Part shown: piece by piece, positions 1 to 64,000 of the stretch
Position numbering within the stretch: the stretch's first letter is position 1
Layout: each line of letters begins with the position of its first letter
Assembly (NCBI GenBank): GCA_905160935.1
Contig: CAJHZI010000518.1
Coordinates: 2,152,501 to 2,216,500, forward strand
Direction: 5' to 3'
Origin: Enchytraeus crypticus
Taxonomy: Eukaryota; Annelida; Clitellata; Enchytraeida; Enchytraeidae
DNA: 64,000 bases
Notes under the pieces: generated by a model
What the model was told of the DNA's origin: nothing
Databases searched by the model: none
Seen by the model: only the letters and a program-made list of their open reading frames with translations
Program-made: the position numbers and the translations under genes

Positions 1-191
1 AGTCCCATAAAACATTTAAAGAGACAAATAAAGTTTAAAATTTACTGTGAATTATGTGTGAAGTTATACAATCAAAAGGTCCTTGAATATCACTACCAAA
101 AATCACTTGAATTTAATTAGATGATTTAGAGTAATATAAAGACAACAGAATAACGCACTTAGCTAAAAAATTGAACGAGAACAATAATAGG

Positions 192-395
192 TTAAAATGT
201 AATATCATCTACTATAGTATGACTTAAATATTTTAAACTTATTATATTATTGAGTTCACCTCTATTCTGGGATACTCTCATCACTTTTGTATCTTTGAAG
301 TTAATCTTCATTGCATATTTCAATGCTGTATCATTTAGACTGTACATTATCTTCTGTAGACCAGTCTCGCTTTTCGCTACCATTCCTTTGTATCG
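192..395 (-). pseudogene. RTE-type LINE fragment
   Basis: A short minus-strand piece of the RTE/BovB-like reverse transcriptase that recurs across this window. It carries the stretch just after the catalytic site (ETGLQKIM...KINFKDTKVMRVSQN), matching the same segment near 63.0 kb. The rest of the element is missing on both sides. It is a dead 5'- and 3'-truncated remnant. Confidence 0.75.
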
Positions 396-439
396 ATATC
401 TGCTATTAATTTTATAATTTGTGTGGGAACCTGCCTTAC

Positions 440-694
440 CTGAATATATGCTGATTTATACTGTAAGACATGTAAATGTAAAATCTACTATATATTTGTA
501 TTGTTCTTACTATCTTTATATAATGTCAGGCTGGCGAAGGAGAAAGGAATTTCAAGAGTCCGGTTCAGATCGGTTTTGACAAAGTTAGGGTTCGGGTTCA
601 GTTCGGGTTCGACCAGAGTCTGGGTTCGGGTTCGGTTCGGTTAAAATTCGAGATTTTAGGGTTCGGTTCGGGTTCGATTCGATTCCCATCTCTA
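440..694 (+). mobile_element. Partial nonautonomous hAT with GGTTCGG array
   Basis: Right-hand part of the same family as the complete copy at 18843-20070. It shows the family interior (TAATGTCAGGCTGG), then a degenerate array of GGTTCGG/GTCTGGGTTCGG motifs, then the terminal sequence GATTCCCATCTCTA ending at 694. The left half and left terminus are absent. No matching target duplication could be found because the left edge is lost. Confidence 0.7.
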
Positions 695-714
695 ATGTAT
701 ACTACATTTATGTT

Positions 715-2060
715 GTTTTTAAATAAACGAAGATATACATGTATATCGAAGAATTAAAGATAATAAATAATCGCATTCAGTCGAAAGCAGATATGATACT
801 GAGCAGACGCAGAAAGACATAAGTTGGTTTTTGGGAAGGATGCGACATAAGGGAAGCAATAGGGATAATGCGGTCCTTTGTGAAAGAAGCTTAGAATATG
901 GAAATGAATATTTTTGTTTGCTCTGTGGACTTTGAGAAGGCCTTTGACAGGATTGATTGGATAACGATGATGAATACCTTGAAAAGAATAAGAATTGACT
1001 ATAGAGATAGAAGGCTAATTTTAAACGTGTACATGAATCAAAGAGCAATAATCAAAATCCAACAAGAACACTCAGAAGAAGGCGAAATAGGACGTTTTAA
1101 CATTTACGCTGAGGCAATGATGGAGGACGCCATGGAAAACATGGAAGTAGGAATAAAATTAGGAGGAAAATTGTTGCAAGATGTAAGATTTGCAGATAAC
1201 CAAGGAATGATAGCGGGCAGCCAGACTGGACTGCAGAAGATAATGTATGGTATGGATGATACGGCATTGAATTGTGGCATCAAGATTAACATCAAAAAGG
1301 CAAAAGTGATGATATAGTTCCATAATAAAGGTGAAATTAGAAAGACAATAAATGGTGCGAAATTGTAACAGGTAAGGAGTTTCAAATATTTGGGTCATAC
1401 GACAACCGATTACGGGAAATGTGAGACTGAAATATGTAGTAGGATTGGATTGCACAAGCAAAAGCGACCTTCGGTAATAGTAAAAAAACTTTTACAAAGA
1501 GCCCAAAGAAAGACACAAAGATATAGATAGTGAAAACCTTGGTTTGGACCAAGCTACTATACAGCTGTGAAACCTGGACCTTAAGGAAGGAAGATATCAG
1601 GAGACAAGAGGCTTTGGAAATGTAGATATGGAGAAGAACGGAAATGATTAGCTAATTCTCAAAAGGTTACAAATGAGGTAGTTCTGGAGAGAGTTGGAGC
1701 AGATAGACAGTTGATAAATGTATTAGGAAGTAGGAAGAAGAGTTGGATAGGACACATTTTAAGAGGGGAAAGTCTACTAAAAGAGATCATAGAAGGCAGG
1801 AAATAGAGGCAGAGGCAGGCCGAGATTAGGTATGTTAGTATTTGCGGATCAGTATGTGCGGGGTTCAAATCCTGGGCTCGCCCGTCACTAACATTGCTTT
1901 CGAGTGAGGAAACTGACGTTAACCTTAGCTTTAGCTTTTTTTAGATGATTTAAGGATCCACTCATATGTGAATGTGAAGAGGAAGCGGAAAACAGAGAAG
2001 AGTGGGGCTTTATACCATGGACCTGCCAGTAGGCAGTTCACTTAGAGAGAGACTACTGCT
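715..2060 (+). pseudogene. RTE/BovB-like LINE, 5'-truncated
   Basis: Plus-strand 3' half of an RTE-type LINE. The reverse transcriptase core reads DFEKAFDRIDW (about 930-960) and FADNQGMIAG (about 1190-1215), where the usual FADD catalytic pair is FADN, so the enzyme site is lost. The C-terminal segment (VLERVG, KKSWIGHILRG) lies near 1685-1770 in other frames. The 3' tail CCATGGACCTGCCAGTAGGC at about 2018-2037 is the tail seen on every RTE copy here. Several frameshifts and an inserted SINE (1836-1945) break it. It has replaced part of what is probably an intron of the kinase gene downstream. Confidence 0.85.
1836..1945 (+). repeat. tRNA-derived SINE, 5'-truncated
   Basis: Inserted in the RTE copy: the RTE sequence reads up to TATGTTAG and resumes at AGATGATTTA. 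The SINE begins inside its tRNA-like head (GCGGATCAG), shows the B-box-like GGGTTCAAATCC, then the body CGTCACT..GAGGAAACTGACGTTAACC and ends in AGCTTTAGC followed by a T run. Other copies are at 4906, 20213, 22376 and 33650. Confidence 0.75.
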
Positions 2061-2678
2061 AACTGACTTGTTTACTGGGCATAAAAGTCATTACGTTGCA
2101 CGACGCTATAGCTGACAATCGTTTATTGATAAACAATGCATTGAACACAATGATAAATACAGGAAAAATTATAAAATATTACTTAAATTGACATTTTTAT
2201 TGGTATTTACCTTGTAATAGCTGATGATTACATAAGGCTGCAACGCATTTTACCTTTCCTATCTTCTAATAAGAAAGAAACACATTAAAAACGAATATTT
2301 TGTGCTTTTAAGATCAAACTGCTAGGATCGACAATACAAAAACAGCATTTGTGTGGCAACAAAGTGCGACCGGCCTTCACCTTTTAGTGTCTGTTTACTT
2401 ATTTCCTATTGGCTATATCGTTCAACCTTGACAATGAATCGTCACTCTTTTACGAGGAATTGTTAGTTTCCTTTTTATATAACGCTAATATTGAGCTAAC
2501 TAAAACGTTACTGTAAAATATTACAGATTACTATAAATTTAATCTACAATTGTTTGCCTATAGTTACGAAATAACGCTGAATGATAATATATAGAAAAAC
2601 CTAAATGTAACTGCTCTGGACAAGATTACTTGATTCGTATCAAATAAGATTAAGTGACTTGTTTATGCTTTATCACAG
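2061..2678. other. Non-coding stretch, probable intron
   Basis: AT-rich sequence without a readable frame between the RTE tail and the kinase exon. It ends in a pyrimidine-rich tract and TTTATCACAG, a plausible 3' splice acceptor at 2678. Treating it as an intron is inference from that junction. Confidence 0.4.
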
Positions 2679-2864
2679 CCTCTGGTAGACGTTGTAATGC
2701 ACGTAGAACGTGGGTACAGGATGGAAGCACCCGAAGGTTGTCCTAAAGAAATCTACGACATTATGCAAATAGCTTGGGACAAAGATCCGCTAAACAGGCC
2801 TACTTTTGCTGAAGTTGGACGAAAATTGGCTGAATTAAAGTTGACTTTACTAATGCATACATAG
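2679..2864 (+). CDS. Last exon of a Csk-like tyrosine kinase
   Basis: A 61-codon open segment follows a splice-acceptor-like CACAG and ends in TAG. It reads PLVDVV at its start, then VERGYRMEAPEGCP, YDIMQIAWDKDP and RPTF, the order of the C-terminal lobe (subdomains X-XI) of non-receptor tyrosine kinases. The short tail of about 15 residues after RPTF, with no Src-like regulatory Tyr, favours Csk over Src or Abl. The protein family phosphorylates tyrosines; Csk itself inhibits Src kinases in the cytosol. The normally conserved Cys before the Trp (CW) is Ala here (IAW). Upstream exons are not in the window, so this is the 3' end of a gene entering from the left. A retained pseudogene piece cannot be excluded. 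No AATAAA signal was seen close downstream. Confidence 0.75.
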   Translation, partial: PLVDVVMHVERGYRMEAPEGCPKEIYDIMQIAWDKDPLNRPTFAEVGRKLAELKLTLLMHT

Positions 2865-3186
2865 TTGATATGTGATTCTTGCATTATATTTCTATCACTA
2901 TTGTGCAGGATACTTTTGATAAGTATCTTGAAGATCTTCTTCTAATGTGCAGAAGATCTTCTTCTAGCGGCAGGTCCATAGCAAATAACTCTTTCAACTC
3001 CTATCCTCAGCCTTTCTTTTAATTTCTAGTAGTAACCTTATAATGCCATTGCTTGACTACGTGGTCTACTTTTCTCTATTTACATATTTTTGACCATGAG
3101 CAGGGTACTGTTGTCCAATATTCTTTGTTTATAAAGCTGTTAAAGCTAATGTTAACACCAGTTTACATTAAGCTTTACCTTGAACA
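2865..3186. other. Unassigned sequence, possible 3' UTR
   Basis: Directly follows the kinase stop codon. It holds a short tandem of AGATCTTCTTCTA (about 2928-2966) and no coding segment or element that I recognise. Confidence 0.3.
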
Positions 3187-3269
3187 GGATAAATAGATTA
3201 CGGCCCCCACACACCCTCCGAGGGATCGAAACTTCTCAGCTCCCACCCCTCCGTCGGTGCGAATCACGT

Positions 3270-3640
3270 CCTATTCGAAATGGCGAAATTGATATTTTGA
3301 CCTGAATAAGTTCATCGTAAACACCATGACTAAAAACAAAAAGTAAACACGCATTATAGTGAAATGATAAACTATGTTGATATCTATCACTTTTAATACC
3401 ACATGTTTAAACCGTTAGGCAATTTATTCCATTTTCCGTGTAACCAGTCCAGTGAATGTCCGAGATATTAATCTCAGATCAGCGCGGCTGGGATTCGAAC
3501 CCACGAGGGTTCAATTCACCTCAGATCGGTCATTTAAAACTTCATGACGTTACCCCTACGCTATTGAGACATTCTAACTCATTCAAAATGGCGCAATTGT
3601 TAGTTTGACCTACCAAAGTTGACTTAAGCATGATAACTCA
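3270..3640. repeat. Diverged direct repeat flanking a SINE
   Basis: A segment around 3270-3300 (TTCGAAATGGCGAAATTG..TTTTGACC) recurs at about 3580-3612 (TTCAAAATGGCGCAATTG..TTTGACC). The two lie roughly 308 bp apart on either side of the tRNA-like element at 3440-3575. Confidence 0.4.
3440..3575 (-). repeat. tRNA-like SINE, second family
   Basis: Read on minus, the segment has TAGCGTAGGGGTAACG, resembling a tRNA A box, and downstream GGGTTCGAATCCC, a near-perfect B box. The spacing is wider than in a functional tRNA and no cloverleaf closes, so it is taken as a tRNA-derived SINE head, not a tRNA gene. It is distinct from the family at 33650. Confidence 0.5.
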
Positions 3641-4259
3641 CTCAAAATTGTGCAGTGCTTTACTGTTTGTTGTTGATGATGTGGGTTTTACGTCAAGGTC
3701 AGAAGCCTGAAGGGCTTCTCTTCAAGACGTCTGGATGTACTGTGCCAGCATGGAAGAAGCGGGTTCAAATTTGCTGGTTATTCTCATCGCGGTTGGAGCT
3801 CATAGTTGTTCTGCGGTCGCCTGATATCTGAGAAGCTTAGTAGAGAGACAGATGTTATATACTGTACATGTATATCATGACCACCATTTTAATATTATGC
3901 ATTGTTGTTTGTTTCCAAATTGTGACCTTTATAACTGTCACGCAGCTAACAGCTATTATCGTAATTAGTATATTACAGCCTAACTGTAGCGGCTGCCACT
4001 GCCTAGCTTAAGCGACGAACAGCAGAGCCTATGCTGATGTCAGTTATTGTTCAAAAATGTTAACCGTCGTAACCGTCATGCAGCTTTCTTTCGAAAGTCG
4101 TAACCCTCATGCAGCTGTCGTTTGAAAATTGTCGATTGCCCAACGTACCCTAGCGCTGAGTAATCACTTCTCGTTATAAAATAAATGTGCATTTCCATTA
4201 GGCGTCAATCGTTCAGTTATTTTATATTTCAATTGCTAACTTTAATTCCTAAAAGTAAT
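3641..4259. other. Unassigned, with a short tandem duplication
   Basis: No gene recognised. Around 4064-4130 a unit of about 33 bp (GTAACCGTCATGCAGCTTTC / GTAACCCTCATGCAGCTGTC) is repeated in tandem. Confidence 0.35.
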
Positions 4260-4870
4260 TTTATTACATAGCATATTATATTTTATTATACTTTTAAGTA
4301 TGTTACTACTTAAGAATTTCTAATTTTAACTCTTAAAGATGTATTCCAAAGTTCTGTTTTACTACATAAATAATTTAAAAATTAGTATTTTTACATTAAA
4401 TAATTTAACATATTCTCTCTTAGAGTAATTTCCAAATTTATATTTATTCATTAAATCATCATCATCATCATAATCCTCCTTTGAATCCCAGTTTAACCAG
4501 GGTCGGGATACAAATAGACTGACTTAAATCAGCTCTATCCTACTCCACACCACCAGCCAATCCCCTATTTGATTCATAAAATAATTTTAACATTTTATCT
4601 CTGGAAGTAATGTTATTTAAATGTCAAATTTGTAACTCTTAAAGTAGTTAAATGTCTAATTTTTAACTCTTAAGTTAAAAGTAGTTTCATTCCAAATTTA
4701 GATTTTATAATTTAAACAATTAAAGTAATTTTATTCCAAATACTAATTTTGTGTAATAAATTACACAAAATAATTTAAAATTTTGTATGTTAAAGCAATT
4801 CTATTCAAAATGTATATTTGTGGATTAAAAAATAAAAAATATTATCCCTTAATAAAGTAATATCCAAATT
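4260..4870. repeat. Degenerate AT-rich tandem repeat
   Basis: Loose repeats of roughly 60 bp built from AAAGTAATTTTATTCCAAAT, TATTTGTA..TTAAATAATTTAAA and AACTCTTAAAG occur many times across this stretch, with units too diverged for a firm period. A foreign piece, the 3' tail of a LINE, interrupts them at 4440-4575. Confidence 0.5.
4440..4575 (-). repeat. 3' tail of a second RTE-like LINE family
   Basis: Begins with (ATC)n on plus, i.e. (ATG)n tail-side on minus, then CCCAGTTTAACCAGGGTCGGGATACAAATAGAC and CCAGCCAATCCCCTA segments. The same tail is found at 20932-21030 and, with coding sequence attached, at 21785-22260. Confidence 0.6.
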
Positions 4871-4905
4871 TATATTTGTAAAAACCTAATAATACTAATG
4901 TTGAT

Positions 4906-5027
4906 GTCAGTTTCTTCACCCGAAAGCGAAGTCAGTGACGGGTAAACCCAGAATTTGAACTCCGCACATATAGATCCGCGATCGAATATCTTACCTACGT
5001 TGCCACTGGCTCCAGCCGTGGCGACAA
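4906..5027 (-). repeat. tRNA-derived SINE
   Basis: Minus-strand copy of the SINE described at 33650. The tRNA-like head (GGCAACGTAGGTAAGATA), B-box-like region (GTTCAAATTCTGGG) and body are all recognisable with substitutions. Confidence 0.7.
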
Positions 5028-5039
5028 ACTATAAATAAA

Positions 5040-5721
5040 TAATAATATAAATAGTATCTGTATATTGAAGATACAATATACAGATACTTTCGAAAGTATC
5101 TTGAAGATACAAGATAAGATGTAACTTCAAGATACTTTTTCCATATACTTTCTGGCATAGCACCCGACATAAACATAGCCTTATATAGATGTCAAAATAT
5201 AGTAGCGAAGTACTATTACAAACTATAAGCGGTACAATTCGCATTATGTGAAATATTGCTGCAAAAACGTATGTATAGAAGTATTAACAAAAGTTTCAAA
5301 AATTCCCTATAAAGAAAATTTCTTTAAATGGCATTAATCGCTGCTATCTATATATTATAGAGCACAAGCAGATACTTGTAAAAAATCACAACGACTTCAA
5401 TCATTGATTTGACAGCCAAATCCAAGCATCAATAACTTCAGTTTCAGTTTTAGTCAGCTTCTTCTTAATTATTCTTAAAGTAAAAATTGTTTAGAGCTAA
5501 CATTGCTAGCAGAGTGACTATTTTCAATAATATATATGTCACCATCTATTTGAAAAAGTATCTGATAAAAGTATGCCTAAAAATACTTTCTAAACGTTTC
5601 TTGAATATACAAGATTCAGATACTTTTTAAAGTATCTTAAAGATACAATGTAAGATAGAAGGCCTATCACGTATCTTGAAGTAACTTTTATATCTTGAAG
5701 ATACTATTTTGCCCAATGCTG
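5040..5721. mobile_element. hAT-like element with AAGTATC/GATACTT arrays
   Basis: Both ends consist of multiple copies of GTATCTTGAAGATAC-type motifs (about 5048-5140 and 5560-5715). The left cluster contains a perfect hairpin, AGTATCTGTATATTG and its complement around a 6-base loop. The right end, read inward, is CAGCATTGGGCAAAATAG, typical of hAT termini. The left terminus is missing next to the SINE. No transposase is present. Confidence 0.5.
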
Positions 5722-6035
5722 TGTTTTATAAATGTAATCTGTAATATTTTGTCTACGAGTTTTTAGGTAGGCCTACCATTTATTTCAAGCGCAGTGTAAG
5801 ATATACTAATAGTGGCATCCATTTAATACATACGAGGGTTGATCAATAGGTGCTGAAAAAAGCATGAAAAGTAGTTGTACTCCACTAAATAAATATTTCT
5901 GCTGACTAGCTTACTTGGTTAAGTGAAGTTTTTAAAGCCACGTGGGTGCCACTGTGGTTGCTAGGCAACCGTTCTAGTGATGTCTACCCAGCTGTAATTG
6001 TAAGCAATTGACAAGACGAAAATCGTGCTTTTATT

Positions 6036-6798
6036 AAATATTTACATTTGAAGGGTTTGACCCAAAGTGAGATTGCATTGGTCAGGAAGGAAGTTTTAGG
6101 AAACAATGCCCCTTCACAGGCTACAATCTATCTGTGGGTAGTCGGCTTCCAGCGAGGTAGGCAATCGGCCGAAGACGAGTACCGTTCAGGACACTCTGTC
6201 GAGACCTGTATCCAAGAAAATATTCGACGTATCCAGGATATGATAAAAAAGGATCGACGATTAAGCATCAAATGCATAGTTGATTGTCTTAAGTTGTCAT
6301 ATGGCACTACCCGTAATACTGGCGTTTTGGGTTACAACTAGGTGTGTACTAGATTAGTTCCACGAGTGTTGACGGATGAAATCAAGCAAGTCCGCTAACA
6401 ACTTCTCAGTCTTTCTCGATCTTGACAGGGCAGACCAGGCAAAGTTTCTTCACAGATATGTAGCTATGAATGAGAGTGAATGAGTGGACGAGACTTACGC
6501 TCACCATTTTGATCCGGAGCCGAAGCTGCAGAGTAAAAAGTGGAAACGCGTCACTTCACCGACTCCAGTCAAATTTAGCAAGATTGCGTCAGCAGGTAAA
6601 GTTACGGCATCCGTATTTTGGGGACAGTGAAGGTACATGTATACTGATAATTGGCTACTTAGAACGAGGAAAGTCTGTCACAGTCATCTACTGTGCAGAA
6701 ATAGTAAGAAAACGTTGTGCAGTTATCAAGGAAAATCGACGAGAAAAGTTGCTCAAGGTGTTCTGCTTAATCAGGGCAATGCTTCTGCTCAAACCTCC
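6036..6798 (+). pseudogene. Mariner transposase, N-terminal part
   Basis: Starts around the LKGLTQSEIALV helix, followed by FQRGRQSAEDEYRSG, the linker region typical of mariner (SETMAR-like) transposases, then IQDMIKKDRRLSIKCIVD. After 6341 the frame shifts repeatedly. The catalytic region is still visible as FDPEP near 6510, GKVTASVFWG near 6597 and a later LLNQGNASAQTS in place of the usual DNA(P)xH motif, so the second catalytic Asp is lost. The gene breaks at 6798, where a gypsy LTR begins, and its C-terminal part resumes at 10705. Confidence 0.85.
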
Positions 6799-6882
6799 TG
6801 TGACGGTGTCAAATATCATCTAATAGTTTTATTACACGAAGTCGCTACTAGATATCTTTATTACAGCAATCGCAGGATGATG
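6799..6882 (+). repeat. 5' LTR remnant
   Basis: The first 84 bp match the start of the 3' LTR at 10263 (GTGTCAgATATCATCTAATAG.., then CAGCAATCGCAGGATGA). The similarity stops abruptly at 6882, so the rest of the 5' LTR has been deleted or replaced. Confidence 0.75.
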
Positions 6883-8390
6883 AATGCGCCGCCAACAACA
6901 GCAGTCAACTGTCTAGCTGCCGGGCAGAGGGCAGTAGCTAATTCGCTCACAGTTCATAAGCCAGCAGGTCTAATACTCCTGTGACTCTCCAAGTCGATTA
7001 CGTTATACTCAAGCTTTAAGCTAGCAACTGTTACACTTGTAACACAAATTGAATAAATTACACACACTGTAATAGATTAAAATTAATAATATCTAATACA
7101 TCAAGATAACTCTATCTGAAACAAAACGGGTCAAGGGCACCAGATTTATGTCAGGGAAGGATTCTAAAGGCGAACCCTAGCCTGGACCAGGTTCATTAAT
7201 TCTAAAACGCTAAACTTAAAAATAATGATCTTTAATAGTAGATGACTACTTCTCATTTACAATTTCTAATTACAGTTTTATTTTTAACCGACACATAGGT
7301 AATGTATTATAAATGAAGTGTATTTAATTCACTTCAATTAGATTTTATTTAACTCAAACGCAATACAAGAAAATAATATATTACAAGAAACTAAAAATGT
7401 TCTCATACGACAAATAGCTGAATTAAAGATAACTAATAATCAAATATAAATAATAGAAGTTGGAAATAAATGAATAATATACAAAATAAAATGAAAGAAC
7501 CGAAACTACTACTAATTAAATACCAGACTACAAAAGGTTGAGAATTACTTAGTTATGGAGAAATCGCAACACTACTATCTCACCAAAGAACATAAAGGCA
7601 AACTAGTTCCTATTTAACGTCCTCATTTCATCCATCACAAAATACATTAATTAGAATCCGTTAAGTTGGTCAAATCAAACAACAATCACAACATCCCGGA
7701 GTTCAGAATACCCAACTCAACTTCCGACCTACTCGAAGTAACTATCCACAATGTACGACCCTAGAACCCACAGTTCCCTATGACCGTCTGACGTCCTGTT
7801 ATCTTCACTGGCAGTTTCTAATAAACCACAATAGACACAACTCAGGGGTTACCTATCCATAGGACTTTCCCCTCTAAATGAGTGCAACACTTCCTAGGCC
7901 TTTCTTAACATACAACATGTGAAACTTTAATCCATACAATCGGATATAATCTTACTATCTCATGTGGATCGATACCGAGTCAAAAAAATGTATATTGTAA
8001 CAAAATAGTGACTTCGAATATCTGGCGATAATATAAAGTTTAATAAGATTCATCTTAAATCTTAAACTAAAGTGTAATAACAATACAAATGGAAGCTTCT
8101 CGCTTGCGATCGACTATCGAAGTCCAATCACTTGTGTTTACTCCAGCCACAGACCCAGGCACGGAACAATAGGCGTACAGGGCAAGAAACTTGCCCTGTG
8201 TTAGTGGAATTACAATGGTCATTGTGGAGTATATTGGAATAACTAATATTATCTCTACTCCTACCTTGACACAAGTGTTAACAGTAATTGGATTTCTTAA
8301 AGAGTAAATAAGAGTACTGAGATTAACAACTATAGTGTTACCAGTATATCTTGCAAATAAGTGAAGCTAGTTACGTGACTTCTTGAAAAG
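6883..8390. other. Unassigned sequence in the gypsy 5' region
   Basis: About 1.5 kb between the LTR stub and gag. It is AT-rich, with no frame, no LTR-like sequence and no primer binding site recognised. It may be another decayed insertion or a long leader; the sequence alone does not decide. Confidence 0.4.
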
Positions 8391-9122
8391 ATGAGTCACT
8401 TATCGACACCGGTTCCTATAGACCTCTCAGCCAATCCATCGTCGGAATGGAAGAGATTCAGAAGCCAGTGGGAACACTATGAAATAGCAACGTATCTCGA
8501 TCAGAAGCCGAAATCTAAGCGTGCAGCAGTATTCCTGACGAGCATCGGAAAAGATGCCTACGAGTTATTTATGACTTTTGATATGACGAAAGAGGATGCA
8601 GCAGATATTCACAAGATATTGAATAAATTTGATCAGCACTTCATCGGGTATGTGAACGTGAACTATGAAAGATACATATTTAGCAAACGGAATCAAGAAC
8701 CGGGTGAATGCTTCGATGCATACTATAGCGATTTGCGTAGATTGGTTAAGTCGTGCAATATCGGAGAGTCAATTGAGTCATTATTGACAGACAGACTGAT
8801 ATTGGGCATCTAGAATGAATCTACAAGGCGAAAACTCCTTGAAATACGCGAGCTATCTCTAGGAAAGGCAATAAACATATGCAAATGCAACGAGTCAACT
8901 ACAAATCAACTGCGACAAATTATGGGTAACGGCTATTCAGCAGATAATCTGAACGCAATATCTAAGCGAAGAGATAGTCAGAGTAGCAGCACAACTGCAT
9001 TTAAAACATGTCAGAGCAGATTAGAGAACGCAAGGCCAGCTTCTAGAACATCAAATATGAGTGTTTTAAGAAAGTGTAATTACTGTGGCCGTAATCATAC
9101 TATGAAAAAACTTCATGCCTAG
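8391..9122 (+). pseudogene. Gypsy gag
   Basis: Gag-like protein for packaging of the element RNA. It opens MSHLSTPVPIDL, then EWKRFRSQWEHYEIAT and KRAAVFLTSIGKDAYELF, the N-terminal capsid-type region of many Ty3/gypsy gags. One in-frame TAG at 8811 interrupts it; the same frame then continues (NESTRRKLLEIRELSLGKA) to a zinc knuckle, CNYCGRNHTMKKLH, near 9079. A one-base shift at about 9123 moves the frame into the protease segment. It is near-intact but not translatable as one protein. Confidence 0.85.
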
Positions 9123-9124
9123 CC

Positions 9125-9880
9125 TACGGAAAGCAGTGTCAACGATACAACCATTTCGCCATAGTCAGCAAGAAACATACACAGCAGGACTACGACCAGG
9201 ACGAGCCACACGAAAGCTATAATGTCTTACGACTAGACCGTAAGCATGATTGGAGAATTTACTGTAATATTTATGTAAACGAACTTAAAATTAGATTCTT
9301 GTTAGATTCGGGAGCATCAGTAAACCTCATACCTATCGGAAAAGTCAGAGAGATGAATGTGCACCCGAGGGTGATTAAAGCGAAGTTGAGAATGTTCGGC
9401 GGCCAGGAGCTGAACACGACCGGTCGCGTTGAACTGATGGTACAACATCCAATCACAAAGCAGAGGGAGAAATTGAATTTTTATGTTACTACTCTTCATA
9501 AGGATCATATACTGGGTAAGGGCGCATGCGTACTATTCAATCTGATAAGTATTAATGCTCATAATGTACTGTACGGCCGTCGCACACGTACGCTGCTTCC
9601 GTCCGTTCAGAGACTCGGGGAGCCTTTGCCGTCAACAGTGGCAAGAAAGAAACTAGTCTAGACGCATCTAAAGAGAGACAAGCATACAATTACAACAGGC
9701 CAGCTAAACAGAGAAAAACGTTGAACGTAGACACAGTTGAATGGAGAAGAGACACCAGTCGACTCAAGGAGCTTGACGGAGAAAACTGGCGAAATGATCA
9801 AATTGTACCATCCCTGACCCATAGATCCTACGTTGTCAACAGAAGATGGCAGCATCAGACGCAGAACTTGAACCGATAAC
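9125..9880 (+). pseudogene. Gypsy protease fused to integrase tail
   Basis: The frame continues the zinc knuckle (YGKQCQRYNHFA), then shows the aspartic protease site FLLDSGASVNLIP at about 9296-9335 and ILGKGACVLFN. At about 9555 it passes directly, in frame, into NVLYGRRTRTLLPS, which in gypsy Pol proteins lies near the C-terminal end of integrase. After a stop at 9659 the frame again reads an integrase-tail-like segment (WRNDQIVPSLTHRSYVV, then NRRW). All of the reverse transcriptase, RNase H and integrase catalytic core are missing, presumably by one deletion. Confidence 0.75.
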
Positions 9881-10262
9881 ACTTGTTGAGGGCTCGGTAG
9901 ATTGTCACCTCATTTCCTACCGAAGAATACGCCAAACCTGGGTCAGATAATGCTCAGAAACCTCGTAGGAAACAGGCAAGGTAACAAAAAACGCTACAGG
10001 ACCATTCGCACCTACATCACGGGAAGAACAAGCCTCGCAGCCGGAGGCCACAGAAAGAAGAAACTATGTCACTCGTTCTGGTAGAAGCATACGAAAACCA
10101 GCTCGATACTTAGAGATTATATGGACATATATGTATACAAGAACTTTAACATCAATCAATCAATCAATCAATAAGAATTTAACATATTTTTATGCTGCTA
10201 ATTTTGAAATAATTATAAAATAATTTATCTCTCAAGCAAACAATTTACTTTGGAAAGGAATA

Positions 10263-10704
10263 TGTGACAGTGTCAGATATCATCTAATAGTTTTATTACA
10301 CGAAGTCGCCACTAGATATCTCTATTACAGCAATCGCAGGATGACCACTACTAAATGTTAGAATCGTGTTCATCGCACTACCGGTAACATTATACATTTA
10401 TTGGACCATTCATTTGACAATCTTTAGTTTATAAGATCATAGCCCACCACTTGCCCTATTTCTACTTTATAGTTACTATAAACTGTGCTGTTGCATATAC
10501 GTGTCTTACTTGATTTTGATTAGATTTAGAGTAGGCTAGTCCCTGAGTGACTATAGATTGCGAAGTCAGTTATTTGTGTTATTTTAATAAAGTCTAATTC
10601 ATAGTGTACAGTATACTTCGAGTGTTGCGTTTTTGGAGTTAATATTTTATGCGATAGAATAACGTTGTATGCGATAGAGAAACTTCAAACATCCCACTGT
10701 CACA
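10263..10704 (+). repeat. Gypsy 3' LTR
   Basis: A 442-bp segment starting TGTGACAGTG and ending with its exact reverse complement CACTGTCACA. It contains AATAAA at about 10576, a likely polyadenylation signal. Preceding it is (ATCA)n simple sequence at about 10151-10172. Confidence 0.75.
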
Positions 10705-10935
10705 AAGGCTGCCATTGATGAGTGCGGCTTCGAATTGGTACAACACTCACCATATTCTCCAGATTCGTCCCCGTCCGACTTCCATCTGTTAATTTCGATT
10801 TCAAAAGGAATAACTTCTTGGAAAGAAATTTGTCAGAGACGAAAATGTTATCCGTGCCATAGATGACTGGTTTGAGGGGCTTCATGAGTTTAATTGCTTT
10901 GACCGCTTTTCTCATTACTTATCGATCAACCCCAG
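10705..10935 (+). pseudogene. Mariner transposase, C-terminal part
   Basis: Continuation of the mariner gene broken at 6798. It reads KAAIDECGFELVQHSPYSPD then SPSDFHLL, containing the third catalytic Asp region (YSPDxxPSDF) of mariner. A frameshift follows, and the frame then gives ENVIRAIDDWFEGLHEF, the usual C-terminal end. It terminates in the right inverted repeat. Confidence 0.85.
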
Positions 10936-11056
10936 TAGAAAATACTTATATAATTATGGTAGTCATTTTACTTTATAATGTAGAGCATAAGACCAGGCCC
11001 AGCAAAGGTAGGACTGACTCCTCTGTTTCAATTCGTACATCCCTGTTTTGACTAGG

Positions 11057-11089
<33 letters not shown>

Positions 11090-11458
11090 GGTTTAACGTC
11101 CGTTTCCTCATCCAGGGATGATGTCAGGGACGTCCCCAACTGCACACATCACTACAGATCAATTCACGCAGACCAATCTGCAAAATAAATGTGCTGAGGA
11201 GAAATAAGGTCCTAAACGAAAGCCAGTCCGGTGATCAAAAAATGGTCAAGGTAGATTGATTATGTCTATGGTGGGAAAAGGTAAGTTTTAAGCTTGCTAG
11301 AGAATGTTGAAAGAGAAAAACAAGAGCGAAGATTAGCAGGTAAAGAGTTCCAGATTGTGGGCGCTGTGTAAGAAAATGAACGTCTGCCCAATGACGTGAG
11401 AATATTTGGAACTGAGAGAAGATTGGCATCGGTAGAGCGAAGTGTAGAATGGACAAGC
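11057..11458 (-). pseudogene. L2/CR1-like LINE 3' end, (ATT)n tail
   Basis: Minus-strand 3' end of an L2-like LINE. The last codons include APTIWNSLPANLRS and LKTYLFPP, a hallmark of the C-terminus of L2/CR1 ORF2. The 3' UTR carries GACGTCCCTGACATCATC..GGAAACGGACGTTAAACC and ends in (ATT)n on minus. It is 5'-truncated at the palindromic junction with the next copy. Confidence 0.8.
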
Positions 11459-12120
11459 TAATGCGCTTGTCCATTCTACAATTACTGTAACTCCCTGCTG
11501 AATGATCTCCCAAAGACCTCTCTAATTCGTCTCCAACACTTTCAAAATTCTCCTTCACGAGTCGTCTATAATGTAAAAATGCTCAAATCTCACACCTCTC
11601 CTCTTATTAAGAAGCTGCACTGGCTACCAGTACCCGAACGTATAAAATTCAAGATAGCTTCCTTGACCTTCAAAAGTTTAAATTATGGTAAACCATCCTA
11701 TCTATCTGATCTTTTGTCCATCTATCAACCCTCTCGTAGTCTTCGTTCCTCTAGTAAAAACCTTCTCACCGTACCAAATATTAAATCTGCCATGGGCAGA
11801 CGCTTCTTCATGTTTTCTGCTCCCACAATATGGAACTCTCTGCCACAAGACCTTCGATCTTGTAATTGTATTGGTACTTCCCTTGGCAAGCTAAAAACCC
11901 ATCTCTTTCCGCCATAGGTCTAAATTTTGACCCGCTTGCCTTGGATCTTGGACTTGCACTGTTCTGATCTCGCTTTCTCTTGTGGTCTCTGTGCACTCAG
12001 TCGTCATCGTGTGGTGCTTTGGAGCCTGTTGGTGTAGTGTCTGCAAGAGACGTCCCTGACATTGCCTTATAGCGAGGAACCGGACGTTAAATTCTTATTG
12101 ATTGATTATTGATTGATTGA
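11459..12120 (+). pseudogene. L2/CR1-like LINE 3' end, (ATTG)n tail
   Basis: Plus-strand 3' end with an open C-terminal segment from about 11465 to 11917: YCNSLLNDLPKTS, SPLIKKLHWLPVPERIKFK, then APTIWNSLPQDLRS and LKTHLFPP. This region follows the reverse transcriptase in L2/CR1 ORF2. The UTR ends GGAACCGGACGTTAAATTC and (ATTG)n. It differs from the neighbouring minus copy in tail motif, so it is a different subfamily. It is truncated upstream of the catalytic domain. Confidence 0.85.
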
Positions 12121-13755
12121 TTGAGTGTACGTGAGGGACGATAGGGAAAAAGAATTTCAGATAAGTAAGAAGGCTTGACAAATCGCAGAGCTTTGAAAGT
12201 TAATAGAGAGCTATATTATATTTTATGCGTTGATTAACAGGGAGCCAGTGAAGACTACAAAGTAGAGCAGGAGAGCGAAAGTGAAGTCGAGAGGACTTAC
12301 AACAACACGTGCAAGAGAATTTTGGACGTGCTGCAAACGATTGCGAGAAGAAGTAGGCAACCTATGTAATAATGAATTACAGTAGTCGAGCTTTGAAGGA
12401 ACTATAGAATTAGCAAGGATAGTGGCTGAATTTCTAGTAAGGGATAGACGTATTTGCCTAATCTGACGAATCTGAAAGAAAGACGCGCGACAAACAGAAG
12501 AGATATGGGATTTAAAGTCAAGGTTTTCATCAAATATTATTCCAAGGTTTTTGGCGGATCGAGAAGGTGAAAGAGCAAGATTCTGAAAATTAACAGAGTT
12601 ATTGGTAATTTTACTTCTTTGCAAAGGAGTGCCAATTAAAAGGTATTCAGTTTTGGAGGGATTAACAGCGAGACGGTTAGCACAAAACCAGGAATAAACC
12701 TTGTCTAGAATGGATGAGAGATGAGCCAGTTTCTGATCGGAATCATGATTAGAAAAGGAAATATATAGTTGTGTGTCGTCTGCATAAAAATGAAAATTTA
12801 TGGAGGACTGAGCAAGCAGGTAGCTAAGAAAAGTGATATATAAAGAGAAGAGCAATGGACCTAACACTGAACCTTGAGGAACACCGCGTAGGAGGGGTAG
12901 TTCAGAAGAGCGATTTTGACCAATAACAACCGATTGTGTGCGACTTGAGAGATATGATGTGAGAAGGGATAAAATCAGATATGCTAAAACAAGATTTAAG
13001 CCTCTTTATTAGGATGCCATGGTCAATAGTATTGAAGGCAGCAGAAAGATCTAGAGGAACCAAGGCAGAAACCTCTTTACAACTCATGGCCAAGCTAAGA
13101 TCATTATGTATACGAAGAAGAGCGGTTTCAGTAGAATGGAGTCTTCTATAGGCAGATTGATAATGTGAAAGAGAAGTGAAAGACTCAAGAGAGTGCATAT
13201 ACGGGTATAAATTACCTTTTCAAGAAGTTTAGAGATGAAGTTAAAATTGGAAATAGGACGGTAACTGGAAAGATCATCTTTTGGTAGAGAAGGCTTTTTT
13301 AGCAAGGAGATACAACTGCTTGTTTGAAGGAGGTCGGGAAGATACCTTCCGAGAGTGAGAGATTGATTAAGTAAGTAATAGGAGCAACTAAAACATCAAT
13401 ACAGGATTTCAGTAATCGTGTAGGAATAGCATCAAGGCAGAAAGATGAGTAGGTAGATCGAAGAATAAAATTGCGTATTTCTTCCGGTTTGGCTGGTTCA
13501 AAACTAGAAAGTAGTGGTGGGTTCAGACATATTTACAGAAATGAAGTTGTCGGTGTCAATGGAGTTGGAGGGTATAGAGCTACAGAGTTTGGCTATTTTG
13601 TCATCGAAAAAGTTGAGAAAAGAGGTAGCAAGAGAAGATGGTGAGGTGGTAGAGGGGAGTGACTTGGGAATGGTGCGATCAAGCAGAGAGTCAAGTGCTC
13701 CCCATAATTTCTTGGGACAATTTTGATTCTGCGAGATTAGAATTTGATAGTACAA
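12121..13755 (-). pseudogene. L2/CR1-like LINE ORF2 reverse transcriptase
   Basis: Minus-strand ORF2 body. In gene order: KKLWGALDSLLDR (about 13.7 kb), LSSYRPISNFNFISKLLEKV (13.25 kb), QSAYRRLHSTETALLRIHND and LDLSAAFNTIDHGIL (13.1 kb), GVPQGSVLGPLLFSLYI (12.88 kb), the catalytic FYADDTQLY (12.78 kb) and SKLDYCNSLLHRLP (12.4 kb). These are the successive motifs of a non-LTR reverse transcriptase that primes on nicked genomic DNA. The catalytic motif is intact, but at least two frameshifts divide it and both the endonuclease and the 3' end are missing. Confidence 0.88.
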
Positions 13756-13825
13756 GCTGATAGTTAATAATTATTTTTACTAATACTTTTTAATATTCCA
13801 TATGTTGCGCTTCGTCGTGTAAAGG

Positions 13826-13935
13826 GATATCTTCTTGGAAAGAAATTTGTCAGCGACGCAAATGTTATCCGTGCCATAGATGACTGGTTTGAGGGGCTTC
13901 ATCAGATTAATTGCTTTGACTGCTTTTAAAATTAT
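13826..13935 (+). pseudogene. Mariner transposase C-terminal fragment
   Basis: Nearly identical to 10813-10915 in the split mariner: TTCTTGGAAAGAAATTTGTC, then GACTGGTTTGAGGGGCTTCA. It abuts the left arm of the fold-back structure at 13941. Confidence 0.8.
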
Positions 13936-13940
13936 ATTTA

Positions 13941-15023
13941 TTCTAACGCAGTTACGTTAAGTAATTAGTTAATATTCATTTAGTGGAATTTGTTTTGGAT
14001 GCATTAATTGAGTAGATCAACGTATTGTATTTTCGTTGGTTGATATAGTATATGATTAGGCCTTGGCCTACAACTATTTTAGTTCTACGCGTTATAGGAT
14101 CGAATATAAACATCATAAACTAATTATATTCGATCCTATAACGCGTAGAACTAAAATAGTTGTAGGCCAAGGCCTAATCATATACTATATCAACCAACGA
14201 AAATACAATACGTTGATCTACTCAATTGCATCCAAAACACAAATTTCTTTCCAAGAAGTTATTTCTTTTGAAATCGAAATTAACAGATGGAAATCGGATG
14301 GGGACCAAAGAAAGTGTCGTCGAACCTTAATGAAATTTCAAATCATTTAATCAGAATGTGTGAGTTCTTAACTCATCGCGGAAAATAACGTATTTGAGTA
14401 AATGAGTTTCTAAAGTGGTCTTTGAAAGTTTTATAGTCGTTATAAATTTTAATTTCTTTAGCTTAAAGTTAGTGTAGCGGCTTTTGCATTCGGTTAGGGT
14501 TTCTAAATGTCGGTAATTTAATTTTTATAATAGTTTTAATACCAGATAAAGCATAGGTGATATCGGGGTGGGTCTTACCTTAGCAGGCTAAACACACGCA
14601 AAACAGACGTAAAATCCTTAAATGTACTGAACAATTTAAGGGATTAGCATCTGACTTCGTTAATCAAACAACACTAAACTCAAAGACGCCGACCCTTACG
14701 GATTTACTAACAGACTACTGTAGTTAATATTTAATTATTTTAATTTAAAATAAAACGCGAATCAAATATGTCAAATATTCAGTTCACGAAAATAAAGAAA
14801 TATCCGAATGTTTTATATCAACGAAAATTAATTAAATTTAAATTAACTGTCCTTGTAATATATTCGATCCTATAACGCGTAGAACTAAAACAATTGTAGG
14901 CCTAATCATATACTATATCAACCAACGAAAATATAATACGTTGATCTACTCAACTAATGCATCCAAAACACAAATTCCACTAAATGAATGTTAGCTAATT
15001 ACTTCCTCAGTAACTGCGTTAGA
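13941..15023. mobile_element. Fold-back element with long inverted repeats
   Basis: Long terminal inverted repeats of roughly 165 bp, 13941-14108 and 14862-15023, begin TTCTAACGCAGTTAC and are flanked by TA. A third, inverted copy of most of the arm sits inside at 14124-14236, making a palindrome with the left arm around a 15-base loop (14109-14123). No transposase of its own was found. TA flanks suggest Tc1/mariner-type mobilisation, by inference. Confidence 0.65.
14240..14312 (-). pseudogene. Mariner transposase fragment, inverted
   Basis: Reverse complement of the mariner segment at about 10780-10840 (SDFHLL region and TTCTTGGAAAGAAATT). Together with 13826-13935 it shows that mariner plus fold-back arm were duplicated in inverted orientation, with a deletion in this half. 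Confidence 0.7.
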
Positions 15024-15660
15024 ATATATATATATATACTTACACTTTGGAAACTCTTTCCTCTGATCATCTATTGATCCAACTCAACTTGGATCATCCA
15101 CTAATCTAATGATCATCCACCGCTGTTCTGTAACAGTCTACACTACTTGTTTAATTTTTTCTAATCCTTTTCCAATCCAAACTATCACGTGGAATTTAAT
15201 CTACTCCTTGCCTCCGTGACCTTCACCTTCCTCTTCTCAAAAACAAAAACTCTTCCTAGCTCCGCCCACTCTAGTGACGTCAAGGTAAGCATAAGCTTAA
15301 ATAACACCTAAACTTCTTAATAATAAAACTAATAAAATAAGTACAAATAATACTATATAACCTTCAATAAATATAAATAATATAATTAACCTTACTATAC
15401 AAAATATCAGGGCATAAATCCCTGACAGGTGATTATAGGCTATTGTGTCTCCTAGGCTCCGCATATGCCTAAAAATTAGTCAGTTGGTTTAGTCTACCAC
15501 CTGTTTCATTAATGGCAGTAGGCCCAATAAATAAATGCATTACAGTATTTCCCAGTTGAAGAGAGTAGCCTATTGCATTTAAGTGAACAGTTTCAGGCCG
15601 AAGAAATAAGAAATAAGTGGCCGAATAAAAGTAGCATTTGTCGTGATTTTCATGAATTTT
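15024..15660. other. Unassigned AT-rich sequence
   Basis: A short (TA)n follows the fold-back element. The rest has no frame or element I recognise. Confidence 0.35.
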
Positions 15661-15669
15661 TTAATACAA

Positions 15670-15963
15670 AAATCCGTAATTTCGAAGTGCACAAAAATAA
15701 GTGCAGTTAAAAATTGTGCACTAATTTAATAAATCACAAATTCTACATTATTTAGCTGCAATCTGGTGCATTTGCCAAACAATATCTGCACAAATGGCTC
15801 GAATAATCTCCAATAAAATTTGGACTGGTCGACATTTTCGTGCAAATTTTACTGCAAAACAGACATTTCGAAGTGCACAAAAATACGTGCAAATAAAACC
15901 TGTCGACAATTTAAATTGCACATAAATGCTACATTATCCAACTACAATCTGGTGTATTTGCTG
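15670..15963. repeat. Tandem duplication of about 190 bp
   Basis: ATTTCGAAGTGCACAAAAAT..GTGCA..CTACATTATTTAGCTGCAATCTGGTG at 15677-15778 recurs with changes at 15867-15963. The unit has short GTGCA and TGCAC motifs throughout. Confidence 0.55.
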
Positions 15964-16130
15964 GATGGGTGGATAGATGAATGGGTGAGTGGGTGAGTGG
16001 GTGAGTGGATGGGCTGATGGATGGATGGATGGCTGGCAGGCAGGCAGGCAGGCAGGCAGGCAGAGAAAGGTACGCAGATACCGATATACATGTAGATACA
16101 TACATGTAGATAGATAGATTAATTCATGCA
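15962..16130. repeat. Compound microsatellite
   Basis: (GGGT/GAGT)n, (GGAT)n, then (GGCA)n and (GATA)-like repeats in succession. Any open frame across it is low-complexity. Confidence 0.85.
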
Positions 16131-16189
16131 TTCATTTATTCACACATCCATTAACTATCTAATATATTAATTAACCTGCATCGTACTAC

Positions 16190-16640
16190 GCTCCTTCATG
16201 TTTTCTGCTCTGACTATATGGGACATCTGTCTGCCACAAGATCTTGGATTTTGGAATTGAATTGAATCACGTTTATTTCACTTCGGTAAGATGGTACACC
16301 AGAAATACATGGAGATAAATTGAAAAAGGACACAAGGGCCACGAAGGCAGTAACGTGTGCCCTTAATTGTTTAGGTACAATCTACCCTTACCATTTTTGA
16401 TCACTGGACTGGCTTTCGTTTAGGAACTTACTTCTCCTCAGCACATTTCTTTTGCAGATTGGTCTGGATGAACTGATCTGTATTGATGTGTGCTGTTGGG
16501 GACGTCCCTGACATCATCAATGAGGAAACGGACGTTAAACCTTTATTATTTATAATTATTATTACTTTCCTTGGCAGGCTAAAAACCCATCTCTTTCCAC
16601 AATATGTCTAAATTTTTACCCGCTGTCTTGGATCCCCAGG
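16190..16640 (+). pseudogene. L2-like 3' fragment interrupted by an L2 tail
   Basis: TTCATGTTTTCTGCTCTGAC and GGGACATCTGTCTGCCACAA (16195-16255) and CCTTGGCAGGCTAAAAACCC (16570-16600) are two halves of one L2 C-terminal end, compared with 11805-11910. Between them, about 16256-16563, lies a second L2-like 3' end with GACGTCCCTGACATCATC, GGACGTTAAACC and (ATT)n. Confidence 0.65.
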
Positions 16641-18221
16641 CCTGTGCGCCCCTTTAATGGGAGGGGGTGGTAAGATTCTCACGGCCAGTCGGCAGCTCGG
16701 GTGACTCACAGATATACCAATGGGACATTCATGCGTTAAAAGGATAAACATGGGCACATGGAATGTGAGGACTACTGGTTAAAGGGGAAAGTTAGAGAAT
16801 GTAAAGAGGGAAATCGATAAAGGGAAAATAAATGTCCTACGGATGAGTGAAGTGAGGTAGTTGGGTACTGGAGATTTTGTTAGTTATGGGTACAGGATCA
16901 TATACTCCGAAGGAGAAAAAAGGGAGAAGGGTGTGGCGATAATAAGGGATGGGAATTTAAGTGATCGAGTAACAAAGGTTCTTCAGTGCAGTGACAGACT
17001 GATGTTAGTGAGGATCAAAGCGGATCCAGTAGACTTGGTGCTTATCCAAGTATACATGCCTACATCAGCCTCAGAGGATGAGGAAATTGAAGCAATATAT
17101 GAAAAATAGAAGGAATAATTAAAGAAAAAAAGCCACAAAGTGAAAGTTATGGGGGATTGGAATGCAGTGGTGGGTGAAGGAAGATAATTAAATTAAATTG
17201 GAAAATATGAGCTATGAAAAAGAAATGAGAGGACAGAAATTGGTTGATTTCTGCAATAGATTGAGATTTGGTATTGAAAAACACTTGGTTCAATCATGAG
17301 AAGAGAAGGCGCTACACATGAAAGAAACCAGGAAGCACCGGAAACGAGGTAAGATACCCGATAGACCATATTCTGATGCAGCAACGGTACAGGAATAGTG
17401 TAAAGAATTCAAGGGCTTATCCAGGAGCCGATGTTAAATCAGACCATAACCTAGTAATGGCAAAAGTAGGGCTTCAGCTGAAGAAAATACTTAAGAAGAA
17501 AAGCAGTAAGAGATGGAATTTGAACGGATTGTGAAGAAGGGAAAATCAACCAGAATAGATGATATCCAGCAGAATTCTTTCAAATGTTCGAAGGAGAAAC
17601 ACTCAATAAGTTAATGAGTATATCTATGAAAGTGTACAATACAGGTATATGGCCAGACGACTTTACCAAGTCAGTGATGATCCCAATTACTACAAAAGCC
17701 AGTGCTGTGGAGTGTTCGGATTGCAGAACAATAGATTTAATACCTCACGCATCGAAGATCTTATTAAAGATTATAAATAGCCGCATTCAGTCGAAAGCAT
17801 TAGTCTTTGAGGCAAACATATGACTACTGCAGGATCATAATGATTTCATAATGATATGATACCGAGCAGGACACAATTTGATTTTAGGAAATGATGCGAA
17901 GCAATAGGGGTAATGCGGGTTCTCTGCGAAAATGCCTAGAATATGGAAATGAATTCTTTGTGGTCTTTGAGAGAGCCTTTGAGAGGATTTATTGGATAAC
18001 GATGATGAATATCTTTAAAAGAATTGGAATTGCCTAGAGAGATAAAAGATTAATTATAAACGTGTACATGAAACAAAGAGCAGTAATCAAAAATCCATCA
18101 AGAATATTAATAAGAAGATGATATAGGACGTGGAGTAAGTAAATGCTACAACAAGGTTGCAGCATTTCGCCGCTACTGTTTAACATTCACGCAACATTTA
18201 GGCAACATTTACGCTGAGGCA

Positions 18222-18285
18222 ATAATAATAATAAAGGTTTAACGTCCGTTTCCTTATCCAGGGATGATGTCAGGGACCATACATT
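18222..18285 (-). repeat. L2-like 3' tail inside RTE
   Basis: (AAT)n then AAAGGTTTAACGTCCGTTTC and CAGGGATGATGTCAGGGA, identical in type to the L2 end at 11057. It is followed by a doubled GACCATACATTCTTATG. It sits where the RTE reads GAGGCAA / ATGATGGAAG. Confidence 0.65.
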
Positions 18286-18601
18286 CTTATGATGGGACCA
18301 TACATTCTTATCCAATGATGGAAGAAGTAATGGAAGACATGGAAGAAGGAATAAAAGTAGTAGGAAAATTATTACACGTTGTACGATTTGCAGATGACCA
18401 AGGAATGGTAGCGGGCAGCGAGACTGGACTGCAGAAGATAATGGATGGGCTGAGTGACACGCTATTGAGATATTGCATGAAGAATAATATTAAAAAGACC
18501 AAAGTGATGAGAGTGTCCCATAATAAAGATGAAGTTAATATCACAATAAATGGTACGAAATTGGAACAGGTCAGGAGTTTCAAATACTACACGTATAACC
18601 A

Positions 18602-18690
18602 GGTATACTATATTATAGTATAATATATACTATAGTAATATGTAATATATACTATAATATGTAATATATACTATAGTATAACAAGGTCAT
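18602..18690 (+). repeat. Short AT tandem repeat in RTE
   Basis: Repeats of ATATACTATAGTAATATGTA-like units break the RTE reading just after LEQVRSFKY; the RTE text resumes with GGTCATACC. Confidence 0.6.
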
Positions 18691-18842
18691 ACCACACGTA
18701 TAACCGATGACGGGAAATATGAGACTGAAATATGCAGTAGGATATCACAAGCAAAAGTGGCCTTCGATAATAGGAAAGGACTTTTAACAAAAAGTCTGAA
18801 GAAAGAGACAAAGATAAAGATAGTGAAAACCTTGGTTTGTAC

Positions 18843-20070
18843 TAGAGATGGGAATTTTATGAATTTTCAGAGTTCGGGTTCGGTTCGGTTCGTTGAAAAT
18901 GAAAGTTCGGTTCGGTTTGGGTTGGGTTAGGAGTTGACAATTTGAGAGTTCCGTTCGGTTCGGTTCGTTGAAAATGAAAGTTCGGTTCGGGTTCAGTTCC
19001 AACAAGGGTTCGGGTTCGGTTCGGGTTCGGCTTGCTTTCCAACTCGCAAGAGTTCGATTCCAGTTCGAAATGGTTTGGTTTGGATAATGTTGCAATTGTT
19101 TAACTTTACATATAATAATTATGATTATGGCAAACATGTTTAAAATGGTTTATGGTAAATATGCTTAAAAATTAATTAAGCCATAATAGCTGCGACATTT
19201 TTTCACCTGGGTAAAAATATGACAGTGAAAAAAGGAGAGAAGTGGTATTTATTTCTGTACATTTCTTAAAATATTGCTAGTTGACCAACAAATATTCATA
19301 ATATAGATATTTAGCTTTATTATTGTATCTGAAATGGTTTCCTTGATTTTAACGAGCAATGCTAACATAATGCTAATATAATGCTTCATCATTTTTTAAA
19401 TTTTGATTGTCACTATAGGCCTATAAATATATAAATATATAAATAGATACGTTTATAATTAAGTGGAAATGTCTTGGCTAAAATTTGATCAATATTTCAG
19501 AGACAAAGTGCAATTTAGTAACATAAAAATGTCAAATAAATATGATTTAGTAAACACGTGTAATTCCATAGAAAAATGATCATAATATACATCGCTTGTT
19601 ATCAACTGACCAGTAATAAGCTTCATAACTTACCTTAGGGTTTCAAATTTTAAACTCTCAGATCAATTATGAAGTTGCGAAAATAGCATTGAAATTATTG
19701 CATTGCTATGGTGCAAAATTATTTACTTCAGATAGCCTTAACACATATAGAATGTCATAAATGCAAAAACTAAAACATATATTTGCATTGTTCGTACTAT
19801 CTATATTTAATGTCAGGCTGGTGAAGAAGAGAGGAACTCCAAAGAGTTTGGTTCAGTTCGGTTTGGACGAAGTCTGGGTTCGGTTCGGGTTCGGCCAGAG
19901 TCTGGGTTCGGGTTCAGTTCGGTTCGGCCAGAGTCTGGGTTCAGGTTCGGTTCGGTTCGGCCAGAGTCTGGGTTCGGTTCGGGTTCGGTCAGAGTCTGGG
20001 TTCGAGTTCGGTTCGGTCAAAATTCTAGATTTTAGGGTTCGGTTCAGGTTCGGTTCGATTCCCATCTCTA
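18843..20070 (+). mobile_element. Complete nonautonomous hAT, GGTTCGG arrays
   Basis: A 1228-bp element starting TAGAGATGGGAATTTT and ending AATCGAA-type complement ..GATTCCCATCTCTA. It is flanked by exact 8-bp target duplications, GTTTGTAC at 18835-18842 and 20071-20078, inside an RTE gene whose unbroken form at 63284 reads GGTTTGGACCACGC. The terminus fits the hAT pattern (YARNG) and the duplication length fits hAT. Next to both termini are arrays of GGTTCGG variants in the same orientation. The roughly 750-bp interior is AT-rich and has no transposase. Frames across the arrays (rich in Asn, Arg, Thr, Glu, Pro) are artefacts of the repeat. Confidence 0.9.
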
Positions 20071-20212
20071 GTTTGTACCACGCTATTGTATGGATGTAAA
20101 ACATGGACCTTAAGGAAGGAATATATTAGAAAACTATAGGCAATTGAAAGATTTGCTGGACTCAAAAGGTTACAAATGAGGAAGTTCTGGAGAGAGAGTT
20201 GGTACAGGTAAA

Positions 20213-20325
20213 AGCTGGTAAAGCTAAGGTTAACGTCAGTTTCCTCACTCGAAAGCGATGTCAGTGACGGGCGAGCCCAGGATTTGAACACCCCGCACAT
20301 CCGAGGTCGAGTATCCAACTTCACG
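20213..20325 (-). repeat. tRNA-derived SINE
   Basis: Minus copy with body GTTAACGTCAGTTTCCTCAC and the B-box complement GGATTTGAAC. It is inserted in the C-terminal part of the RTE between GGTACAG and GAAAGTTGATA. The head is truncated. Confidence 0.75.
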
Positions 20326-20597
20326 CTAGAAAGTTATACATAGAAAGTTGATAGTAAGGTAAAGGTAGAAAGTTGATAAATGTATTAAGAAATACGAGAA
20401 GAGTTGAACAGGACACATTTTATGGGAGGAAAGTTTATTGAAAGAGGTCATAGAAGGTAGCATGGATGGAAAAAGATGCAGAGGCATCCCGAGAGTAGGT
20501 ATGGTAGATTATTTAACGACTCACTCATATGAAGACATGAAGAAGAAAGCGGAAGATAGAGAAGAGTGGCGGCGTTATATACCATGGACCTGCCAGT

Positions 20598-20735
20598 AGC
20601 AGGTCCATAGTACATATTTGTATCCTGTCCAACTCTTCTCCCTATTTTTTAATACATTTATCAACTTTCTATCTGTAGCAACTCTCTCCAGAACTTCCTC
20701 ATTTGTAACCTTTTGAGTCCAGCTAAACCATACAC
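20598..20735 (-). pseudogene. RTE 3' fragment, tail-to-tail with previous copy
   Basis: Reverse-oriented piece of the RTE C-terminal region (SWTQKVTNEEVLERV, KLINVLKNREKSWTGY). It joins the preceding plus copy at the palindrome GACCTGCCAGTAGCAGGTCC, so two RTE 3' ends face each other. Confidence 0.8.
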
Positions 20736-20741
20736 TAAGAG

Positions 20742-20885
20742 AAAGTCTTGGATCTTGAACTTGCACTGTTTTGATCTCGCTTTTTCTTGCGGTCTCTGTG
20801 TACTCATTCGTCATCGTGTGGTGCCTTTTGATCCATTTATGGCGAGGAACCGGACGTTAAAGTCTCATTTATTGATTGATTACAT
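20742..20885 (+). repeat. L2-like 3' UTR fragment
   Basis: TCTTGGATCTTGAACTTGCAC..GGCGAGGAACCGGACGTTAAA..ATTGATTGATT, as in 11943-12120 with (ATTG)n tail. Confidence 0.75.
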
Positions 20886-20931
20886 TACACCATATTAATA
20901 TATAACTTACATTACTTGATTCGTAATCTAT

Positions 20932-21030
20932 CGAATAAATCCCAGTTTAAACTGGGTCGCGATACAAATGGACTCTCAAATCCTCTCTGCCCTACACCAC
21001 ACCCCCAGCCAATCCCCTAAATTATTTCAA
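20932..21030 (-). repeat. 3' tail of the second RTE-like family
   Basis: AATCCCAGTTTAAACTGGGT..GATACAAATGGAC..CCAGCCAATCCCCTA, as at 4440 and 21820. Confidence 0.6.
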
Positions 21031-21784
21031 TAAATAAATCTATAAATTAGTCACTCAATCAGTAAATCAGTTGTTCAGTCAATCAATTGATTAGTTGACT
21101 GATTGAATGATTGAGTGATTGATTGCTTGCTATATTGATTTATTTATTTAAATAACCCTTTTATGTAATTATTTATTAGATAGTTACTGAATTAAAGTAA
21201 TTTATTAATGTAATTAACTTAATAAAATGTAATGTAAAATTAATTAATCAATTAATTAAGTAATAGATTGACTGATTTATTGATTGATTATATTGATTGA
21301 ATGAAAGATTGGCTGACTGAGTGACGGACTGACTAACTGTCTGATAGACTGACTAATAATGTTTAACTAATAATAGTTTAACTTCAACTAATCAAATCAA
21401 AAATCAAATCAAACTATTTTATTTCAGACACATATACAGGTCCATAGAACAGAACAACAGAAACTAAAGTGATTATGAATGAAACTAAAAGAACTCTCTA
21501 AAAGCAATCTATATGAACAGTCATAAAAATAAAATATACTTAGTATTTTGTTTAATACTATCAGAGTTCCAAATCCACTAGCTAAGACATTATCTTAAAT
21601 ATGGATTAGAAATGCAATACAACCACAAAGCAATAATAGTAATATATTGATATGGATCATAATAATGACATTTATGTATATAATTACAGCCCAAGCAAAT
21701 TAGCATTGTTAATCAACATATTGGAATTTGAAATCCATCTTGATTGAAAATTAGAAACAGAACCAGAGAATAATATTAATTTAC
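21031..21784. other. Simple-sequence-rich unassigned DNA
   Basis: Degenerate ATTGATTGA / TGACTGAC repeats (about 21050-21350) and then AT-rich sequence. No gene recognised. Confidence 0.5.
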
Positions 21785-22260
21785 AATTTATTATTTAGAA
21801 TTCATCATCAACATCATCATCATCTGCCTTGAATTCCAGTTTATCTAGGGTGCCGGATACGAATAGACCTCCAATCCTCTCTGGCCCACACCATATCATC
21901 AGTCAATCCCATATTTTTCACCTACTTCTTAATCACCGCATCCCATGTCAGTTGTGGTCTACTTCTCTCTAGCTAAATATCCTGCTATTCCCTCCAAATT
22001 CTTTTTACTACATCCTCATCTGCCTTTCTTACAATGGGCCAATGATAACTCAATCTCGACTGAGCCAACCTATCCATGATCCCCTCAACACTCAAACTCA
22101 TTCCCATATATTCATTTTTCATTCTAACCTTCCCAGTTTTACCACACAATAAACGCAACAAACTCATTACTGCCACATACAAACTATGCACATGTTCCAT
22201 TTTTTATTGCTCAACACTCCAAACATCATTACTAGCTTTATCACAGAACTATTAAGTTTA
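21785..22260 (-). pseudogene. Second RTE-like LINE family, 3' end
   Basis: Minus-strand C-terminal coding piece: MSLLRLLCGKTGKVRMKNEY, then LSVEGIMDRLAQSRLSYHW and DEDVVKRIWRE, resembling the C-terminal domain downstream of RTE reverse transcriptases (the LRW.GHV-type region). The 3' UTR with (ATG)n follows toward 21785. It is clearly different in sequence from the RTE family at 63 kb, so it is a second lineage. Confidence 0.65.
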
Positions 22261-22375
22261 TTTTTAAATCTTAGTGGTATTTTCCAGTCTGGTCATCGTT
22301 ATCGATAGTGTTTTTGGCTCACGTAATATAGATCAAGATATAGTTAACAGGCCATGTGTCCGTGTTAATATATCC

Positions 22376-22470
22376 CGCGGATCAGTAGGTGCAGGTTCAA
22401 ATACTGGGCTCGCCCGTCACTGACATCGCTTTCGAGTTAGGAAGCTGACGTTAACCCTAGCTTTATTGTG
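22376..22470 (+). repeat. tRNA-derived SINE, 5'-truncated
   Basis: CGCGGATCAGTAGGTGCAGG, B-box-like GGTTCAAATACTGG, body CGTCACTGACATCGCTTTCG..GACGTTAACC. Confidence 0.75.
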
Positions 22471-22745
22471 TCCGAGACACTACGGAATAGAACTTCCCTT
22501 TAATGTGTCGTAAGAGACGTCTGAAATAGAACTTAGGAAGGCAACGGGAACCCACCTCAGAAGCCACATTTTTCCCAAAGCTATATGCTATATAAGGTAT
22601 GGATAAGGCATAGCCTTTGTGAGGGATTAACTTTTAATCTATGGAGTGCAAATAATGGAGCGTGAAAGCAGGTTCTTCTCTGAGTATGAATATGATGTAG
22701 GCCTACCTGCCACTTGGCAGAACACGAGAGAGAGATTGAGAGAGA
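22471..22745 (+). repeat. SINE-like repeat with an RTE-type tail
   Basis: The segment TATATAAGGTATGGATAAGG..GAGGGATTAAC..GGAGCGTGAAAGC..GAATATGA is shared with 40500-40620. Both copies end in CTGCCACTTGGCAG or CTGCCACTAGGCAG followed by GAGAG, which resembles the 3' tail of the RTE elements here. The tail also stands alone at about 35107-35145. Mobilisation by the RTE machinery is inference. Confidence 0.5.
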
Positions 22746-22814
22746 TAGTTAACATAATTTAGATTTAACATGATTTAGATTTAATCATTGCCGCAACAGA
22801 GCCATTCGACATAA

Positions 22815-22961
22815 TTTTGAGAAACTGCTGATGAATTTCTCCTAGTGAAAGTCTTCGTCTTTTATTGAGACCTTGTTGTCAAGGTTTTGGTCTTGGTCTC
22901 GAGACATGATGATCAAAGTCTTGGTCATGAGTCCTTAAAGAAGGTCTCGTTAACGTCACTG
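22815..22961 (+). mobile_element. hAT remnant with CTTGGTC motifs
   Basis: Right end of the family at 27039-28418: motifs TTTTGGTCTTGGTCTC and CTTGGTCATGAGTCCTT, ending GTTAACGTCACTG at 22961. Left part missing. Confidence 0.6.
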
Positions 22962-23261
22962 CCAAGACTATGAGAGATAACCAATAAGTGCCGTGCCGAT
23001 AATGACCAGCAGTGCGGAAATGCATACGACGATGCAAAGCTTCTTCTAAAATTAAAAAAAGTCAGATATTACTTTCCATTGACATTATGAATACATTCAT
23101 GATCACGCAGTGCCTTACTTCTAATTCTGTTCTTCTGCGATAATGGCCAGGGTTCAAGTGGTTGGCCTATGTTTGATTTATAGAAATTAAGATTTTACAA
23201 ATTTCTCATATTTCTAACAACATCATTGATCTTTCGCTTTTTCTGTAGTTCATCTAAACTC
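22962..23261. other. Unassigned sequence
   Basis: No frame or known element seen. Confidence 0.3.
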
Positions 23262-23325
23262 TGATAGCTTATATACCATGGATCTGCCAGTAGGGAGTGC
23301 ACTAAGAGAGAGAGAGAGAGAGAGT
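23262..23325 (+). repeat. RTE 3' tail with (GA)n
   Basis: TATATACCATGGATCTGCCAGTAGGGAGTGCAC-type tail followed by an AGAG run. Confidence 0.65.
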
Positions 23326-23404
23326 CTCATCGGCCATTACTCTGTTTATACTTTTCCAATTTCTCCATTCATCCATTTTTCTAGCACTTCACTTGTCAGT
23401 CAGT

Positions 23405-26170
23405 CAATAAGAATTTAACGTCAAATTCCTCGCCAAGGCAATGTCAGGGGCGTCTCTTGTAGACTCTCTACAAATCAAATATACATCAAAACACCACATG
23501 ATGGTGATTGAGTATACAGAGACTACAAGAGAAAGCGAGATCAAGGCAAGAGGGTCAATATTTAGACCCACGGCGAAAATAAATGGGTTTTTAGTATGCC
23601 CAGGAGTTACTCATACAGTTGCAAGATCGAAGATTTGTGGCAGTGTCACAGTTACATATTGTTGGATCAGAAAGCAAGAATGAGCGTCTGCTAGTGCAAA
23701 TCTAATATTTGGTACAGTAAGAAAATTTTCCTGGAGGGCCGAAGACTGCGAGAGGGTTGATGTATTGATAAAAGGTCAGATATATAGTTTACCATTTTTA
23801 ATCCTCTGAAAACCAAGGAAACTTTCTTGAATTTTAATCGCTCAAGTTCTGGAAGTCCATGAAATTTCTTAAGCAGAGAAAAAATATGGAATGTTTGTAT
23901 TTTTACGTTATGAACGACACAATTAAGAAGGAAGATTTTGTAGATATTGGGGAAGAATTAACGAGGTTTTCGGAAAATAATTTAGCGGGGTGTTACAATA
24001 ATCAAGTTTTGAATGGAAAAGAGCATTAGGCCTAGCTAAAACAGTGGCAAAATTGATATCAAGTGACCTACTAATTTGACGTAATTGTCGGATATGGAAA
24101 AAGGAAGAACGACAGACTGCTGAAATATGTGTTTTAAAGTCTAGATTTGAATCAAACTTTACACCAAGGTTACGTGTAGTATCTGTGGGTACTAAAGGGA
24201 TATTTCAAATCTAGTGCTCGAGCTAGTTATTTTATTTCGTTGCCTTCGGTTGATGAGAAAGCATTCAGTTTTCGCAGAATTGACAGCAACCCGATTTGCG
24301 CAAACCAGGATTGAATTAGATCAAGGGTAGATGTAAGCTTGACATAGCATCAAAGGAGTCGAAACTAGAAAATGAGATGTTAATCTTGGTATCATCAGCA
24401 TAAAAGTGAAATTTCAATATTTCATCGATTAGCAAGTGACATAATTGAGTGGTCTATAATGTGAAAAGAACGGGACCAAACACGGAACCCTGTGGGACTC
24501 CACTGGATAGGGTACAGGAGGTTGATAGAGTGTTTTCATTAATTACATAGGGTAGACTACGTTGTGAGTTGTACGACGAAAGTAGGCCATGAGCCTTGTC
24601 AGAGATAACGAAGCAAGCATTGAGGCTACAAAGAGTATATTGTGGTTGTTCGTGTCAATAACAGTGAAGAGATCGAGAAGAACAAGGGCAGATTCTTGCT
24701 GTGCACCTAAGGCTAGACACTGCACATTATGGATCTTGGTTAGTGCAGTTTCAATTAATTTTTCAGTTTATTATAATGGTTCTACAGTATGTGAATGAGG
24801 CCTGGAGGAGGAGGACATTGACCATTCATTTGATGAACTGTAAATTGACCGATGATGGGGTCACGCGTGACGATCTCAGAGAGCTCTATGATCGGGTGAG
24901 AGATTGTGTCAGACGCTAGATTAATGCTGTATGAGTACATGATCAGAAGAAGTGCAGTTTCAGTTGAGTACAATTTTGCAATATGCAGATTGAAAAGGTG
25001 AGAGTGATGAGAAATAATCTAGATGAATATATAGACGGGAGTATATAACTTTCTCAAGCACTTGGGAAATTAAATTAAGATTAGAATTAGGTCGATAGTT
25101 TCAAAGTTCATTTTTAGATAAAAGAGCTTTTTCGAAGTGACGTGACAACCATTGGCGTAACCACCGGGTGGGACAAGGGGGGACACGCCCCCCCCCCAAG
25201 AATTTCGAGTGGGTGGACACGCATATAAATGTCCCCCCATAATTTTGGTTCAAGCATATACATATATACTTTTTAGAGAAATATGGCGCGCTTTTAAGAT
25301 CGCATAAAAACTGTTTAAGTATCACCACTTATAGAGCTGTGGTGTAGCGTGGTAAATTGATATGTTCCCATTACATTTATTAATGGGATCTGTAGTTGTA
25401 TAGCGTATGCTGAGCGACCGATGTTAGTCGAGGGTGACGAAACATAGAAGAGTGCCAACTAGCTGGGCTAAGCGGCAGGATAAAACGATATAGGTCTATC
25501 TATAGGCTGCTGCTGTTTTCCTAGCGAGGTCAACTTCTCAACCATTGAACGGAGGCACTGAAAAACCTCCTGTTCTATAATTCCTTTCATCATTGACTAA
25601 TTTTCTGCACTTAAATGAGAAATAATTTTTGCACCGTTTTGGTCCTTTTTGCTCAGCGATAGGGATATGTCTTAATAGTGTTCGATGTTGTCATGGACGA
25701 CAGTAACGCTCTATTTGTTGTTATGTTAAACAGAATAAAGACAGAGTTCAATTTTACCAGTAGGAAATTTTTCATATGGGCCTAATTGTATCCCCCCCAG
25801 ATTTTTGGTCGTGGTTATGCCTATGGTGACAACGGCTCTTTTACAATGAGACGGGATTGCGCCTTCACTAGGGTAGAGGTTTATTAAATGAGTACATATG
25901 TATAAATACAGGATTTGATTAGTTTAGTAGAAATGGGTACTAGATGAATCAGATTAGTTAAGAATATTATAGCGGATTTCTTGATGAGTTACCAAGTAAA
26001 AACCTGATAATGTCGGTGGGAAAGAAACGCAATTATCAGGAAAATTTAAATTTTAAGTGGAAGAGGGTGTGAAAGAGCAAAGATTTGAAATTTTATCTCA
26101 GACGAAATTCAGGAAGAGGAGTCGAGACTGGTTCAATTAAGAGATGTTGGAAGAAAGAGATTTAGGTAAA
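23405..26170 (-). pseudogene. L2/CR1-like LINE split by a hAT
   Basis: Minus-strand L2-like ORF2 and 3' end. In gene order: an upstream piece at 26.17-25.83 kb, an inserted hAT (25150-25825), then the piece with ALVLLDLFTVIDTNNHNI near 24.65 kb, the motif GVPQGSV at about 24.50 kb, the catalytic FYADD near 24.39 kb and a C-terminal region near 23.6 kb. The 3' end GACGCCCCTGACATTGCC and GACGTTAAATTCTTATTGA, with ATTG-type tail, is at 23405-23460. Frameshifts are frequent; it is inactive. The same lineage as 12121-13755. Confidence 0.8.
25150..25825. mobile_element. Nonautonomous hAT, exact 8-bp duplication
   Basis: A 676-bp element with inverted termini CATTGGCGTAACCACC on the left and CATAGGCATAACCACGACC read inward on the right. 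The flanks are an exact 8-bp duplication, GTGACAAC, at 25142-25149 and 25826-25833. Next to the termini are C runs of the GTCCCCCCC type. No transposase. It interrupts an L2-like LINE. Confidence 0.88.
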
Positions 26171-26438
26171 TTTCTCCTTTGCAGAGAATCCATTGTTTAC
26201 CATCATTTCTTTTATTTATTTTTATATTCAGTATGATGCTTTCAAAATAGGCTCATTTGGATTTAGCAAGTAGTTTATGAACAATATCTGAATGCCAAAA
26301 ATTAGCAATTGAAGAAAGGGCTGGACGAAGTAAAGGAAAGACAACGAGACTAGGAAGAGCAATTGTATGGTATGGTTTGGAAGCCAGTTGAGGAGGATCT
26401 TATACTCCAGAAAGAAAATATAATACCTATTACATGAT

Positions 26439-26730
26439 GAATTCGGCTGGAATATCATATATACCTTCTGCCTTTCCTTCTTCAAGCCATTAATTGCACA
26501 CAAAATGTATTTATTACATCAGGGCCCATTTAATTTCTTTTAAATTTGTTTATCTAAATAAATAAAAAATAAATAAATGAAATGGGCCCTGATGTAATAA
26601 ATACATTTTGTGTGCAATTAATGGCTTGAAGAAACGAAAGGCAGCAGGTATATATGATATTCCAGCAGAATTCTTGAAAATGTTGGAGGGAGGAGCAACA
26701 CTCAATAAGCTATTTGGGCCATCTTGAAAC
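26439..26730. repeat. Inverted duplication of an RTE fragment
   Basis: A segment of RTE sequence (INGLKK..K..AAGIYDIPAEF region) is present on minus at 26439-26531 and on plus at 26580-26673, separated by a 48-base AT-rich loop. The plus arm continues into EFLKMLEGGATLNKL (to about 26725), as in RTE 62250-62320. Confidence 0.85.
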
Positions 26731-27030
26731 GTATCCCAGTAGCTTACCCTCCACCCATACCCCTACTACAGTCATGGGTTCATACCCATGATGGTATTAA
26801 AGCAATTTTGGGGGAGCATTTTTCAGAGGCGGAATAAAAGTAGGGTGGTGTAAGGGAGTGGAGTATGGGCAGGGGCCAAATACACCATTCTTGGCAAGAG
26901 GAATTTCCAATGAATTCGCGTGAAAATCAGTCGATTTTCAGAGCATTTTATAATGAATAGAGTGAATTATTTTCTTTTTTAAAATTTGCCACTAAGAAGC
27001 CTTTTCAATTATATATCATCATAAATCAGT
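26731..27030. other. Unassigned sequence
   Basis: Contains the small hairpin CATGGGTTCATACCCATG near 26777. No gene recognised. Confidence 0.3.
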
Positions 27031-27038
27031 CCAACAAG

Positions 27039-28418
27039 GAGGGATGTTAAGCCTAGGCCTTGGCCTCGTCTTTAAGCCGGCCTTAAGTCCAGTTAGCCCC
27101 GACCTTGGCCCTGGCCTTGCCCCTGCGGCTTCCGGCCTTGGCCTTTGCGGTCCTTGCCTAGGACTTAATCTTGGCCTTGCGGCTTGGCCTTGGCCATGGC
27201 ATGATTCAATTCTCTGACATTTAAGTCTTTGGATATTGTTTGCATTTACTTTTGAAGTTTTGGCTCCAAGTCTAGTAAGAAATGTTGCGTGTGATAGTAG
27301 TTATTCAAGGTTAGGGTGTAGAGATAATTTCTCCCTAACTCTTCTTTGTTTTGGGTGAACTAGCTGGTACTTGGTAGAGCCGCTGATTTGATGATGAGGA
27401 TGAATGTTCTGATGTTGTACATTGATTGATTTGGTTGCTGGCCAAATCAATCTGACGAAGACTCCAGTTTCTGTTGTTCTGTTGTTGCTGATATTATTGC
27501 ATTTAACACTACTAACGATTGACTTTCACTTTCTATCTAAATCTTTAAAGTTGACGACACAGCACTTAAATCTGACATACAATGTTTTTTTACAATAGCA
27601 GTTCGTTAATTCTTTATTTCTATTGTCTATTATTTAAAACAATTTTATACTCTTGTCTGAGTTCGTCAATCTAAACTCTATCTGTCTCTCTCTCTCGCGC
27701 GCTCTCTCTCTCTCTCTCTGTCACTTTCTTAGTCTATAAAACTCTTCTCACCCATCTATCCCCAATCCCTGCTTTATCCCTGATTCCCGATCCCGGACTC
27801 CTGATCCCTGCTTCCCGCTCCATACTTCTGACTCATTTGTACAATATTCTAAACTTTACTTTCTTTCTACGTCTCATCTTTGCTAATCTTTCTGGTCTTT
27901 CCGACCCAGGCTCCAGACATAGAATTCAATTAACTCAATCAACTCTCACTCTCAATTACGTTTTCCATTTTCTACTTCCGGTTAAAGACTGCTCTAAACA
28001 ATCCTAAACTTTTCTTTGTTTCTTTCTATTTTCTGGCCACGACAAAATCATCCTTTACACTTCTGACAAATCAGATTCTTTCACATCCTTCTATATTCCA
28101 TCTCCCTCATTCATTAGTAAACTGCTTCACTTTTCATTTTCTTAACTCTCCCACTGTGGCTCATGATAATATCAGGGACCATGCACGTCTTTGAAGCTTT
28201 ACAAAAACTTCCTTTGATGTAGCAGTAAAAAATTCTTATAATATTATGATTGTATTTTATATCATTAAACCGAGGTGGCCGTATGAATAAAGAATTTTTC
28301 GATACTTCGCCTTGGTCTTGGCCTTGGATAAAAATCTTCCTGTTCTTGGTCTTGGCCTTGATGGTCCTAGTTGACCTTGGCCCTGGCCTTGAGAGTCCTG
28401 GCCTTGTTAACATCACTG
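27039..28418. mobile_element. Nonautonomous hAT with CTTGGCC arrays
   Basis: A 1380-bp element. Left terminus GAGGGATGTTAAGCC, right terminus read inward CAGTGATGTTAACAAGG, flanked by an exact 8-bp duplication CCAACAAG at 27031-27038 and 28419-28426. Arrays of TTGGCC/CTTGGCCTTGG lie inside both ends (27050-27200 and 28308-28405). The interior is pyrimidine-rich on plus with a (CT)n tract at 27687-27719. No transposase seen. Confidence 0.88.
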
Positions 28419-28426
28419 CCAACAAG

Positions 28427-28980
28427 CATAAAATAGAATAAAATAGGCCTAGTCCTGATCAAAACTCTTCACACTGAATACTATACAACAGCTAAGAGGC
28501 CTGACTGTAGTCCCACATGCTCTACTATGATGCTTTGGATACTACATTACAAATACCTAAAAAATCTAATGTAGCATGCCGATCAAGCAATTTTAGCAGG
28601 AGGCCATAATTTTATGAGCCATTTAGCAGAGGGCCCATCACGCAGTGCCGAATTTAGACCTTGGGGGATTGAAACACTTTTGCAAGGGACCACAAAAAAT
28701 CTGGCCCTAACCCTAACCATTAACCCCTTAATGCATGAATAATGTTTTACTAGATAGACCTCTGTATAAAATCAACCAGCCACAAATAGAGGCGAAATAA
28801 GGTAGATAAGATAATACTATGAAAAAGTAAAAATTCTTCACATATTACCAACAGTCCGGAAACAGGACTGTTGGTAATATGTGGTAATATTAGTCTCGAA
28901 TTAATCCAATCTCGAATTTCCTTTTTTTTATATTTCTGTACTTAAGTCTGTTGTACATGGTTGGTTTTCCTTTATATAGA
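28427..28980. other. Unassigned sequence before the integrase
   Basis: Contains a hairpin CAACAGTCC..GGACTGTTG at about 28850-28875 and a three-unit CCCTAA-like run near 28712. No gene recognised. Confidence 0.35.
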
Positions 28981-29730
28981 GTCTATGGTTGGTTTCCAAT
29001 TATATATGGTTGGTTTTCCTTTTTGCTAGCCTCCGCTTGAATAATTTTTATGGTTGAATGCTTTGTGTTGTTACACTCTGTAATTAAATCGCTTATCATA
29101 TCAATCAAATTTCTCGTATTTTCAACCGTAAATCCTTTCCACATTTTACACTCTGTAATTAAATCGCTTATCATATCAATAAAATTTCTCGTATTTTCAA
29201 CCGTAAATCCTTTCCACATTTTACACTCTGTAATTAAATCGCTTATCATATCGATCAAATTTCTCGTATTTTCAACCGTAAATCCTTTCCACATTTTTTC
29301 TGTGATGCTTGTATTGAAGCGCTCCGCGACTGACGATTTATGTTCTCCAAATATAGAGTATCTATTAATACTATTTTATTTAACCAATCATCCATTTTCT
29401 TGTTGTAAAATTCTTTGCCCTGATCAACCCATAAATATCTAGGTTGTCTTTCTTATATGATAACACTATTAGTATAAATTCCTCTATACCTGTTTCACCT
29501 CTCTTGTATTTCAACAGAACGCTCCATGTAAACTTGGAAAATACATCAATGACGTTAAGCATGGATCTGTATCCATTATTAAGCCTACTCCATTCCTGCA
29601 TTCTAATTTTCTACTAATTCAGCACCCCACACATCGTCAACTCAAACACGTTCACTTGCCGTCTAGTCAATTTTCTAAGAATCGGTTTGTGTAATTCCTT
29701 TGCAATTTCTTTAAAGGGTCTAACTACTGA
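28981..29730 (-). pseudogene. Polinton/adintovirus-like integrase, copy A
   Basis: Integrase inserts element DNA into host chromosomes. On minus, going down from 29730: AKELHKPILRKLTRRQVNV, a stop-broken stretch, then MQEWSRLNNGYRSMLNVIDV with FSKFTW (first catalytic Asp), WVDQGKEFY at about 29400-29430 (second Asp) and SSVAERFN near 29330 (catalytic Glu). The order ELHKP, YLLNVIDVFSK-like and WVD.G.EFY-like is characteristic of the Maverick/Polinton retroviral-type integrase, not of LTR elements. The C-terminal NNTKHSTIKII..EASKKENQ follows. At least three frameshifts break it, and a 75-bp unit is triplicated in frame (29073-29297). Phospholipase and capsid-like genes lie just upstream on the same strand. 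Confidence 0.8.
29073..29297 (-). repeat. In-frame 75-bp triplication in integrase
   Basis: Three head-to-tail copies of exactly 75 bp (29073-29147, 29148-29222, 29223-29297), differing at about one position each. Each encodes 25 residues containing MWKGFTVENTRN and ending ITECK or ITECN, so the frame is kept throughout. Confidence 0.95.
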
Positions 29731-29734
29731 CGTT

Positions 29735-30280
29735 TCATTGGACCCCTTTATACGTTGTTTTGACATAAGGGCAAATTTGGCTTCACTTTTCATACATAGT
29801 ATATTAAAATGGCCGAATTTCTTTGCGCATTGTCATATCCAGAATCACTATTAATATCATACATTCTGTGAGTCAATGCTTCACTACTAATATTTCGGAT
29901 TCTAGTATCAGTGTTTTCAGTATAAAACTGATGATGTAATTAACACATTCTATCGACTTCATTAATCCCCTGATAACACTCTCGGTTTCGCTGTTCATAT
30001 TTAGTACCAGGACCACAACATGAATATTTATTTAAATTATTAAATGATTAGCTACATACTCTCCTAGCCTGGCATGTAAATGTAGTTATCCAACTGTATT
30101 TCCAACTACTGATAACACGTTATTAAACACACCCCGATCAACTTTTTTGTTGGTTATGAATCTCGACTTCTTTCTTTCGCACACGCTAGAAACAGCACTT
30201 TGCAGTTTTCTATTATTAGCAGTCAATCTCTCCTGTATTTGTATAAAATCAGTTTTCCTTTTACATTTCAAGCAGTACCT
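29735..30280 (-). pseudogene. Parvovirus-type phospholipase A2 protein, copy A
   Basis: Homologous along its length to copy B at 52032-52602. The N-terminal part is open on minus (KCKRKTDFIQIQERLTANNR, then RGVFNNVLSVVGNTVG at 30086). The phospholipase region follows in broken frames. Where copy B starts with ATG, this copy has AGG; the calcium-loop Tyr is replaced (CCGPG); and the codon for the catalytic Asp of the HD dyad is CAT, giving HH, next to a stop. The enzyme is therefore dead here. In virions of this type the domain breaches membranes during entry; that role is family knowledge. Confidence 0.8.
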
Positions 30281-30299
30281 TTTTATATATACAGTGGAT

Positions 30300-30414
30300 C
30301 AATTATATAAATTATATAATTTATATCAATATCAATATCATATATCAATATATTAATATTATATCAAAATATATAATAATATATTTAAGATATAATATAT
30401 TAATATTATATCAA
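30300..30414. repeat. AT-rich low-complexity tract
   Basis: Imperfect ATATTAATAT and TATCAATATC units between the phospholipase remnant and the LINE insertion. Confidence 0.7.
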
Positions 30415-31706
30415 AATATCAATTTGGATTTAGACCGGGTCATTCAACTATCGATGCACTCTATAGTTGTGTCAATATGATACGTATGGAAAAGGCTAAT
30501 AAGAACTTGGTTATGGGGTTATTCTTTAATTTCACAAAAGCATTCGACACAGTCGATCACAGTATTTTACTCGATAAACTTTGGCATTATGGTATACGCG
30601 GTATTGCTCATACTTGGTTTAAATCATATCTTTCAGACCGTTCCCAATATGTTGTCGTTGATAATGTTAAATCTACTGTTTTACCGATGAAACTTGGTGT
30701 ACCTCAAGGATCAATCTTGGGTCCTATCTTATTTTTAATATATATCATTAATATTAATGATATTCAAAATGCCTCTATTGAAGGATGTCTCTAGTTATGT
30801 GCAGATGATTCAAATACTTTTGTTAATGCCAATAATCTAACAGACATCTACAAAAAGGCGAATGTAAATGTAAAAAAGGTGAATTGAATGTATGTGAATT
30901 AGCGAATGGAGTAAGGCTAATAAACTAACTACTAACTGCTCCAAATCTGTCCACATGCTCCTATACCCATCGCAATGTAATGAGGATGATATATTAGCTA
31001 ATAACCTTGCTGTTACTGTTAATGGAAATGCTCTGTCAAGAGTTAAACTGGTTAAGTTTCTTGGTGTAAATATTGATGATAATTTAACTTTTTTGTGAAC
31101 ATATCAAAGGTATAACCTCTAAAATCAATAGCATCTGTAGTATGTTATACAGGAGCAGAGAGCTATTGCCTACAATATGCCGTAAAATCTATATTTTCTT
31201 TGGTGTTCAGTAGAATTTCGTACGGCCTTATAATTAATGGAAATAGTTGGGAAAAATCATTTCATCCTCTGCATGTAGCGAATCAGAGAGCCCTTAGGAT
31301 TCTCCAGATTCAAGAAAAACGATATAAAACCAAACTCGTTTATGAGAACTACAGTACCTTTGCCGATACATCTGTTGTATAAGTCTATGACTGCCAATAT
31401 GATTTATAAGTGTTTATATCACGAAGGATTCATGTCTACAGTTATAAAAGATATGTTTATATATGGTTATATATGTTTATATATGCTAACCTTTTAAATA
31501 GCGGCTATCAGACTAGGCTTTCGGTATCCAATTATCTTTCTTCATCTGCGAATCGTTCTAACTTCTCATCTAATGTATTTGAAGGATGCTCAATATGGAA
31601 TGCTATACCTACTGCAATTCGCAACTTAAACTTTTTTAATTCGTTTAAGGTGTCATATAGACTTTTCCTTACGGAATCTTGGTAATTATTGAATTATAAT
31701 TTAAAA

Positions 31707-31763
<57 letters not shown>

Positions 31764-31909
31764 TTTAGTTTCTGTTTGATGCTACATATATTGATTCTCA
31801 CTTTTGTCTGCTGATTTATCTGTTTTCACAATTATTTGTCGATGTTTGATGAATTTCTAAATAAACATATGTACTACTGCTACTGCTACTGCTACTGCTA
31901 CTGCTACTG

Positions 31910-32002
<93 letters not shown>
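30415..32002 (+). pseudogene. CR1/Jockey-group LINE, 5'-truncated
   Basis: Reverse transcriptase from [15 protein letters not shown] (30420), [17 protein letters not shown] (30535), [20 protein letters not shown] (30596), [17 protein letters not shown] (30697), and a catalytic motif degraded to CADDSNTF after a stop at 30792. The C-terminal region reads SSNVFEGCSIWNAIPTAIRN (31580) to about 31682. The tail contains (AT)n and AATAAA at about 31860 and ends in a long (ACT)n. It is inserted in the Polinton-like block between the phospholipase and capsid-like genes, and the capsid C-terminal region present in copy B is absent here. Confidence 0.85.
31711..31759. repeat. (AT)n microsatellite
   Basis: Uninterrupted AT dinucleotides in the 3' UTR of the LINE. 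Confidence 0.95.
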
Positions 32003-32048
32003 GTTCTCTGATGCCTTATCGACTACTAGTTCTCTGATGCCTTATCGA
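31872..32048. repeat. (ACT)n microsatellite and local duplication
   Basis: (TACTGC)n then (TAC)n from 31872 to 32002. It is followed by CTACTAGTTCTCTGATGCCT..ATCGA twice in tandem (about 31997-32048). The second copy runs on into the capsid-like gene. Confidence 0.9.
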
Positions 32049-32800
32049 AGACCATTAGTGGAAATAGCTTTTTCAACATTCAGCATATCAATCTGTGTAC
32101 CTCCTATTATATGATTAACTTCATATTGTTCTCTCTTAAATTCGTCTGCCATGATGCAGAAATCTACATAGTCATTGGTAGCATAGTTTATTCTTGGTTC
32201 TTCTGCTGGATATCTCTCATCATTTAACTCAACAAGAGCGCTTGTCAAGTTAAGGTGATCAAATACAGAACAATTTTGTTCCTTTGTTCCTGATTTGTTA
32301 GTTTGAAATCCAACAATTAATTATCCATCTGGGCTTTCAATTCCAGCGGCTCTATTAATCATCTATTCATATTATTGTACATCTGCTGTAACTACAGTAT
32401 GCTGATAATTTCTACTACAAAAACTTTTTTGAATTTTCTTTTTAGTGACAACATACTCTCGCAGTGATGTTACTATTTCCATTGATGGTTTTATTCTTGG
32501 AACAGCCCATCCAAATATCCGTTAGTGAAACTTTACCTTCATAAACATTATTCGCTCTATGAATAGCCGACGTGTTATTCGCTCTAGTGAGCCTCAAATA
32601 TGTCCCAAATTGTAAAGTACTTTATATCCGGAAAATCCAAACATGTCTGAAAATGGAATGTTGAACAAGAATTGGTCTTGTGCATCATTGCTAAATAGTA
32701 GAGGTCGGCGAATCGCAAATATTTCTTTTAAAACAGGAAATATAACCAGTGACGTTGTGAAATGAATGGAAAAAATGGTCGCAATTGTTGGAGGTGGCAT
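32029..32800 (-). pseudogene. Capsid-like (double jelly-roll type) gene, copy A
   Basis: Minus-strand coding. The upstream part is open at 32594-32800: FAIRRPLLFSNDAQDQFLF, then FSDMFGFSGYKVLYNL. The downstream part is open at 32042-32248: VELNDERYPAEEPRINYATN and FCIMADEFKREQYEVNHI. Between them frames shift. The pattern matches a widespread animal-genome family that accompanies Polinton/adintovirus-like elements and is considered a major capsid (double jelly-roll) protein; that assignment rests on recalled family patterns, not on a search. Copy B at 52629-53500 aligns over the same span. A hAT insertion at 32811 truncates the 5' side. Confidence 0.6.
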
Positions 32801-33199
32801 GTATTTAGACTGCAGATGTTCTTAAACTGTGGGTTGAGACCCGAAAGTGGGTCGCGAGGATGGTCTCAGTGGGTCGCTAAGTGTCTCCAAAAACATTAAA
32901 AGCATAAAACCTAATATAAATCTTTATATAATTTTTATTAATTAGAATTTTATATCATCATTTCGCTAGTGCCATGCAGATAATTGAGCCTTACGCTGCT
33001 GTTTTCTTGCAGTTCGCTATTCGGCCAGCATAACGTGACATGACGATGAACTAGTTACTACTAGGGTTTAAATGCTGCAGCTGCGATTGACATGCTGCAG
33101 CAAAGGCTGTTTGAAACTTGTGTAGGGCCGGCAGGCCTATTTGACATTTCAGATAAATAATTATTCTGCTCTTTACGCATATTTTTGCCTTAACTTTTC

Positions 33200-34059
33200 T
33201 ATGAAATAGTTAAAATTCTAAAAAGGAAAAAAACGTCGCCAGAATTTGAGGACGAGGTGAGCACAACATCTACAAGTTGAGCAGATCGAGATGCTTCAAG
33301 TTATAGTACGCCAGAGTCTTCTGAACTTCTACCAACTGAACCAAGTAAATTTCTGTCGGCTACTATTGCTGTAAGTGTAAAGAATCGATTCCCAATCGGA
33401 TACATGACGATTAATATTCGAAGTATGGGTGTGCATGTGTTGGTCCGGATGATCATCAAAAGCCTCAATGTGTTGTTTGCTCAGAAGCGTTGGTTAACGC
33501 TAGTATGAAGCCGTCAAAATTGATGCGTCCTATAAGAAAAATTAATAATAATTAGAAATAAAACTTTTATAAATACAATACAAAAACTTTAACCGAGGAT
33601 TTCTTGTTTAGTAATGAACTTCCAATTAACGAGAACAACTGGTGAAGCTAAAAAAAGCTAAGGTTAACGTCAGTTTCCTCACTCACAGCGATGTCAGTGA
33701 CGGGCGAGCCCAGGATTTGAACCCGCATCAACTGATCCGCGGTCGACTATCTTACCGACTTAGCCACTGGCTGGAGCCACTCCAGCCAGTGGCGAGGTGG
33801 AGAGGAAGTTTTAATAGTGTCAACAAATTTATCTCTAATAAGAAACTACAGTTGTCAGACTGTGCAGGAATTTCTACAGACGGAGCAGCTTCAATGACTG
33901 GAGTTCGTGCTGGATTAGTTCAGAGCATTAAAGACTTTGCTCCCCTTGCAGTACCCTATCATTGTTTCATTCACCGCGAAGCATTTGCAACTAAAGATTT
34001 AGGTGAAGATTTGCATGACATGCGCTGCAAGGCTGTTGAAATGATTAACGCTACCAATT
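33200..34059 (+). pseudogene. hAT transposase, N-terminal and core part
   Basis: Starts with a Lys- and Ser-rich leader. A BED-type zinc finger begin is visible at about 33450 (PQCVVCSEALVNASMKPSKL). After a SINE insertion (33650-33796) the core reads GISTDGAASMTGVRAGLVQ (33865) and PYHCFIHREAFATKDL, the conserved DG..SM.G and C..H.E segments of ZBED5/SCAND3-like hAT transposases. The ORF ends at INATN (34059), where another insertion begins. The second half resumes at 37110. Confidence 0.85.
33650..33796 (-). repeat. tRNA-derived SINE, most complete copy
   Basis: On minus, from the 5' side: head with A box TGGCTAAGTCGG (complement of 33755-33766), GACCGCGGATCAG, B box GGTTCAAATCC (complement of 33713-33723), then the body CGTCACTGACATCGC..GAGGAAACTGACGTTAACC and AGCTTTTTTTAGCTT. 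The A-to-B spacing of about 30 bp suits an internal RNA polymerase III promoter. It interrupts the hAT transposase. Confidence 0.8.
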
Positions 34060-34060
34060 A

Positions 34061-34441
34061 GTGCTCGGCGTCCCTTTTAAGGGACGCTTGATTATAAGTC
34101 ATTATATTAAAAAGTTGTACTTTTACCTGTGTAATATGTGACTAATATGTTGCGAAAATTATACAGGTAAAATTGATATATAAAGGAACAACTATATACC
34201 AAAATTAGGTTGTGGTAGCGTAACCTGAAATCAGCTATGCTTACAGAATGGCTGGCTGCATGATTCAAAGGCTTGTAAGTAACCATCCAAATTTTATTTA
34301 ATTTATATTGTACGTATAATTGTTTTTGCATAAACTCGCTTATTACATGTATCTTTATTTCTAATTGAATATAGTTGCAATTCTTGGAATTTTGTTCATG
34401 GAAGAAGTTGTTTGAATACACGTATAAGGGACGCTGGGCAC
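34061..34441. repeat. Segment bounded by short inverted repeats
   Basis: Left AGTGCTCGGCGTCCCTT and right AAGGGACGCTGGGCACT are inverted with two mismatches. The 381-bp segment could be a MITE or part of the piggyBac-like left end. Related CCAGCGTCCC recurs at about 36959. Confidence 0.5.
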
Positions 34442-35189
34442 TAGCCGTAGTAACAATTTCAGAATTTTACCAAAGTTGTGGTTCAACTTTTAGCCATAAC
34501 TCTGCTGTTTGCAAACCTTAAACCTTAACTAAGGCTATATACATGTAGTCTCAAAATATCGACTCTGGCCATTTAAATTCTTATTACTCTTGACGTCTAA
34601 TTTGTGTCTTGAACTAGGTATAGCATACAAACTAAGAAGGCATGTTTCCCTATAATTATGTACAATTTTCATTGTTGTAGCAGTAAATTACAGTGCTTAG
34701 CTACAATTTTAAGTTTATGTTGGATCAGTCTCTTAAAGGGACAGTTATTTCATAAATATTGGCATTCAGTATCGGTTTAGTGGATTCTTAATTTTAAATA
34801 TCCTTTAAGATTTTAGTATTGTACTAATCCACCTACAAATACACGAACACACACACACACATACACAGTGGTTAAAGTGGGGGGAGCACAGCTAGAGGAA
34901 TTGCTTTCCCCTAGCTGTCATTTTGTTCTGAGGCGCGTTTCCCAGATAGAGGCCCATATTAGATACTTGGAAATTTCTAAATACATTACAGTGGCCCAAA
35001 AAAATTGTGACCCTAGCTATCAATTCCCACTTTAATCTTTGCACATACCTTTACCAATCTTTACACATCTAATGTACTGGTTACATGTATCTCTTTGGTT
35101 TTGTACCTTGAACCTGCCACTTGGCAGTGCACTGAAGAAGAGACATAGAATTTTTAGAATTTGTTAGAATTTTTCATTTTTCATTGCGG
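34442..35189. other. Unassigned sequence within the insertion
   Basis: AT-rich, with (AC)n near 34850 and a lone RTE-like tail (CTGCCACTTGGCAGTGCAC) near 35114. No transposase frame recognised. Confidence 0.35.
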
Positions 35190-35362
35190 GGTGGAACAGG
35201 GTCAGGAATAAGTTACACGGGTGCGGGGCGGGGTTTGGAATTACGGCTTGAGGGGCGGGGTTGGGACAGAAACAATTTTTTCTGGACAGGATGGGGATGG
35301 AATCATGTCTCAACCCGTGGGGCGGGGTTGGGTTAAAATTTTCACGCCGTGCAGGTCTCTAA
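35190..35362. repeat. GGGGCGGGG array with hAT-like end
   Basis: Repeats of GGGGCGGGGTTGGG-type motifs, ending GCCGTGCAGGTCTCTA at 35361. Read inward the end is TAGAGACCTGCACGG, a hAT-like terminus (TAGAG). The other end is not recognised. Confidence 0.45.
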
Positions 35363-36066
35363 TATATTATGATCATTTTCTGTGGAAGTAGGCCTACACC
35401 TGCTCACCAAATCGTCCCTATTTGACATTTTTATGTTAATAAATTGTACTATGTCTCTGAAATATTGGATCAAATTTTTCCCAAGACATTTCCACTTAAT
35501 TATAAATGTTTCTAATATATAGGCCTAGTGGCAAAATTTATTTTTAAATTGATGAAGCACTCTATTTGCTGATTATCAAAGAGACTATTTCAGATACAGA
35601 AATAAAGCTAAATATCTATTTTTTGAACATTTGTTGGTCAACTTACAATATTTTAAGAAATGTACTGGAATAAATACCACTTCTCTCCTTTTTCATTCTC
35701 ATATTTTTAATCAGGTGAAAAATGTGGCAGTTATTATGATTATAATTAATTATAATTAATTAAAATGTGGCAGTTATTATTTTAAACATGTTTATCATAA
35801 CCATGATTATTATAAGTAATGTTAAACGATAGCAACATTATCGAAACCAGGACATTTCGAACTCTTGTGAGGTAGAATGCAAGCCGAACCCGAACCGAAC
35901 TCGAACCCTTGTTCTAACCGAACCCGAACCGAACTTTCATTTTCAACAAACCGCACCGAACCGAACTCTCAAATTGTCAACTGCTAACCGAACCCGAAAC
36001 GAACCGAACTTTCATTTTCAACGAACCGAACCCGAACTCTGAAAATTCATAAAATTCCCATCTCTA
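35363..36066 (-). mobile_element. Partial nonautonomous hAT, GGTTCGG family
   Basis: Minus copy of the 18843 family: interior beginning near TATTATGATCATTTTCTGTGG, then CCGAACC arrays, then terminus AATTCCCATCTCTA at 36066. The other terminus with its array is missing. Confidence 0.8.
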
Positions 36067-36077
36067 CTTCATATGAT

Positions 36078-36640
36078 TACAGAAACATCGATGAAACACT
36101 GAAGATCCGATGGAATGATAGCAGTGTAGTGACGTTAGGAAGCAATTTCAGCAAATGTGAAGAAGATCAGGTTCAAAGATGATCTCAGGCAGACAAGCGC
36201 AAGATATTTGTTCCTCAACCAACAATATTTGGCATATGCAACTCAGGAATGGGTGAGTTTTACCAGCTGAATCAGCAGGTGCCTGCATGTCGCACCCAGA
36301 TTCGTCATCGTAAGTCGTGGTGATCAATAGTTACCTACCTCACCTACGTTACAGTTGTCAACTCGTGGCATCTTCGCCGCTAGATCGGGGTATTTACTGC
36401 TCGCATTCCGTCGAACTCTGGCGATCAATCTTCTCTGATGCTATGGAACATCATCCTTGCAATCGTTCAGCGATCTCGAGTAATAGGGTGCGCAACGATA
36501 GGCTAAACCACTGGAGTGTAAAGAGCTTCCCCCAACGTCGCTTCAAAGCTTGCGGCCTAAAGTCGTAAAATAACTGTAACAAATGTGACGTAGCGTTTCA
36601 TATGGCATGATTCGAGAACTACCATGCACTGTCATGATCC
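36078..36640 (+). pseudogene. piggyBac transposase C-terminal part
   Basis: Reads IRWNDSSVVTLGSNFS (36095-36145), an internal stop, then FVPQPTIFGICNSGMG (36205-36255) and WWSIVTYLTYVTVVNSWHL across a frameshift. These match the order RWxDxxxV, P..YN..MGG and W......V.NAW of piggyBac transposases. The residue after NSGMG is where the last catalytic Asp (GGVD) belongs and is not an Asp here. A cysteine-rich C-terminal domain is visible as NHWSVKSFPQRRFKACGLKS, CNKCDVAFH and FENYHA. It is degraded. Confidence 0.75.
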
Positions 36641-37105
36641 TACGTTTATAGGCTAACATGGCAACAAGGCGAATATGTGCCGACTCAAGACTCGTAACTG
36701 TACTAGGTTATGTTAATTCAGCATATAAACATCAGTGTTTGCAAAGATTTCGAACAAAAACACTATTAGCATTGTTTTTGAACTTTATGAATTGTAAAAT
36801 TCTCTTACAAATAATTTTAAGCTAATAATTTTTCCTAAATTTAGAGTATTAGTGATATTTTTACATTATTGTAAGAATAATAAACCATTTTCACGATGTA
36901 CTTGCATATGGAGAGTTCTTTCGTTTTAAATGTTGTACTTTTTTCGTTAGGCTATCGTCCAGCGTCCCAGGAACATCATTTTTTCGAAAATGATGAAATG
37001 AGAGTTTAATTTTCAAATTGGGCACCATTTCTAAGCACCAAAGCTTGAAAAAGTTGTAAAAAGTTTAATGCTTATGAACAAAATTGAACTTAGGGCGAGA
37101 ATGGG
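36641..37105. other. Unassigned 3' part of the piggyBac-like insert
   Basis: Non-coding AT-rich sequence up to the TTAA at 37106. Confidence 0.4.
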
Positions 37106-37109
37106 TTAA

Positions 37110-37960
37110 AGCTGGCGCACTGAATTCGCGTTTGTTTCAAGTAAGTTCTATGTTCAGAAATAGGTGCGCAGCATGAGTAGCCTACTTTATGCTGCATGCA
37201 GAGGTGAGGTTGCTATCAAGAGGGAATGGTTTGCAAAGACTTTTTGAACTGAGAAATGAAGTACTTGTTTTCCTGCTTAACAAAAATTTCTATCAGTATC
37301 CGGCGGTAACAGAAAGCCTGACTGGTCAGTGGTGGTTGTCAAAGTTGCCCTATCTGTTATACATCTTTGGTTTGTATAACGATCTAAACCTCAGCCTACA
37401 GGGAAGAGAAAATGATCTGTTTCGACATAATGATAAAATAAAAGCATTTGTGAAAAAATGGAAGCATTGGAAAATGCTTTTTTGCTTGTCAGATATCCTT
37501 ACTAATGCAGAAACGGCTGCCATATCAGCTTCCATCACTACTGTAATCGCTAACCATCTACATTTGCTTCCAAAAAAATTTGAACAATTTTAATTTGACA
37601 GAGCCAAACTCCGATCTTCAGTGGATAAGAAATTAATTCGAAGTTAGATGTCAGTTTACTATCACTTTCTGCAGTAACTGGCAGTAACTGTATGAGGCAA
37701 ATTTAATTGAGCTTTGAGTGATAGGTGTTTGCAAATAAAGTTTGACGCTAAGAGACTTTCAAATTTTTGGATCTATGCATCTTCGGAATATCCAGAATTG
37801 TCAGAAATAGCCATAACAGAACTGCTATCAATTACTACCACTTAGCGAAAGTAGATTTTCTGCAATGACTGCCGTGAAGACGAGCTAGGCAGAATGTTTC
37901 TGACGAGCGACGGCTGTGTCTGTCACCACATGCTCTACGCACTGATCTTATCAATGCTAA
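37110..37960 (+). pseudogene. hAT transposase, C-terminal part
   Basis: Continuation of 33200-34059. It reads AGALNSRLFQ (37111), LHAEVRLLSRGNGLQRLFEL (37190-37250), LSLQGRENDLFRHNDKIKAF (37390-37450), then a long open frame to 37593. Past a damaged region the dimerisation end reads FWIYASSEYPELSEIAIT (37759) and FSAMTAVKT. The spacing and order follow ZBED5-like hAT proteins. The normally conserved TEVRWLSRG is AEVRLLSRG. Confidence 0.85.
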
Positions 37961-38479
37961 GCAAGCGCATCCATCCCACTAGTATCAATTGACTACTACA
38001 GGCTAATTAGACGCACCTCCAATTAGTCACTACCTACTACTAAGGTAGTGACAAATTTACTTAAGTTTTTATGTTGACTAATTTACTAAGTTATTTTGTT
38101 CAGTACAAGTTTTAACGTGACAGTTAACTTTGTTCCAGAAGACGGCATTAAACATTTGTATCTTTCTATTAATTCGGTAAATCATCTGTTAGCTCTGTAT
38201 TAACTATTTTATAAAAAGGTAACAATGACACTAGTAAATATAAATTTTTGAAATATCTTATTTACAATCTTATAATAAACTGCGTGGTGTGGGTCTCCGG
38301 TTTCTTTTTATTTTTGAGTGGGTCGCCAGGCTATAAAGTTTAAGGACCGCTAATCTAGAGGTACAGTAAAATAAGTTGATCTGCTCGATTGTATTGTATT
38401 AAATATCGTTTAAAATACGCCATTTTAAAATTATTTAAATAAACATCATCATATTACCCCTTGGTGATTGCTCTTACTT

Positions 38480-38761
38480 TTAATAGTTCATCCAAAATAC
38501 CAATTGCCTTATTGTATACTCATTGTTTCGAGCACGTAGAGCCGCAAGATATTCCTTCAGCAGATTAAAAATTTGATCTGGGTTTTCATAAATTATAACC
38601 TGGTCTGTTATAGACCAGCCTCTACCACGCTTTCGTTTTACAAGTTTTCTCTTCTTCTTTTTTAATCCTTCGCCTACGAGCTCACTATCTGCTTTCACCT
38701 TAGTCAATATACTCTTGTACCTTTCGAGTGTTTTCTGTTGAAACTGGTATATCATTTTCAC
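38480..38761 (-). CDS. Unrecognised basic ORF next to capsid block A
   Basis: A 93-codon intact frame on minus that I do not recognise. The N-terminal half is very basic (VGEGLKKKKRKLVKRKRGRG), followed by SITDQVIIYENPDQIFNLLK and LRARNNEYT. No membrane segment or signal peptide. Once the hAT at 32811-38352 is discounted, it lies directly upstream of the capsid-like gene on the same strand, so it may be another gene of the Polinton-like block, for instance a DNA-binding virion component. That role is inference from charge and position. Confidence 0.4.
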   Translation of the reverse strand: MKMIYQFQQKTLERYKSILTKVKADSELVGEGLKKKKRKLVKRKRGRGWSITDQVIIYENPDQIFNLLKEYLAALRARNNEYTIRQLVFWMNY

Positions 38762-38869
38762 AACTGCCGTCTTTTTGCTTTATTCCGAAGTACTGCCCTA
38801 TGCGTCTTTTATGTCTATGAATATCCTTCAATGTTACTTCTATTTCATTATTTTTATATACTTCCATTA

Positions 38870-40285
38870 TTAGAAATTAGAAATAGAAATGGGAGAAACA
38901 CCCAATAATGGAGGTATACACTATGGAAGTGTACACTACAGATATTTGGCCACACGACTTTACCAAGTCAGTGATAATCCCAAATCCCAAACCAGGCCAA
39001 TGCTGTGGAGTGTTCGGATTACAGGACAATCAGTTTAATACCTCATGCATCGAAGATCTTATTAAAGATAATAAATAATCGAATTCAGTCGAAAGCAGAT
39101 ATGAGACTGAGCAAGACACAGATTGGTTTTAGGAAAGGATGCGGCACAAGAGAAGCAATAGGGGTAATGCGGGTTCTTTGCCAAAGCAGCTTAGAATATG
39201 GAAATGATGCTTTTGTAGACTTTGAGAAGGCCTTTGACAGGCTTGATGGGATAACAATGATGAATATCTTGAAAAGAATAGGAATTGACTGGAGAGATAG
39301 AATACCAATTTTTAACTTGAACATGAATCAAAGAGCAGTAATCAAAATCCAACAAGAGTACTCCGAAGAAGGTGAAATATGACGTGGAGTAAGACAAGGT
39401 TTTAGAATTTCGCTGTTGCTGTTTAACACTTACGCTGAGGCAATGATGGAAGATGTCATGGAAAACATGGATGAAAGAATAAAAGTTGGAGGAAAAATGT
39501 TACAAAATGTTCGATTTGCAGATGACCAAGGAATGGTAGCGGGCAGCGACACTGGACTACAGAAGATAATGGATGGGCTGAATGGTACGGCATTGAGATA
39601 TGGCATGAAGATTTATATCAAAAAGACCAAGGTAATGAGAGTGTCCAATAATAAAGGTGAAGTTAATATCACAATAAATGGTACGAAATTGGAACAGGTA
39701 AGGAGTTTCAAATATTTGGGTCATACTATAACCGATGACGGGAAGTGTGAGACGAAAATATGCAGTAGAATTACACAAGCAAAAGCGGCCTTTGGTAGTA
39801 GAAAAGAACTATTAACAAAAAGTCTGAAGAAAGATACAAAGAAAAAAAGATAGTGAAAACTTTGGTTTGGACCACGCTATTGTATGGATGTGAAACATGG
39901 ACCTTAAGGAAGGAAGATATTAGGAAACTGGAGGCATTTTAAATGTGGATTCGGAGAAGAATGGAGAGGATTAGTTGGACTCAAAAGGCTACAAATTAGG
40001 AAGTTCTAGAGAGTTGGCACAGATAGGCAGTTGATAAATGTATTAAGAAATAGAAAGAAGAGATGGATAGGACACATTCTAAGGGAGGAAGGTCTATTAA
40101 GGGAGGTCATAGAAGGTAGAATGGAAGGAAAAAGAGGCCGGGGCAGGCCGAGATTAGGTATGTTAGATGCTTTAAAGACCCACTCATATGTGGAAATGAA
40201 GAGGAAGGCGGAAGACAGAGATGACTGGAGGCGTTATATACCATGGACCTGCCAGTAGGCAGTGCACCAAGAGAGAAAGCAGGTA
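38870..40285 (+). pseudogene. RTE/BovB-like LINE, 5'-truncated
   Basis: Reverse transcriptase in two open segments: MECSDYRTISLIPHASKI and QIGFRKGCGTREAIGVMRV, DFEKAFDRLD (39005-39382), then after a stop RFADDQGMVAGS with the catalytic pair intact and VRSFKYLGHTITDDG (39416-39853). The C-terminal segment INVLRNRKKRWIGHIL is at 40031-40258. It ends with CCATGGACCTGCCAGTAGGC at about 40241. Only a few frameshifts or stops separate the parts, so it is relatively young. Confidence 0.88.
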
Positions 40286-40479
40286 AATGCAATAATGACC
40301 GCAGATGACATCATTTGATGCATAAATTTTGAATGTGATTCAGTTATTTTTCATTTCATTGCAGTAGTTCTGCACTTCGATAGGGGTAAAAAGCCATAGC
40401 TGTCAAAGTATAAATATTTACCATCGTTAGGCCACGCCCATACGAGTTAATCAAAATAGCTCACTGAAAATACACTTGT

Positions 40480-40670
40480 CTTATGTAACCACTCCATACC
40501 TTTTGTAGCCTATAGCTTGGGCTACATAAGGTATGGATAGGGCATAGACTTTGTGAAGGGATTAACTTGTTGATCTAAGGAGTGACCTTATGGAGCGAGA
40601 AAGCGGACTTTGAATATGAATATATACATTGAACATGCCACTAGGCAGTGCACTGAAGTGAGAGAAATGT
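40480..40670 (+). repeat. SINE-like repeat with an RTE-type tail
   Basis: CATAAGGTATGGATAGGGCA..GGGATTAAC..GGAGTGACC..GAGCGAGAAAGC, ending ATGCCACTAGGCAGTGCACTG, parallel to 22560-22745. Confidence 0.5.
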
Positions 40671-41489
40671 AACTACTACACTCGGCTATTAAATGAAATC
40701 ATATATGAATACTAATACTTTACTTTCAAATGATAATAGACTTAATTAAACTAAAACGACTTTATAATTACGTAAACGTAAGTGGCTGCGTCTTTTGACA
40801 GCGTTTGCAAAGTAGGGCGTAACTGAGATTCCAAATCCGTCATTCAATCTTGAAAGAGGTGCTCAGACCCAAGGAATTGCAATAGGCCTATGCCGCGTTA
40901 GGAGCATATAACATGATACTGCATGCTAGTTGCTCATTTTCGTATGAACTTGCATGGCTTACATGTAGTACATACAGAAACTTCTGTGAAAGTCATACAG
41001 ACAGTGTTTTATAAATAGAAATTTTACAGATTTACAGATAAGGGAATGCCTAGATCGGCGGAATTTCAACAGAGATATTCAGTACACATAATAAATCAAT
41101 TCTCTCTAAAAGTTAATTATTCTATTTTCCGAATTTCACCAATTTCCAATTATTTTTAATTGGGACATATTGAACTTATTGACATATTGAATAGGTGTGA
41201 AATGATGGCAGCACTGTTGCTGTGTTGTTTATAAATTTTATCTTGTCATTTCTATTAAATATTATCAATTTGTACTAATTTCTTCGCATTTTCGCTCATT
41301 ATAGCTGAATGTTATCAAAAGCTTCAAACATTACTACAATAGCGGTTGGATATTCACACCTAATAAGGACTAATATTAAGGACTAAAAGTTGATTTTAAA
41401 CAAAATTCGGCGTAAATACTGTTTGAACTCTATACCCCATGCTTGGTGATCTACTGAATGAACGTTTCGTCACGCTTGAGCTATCTCTA
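40671..41489. other. Unassigned AT-rich sequence
   Basis: No frame or known element recognised between the SINE-like repeat and the LINE. Confidence 0.35.
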
Positions 41490-41535
41490 ACACTACATAC
41501 TGTATAGTATAAAAAATTCTCTGCATCTACATATC

Positions 41536-42150
41536 ATGCCTCCTAAGCAGAGAAAGCAGAGCGAAATCGAAACTTCTGATTCCTCACGTTCCCTGGGGGA
41601 GGAACTAATCGATGCCCTGCGTCACGGGGATGCGGTTGAAGAACTTGGAAAAACGTTGGGGCCGGTAATGGCACTTTCTTTTAAAGAAATGATGTCTAGT
41701 ATGGTCCAAAGCTTGATGGATAAAGTGGAGAGTCTAAGTCAAGACTCGACAAAGCTGAAGACGTAAATCGGGATCTCCAGCAACGTGTCTCATCGCTTGA
41801 GGATAGATTGGAGGGGGTGGATCGTGAGAGAAAGGCCACGAATATCATCATTCGCGGTGTACCAGAGAACTCATTCGCCGAATGTGCCTCATCGGATGGC
41901 AGTTCAGAGGCTGATGGGGTTCTCCACTCATCAGTAGTAACGACCGTGTTGGACATGATTGAATCAGAGCTTGACGCTAAACTACTTTCCCGGAGACATT
42001 ACCACTACTTTCAGGATGAGAGCGGGCAGGTCCGACACCTCTCGTCCTGTTCTTGTCAAGTTCTCGAATGCTCAAACTCAGGCTACTGTTATGATGGCAA
42101 AAAAGGCTAAGAAACTCAAGCAAGCGCATATTCATTAATGAACATCTAAC
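41536..42150 (+). pseudogene. LINE ORF1, coiled-coil RNA-binding type
   Basis: Opens MPPKQRKQSEIETSDSSRSL; then a region with heptad-like LMDKVESLSQDSTKLK, a frameshift at about 41765, and LQQRVSSLEDRLEGVDRER, again coiled-coil, followed by KATNIIIRGVPEN, the start of an RRM-like fold as in LINE ORF1 proteins. It would form a trimeric RNA chaperone around the element RNA (family knowledge). Further frameshifts near 42020 destroy the C-terminal half. Confidence 0.75.
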
Positions 42151-42373
42151 CAGACGTGCAGGAGAACTCTTTGCGTTGGCACGCTCCATGATCAAACAAT
42201 GAAATTACATTCCGCTGGGACCTTCAAGCGCCTGATTTATTATAAGCTTAGTTTTGAAGCTTCAAATAAACCAATAATTGTTAAGAGTAAGGATGATCTG
42301 CCGCGTTAATGTGTTTAGGTACTAGATTCAGTAACAGCCCTCTTTATTATTTCGCTGATTTACATCCATTTTT

Positions 42374-43497
42374 ATGATGGCGTCTATAAATTCTACTTGT
42401 AACAATCCTGTAAATAATAACGTGTTCCAGCTCAACTGTGCTGACGAAACCGATAGTTTAAATAATGTTGTTGCAACTGAACAGTTGTCTCTTGATAATA
42501 CATTTATCGGTTCTAATGTAACTGATTTAGATTTTCTGCATATGAATTGTCGCAGCTTATAAAAGATTACGATAATGTTAGATCAATGATTTCTCATATT
42601 AATAAACAATTAACGGCCATTGCCGTCTCTGAGACTTGGTTAAAACCAGTTAATGATAATTTATATCAATTGCCTGGTTACACATTTGTGTCTTGTTGTC
42701 GTCCTGTAAAGCCTGGAGGAGGAGTTGGTCTATTTATAAATGATCGCCAATCACATAAGGTACTAGAAGATATATCGTATATCAGTGAATTTATTGAATG
42801 TATTTTTGTTCAAATTGCTTTACACAATAGAGCCAATCTAATTGTAGGCTGTATATATCGTCCGCCTAACTCTGATTCTAATGAGTTCATTAATAGTATT
42901 TCTTGCATACTTACGAGCAATGTCTTTGTAAATAACAATATATAATATTTTCATTTTGTGTGACTTTAACATTAATTAGCATGACAAATAAGTATGACTC
43001 GCACTTGCATTCCTGAAAGTTCGCGAATAGTATGTTGTCTTTTGGACTGGTACCAGTAATTAATAGGCCAACTAGAATTACCACTTTAAGTGAATCGTTA
43101 ATAGACAATATCTTTACCAATTATGACATTTCGAAGTGCAATTCTGCATTAGTGTATTGGGACATATCATTTCCCTATTCTAATTCAGTGTAAAACGTCT
43201 AAACAGTATAGCAAAATCCTTGATAAGTCATTAATGAGTCGTAGATTCTTCCACAGGAGGTCTATAGATCAGTTTTTAAAGTTTGCCTAAATAATCAGGA
43301 TTGGTCGCTTTTATCCAATAACAGCACCAATACTGACCCAAATAGTAAATATGAAGTATTTATCTCTATGTTCCTTTCTGGTTTGAACAAATATTTTCCT
43401 AAAGTAAGTAAAAGTAATTACAAAAATAAACCCAGAAAAGAATGGATGACTACTGGCTTAGTAAATCATGTGAACAGAAATCTTTACTTTTTAGACT
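42374..43497 (+). pseudogene. LINE endonuclease domain
   Basis: Begins upstream with NNPVNNNVFQLNCADET and FLHMNCRSL (42530), the N-terminal Asn motif of AP-endonucleases. After a one-base shift: AIAVSETWL (Glu motif, 42618), GGGVGLFIND (42716), VGCIYRPPNS (42845). Later motifs up to 43100 are damaged. At 43440-43497 a basic segment (KPRKEWMTTGL) leads to the Tc1-like insertion. It would nick target DNA to prime reverse transcription. Confidence 0.8.
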
Positions 43498-43796
43498 ACA
43501 GGGTGAGTAAAAAAAGAGTACACCTGCAAAAAGTTTGAATATCTCAGGCTATTGTTAATATTTTCCAATAAAACTTTTAGGAAATACTACAGGACTAATT
43601 TCTGATGGGGTGGCCAATTTTCATCTATTTTGGTAAATAGATTGGCCAGTTATGCAAGTTTCAGCAGAGCAACTCCCCATTTTTTAATGTACTGTAAATA
43701 TATATTATATTTTATTTTATTTTTTTGGACCCTGAAAAGGACCGTTGTAGTGGTTCAGAAAGAACCAATTGTATCTGCTAGCATTGCTGACTATTC

Positions 43797-44105
43797 GATA
43801 TGCTTTCCTCCCGCTGCTATGCAGGACTGCAGTCGCTTTCGGGACGCTAAAACAGCCTTGTTGATTCCAGTTTAGGGCACTCTCTTCCAGATGGATTGTA
43901 GCACTTCCTGCAGTTCTGTCTTGTTTTGAGGCTTCGGGTGGTGTTTCTGATAGAGATGCAGCATGATTCCCCAGACATAGTAATCCAGAGGATTTAGATC
44001 GGGAGAGTTTGGAGGCCATTCATTCTTCTTGATAAAATACAGATTTCTCTCGCTGATACATTTCTGTGCATGACGAGATGCATTAAACGGAGCACCATTC
44101 TGCTA
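43797..44105 (-). pseudogene. Tc1/mariner transposase C-terminal part
   Basis: On minus: QNGAPFNASRHAQK (second catalytic region; the usual Asp is Asn), SERNLYFIKKNEWPPNSPDL then NPLDYYVWGIMLH (third catalytic Asp), LQEVLQSIW and RLQSCIAAGGKHIE before the stop. A stop near the start and another after RVP are the only interruptions. The N-terminal DNA-binding half is displaced by the LINE at 44141 and only a trace may remain at 46320-46480. Confidence 0.8.
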
Positions 44106-45030
44106 AAAAATGAAGCCATTTGGTAGAAGAGCATAGCAATCATCTTAGACGACATAGGTTTAAATTGCCTAAACGATCACTGTTAAACATATATTATAGT
44201 TTTATCTATTCTCACCTAAATTACTGCAATATGTGGGGTTGTGCACCCATTTCTGCTCTAAAAGAATTATTTATCATACAAAAACGCGCAGTTAGAATTA
44301 TAAATAATTGTAATTATTTATCACATACGTCTCCAATATTCAAGGACCTTGCCATTTTGAAATTGTCTGATACAAACTACTATAACACAGTGTTATTTAT
44401 GTTAAAATATAAACATAACTGCCTACCATTAACTTGCAACGAATTTATAATATCTAGCACTTCTGTAGAGAATAATAATTATTACATGAGAAATGTTAAT
44501 GAATTCATTGTTCCCTTCTCACGTACAAATATACGAGCTAAATGCATATATGTACATGGTCCAAAACTGTGGAATAATTTGCCAGATGTTATAAAAAATG
44601 CTACGTCCATTTCTAATTTTAAGAAAGAATTTGTTAGTTTAATATTTAATCGATATTAATTTAGCCTTTATGTATTTATACTAGTAAAGCTCTCCTTGAA
44701 CGCTTGTACTTGTTAATTAGATATTACTTTTGTTTCATTCTATTTTTCTTTTCTTGTTTTATTATTTTTCTTTGCACTCTGAAGTTTAGTTTAAATAGTT
44801 AGTTTTTTGCTATTTAGAGATATGAACTTAGTTTACTTATTTAATTTGTAATAATTTAAAGATGTTTTTTTAAAATTTATTTTGAGTTTCACTTGCCAGT
44901 GTCTGGCCATTTCCTGATTTGAAAATGTTCAATTGTATGTATACCAACGGTTTTACTGTAATTAGTAATGTAATAGAAATTGTTGTATTTCAGACTTGGT
45001 AGACTCTGCTATAGCTGCTAATTATGGTAT

Positions 45031-46193
45031 TGTTGTGAACGTCGCCTATAGTTAATTCGAACTCGAATCCTTGCGGCCTTTCTAGGTCTTACTGCGCGAC
45101 GCTGCCGTGTAGGCCGTTAGGCTTGAGGTGTACATAAATAGAGGTGCCGTTTTGCGGTGGTAGTTCTTCACTCACTGGTCGTTGCCAAGTTGACTTAGTC
45201 TTCTCTTCCCGGTCTCTGTTTATTCCCGACGTACGCGAGCTTTAGTTTAGGCGGTCGATAAAAATTTGTGTAGAAACGGTTACGTTAAAGACTATTGTTT
45301 CGAGAGCGATATTGTTTGTCATTTGCTAGTGTAAGTACCTTTAATAAACCTAAACCCTGTGAATTAAAAACACGTGTTGGCGTCTGTCAATATTGATAAA
45401 TAAAATACGTTAGTTAGGCTGATTTAATTTAATAAGTGATCCGCATAAGCCGCCCAGCTGATATCCCTCAGAGTGTCCGGCCACCGTCGTCTAAGAAACC
45501 TACTACGTGTAAGTACTTAATTAATGTCTCCTGATCGCTACTAAATTAATACAATTCACTTATTTGTAAACCCAACCTATTCTATAAAGGGCTATGGACC
45601 CCTCAGTCAACGAACAGCCCAAAACCGACGTCGGTACTTTCTTAGGCAAACAAAGGCATATAGAAATAATAGAGTCAGAACCTCTCTTATCGGGGGTTAA
45701 CCCCCCCCCCCCCGCCAGAGGATCGCCAGGTGGTGCTGACGACATTAGCCAAGGTGAATTAGAAGTCCAGTTGACACAAACATCATTCTCACGTAACGTA
45801 GTAATATGCGACGGTAGGCAAGAGCTTATGATTCCGACGGGGTCCAGCGACCTCGATTGAGCAGACCGTCTTGAGAGAACCTCTCGACGGACTACTGTCA
45901 ACCGCCAATCGCCTAGCGACGGCCGACTACCGCAGGGCTGTTGATGATAGGCGACCTGAAATCATGGCGACAACCGCCAACCGACCGCCAACCGACCGCC
46001 AACCTCCTGGCGACTACCGACAACCGCCAGGCTATTGATAATAGGCGTTCGGACATTACGGCGAGTACCGTCAGTGGCCTTCTCGAGATGTCGGCACTCC
46101 CAGACTGTTACCTGAGAGAAGCACCGCCCTCCCCCAGATTAACGGCGGCCTCCGTTGCTCGTCAACAGCCTGCAGAGCGTGATAAAAGCAACA
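45031..46193 (+). mobile_element. LTR-type insertion, 4-bp target duplication
   Basis: Starts TGTTGTGAACG and ends AAGCAACA (TG..CA), flanked by GTAT at 45027-45030 and 46194-46197; the empty site in the sister copy at 48900 reads ATGGTATTACC. It has TATA-like TACATAAATAG (45132), AATAAA near 45346, a poly-C run near 45702 and tandem ACCGCCAACCG repeats near 45970. No reverse transcriptase. It is either a long solo LTR or a small internally deleted retroelement. Confidence 0.75.
45594..45860 (+). CDS. Small ORF in the LTR-type insertion
   Basis: 88 codons, MDPSVNEQPKTDVGTFLGKQ at the start, a proline stretch encoded by the C run (NPPPPARG), and an acidic end. I do not recognise it. Its position after a putative leader would suit the beginning of gag, but no nucleocapsid or capsid motif follows. 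It may not be translated. Confidence 0.3.
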   Translation: MDPSVNEQPKTDVGTFLGKQRHIEIIESEPLLSGVNPPPPARGSPGGADDISQGELEVQLTQTSFSRNVVICDGRQELMIPTGSSDLD

Positions 46194-46639
46194 GTATTAC
46201 CGAACAGAACTATGGCTCTTTTATGGTATCCTCTTTCGTATTGTTGTTTGTTTGTCTGACTACATGCACGTTCCTATTGTTTGTATAATCTGTGCTGTGA
46301 TGAACAAATAAACGATACTAAGCATTTTTTTAAAATCATCAAACAGCTCCGGAAGCAAAGTATTGACGTAATACTGAGAGTTGACCTTTACTTTCTCGTC
46401 AATGAAGTGCAATCTGCCCTTACCGTTGTAGCAAACGCCATTTTTAGGGAAAAATGGGGGGTTGCTCTGCTGAAACTTGCATAACTAGCCAAGCTATGTA
46501 CCAAAATAAATGAAATTTTGCTACCCCATCAGCAATTAGTCCTTGAGTAATTGGTAAATGTGTTATTGGAAAATATTAACAGTAGCCTGAGATATTCAAA
46601 CTTTTTGCAGGTGTAAACATTTTTTTTACTCACCCTGTA

Positions 46640-48543
46640 TATAAAGTTCTTAAAACTGACGAATCTAAATATAAGTACATTTCCTATAGAAACAAGCTAA
46701 GGAGTCTGTTAGTAAAGGCTGAGAGAGACTTTTACGCAGCAAAACTAGAAAACTGTAAAAATTACAGTAAAATGGCTTGGAAAGTGACATTTTAAATTAA
46801 AAAAACTGCTATGCCATCTAGTGAATTTGTAGTAAATGGTGAAAAATCTTGTGATAAAAAGATAATAGCAGATCAATTTAATGATTATTTTGCAAATATT
46901 AGGAAAAATCTAGCAGATACAATTACCAGATCTAATAAATCTTTTAAAACTTACATACCTGACACTTCATTCAGTGTAAACTCGTGTGCGTTTTATTTGA
47001 CATCTGCTTCGGAAATAATTGAAATTGTTCAAAATTTTAAAAATAGCGATAGCTCTGGTTATGATGAAATATATATGAATTTGCTAAAACACATTATAAT
47101 CTCCATTGCCGATCGTCTTTCTGTAATTTTTAATGTTTGCCTAAGTGAGGTGATATTCCCTGACAAATTTAAAGTGGCTAAAGTCTGTCCTGTCTATAAA
47201 TCAGGAAGTAAGACCGAATTCACTAATTACTGACCAATAAGTATTTTGCCTAGTTTTTCCAAAATATTAGAAGAGGTTATTTCTAATCGCCTAATGTCAT
47301 ACATAAATAAATGTAATGCAAAGTTTCTAACTCGCAATATGGTTTTAGAGAAAAAAGTACTCAACATATATGGCATTAATGACATTATATAATAAAGTTT
47401 CTTATGCTATAGATAAGAATGAGTTTTGTATGGGGATATTCTTAGATTTGTCAAAAGCATTTGACACCTTGGATCACAATGTACTATTACAAAAACTTGA
47501 GATCTATGGTATTAGAGGAAATGTCAATCTCCTCCTGAAAAGTTATCTGTCTAATAGGCAGCAATATGTTTCATATAATTTTACTCTGTCTCATTTAAAA
47601 TCAATTTCATGTGGAGTTCCCCAAGTCTCTATTCTAGGTCCATTCCTTTTCTTGCTATATATTAATGATATGACATCATGTAGCAAACATTTACAATTTT
47701 TACTTTTTGCCGATGATACTATGCTCGAACTCAGATATATTTAAGTTAATGCAAATTATTAATACTGAAATAATATATCTGACTGACTGGTATAAAGCAA
47801 ATCGTTTATCCCTAAATATATCAAAAACAAATATTTATGTTATTTGGTTACAAGAAAATATCTCTTGACTCTGATGGTTTGCCAGTGGATCTTCACTTGT
47901 TTATTGATGATGTCAAAATTGCACAAGTTGAGTTCACTAAATTTTTGGGAGTAATGATTGACCAAAAATTCACTTGGCAACGTCATATTTCACCAGTATC
48001 TGCAAAAGTCTCAAAAGCTTTATATATTCTTAGACGACTTAGGTTTAAATTGCCCAAACGATCACTGTTGAACACATATTACAGTTTTATCTATTCTCCC
48101 TTAACTTACTGCAACATTATGTGGGGTTGTGCATCCATTTCTGCTCTAAAAGAATTAATTGTCTTACAAAAAGGTGCAGTTAGAATTATTAATAGTTGTA
48201 ATTATTTATCACATACGTCTCCAATATTCAAAGATCTTGCCATTTTGAAATTGTCTGATATAAATTACTATAACACAGTTTTATGTTAAAATGTAAACAT
48301 AATTGCCTAACATTAACTTGCAACGGATTTGCAATATCTAGCACTTCTGTTGAGAATAATAATTATTACATGAGAAATGTTAATGAATTCATTGTTCCCT
48401 TCTCACGTATAAATATACGAGCTAAATGCATATCTGTACATGGTCCAAAACTGTGGAATAATTTGCCAGATATTATAAAAAATGCTACGTCTATTTCTAA
48501 TTTTAAGAAAGAATTTTTTGGTTTAATATTTAATCAATATTAA
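46640..48543 (+). pseudogene. LINE reverse transcriptase, main copy
   Basis: Resumes after the Tc1-like element. FNDYFANI (46875), KVAKVCPVYKSG (47172) then a stop where YRPIS belongs (TNY*), FLDLSKAFDTLDHNVL (47440), GIRGNVNLLLKSYLSNRQQY (47510), GVPQVSILGPFLFLLYIND (47611; the usual GVPQG has Val) and LFADDTML (47702) with catalytic Asp pair. The C-terminal part (VEFTKFLGVMIDQKFTWQRH, 47927) continues to 48543 with one frameshift at about 48287. Non-LTR reverse transcription is the role; a few point lesions inactivate it. Confidence 0.88.
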
Positions 48544-49330
48544 GCCTTTATGTATTTATACAAGTAAGCTCTCCTTGAACGCTTGTACTAGTTAATTAGA
48601 CACTACATTTGTTTCATTGTATTTTCCTTTTCTTGTTTTATTATTTTTCTTTGCACTCTAAAGTTTAGTTTAAATAGTTATTTTTTGCTATTTAGAGATA
48701 TGAACTTAGTTTACTTATTTAATTTGTAATAATTTAGAGATGTCTTTAAAAATTTATTTTGAGTTTCACTTGCCAGTGTCTGGCCATTTCCTAATTTGAA
48801 AATGTTCAATTGTTTGGATACCAACGGTTTACTGTAATTAGTAATGTAATAGAAATTGTTGTATTTCAGACTTAAGTAGACTCTGCTATAGCTGCTAATT
48901 ATGGTATTACCGAACAGAGCTCTTTCATGGTATCCTCTTTCGTATTGTTATTTGTTTATATAACTATATGCACGTTTCTATTGTTTGTATAATCTGTGCT
49001 GTGATGAACAAATAAACGAAACTAAACTAAAAAAAGAAAATTTGTGAATGTGAAAGTTAATTTCTATGTCGCGGTCTTAAAATACAAATAATAAGTGCAT
49101 ACACAAATATTTGTATTGCAATAAAAAGCATCTACTGTTTAGAAAGGCCTATTGAAACATATAGGCTATAAGTGCTTATATTATTAATATTATTATAGTA
49201 ATATTATATTATTAATCCCAATATTATTCAGTAAATAAGTTAATTATTTTGAAAATTTTATGAAAAAAATAAATAAATGTTCAGGTGAAAAAAAATTATT
49301 AAAAATCTTATAACGGAAAGCAACTATCAA

Positions 49331-49573
49331 AAAGCTTACAACAAATTCTCGTTTAGCGTGCCGTCTATTCGGGGTGAAGACGGAGATGATTTGATTGGAA
49401 ATGGAACGTTAAGGTCATCTATCCTTCGGTCTGACACCACCAAGTGTACATGACTAGGTTTTTTATTCGCTCCTCGGAAAGAAAAAAACTCTCTTCGCAA
49501 CAAGATGTCTCGTACTATCGACATCTTGTTTAATAGGCAAGGTCTCTACCACTGCGCCAAGAGGCAGGCCCTA
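49331..49573 (-). repeat. tRNA-like SINE, third family
   Basis: On minus it begins GGCCTGCCTCTTGGCGCAGT then GGTAGAGACC, matching a tRNA A box (TGGCGCAGTGGTAGAGAC). A B-box-like TAGTACGAGACATC lies about 40 bp on. The remaining body is unrelated to the other SINEs. Low copy here (one). Confidence 0.5.
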
Positions 49574-49869
49574 GAAAGCTAATAAAAAAGCTTATAGTAA
49601 TTACAAAATTTAATTATAGAAACGTTCTTTCATACTTTGCGAGCTTGGGTTTGGTATTTGACAGCTTTCAGTGTTTCTTCCTCAGCCTTGTTAACCATTG
49701 ACGCAGTCTTTCGGGCTCGATGCTGTACATCATCCACAATTATACCCTGTGCACATACGAATTATTACTGAATTATGAAATTTAGCGATTAATTCCTTAA
49801 GTGTATTTGGTTGAGGAATTCAGTTTACACGCTAACGCGAATAGCTTCATGCAGACAAATTGCTTAGGT
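49574..49869. other. Unassigned sequence
   Basis: No feature recognised. Confidence 0.3.
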
Positions 49870-50680
49870 CTCTCTCTCTCTCCCTTAGTGCACAGCCCAC
49901 TGTCAGGTCCATGGTAAATGCATTTAGCGCTTCCATTTTTCTATGTCTTCCGCTTTCCTTTTCATGTCCACATGTGAGTGGACCTTTAAATCATCCCACA
50001 TTCCGAATCTCGGCCTACCTCTGCCTTTATAGCCTTCAATTCTGCCTTCCGTGGCTTCTTTTAGTAGACTTTCCCCGCTACGAAGGTGTCTTATGCAACT
50101 CTTCTCCCTATTTCTTAATGCATTTTTCAGCTGTCTATCTGTAACAACTCTCTCCAGAACTTCCATACTTGTAACCTTTTGAGTCCAGCTAATTCTATCC
50201 ATTCTTCTCCATATCCACATTTTCAGTGCCTCTATTTTCTTGATATCTAGTTTCCTTCGCTAAGGCCTATGTTTCACATCCATATTTTCATACCAAAGTT
50301 TTCACTATCTTTACATTTGTGTTCTTTAGTCATTTTTTAAGTTCTTTGGTATTACCGATGGCTTTTTTGCTTGTGTAATCCTACTACTGAATATTTCATT
50401 CTCACATTTCTCATCATCTGTTATAGTATGCCCTAAATATTTGAAAATCCTTACCTGTTCTAATCTCGTACCATTTATTATAATATTGACTTCACCTCTA
50501 TTCTGGGACACTCTCATCATTTGAGGTAATCTTCAATTCTAAATTCCGTATTTCAATTCCATAGGCCTATCATTCAGACTATCCATTATCTTCTGCAGTC
50601 CAGTCTCGATTCCCGTTACCATTCTTTGGTCATCTGCAAATCCTACATCTTTAACAATCTTCTATAATTGTTATGTAGAA
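49870..50680 (-). pseudogene. RTE/BovB-like LINE 3' part
   Basis: Minus-strand RTE: tail complement GGTCCATGGTAAATGC and (TC)n at 49870-49920; C-terminal segment MWIWRRMDRISWTQKVTSME and RLKNALRNREKS (50220-49930), and the preceding MRVSQNRGEVNIIINGTRLE (50520). The frame is broken at about 50230-50330. Upstream it fades at about 50680 just before the catalytic site. Confidence 0.82.
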
Positions 50681-50689
50681 TATTAAAAC

Positions 50690-51255
50690 CTTCTGTTATT
50701 GTTGATTTTCGTCGAACTTGTCCTACTTGAAGGCAAGTAGTAATTCAATAAATTTAATTATTGACATCAAAAGTTATAAAGTCAAGGAATTATTCCGGTA
50801 GTAGGACTAGCTTTGGTTAAGTAGGCCCATTGGTCTATTTAAATTGAACCCACACTGTGATCTTTTATAGCTTATAGCCTTTTCATTTCTCATTTCTTTG
50901 AATTAAACCTCAACGAGCTGACCCATGTGCTTTAATTTACAAAGCTGACCAGCAGCCAATTCTCTCAATTAGATCTAAGTTAATAAGGGGAATATTTAGT
51001 AGAATTGGAAAGTAAGTGTTAAGTGAACTCGACGTAGATTCTTGAACTCAAAATCTAAGTACTTGTCAGCAATTTTTCAAAAGTCTATTCTTAGTCCCAG
51101 TCCTCACATCTATGAAAATGTTTGGCTCAATCTAGGTGGATCTGTTCTTATTTAAATTCAAATTATGAAATGTTGCAAATTTTAGTATGCCATCTTAATA
51201 TTATTGCAGCCAGATTTACAAATAATTATATATGACATTATATACTTGTTATTTG
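50690..51255. other. Unassigned AT-rich sequence
   Basis: No element or frame recognised. Confidence 0.35.
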
Positions 51256-52018
51256 TTAAGGCTATCTGGAGTAAATGTTTTTACACCACAGCAATGCATT
51301 AACTTTCATAACTATTTTCGTAACTTCATAATTGTCCCGAGAGTTTCAAATTTGAAACCCTAAGGTAAATTATAAATTTTACTACTGATACAGTTTATAG
51401 GAAACGGCACATATTATGATAATTTTTCTGTGGAAGTACAAGTGTTTACCAAATCCTCCTTATTTGATATTTTTAAGTTAATAAATTGCACTTTTTCTCT
51501 GAAATATTGGATATTTTAACCAAGACTTTTCCACTTAATTATAAACGTTTTTAATTTATAGGGTAGGCCTACTGACAAATTTTTTAAATTGTTGAAGCAT
51601 TCTATTTGCTGGTTATAATCAAGGAGAATATTTCAGATACAGTAATAAAGCTAAATATCTATATATTTTATGAACATTTATTGGTCAACTTGCAATATTT
51701 TAAGAAATATACAGGAATAAATACCACTTCTCTCCTTTTTCATTCTCATATTTTTACTCAGGTGAAAAATGTGGCAGTTATTATGACTTCATGTATTTTT
51801 AAGCACATTTACCATATTATACCATTTTAAACATGTTTGTCGTAATTACCGAACTCTTATGAGACGGAAAGCAAGCCGAACTCCAACCGAACCCTTGTTA
51901 GAAGAATGCCGAACCGAACCGAACTCTCAAATTGTAAACTGCTAGCCGAATCCGAACCGAACTTTCATTTTCAACGAACCGAACTGAACTCTGAAAATTC
52001 ATAAAATTCCCATCTCTA
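51256..52018 (-). mobile_element. Partial nonautonomous hAT, GGTTCGG family
   Basis: Minus copy of the 18843 family. Interior AACTTCATAATTGTCCCGAG through ATACCACTTCTCTCC, then CCGAAC motifs and terminus AATTCCCATCTCTA at 52018. The opposite terminus is absent. It abuts the Polinton-like block B. Confidence 0.8.
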
Positions 52019-52031
52019 CTAAAGGGTCCAA

Positions 52032-52602
52032 CTACTGACGTTTCATGGGACCCTTCTCTACGTTTTTGGACCCAAGGCCAAATTTGGCTTTGTTTTTCAT
52101 AATATAGTAAATTAAAGTAGCCGTATTGCTTAGCGCACTATCATATCTAGAATAACTAGCAATTTCAGACATTCTATGAGCCAATGCTGCGTCACTAATA
52201 TTTCGGTTGCAAGTATCTGTGTTTTCGGTATAAAACTGATCGTGTAATTTACACACTTTATCGACTACATTAATCCCCTGATAACCCTCTTTGTTTAGCT
52301 GTTCATATTTAGAACCAGGACCGCAATATGAATACTTATTTAAATTTGTTAAATGAGCCATTAGTTAGATACTCTCCTAGCCTGGCAGGCAAATGTAGTT
52401 CTCCAGCTGTATTTCCAACTGTTGATAACACAGTATTAAACACACCCCGACCAACTTGTGAGTTGGTTATGCATCTCGACTTTTTCTTCCATACACCCTA
52501 CCCTACAAACAGCACTTTGCAGCATTCTATTATTACATGTAGCAGCAACCTCTCCAATATTTGTATAGAATCAATATGCCTTTTACATTGGAAGCAGTAC
52601 AT
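52032..52602 (-). pseudogene. Parvovirus-type phospholipase A2 protein, copy B
   Basis: On minus the gene starts at ATG 52602 with a Cys pair (YCFQC), runs through a basic linker in broken frames, and shows GELHLPARLGEY (about 52420-52385). The phospholipase domain is open in 52361-52032: YCGPG at residues 12-16 (calcium loop), LHDQFY at 39-44 with the catalytic His-Asp pair at 40-41, then a helix with paired small residues. The order GPG, then HDxxY, is that of the secreted-type PLA2 domain of parvovirus VP1; the GELHLP segment before it and the neighbouring capsid-like gene fit the PLA2 proteins of Polinton/adintovirus-like elements instead of a parvovirus. Active-site residues are intact although frames upstream are broken. 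Confidence 0.85.
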
Positions 52603-52628
52603 TTTATATATGCGGTACGTTTTTTAAC

Positions 52629-53500
52629 TCACATTTTATAATGTGATTTGCAATTTGTAAAAATTGGAGTCTGACCATGGGATATTATTTTCAGCACTGT
52701 GTCTGAAAGTATTCTAACATGCATATGAGGATTTGCTGGAACATTTTGACTAAGTGTAAAGTTAAGTTTCATGGTCACAACATCAGACTTAATTTGTTAA
52801 CTCTGATGCCTTGCATCGAAGACTATTAGTGGAAATAGCTTTTTCAACATTCAGCATATCAATCTGTGTACCTCCTATTAAATGATTAAATTCATAGTGT
52901 TCTCTCTTAAACTCATCTGTCATGGAGTTGAAATCTACATACAACATTTGTAGCATAGTTTATTCTTGGTTCATCTGCTGGATATCTCATCGTTTAACTC
53001 AACAAGAGAGCTTGTAAAGTTAAGGTGATCAAACACAGCTGGATTTTGTTCCTGTGTTCCTGATTTGTTAGTTTGAAATCCAACAATTATTCATCTGGGC
53101 TTTTCAATTCCAACGGTTCCGTTGATCATCCATTTATATTCTTGTATATCTGCTGTAACTACAGTAAGCTGATCATTTCTACTACTAAAACTTATTGTAA
53201 TTTCTTCTACTTGCAACCAGCTCTCGCAGCGAAGTTATCGTATCAACTAATGGCTTTATTCTTGATGCCGATCTAATGTCCGTTAGTGAAACTTTACCAT
53301 CAAAATGATTATTCGATTTGCTATTCGCTCTAGTGAGCCTCAGAGTAAGTCGCAAATTGTAAAGTACTTTGATATATTCGGAAAATCAAAATAGGTGTGA
53401 AAATGGAATGCTGAATGAATATTGGCCTGGTGCATCATTGCTTATTAGTAGTTGTCGGCGAATCGCAAATCCGTCATTGCAATCTGGATTTTCTTACGAT
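52629..53500 (-). pseudogene. Capsid-like (double jelly-roll type) gene, copy B
   Basis: Nucleotide-level match to copy A over 32029-32720, plus the C-terminal end that copy A lacks. That end is open on minus at about 52788-52629: VVTMKLNFTLSQNVPANPHM, then HVRILSDTVLKIISHG, and a stop at 52629-52631. Upstream, frames are broken, but ELNDEYPAEEP-like and RRQLLISNDAPGQYSF-like readings are recoverable by eye as short pieces across frames. It ends only about 27 bp before the start of the phospholipase gene on the same strand, so the two were adjacent late-type genes. Confidence 0.6.
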
Positions 53501-53531
53501 GTAAAATGATTGGCAATAGTGTCTGCGCTGG

Positions 53532-54010
53532 CTGAAACTGTTGACCGAACAGAACTCGAACCCAGACTCTGACCGAACCCGAACCGAACCCGAACCCAGA
53601 CTCTGGCCGAACCGAACCGAACCCGAACTCAGACTAACATATTTTTTCACCGAACAGGTGAAAAAATATGGCAGCTATTATTACTTAATGAATTCTTAGG
53701 CATATTTACCATAAACCATATTAAACATGTTTGTCATAACCATGATTATTATAAGTAAAGTTAAACAATGGCAACATTATCCAAACCAAATAATTTCGAA
53801 CTCGAATCAAACTCTTCCGAGTTGGAAAGCAAGCCGAACTCGAACCCTTGTTAGAACCGAACCCGAAACGAACCGAACTTTCATCTTCAACGAACCGAAC
53901 CGAACTCTCAAGTTGTCAACTGCTAACCGAACCCTAACCGAACCGAACTTTCATTTTCAGAGAACCGAACCGAACCCGAACTCTGGAAATTCATAAAATT
54001 CCCATCTCTA
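53532..54010 (-). mobile_element. Internally deleted nonautonomous hAT, GGTTCGG family
   Basis: CCGAACC arrays on both sides (53533-53640 and 53815-53980) with only about 170 bp of interior, and terminus ATTCCCATCTCTA at 54010. The left terminus is missing. It is inserted within or just upstream of the capsid-like gene of block B. Confidence 0.8.
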
Positions 54011-54018
54011 GTTATAAT

Positions 54019-54175
54019 ATGAATCACTTGCAGTTAAATCAATTCCAATACCATCAGAATTACTATTAAAACCGGCTTTACTCTGTGGAATAAAGGACGA
54101 TTATTGCGACTTTTTTTTATACTGTTGTAAACTATTATTGACGATCGTTGAGTGAATATTTGGCACTTCTATCTC

Positions 54176-54241
<66 letters not shown>

Positions 54242-54600
54242 ATAATAATATTTAAAAGTAAAAATTTTTAATCCACGGATCGATTTTTTAATTTTTCTAG
54301 TAGAGTCTATCTCTAGTGATTTTGATGTTAGCCCTCTATTGTATTTACTGTTGCTTTTTCGGTGACGCTTTCTAATGAGTGCTTTACCACCTTCTGTCAT
54401 TCAAAATGCTGCAATATCACCTGCTGCTCCTAGCAAATGCTTTGAATTAAAATCTGTATTCTGATAGACTTGCAAACCGATACCATTCAGTGTATCGTCA
54501 AATCTTCGTCCATGTATTAGCGTTTCTTTTGAACTGTATGTGTCAGGGACCTGATTCTACAATTTTATCTGTGGTAAAATAAGATCCTGAGATTAAATGT
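54019..54600 (-). pseudogene. Unrecognised coding remnants upstream of capsid block B
   Basis: On minus: GRRFDDTLNGIGLQVYQNTD then FNSKHLLGAAGDIAAF (54560-54400), a stop, and MTEGGKALIRKRHRKSNSKY (54400-54340), a strongly basic segment. Farther on, SKAGFNSNSDGIGIDLTASD reads at about 54090-54020. The pieces lie upstream of the capsid-like gene on the same strand, so they may be additional virion genes of the Polinton-like block. I do not recognise the family; a (TA)n at 54181-54238 interrupts it. Confidence 0.4.
54181..54250. repeat. (TA)n and (AAT)n microsatellite
   Basis: 58 bases of uninterrupted TA followed by AATAATAATA. Confidence 0.95.
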
Positions 54601-55866
54601 TCCAGGGCTTAAATTCCTAATAATATGCCTCTTATAATTATTTTGGAATCTTTACCTGTCCTCGATTTTGACTGAATCTAGATATCCTACTAGTTGATTG
54701 ATAACTTCAGCGACTGTATTAAATTAAATGTTAATTTAATACAAAAATAAATTAAATAATACATGGATATACAATATAACGAAAATTAAAGCGATTTCAA
54801 ATGGCACGAATGAGCGAAATTCGAATAGTCTAACTTGAAATGATACTATTCTATCGAATTACAGTTCACTTTAAATATCGCAAATGAAAATACTTTACAT
54901 AACATGCAATTACTTTTGACACACAAATTACTACTACGCTCTCTAGCACAAATTCCTACACTTTACTTTCCTCTCGACTATTCTACTACGATTCCTTCTA
55001 GTATTGACCTTGTATAAAAGGTGTTTTCTTTGAAAAATCGCACTTTATATTTTTCTTTCGCTAGGAGGCGCCACCGTGCAATCATAAATTTAACTGTTTT
55101 GTGGCTGGCAACTGCAACGTAATTTCTTGTAAAGATGTAATATATCCTCTCTAGATATTCAATCTAGACATATATTAAATGTATATTAAGACATATGTTT
55201 ATCATCACTTGATAAGTGCTGGTAATAAATTTTTTTGTAATTTTTAAAACACCATTCTGTTAGCAAATGACGAAAAGCATAATAAATATATAGGAATACA
55301 TAGAATATTGCCAGCCGGAAATATAAGCACACTTCCCTTCCCGCTTAGGCTTTGTTTATTATGTGAACGGAGTTACCGCTACATTATAAAAGGTCTATAA
55401 CACCTAGGTAAGAAAATATCGACGGAACTCGCTTCCCTGTTTGATCATCTGCAGATCACTCTCTTCACATCAACTGTTCGATGGATTACAATTAGTTCGA
55501 CTGACTGAACCCTTCAAATTACTCTCGAATTCGACTACTACCGAGATTCTTCAAATATTCTAAATATCTTTTCAACGTGGCACGTTTTTACGTCCTTATT
55601 GTCACTCTTCCATCTTGGATCTCGTTACTTCCTGTCTAGACATGCCTTCATTGGTTACTTGCCCTACCTCAGGCACCGCCTAGGCTCCCACTTTAATAAA
55701 ACTCAATACTTTAAATCTGAACCTTACTTATCCAGCAGTATTATTAAATACTTTACTATAAATACAATTACAAATACAAATACATACTAAATATATCGAG
55801 TCAGTTTCTCACAGTATGCTTTGCATTTCTCTTTCGCAATCATTTTAATAAATACAATATATATTT
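54601..55866. other. Unassigned AT-rich sequence
   Basis: About 1.27 kb. Short inverted AT stretches near 54715-54735 (TTAAATTAAATGTTAATTTAA) and no convincing frame. It could include further decayed parts of the Polinton-like block, but nothing shows it. Confidence 0.35.
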
Positions 55867-56064
55867 TTAATGGGCTCCAATTTGTAAAACTGTCGTAAGT
55901 TTTTCACCCATCAGACCAATGAGATTGTGGTCTTGGTCAGTCAACCGCAGGTTTACGTCATCAATTTCTAACCTATAAACTATTTTTAAAAATATCAATT
56001 CAGGTTTAGGTTCCTCTATTATCTTATAGTCTGAATTTACTCTTTGGCTAAATGTATGAATCAC
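55867..56064 (-). CDS. Unrecognised ORF, jelly-roll-end-like
   Basis: 65 codons on minus: IIEEPKPELIFLKIVYRLEI then DDVNLRLTDQDHNLIGLMGE and KLTTVLQI. The DQD.NLI...GE..T pattern looks like the last strands of a viral jelly-roll protein and, with the same strand as block B, could be another capsid gene end (for example penton-like). This is a weak structural impression, and nothing confirms it. It ends next to the CR1-group LINE. Confidence 0.3.
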   Translation of the reverse strand: MIHTFSQRVNSDYKIIEEPKPELIFLKIVYRLEIDDVNLRLTDQDHNLIGLMGEKLTTVLQIGAH

Positions 56065-56125
56065 ATTAGATGTTAAAAATAGCTTAAAATGTGTTTACTT
56101 TAATTCCAGAAGTATTGTAAATAAA

Positions 56126-56951
56126 ATGTCTCCACTAGATTTGTTGATTAAAGATGAAAATATAGATACTTTGGGAATCAGTGAGTCATGGTTGTCTGAT
56201 GACATTAGTGATAGTGAAATTAGTTTTAGTGGATACAGTGCATTTAGATGTGATCGAAATGATTTAGTCAAGAAACGAGGTGGGAGCGTTTTGCTGTATA
56301 TAAAAAATGAATTGAACCCAAGTCAAGTTAATGATTTATGTGTTTCTAACTTTAAAGAAAGTGTTTGGTGTAATATCAAGTGTAACAACATTAATCTTAT
56401 TATTGGTGTTATGTATAGAGCCCCAGATAGTTCAAAAACTAATGACGAGGTTTATGTTAAGTGTGTTTGATAAACGGTATGATAGTAATGGGTGATAGGT
56501 TGTAGTAATGGGTGATTTTAACTATCCTGAATTGGACTGGGGAAATAGAGAAAATATAGATGAATCTCACTTATTTATAGAATGTATAAATAATAATTTT
56601 TTAGAACAGTATTGTAATATGCCTACTAGAGGCAAAAATTTCCTTGATCTTGTTTTGTGCTCTGAAGAGATAATTAAGGATGTACTTATAGGTGAACCTT
56701 TTGAGACAAGTGATCAACTAACCATTAACTTTGTAATTCAGTGCAGTTGGATCTGTAGGAAAGTCCAAAAATGTGATTATTTTAAAGTAAATTATGAAGA
56801 AATTAAAAGAAATATACAGCATAGAAATGTATTTATGGTTTTAAGTGATAATGATAATAACGATGACGTAGAGGGCTTATGGAATAATATTATCACAGGT
56901 CTCAGGATGATTCGAGATGAGTTTATTAAATTGAAAGCCAAAAATAGAGAT
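56126..56951 (+). pseudogene. CR1-group LINE endonuclease
   Basis: TLGISESWLSDD (Glu motif, 56165), RGGSVLLYIKN (56275), LIIGVMYRAPDSS (56395), a frame break at 56470-56508, then MGDFNYPELDWG (56508, the D.N motif), FLDLVLCS (56640) and TSDQLTINF (56710; the usual SDH is SDQ, so the catalytic His is lost). A basic linker IKLKAKNRDRCKG follows up to the insertion. Nicks target DNA; damaged here. Confidence 0.82.
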
Positions 56952-56960
56952 AGATGCAAG

Positions 56961-57050
56961 GGTTCCCGGACAAAAGCCCCCCCGGACAAAAGCCCCCCGG
57001 ACAAAAGCCCTCCCGGGACAAAAGCCTCCCGGACAAAAGCCCTCCCGGAT
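56961..57050 (+). repeat. CCGGACAAAAGCCC array, left
   Basis: Five degenerate 14-17-bp units with variable C runs. Confidence 0.9.
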
Positions 57051-57599
57051 ATCATAGATATACACATAACATATTATGTTATTGAGAAACACATAATAGA
57101 TAATAGAGGAGACATTTATTAACAATGGAGTTTTTGCTCCTATGGTGTATTGAATTTAATAGGGCTTACTTAAATATTCTCAACAAAAAGAATTTCGGCA
57201 TGAGCTCTCGAAACGGTAAAACATATTGGCTACGGAGAATTTAACCAATTCCAAACGTTCTTTCATTATTTGGAAAACTGAATACTATACCGTCTGATAG
57301 GCTGATACGTCATAATTTGACCTTCGCTACAGCGGATAATCGGAGCTGGAGATAGTTAATTGTGTGCATCATCAATTGTTATCTGAGAAATGAGAAATAC
57401 TAGCTTTACATAATAATAGGCGTACTATAATTGCACATAATTATACTGTGATTTCACATAATTATACATCGTGATTTATACATAATATAAAATATTTTTA
57501 AGGCCATTGAAGTGTTACACGCTACATAGTAGGCCTATATATCTCCGATCATTCTTGATCATGTACGTCACTAGAGTGGGTTCAATCATGCAGCTGTTA

Positions 57600-58960
57600 A
57601 TCTTATAGTGAGTTTTCTGAATGGTGAGTTTTCTGAATGGGCTGATGTTAAAAGTGGTGTGCCGCAGGGATCTGTGCTGGGCCCTCTATTATTTATAATA
57701 TATAAATGATATAGATGAAGAAATTCTATCTAAATTTAATAAATTTGCGGACGATTCAAAAATTGCTAAAAGTGCTAACACAATGCTCATGATGTTAGAA
57801 TATTAGAAAATTATATAGTAAAAATACAAAATTGGTCTAATATCTGGCAGATGGAATTCAATATTGATAAATGTAAGGTAATGCATTTGGGTAAAAATAG
57901 TTTAAATACTAATTACGTTCTAAACCACACAATACTAAAGTCGACCAATAGTGAAAAAGATCTAGGTGTATTGGTAGATAAGTCATTAAAGTTTAGAGAA
58001 CAAGTTAATAAAGTAGATAACAGTGCGAATTCTGTTCTAGGTTTGATTAAAAGAACTATGACCAGCAAAAGAAAAGATATAATAGTAAAATTATATAAAT
58101 CATTTGTTAGGCCTAAACTGGAGTATTGTGTCCAAGCTTGGTGTCCTTATCTAAAAACAGATATAGATAAATTAGAGAAAGTACAGGCTAGAGCGACAAA
58201 ACTGATTAAAGATTGCAAGAATTTTAGTTAAAATATAAAAATATACAGGATTAGTAACAGGATTAAAATATACAGGATTAGTAACTCTGAAAGAGAGAAG
58301 AGCTAGGGGAGATCTGATAGAAGTGTTCAAAATTCTAAAGGGATTTAGTAAGGTTGATTACAACACTTGGTTTAATTTAACTAATAGCTGCAGAACTAGA
58401 GGTCATAAATACAAACTTGTTAAACCTAGAAGTAGATTAGATATACATGAAAACATTTTTAGTCCGAGAAGTATTAATAGCTGGAATGAGCTAAAGGGAT
58501 AAAGGGAATAGCTGGAATGAGCCAAAGGAAGTTGTAGAAGCAAAATCCATAAATCAATTTAAAAATTTGTACGATAAATATAAGAAGTTGGTGTAATATT
58601 GCCCAATGTGTAAAATTACTTGTTAGATAGTAGACCCTAATTAGGTATTTTAGGTTGTATAGATATGTGTCATTAGGCTAGGTCTAAAACAGAAAATAAA
58701 GCTATTTTTTCATTCAAATAGCTGTTTATTTGCTTTTCAGTAAACACTGTTTAATGTCATATCTAGCCTAAATATGTATATTGTGTTATATTGTGTTAGT
58801 TAAGTACATGTATAGACTTTATGCTTTCTGTTAGTTAATTGTGTAGGTCTAGTTTTTATAGTTTTTATTGTGTTTTAATGAGTCTTAAACTAGCAACAAT
58901 TTGCTTTCTGACTCAGAAACTGCTATGTTATGTTATACATGTACACACACACACTCTCTC
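57600..58960 (+). pseudogene. CR1-group LINE, truncated, inside the fold-back
   Basis: SGVPQGSVLGPLLFII (57650), a frameshift, FADDSK-like CGRFKN in the wrong frame, then an open 126-codon segment from WQMEFNIDKCKVMHLGKNS (57845) through EKDLGVLVDKSLKFREQV and RPKLEYCVQAWCPYLKTDID to 58230. The terminal domain and tail follow to about 58950, ending near (AC)n and (CT)n. Clearly related to, but distinct from, the outer LINE. Confidence 0.85.
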
Positions 58961-59234
58961 TCTCTCTCTGTCTCTCTCTCTTAGTCTACTGACGGTCCAT
59001 GGCATGTAACGCCTCGATCGACTCTTATCTGTCTTTCGTTTCCTCCTCACGCTCACAGACAAGAGGATTTTTAAATCATCAAGCATGATATACCATCATT
59101 CTTGGGGATTCTGATTATGGCGAGGTGGACCCCTGTGCCTCAGATTCGACTATCATTTACTGGGCAAGGGGCGTCAAAACTACAGAATTATAACATGCAA
59201 ATAACTATGTTCTTTTTGTTCAACTGATCTCTGA

Positions 59235-59358
59235 AGTCCGGGGGACTTTTGTCCGGGGGGGCTTATGTCCGGGGGGGGGGCTTTTGTCCGGGAGGGCTTT
59301 TGTCCGGGGGCTTTTGTCCGGGGGGGCTTTTGTCCGGGAGGGCTTCTGTCCGTACACC
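59235..59358 (-). repeat. CCGGACAAAAGCCC array, right (inverted)
   Basis: About seven units GGGGGGCTTTTGTCC with G runs of 3 to 10, the reverse complement of the left array. Confidence 0.9.
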
Positions 59359-59367
59359 AGATGCAAG

Positions 59368-61250
59368 TGGGTTACTAAAATGGTAAGAAGAAAACGAAAA
59401 GCCAAAAAAGATGCTTGGAACAATTATAAAAATAGTAATAATGAAGAATCATTTTACTGTGAATGTATGAAAAAGCTTAATAAATCGGTTGCAGAAAATA
59501 GAAAAGCCAAGTCAAAATTTGAAAAACAGCTAGCTAGCAATCTAAAGAATGATGCAAAGAGTTTTTTGCCTATGCTAATGCTAACAAAAAGGTTATTAAA
59601 AACATTGGTCCTTTAAGAGATGAATATAACAATATTATAGAAGATAATAAAGATAGTGCAAACTATTTTAATAAATATTTTTCGTCTGTATTTGTGGAAG
59701 AAGATTTAGTAAATATGCCAGTACCGGATAGGATCTTCAAAGGCAAGTTTGAAAGCTCTTTACATAATATTGAGTTTGATATTGATGATAAATTAAATTC
59801 GCTAAATATCAATAAAAGTCAAGGTCCAGATGAGATTCATGGAAAACTAGTTTCGGAGCTAAGAGATGAATTAGCACCAGCCCTATTAAACCTACTAAAA
59901 GCTTCAATGAAAACAGGGGTGGTTCCTCAAGATTTTAAGAATGCCAATGGTGTACCAATCCATAAAGGGCGGAATAGGGATAAAGCAGAAAAATATAGGC
60001 CTATAAGCTTAACAAGTATAATCGGTAAGACATTTGCAAGCATTATTAAGGATAAAATAATTAGTTTCTTGGAAGAATATAACTTAATTAGAAATAGTCA
60101 GCATGGTTTTATTAGTGGGCGTTCTTGTTTAACTAATTTGCTAGATTTTTTAGAATATATTACAAAGGAAGTAGATAATAAAAATAGCATTGATATCTTA
60201 TATCTACACATATATCTAAAGCGTTTGATAAAGTTCCACATAAAAGATTACTTAGTAAGTTGGAAGCACATGGAATAACGGGCAAACTTTTAAAGTGGAT
60301 AGGTAATTGGTTAAGCAATAGAAAACAAAGGGTATGTGTCGAGGACGAGTTCTCTGAATGGGCAGCAGTAAAGAGTGGTGTGCCACAGGGCTCCGTTTTA
60401 GGACCTCTATTATTTTTAGTTTACATCGATGACATTGACATAGATATTGTATCTAAATTTAGAAAATTTGCAGATGATTCAAAAGTAGTAAAGATAATAA
60501 ACAAGATTGAAGATACTGAGATTTTAAAGTATAATATAAGAATATTACAGAACTGGTCTAAGGATTGGCTAATGGAGTTCAATGCTGAGAAATGTAGAGT
60601 TATGCATGTAGGGAATAATAATTTAGAAATTGAGTACACATTGAACAATATAAAACTAAAATCCACAAACAGTGAGAGGGATTTAGGAGTCCTTGTGGAT
60701 AGCTCTTTTAAATTTAGTGAAAATTGTAATAAAGTTGTAAATAGTGCTAACTGCGTATTAAGAATGATTAAAAGAACAATTGCAAGGAAAAATAAAGATA
60801 TTGTGGTAAGGCTATATAAGGCTCTTGTACGGCCCAAACTTAATACTGCTTTCAGGCTTGGTGCCCATATCTTAAGAAAGATATCGATAAATTAGAAAAG
60901 GTACAAGCCAGAGCAACAAGGCTGGTATTTGATTGTCAAAAACTTAGTTATGAGAATAGATTAAAATTCGTAGGATAAACCTCTTTAAGTAAGAGAAGCA
61001 CTAGAGGAGATTTAATAGAAGTTTTTAAGATACTCAAAGGCAAAGTTAACCATAGTTGTTGGTTTGATTTATCAAACAACAGAAACACTAGGGGACATAT
61101 TTATAAACTTAGTAAATCTAGACGTAGACTAGATTTAAGGAAATTTTTCTATAGTCAGAGAGTTATGAATGCTTGGAATAGTTTGCCAAGCGACGTTGTG
61201 TAAGCGGAATCAGTAAATGCTTTAAAAAAATATATAATAAACATAAGAAC
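59368..61250 (+). pseudogene. CR1-group LINE reverse transcriptase
   Basis: RRKRKAKKDAWNNYKNSNNE (59395), KSQGPDEIHGKLVSEL (59815), EKYRPISLTSIIGKTF (59985), QHGFISGRSCLTNLLDFLEY (60100), a frameshift near 60215 inside the first catalytic motif, GVPQGSVLGPLLFLVYIDDI (60378), KFADDSKVV (60465, catalytic pair intact), FNAEKCRVMHVGNN (60580), RDLGVLVDSSFKF (60680). After a shift at 60840 the C-terminal domain continues to 61200. Two or three lesions interrupt an otherwise readable enzyme, so the copy is fairly young. Confidence 0.88.
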
Positions 61251-61554
61251 ATGTAAATTAGACGCTAATTTACATGTTGAGTGTTTTACAGAGGCTATGT
61301 ATAAATTTGACATGTTGACATGAAGTCTGTATGTTTTGATTTTTTTCAAGGCTTAGTTGGGCACTGGCTCTTTTTGGTAAATGTACCTGTATACTGCAGT
61401 TTTCAGTTTTATATTGAACTATGTGTTATTAATATTAATTGGTTTTTAGTTAAGAGCCTTTGAGTCTTAAACAAGCATATAATTGCTTCCTGACTCTTAT
61501 GTTATGTTATTAGATTATTTGCTAGCTACCAGTAACAATATCGCAATGAACTAG

Positions 61555-63690
61555 TAGCTTCAGCTGAAGAAATTACTTAAGAAGAAAAGCAGAAAGAGGT
61601 GGAATTTGAACGGATTGAACGAGAAAAGAAGTCCGTTTCAGGAAGCAGTGGAAAGAAAAGTTAAGGAAATGAAGGACTACGAAAGAACAGGGGTAAATGA
61701 AAGATGGTGTAAGCTAAAGGAAGCTATTAAAATAGATGCAAAAGAAGTTTAGGGCTTTCTTAAAACAAAAACAGCTAAACAACCTTGGATCACAAGTGAG
61801 ATGCTAGACAAAATGGATGAAAGGAGGAAATGGAAAAATATTGACACCAGTCATGGCCGAAGAAAAGATAGAAGCTTAAACAGTGAACTTAGAAGAATTA
61901 CAGACAAAGCTCATTGGTGGAATGAAAAGTGTGATGATTTAGCAGACTATGATAGAAGAGGGAGGTCGGATCTATTATATCAGGAAATCAGGATATTAAC
62001 AAGAACCGATAAGAAAAAGAAAGGAGATGCAAAGAATATTAGTATAATGGGTAAGGATGGGAAATTGAAGACAAAGTTGGAAGAAGTAAAAAAAAGATGG
62101 AGAGAATATGTAGAGGAATTGTATGATAAGGCTGGGAAACCAGTTCAAGAGGATTTTAAAATAGAAGAAAATATCGTAGAAGACGATAAAAGGGGCCCTG
62201 ATTTAATGAAGGAGGAAATTTATTCTGCAATTAACAGTATGAAGAAGGGGAAGGCAGCCGGAATAGATGAAATCCCAGCAGAATTTTTGAAAATGTTGGA
62301 AGGAGAAACACTCAAAAAGTTAATGGAGGTACTATATGTAGAGAAGTGTACAATACAGGCCAGACGACTTTACCAAGTCAGTGATGATTCCAATTCCAAA
62401 AAAAGCCAATTTTGTGGAGTGTTCGGATTACAGAACAATCAGCTTAATGCCTCATGCATCGAAGATCTTATTAAAGATAGTAAATAGTCGCATTCAGTCG
62501 AAAGCAGGGATGATACTGAGCAAGACACAATTTGGTTTTTGGAAAGGATGCGGCACAAGAGAAGCAATAGGGGTAATGCGGGTTCTTAGCGAAAGAAGCT
62601 TGGAATATGGAAATGACGTTTTTGTATGCTTTGTAGACTTCGAGAAGGCCTTTGACAGGATTGATTGGATAACGATGATGAATATCTTAAAAAGAATAGG
62701 AATTGACTGGAGAGATAGAAGACTAATTTTGAACTTGTACATGAATCAAAGAGCAGTAATCAAAATCCAACAAGAATACTCAGAAGGTGAAATAGGACGT
62801 GGAGTAAGACAAGGTTGTAACATTTCGCCGCTGCTGTTTAACATTTACGCTGAGGCAATGATGGAGGAAGCCATGGAAGACTTGGAAGAAGGAATAAAAG
62901 TAGCAGGGAATTTGTTACAAGATGTACGATTTGCAGATGACCAAGGAATGGTAGCGGGCACCGAGATTGGATTGCTGAAGATAATGGATAGGCTGAATGA
63001 TACGGCCTTCAGATATGGCATGAAGATTATTATAAAAAAGACCAAGGTTATGAGAGTGTCCAATAATAAAGGTGAAGTTAATATCACAATAAATGGTACG
63101 AAATTGGAAAAGGTAAAGAGTTCAAATATTTGGGTCATACTATAGCCGATGATGGGAAATGAAAGACGGAAATATGCAGTAAGATTGCACAAGCAAAATC
63201 GGCCTTCGGTAGTAGAAAAGAACTATTAACAAAAAGTCTAAAGAAAGACACAAAGATAAAGTTAGTGAAAACTTTGGTTTGGACCACGCTATTGTATGGA
63301 TGTGAAACATGGACCTTAAGGAAGGAAGATATTAGGAAACTGGAGGCATTGGAAATGTGGATTTGGAGAAGAATGGAGAGGATTAGCTGGACTCAAAAGG
63401 TTACAAATGAGGAAGTTCTGGAGAGAGTTGGCACAGATAGGCAGTTGATAAATGTATTAAGAAATAGGAAGAAGAGATGGATAGGACACATTCTGAGGGG
63501 GAAGGTCTATTAAAAGAGGTCATAGAAGATAGAATGTAAGGAAAAAGAGACACGGGCAGACCGAGATTAGGTATGTTAGATGATTTAGAGACCCACTCAT
63601 ATGTGGAAATGAAGAGAAAGGTGGAAGACAGAGAAGAGTAGAGGCGTTATGTACCATGGACCTGCCACTAGGCAGGGCACTAAGTGAGAG
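61555..63690 (+). pseudogene. RTE/BovB-like LINE, best-preserved reverse transcriptase
   Basis: Starts in the linker between endonuclease and reverse transcriptase (KKLLKKKSRKRWNLNGLNEK at 61566), with an open 228-codon segment 61801-62487 (KGKAAGIDEIPAEFLKMLEG near 62250). A shift at about 62380 leads to 62381-63145: CSDYRTISLMPHASKILL, FGFWKGCGTREAIGVM, DFEKAFDRID (residues 86-95), GVRQGCNISPLLF (141-153) and FADD (184-187), all catalytic motifs intact. A one-base loss near 63120 ends it; the C-terminal CETWTLRKEDIRKLEALEMW is open at 63265-63513. The tail CCATGGACCTGCCACTAGGC is near 63653. The endonuclease is absent (5' truncation). Confidence 0.9.
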
Positions 63691-64000
63691 ACTAGTATCG
63701 AATTGACTATTTCTATATCTACATGTATTATATTTGGAGATTGATGAATTCTATGAGATAAGCAGACGTTATCATTGGTGAAGCCAAGAGTAGGCCCTTT
63801 AGAATTTTTCAATCCAAAGTCAACCATGTACATATCATTTGATACGGTCAAAAGTGCTTTGAAATTTAAATGACTTATGGTTATCTAATATTTCTCATTA
63901 ATTGCATCGTAGTCACTGTTTGCCTGCATTTCTCTTCGTTGTGTTGATATCTTTTTTATTCATAAGTCCCTTTGAAATTTAGATTATTTTCCAAGTACAT
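63691..64000. other. Unassigned sequence at the window end
   Basis: No element or frame recognised. Confidence 0.3.

Follow-up and report, generated by a model that had tools for sequence, protein, structure and literature searches.

Two decayed copies of a probable Polinton-type element with a zinc-ribbon phospholipase A2 gene in Enchytraeus crypticus

What kind of element left a parvovirus-type phospholipase A2 (PLA2) gene in the genome of the annelid Enchytraeus crypticus? The window analyzed here is the 64,000-nucleotide stretch from position 2,152,501 to 2,216,500 of contig CAJHZI010000518.1 (assembly GCA_905160935.1). It very probably holds two decayed endogenous copies, A (29-33 kb) and B, of one Polinton/Maverick (adintovirus-type) double-stranded DNA element. 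The initial annotation of copy B had described a minus-strand PLA2 gene with the motifs YCGPG and LHDQFY next to a capsid-like gene. The features of both copies are listed in Table 1.

The PLA2 part of copy B is the ORF 52032-52364, and both motifs are present in it on the minus strand. In the Pfam scan, this ORF matches PF08398 (Phospholip_A2_4) with E 8.7e-7 and 29.6 bits against a cut-off of 23.9, which bears out the annotated enzyme type; PF05826 gives a weak match with E 0.02, below cut-off. A PLA2 profile built from 31 related proteins, with the window's own row excluded, scores the ORF at 3.3e-51, and has zero matches at E<=1 in the reversed window and in three of three mononucleotide shuffles. 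Among ten positions checked in an alignment of 32 rows (the window and 31 of the 81 relatives), all ten are invariant in 32 of 32 rows: C14, G15, P16, G17, D35, C38, H41, D42, Y45, and D58. From its sequence, the copy B ORF is confirmed as a member of the parvovirus-type phospholipase A2 family.

Copy A, which had also been annotated, is present: segments 29712-30290 and 32032-32720 are about 82% identical to segments 52020-52611 and 52801-53470 of copy B, respectively. Its PLA2 pieces score 1.5e-18 and 1e-15 with the relatives' profile.

The gene is longer than the annotated PLA2 part and begins with a zinc ribbon, which the annotation had not named. The ribbon lies upstream of the PLA2 part in the same gene; that of copy A passes the cut-off, while copy B has a decayed version. 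The copy A ribbon matches PF18930 (DUF5679) with E 5.5e-8 and 33.2 bits against a Pfam cut-off of 27, and reaches 2.6e-16 with the relatives' profile. In copy B, the same profile matches 52339-52497 with E 1.4e-12, while 52501-52623 scores only 0.083. The copy B gene is also broken, with its linker part and PLA2 part in different frames. By hand count, PF18930 and PF08398 occur together in 67 of the 81 relatives, PF08398 alone in 13, and PF18930 alone in one. The relatives are 121-193 amino acids in length, a range partly set by the search, which was limited to proteins between 0.55 and 1.75 times as long as the query (110 amino acids) and placed longer ones outside its scope. A literature search for DUF5679 found no paper on this domain.

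The annotated spacing of about 27 bp between the capsid-like and PLA2 genes is a real gap of 26 bp, measured from the stop of ORF 52629-52796 (putative capsid gene) to the ATG at 52602. It leads to the start of the zinc ribbon, and from that ATG it is about 270 bp downstream to the PLA2 motif.

The capsid-like gene had been annotated upstream of PLA2 in copy B. Its pieces have 82% identity, over 52801-53470, to the copy A stretch that holds a match to PF21738, but when scanned alone against Pfam they match no double-jelly-roll (DJR) or other jelly-roll family. The ORF 52629-52796 is assigned to this gene by position only. In copy A, 32045-32320 matches positions 187-255 of 316 of PF21738 with E 2e-5 and 24.4 bits, under the curated 27. 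The remaining copy A capsid pieces match no Pfam family, though they are homologous to copy B. With a match that is significant but below cut-off, the copy A neighbor of the PLA2 gene leans toward being a putative DJR-type capsid piece. The basic coding remnants annotated farther upstream in copy B are present at 54104-54556 and match no Pfam family.

Behind the copy A PLA2 gene, the sequences IDVFSK, WVDQGKEF, and AERFN can be read by eye, and we take these pieces to be those of a candidate rve integrase. No search of any kind gave an integrase match for the copy A pieces. Subtracting the positions by hand gives 101 nucleotides between the second acidic residue and the Glu, which is not a whole number of codons. 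Three units of 75 bp, about 98% identical and in frame, lie inside these pieces at 29071-29297. No second copy of the integrase-like pieces exists within the window. Just behind them, a 45-bp stretch at 28839-28883 matches its own reverse complement at 89% identity. Profile searches suggested in the initial annotation for PLA2, DJR capsid, and integrase returned the first above cut-off, the second below cut-off and in copy A only, and the third not at all.

Table 1. Coordinates of the features assigned to the two copies and to the sequences inserted in or next to them.
Feature	Copy	Positions	Strand	Basis
Integrase-like pieces, several frames, with 75-bp tandem triplication	A	28983..29720	minus	By eye
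PLA2 part, broken	A	29727..30044	minus	tblastn, 63% identity over 106 residues to copy B ORF
Zinc-ribbon (DUF5679) part of PLA2 gene	A	30089..30298	minus	PF18930 match
LINE reverse-transcriptase remnant, inserted	A	30396..31685	plus	Reverse-transcriptase-like ORFs by eye
Putative DJR-type capsid gene pieces	A	32042..32821	minus	PF21738 match for one piece; others homologous to copy B
Second TTCGGTT-rich repeat, starting right after PLA2 gene	B	51411..52020 (may reach 51228)		Matches 35364-36068 and 18953-19588
PLA2 part	B	52032..52364	minus	Open stretch of 110 amino acids, calcium loop YCGPG, His-Asp pair
Zinc ribbon and linker, first part of PLA2 gene, broken	B	52336..52602	minus	Relatives' profile; ATG at 52602
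Putative capsid (DJR-type) gene pieces, 3' part, several frames	B	52629..53493	minus	Homology to copy A
TTCGGTT-rich repeat, interrupting	B	53541..54012		53638-54012 and 18841-19221 share 85.9% identity
Basic and possible capsid N-end remnants, AT microsatellite between	B	54008..54556	minus	ORFs; assigned by position, guess

Both copies are dead fossils, judging from their sequence. In each of them, stops and frame changes disrupt both the capsid gene and the PLA2 gene, and present-day activity of either copy is therefore not expected. Mismatches between A and B in the PLA2 ORF are 16/109, 18/108, and 18/110 for the three codon positions. Summed by hand over the PLA2 ORF and three capsid pieces, they are 37/267, 39/265, and 39/268; single capsid pieces have small and uneven counts (for example, 6/40, 1/40, and 4/40). 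The even spread over codon positions appears to fit neutral decay, as judged from the counts alone.

Different repeats interrupt the two copies. A LINE remnant and microsatellites break up copy A between 30291 and 32031, and apart from AT-repeat matches this segment has no counterpart in copy B, which has 189 bp there. Two members of a TTCGGTT-rich family cut copy B, one of them at 52020. The repeat at 53541-54012 ends in a motif common to other family copies, and 51228-51420 matches 19579-19762. The family as a whole is at least about 700 bp in length, has a common end motif, and is found at 51228-52020, 53541-54012, 18840-19762, and 35364-36068.

The order of the genes on one strand is DJR-type capsid, zinc ribbon and PLA2 gene, and rve-like integrase, the last in copy A only and by eye. 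The Polinton/Maverick or adintovirus reading follows from this company, because such elements carry this set of genes: a small zinc-ribbon PLA2 with a DJR-type capsid piece and an integrase-like gene as neighbors. PolB, packaging ATPase, and adenovirus-type protease gave no match among the selected pieces near the copies (Pfam scan of 35 piece submissions, one made twice and some overlapping). These being the only genes recognized in the two copies, the source could have been a smaller PolB-less or non-autonomous Polinton derivative with capsid, PLA2, and integrase only, spread as a family of its own. We consider this improbable: copy B is cut at 52020, both copies are interrupted, and other genes may simply be lost. 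The apparently intact insect Mavericks with PLA2 described in the available text of PMC5803895 also have PolB, ATPase, and protease.

An endogenous parvovirus (densovirus), with the PLA2 as the N-terminal part of VP1, would explain the family of the enzyme, which is that of VP1 (PF08398) and has the same calcium loop and His-Asp pair. Among the named matches to viral structure models, most are also densovirus or parvovirus proteins. Yet copy B does not have its PLA2 as the leading domain of a VP jelly-roll protein. Its ORF stops at 52032, 38 residues past the end of the Pfam match, and the relatives end alike; for this reason the predicted PLA2 is not part of a parvoviral capsid protein. This C-terminal end and the N-terminal zinc ribbon are common to the relatives found within 0.55-1.75 times the query length, and in the window the fusion partner of the enzyme is DUF5679 and not a VP jelly roll. 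The neighbor here matches a double jelly roll with E 2e-5, below cut-off, whereas a single one is characteristic of parvoviral capsid proteins. A jelly roll in these proteins is described in the available part of PMC4061559. A small protein that stops after its PLA2 domain, next to a DJR-type neighbor, led to rejection of a parvovirus remnant, which is very improbable here; the initial annotation had taken the same side, and its choice of a Polinton/adintovirus-type remnant is supported. Domestication of the PLA2 gene by the host for a cellular use was likewise rejected as extremely improbable. In its favor, the copy B PLA2 part is still open over 110 amino acids with its catalytic His-Asp pair; against it, the A/B differences are even over codon positions, the broken first part of the gene has its linker in another frame, and a repeat starts directly behind the stop.

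The Polinton/Maverick reading agrees with published elements, and the annotation was right that PLA2 is known in some Polintons (PMC4642659 and PMC5803895, in their available parts). In 2015, some Polintons were reported to carry a parvovirus-type PLA2, probably packaged for entry (PMC4642659, available part). They resemble the window in being double-stranded DNA elements with a PLA2 closest to the parvovirus capsid domain, for which an entry role is proposed there, while the window has two dead fragments without recognized core replication genes. PLA2-bearing insect Mavericks were described in 2018 (PMC5803895, available text). Sf Maverick 1 and 2 of Spodoptera frugiperda share with the window a parvovirus-type PLA2 ORF; they have an integrase in the element, for which the window offers a candidate read by eye. 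They are apparently intact, with PolB, ATPase, and protease, whereas the window copies are decayed fragments. In the available text, the PLA2 protein goes by the name 'CAP', the authors report that they found no PY capsid, and there is no mention of a zinc ribbon, which the window gene has. The PLA2 gene of the window has a separate DJR-type piece as its neighbor, which makes an accessory enzyme the better fit and speaks against naming the PLA2 protein a capsid.

A 2013 figure legend (PMC3671162, available part) explains a PLA2 label in a figure that compares virophages with Polintons and viruses. A phospholipase cluster is common to a Polinton-like virus group and virophages, according to the available part of PMC7805220. 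Adintoviruses are defined by a PolB with an OTU-like N-terminus, a hexon, and an rve integrase with a chromodomain, as given in the available part of PMC11071296. They are animal-associated double-stranded DNA elements with a hexon-type capsid and rve integrase, for which the window has a putative capsid piece and a candidate integrase; their defining PolB and integrase chromodomain were not seen in the window pieces, nor was a C-terminal integrase end recognized. A literature search pairing adintovirus with phospholipase A2 found no paper, and the available part of PMC11071308 does not mention PLA2.

In a living element, the putative integrase would insert the DNA and the capsid would form a particle. 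The PLA2 would travel in that particle and help it through a host membrane during entry, a role that has been proposed in print for Polintons by analogy with parvoviruses. As a membrane-cutting PLA2 is already a known accessory gene of some Polinton-type elements, the find is ordinary; it adds a Polinton-type fossil to the host genome. The recurring zinc ribbon and PLA2 architecture offers a modest clue to the way in which the enzyme might be carried by such elements. It is conceivable, if rather unlikely, that the fusion marks a distinct and widespread animal Polinton-type lineage with intact members elsewhere, whose ribbon anchors the enzyme on packaged DNA or on the capsid and whose PLA2 is carried inside the particle as a separate internal protein.

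Other pieces were noted in the window. Upstream of copy B, a minus-strand open piece of 75 amino acids at 55867-56094 matches no family above cut-off and, as a guess, might end another gene of the element. On the plus strand, three pieces have matches below the Pfam cut-off: 6012-6341 resembles the mariner transposase domain HTH_48 (E 6.6e-4), 9095-9661 is aspartic-protease-like and belongs to a gag-type retroelement (PF13975, E 3.8e-5), and 59553-60278, which falls just short, encodes part of a LINE reverse transcriptase (PF00078, E 2.1e-6).
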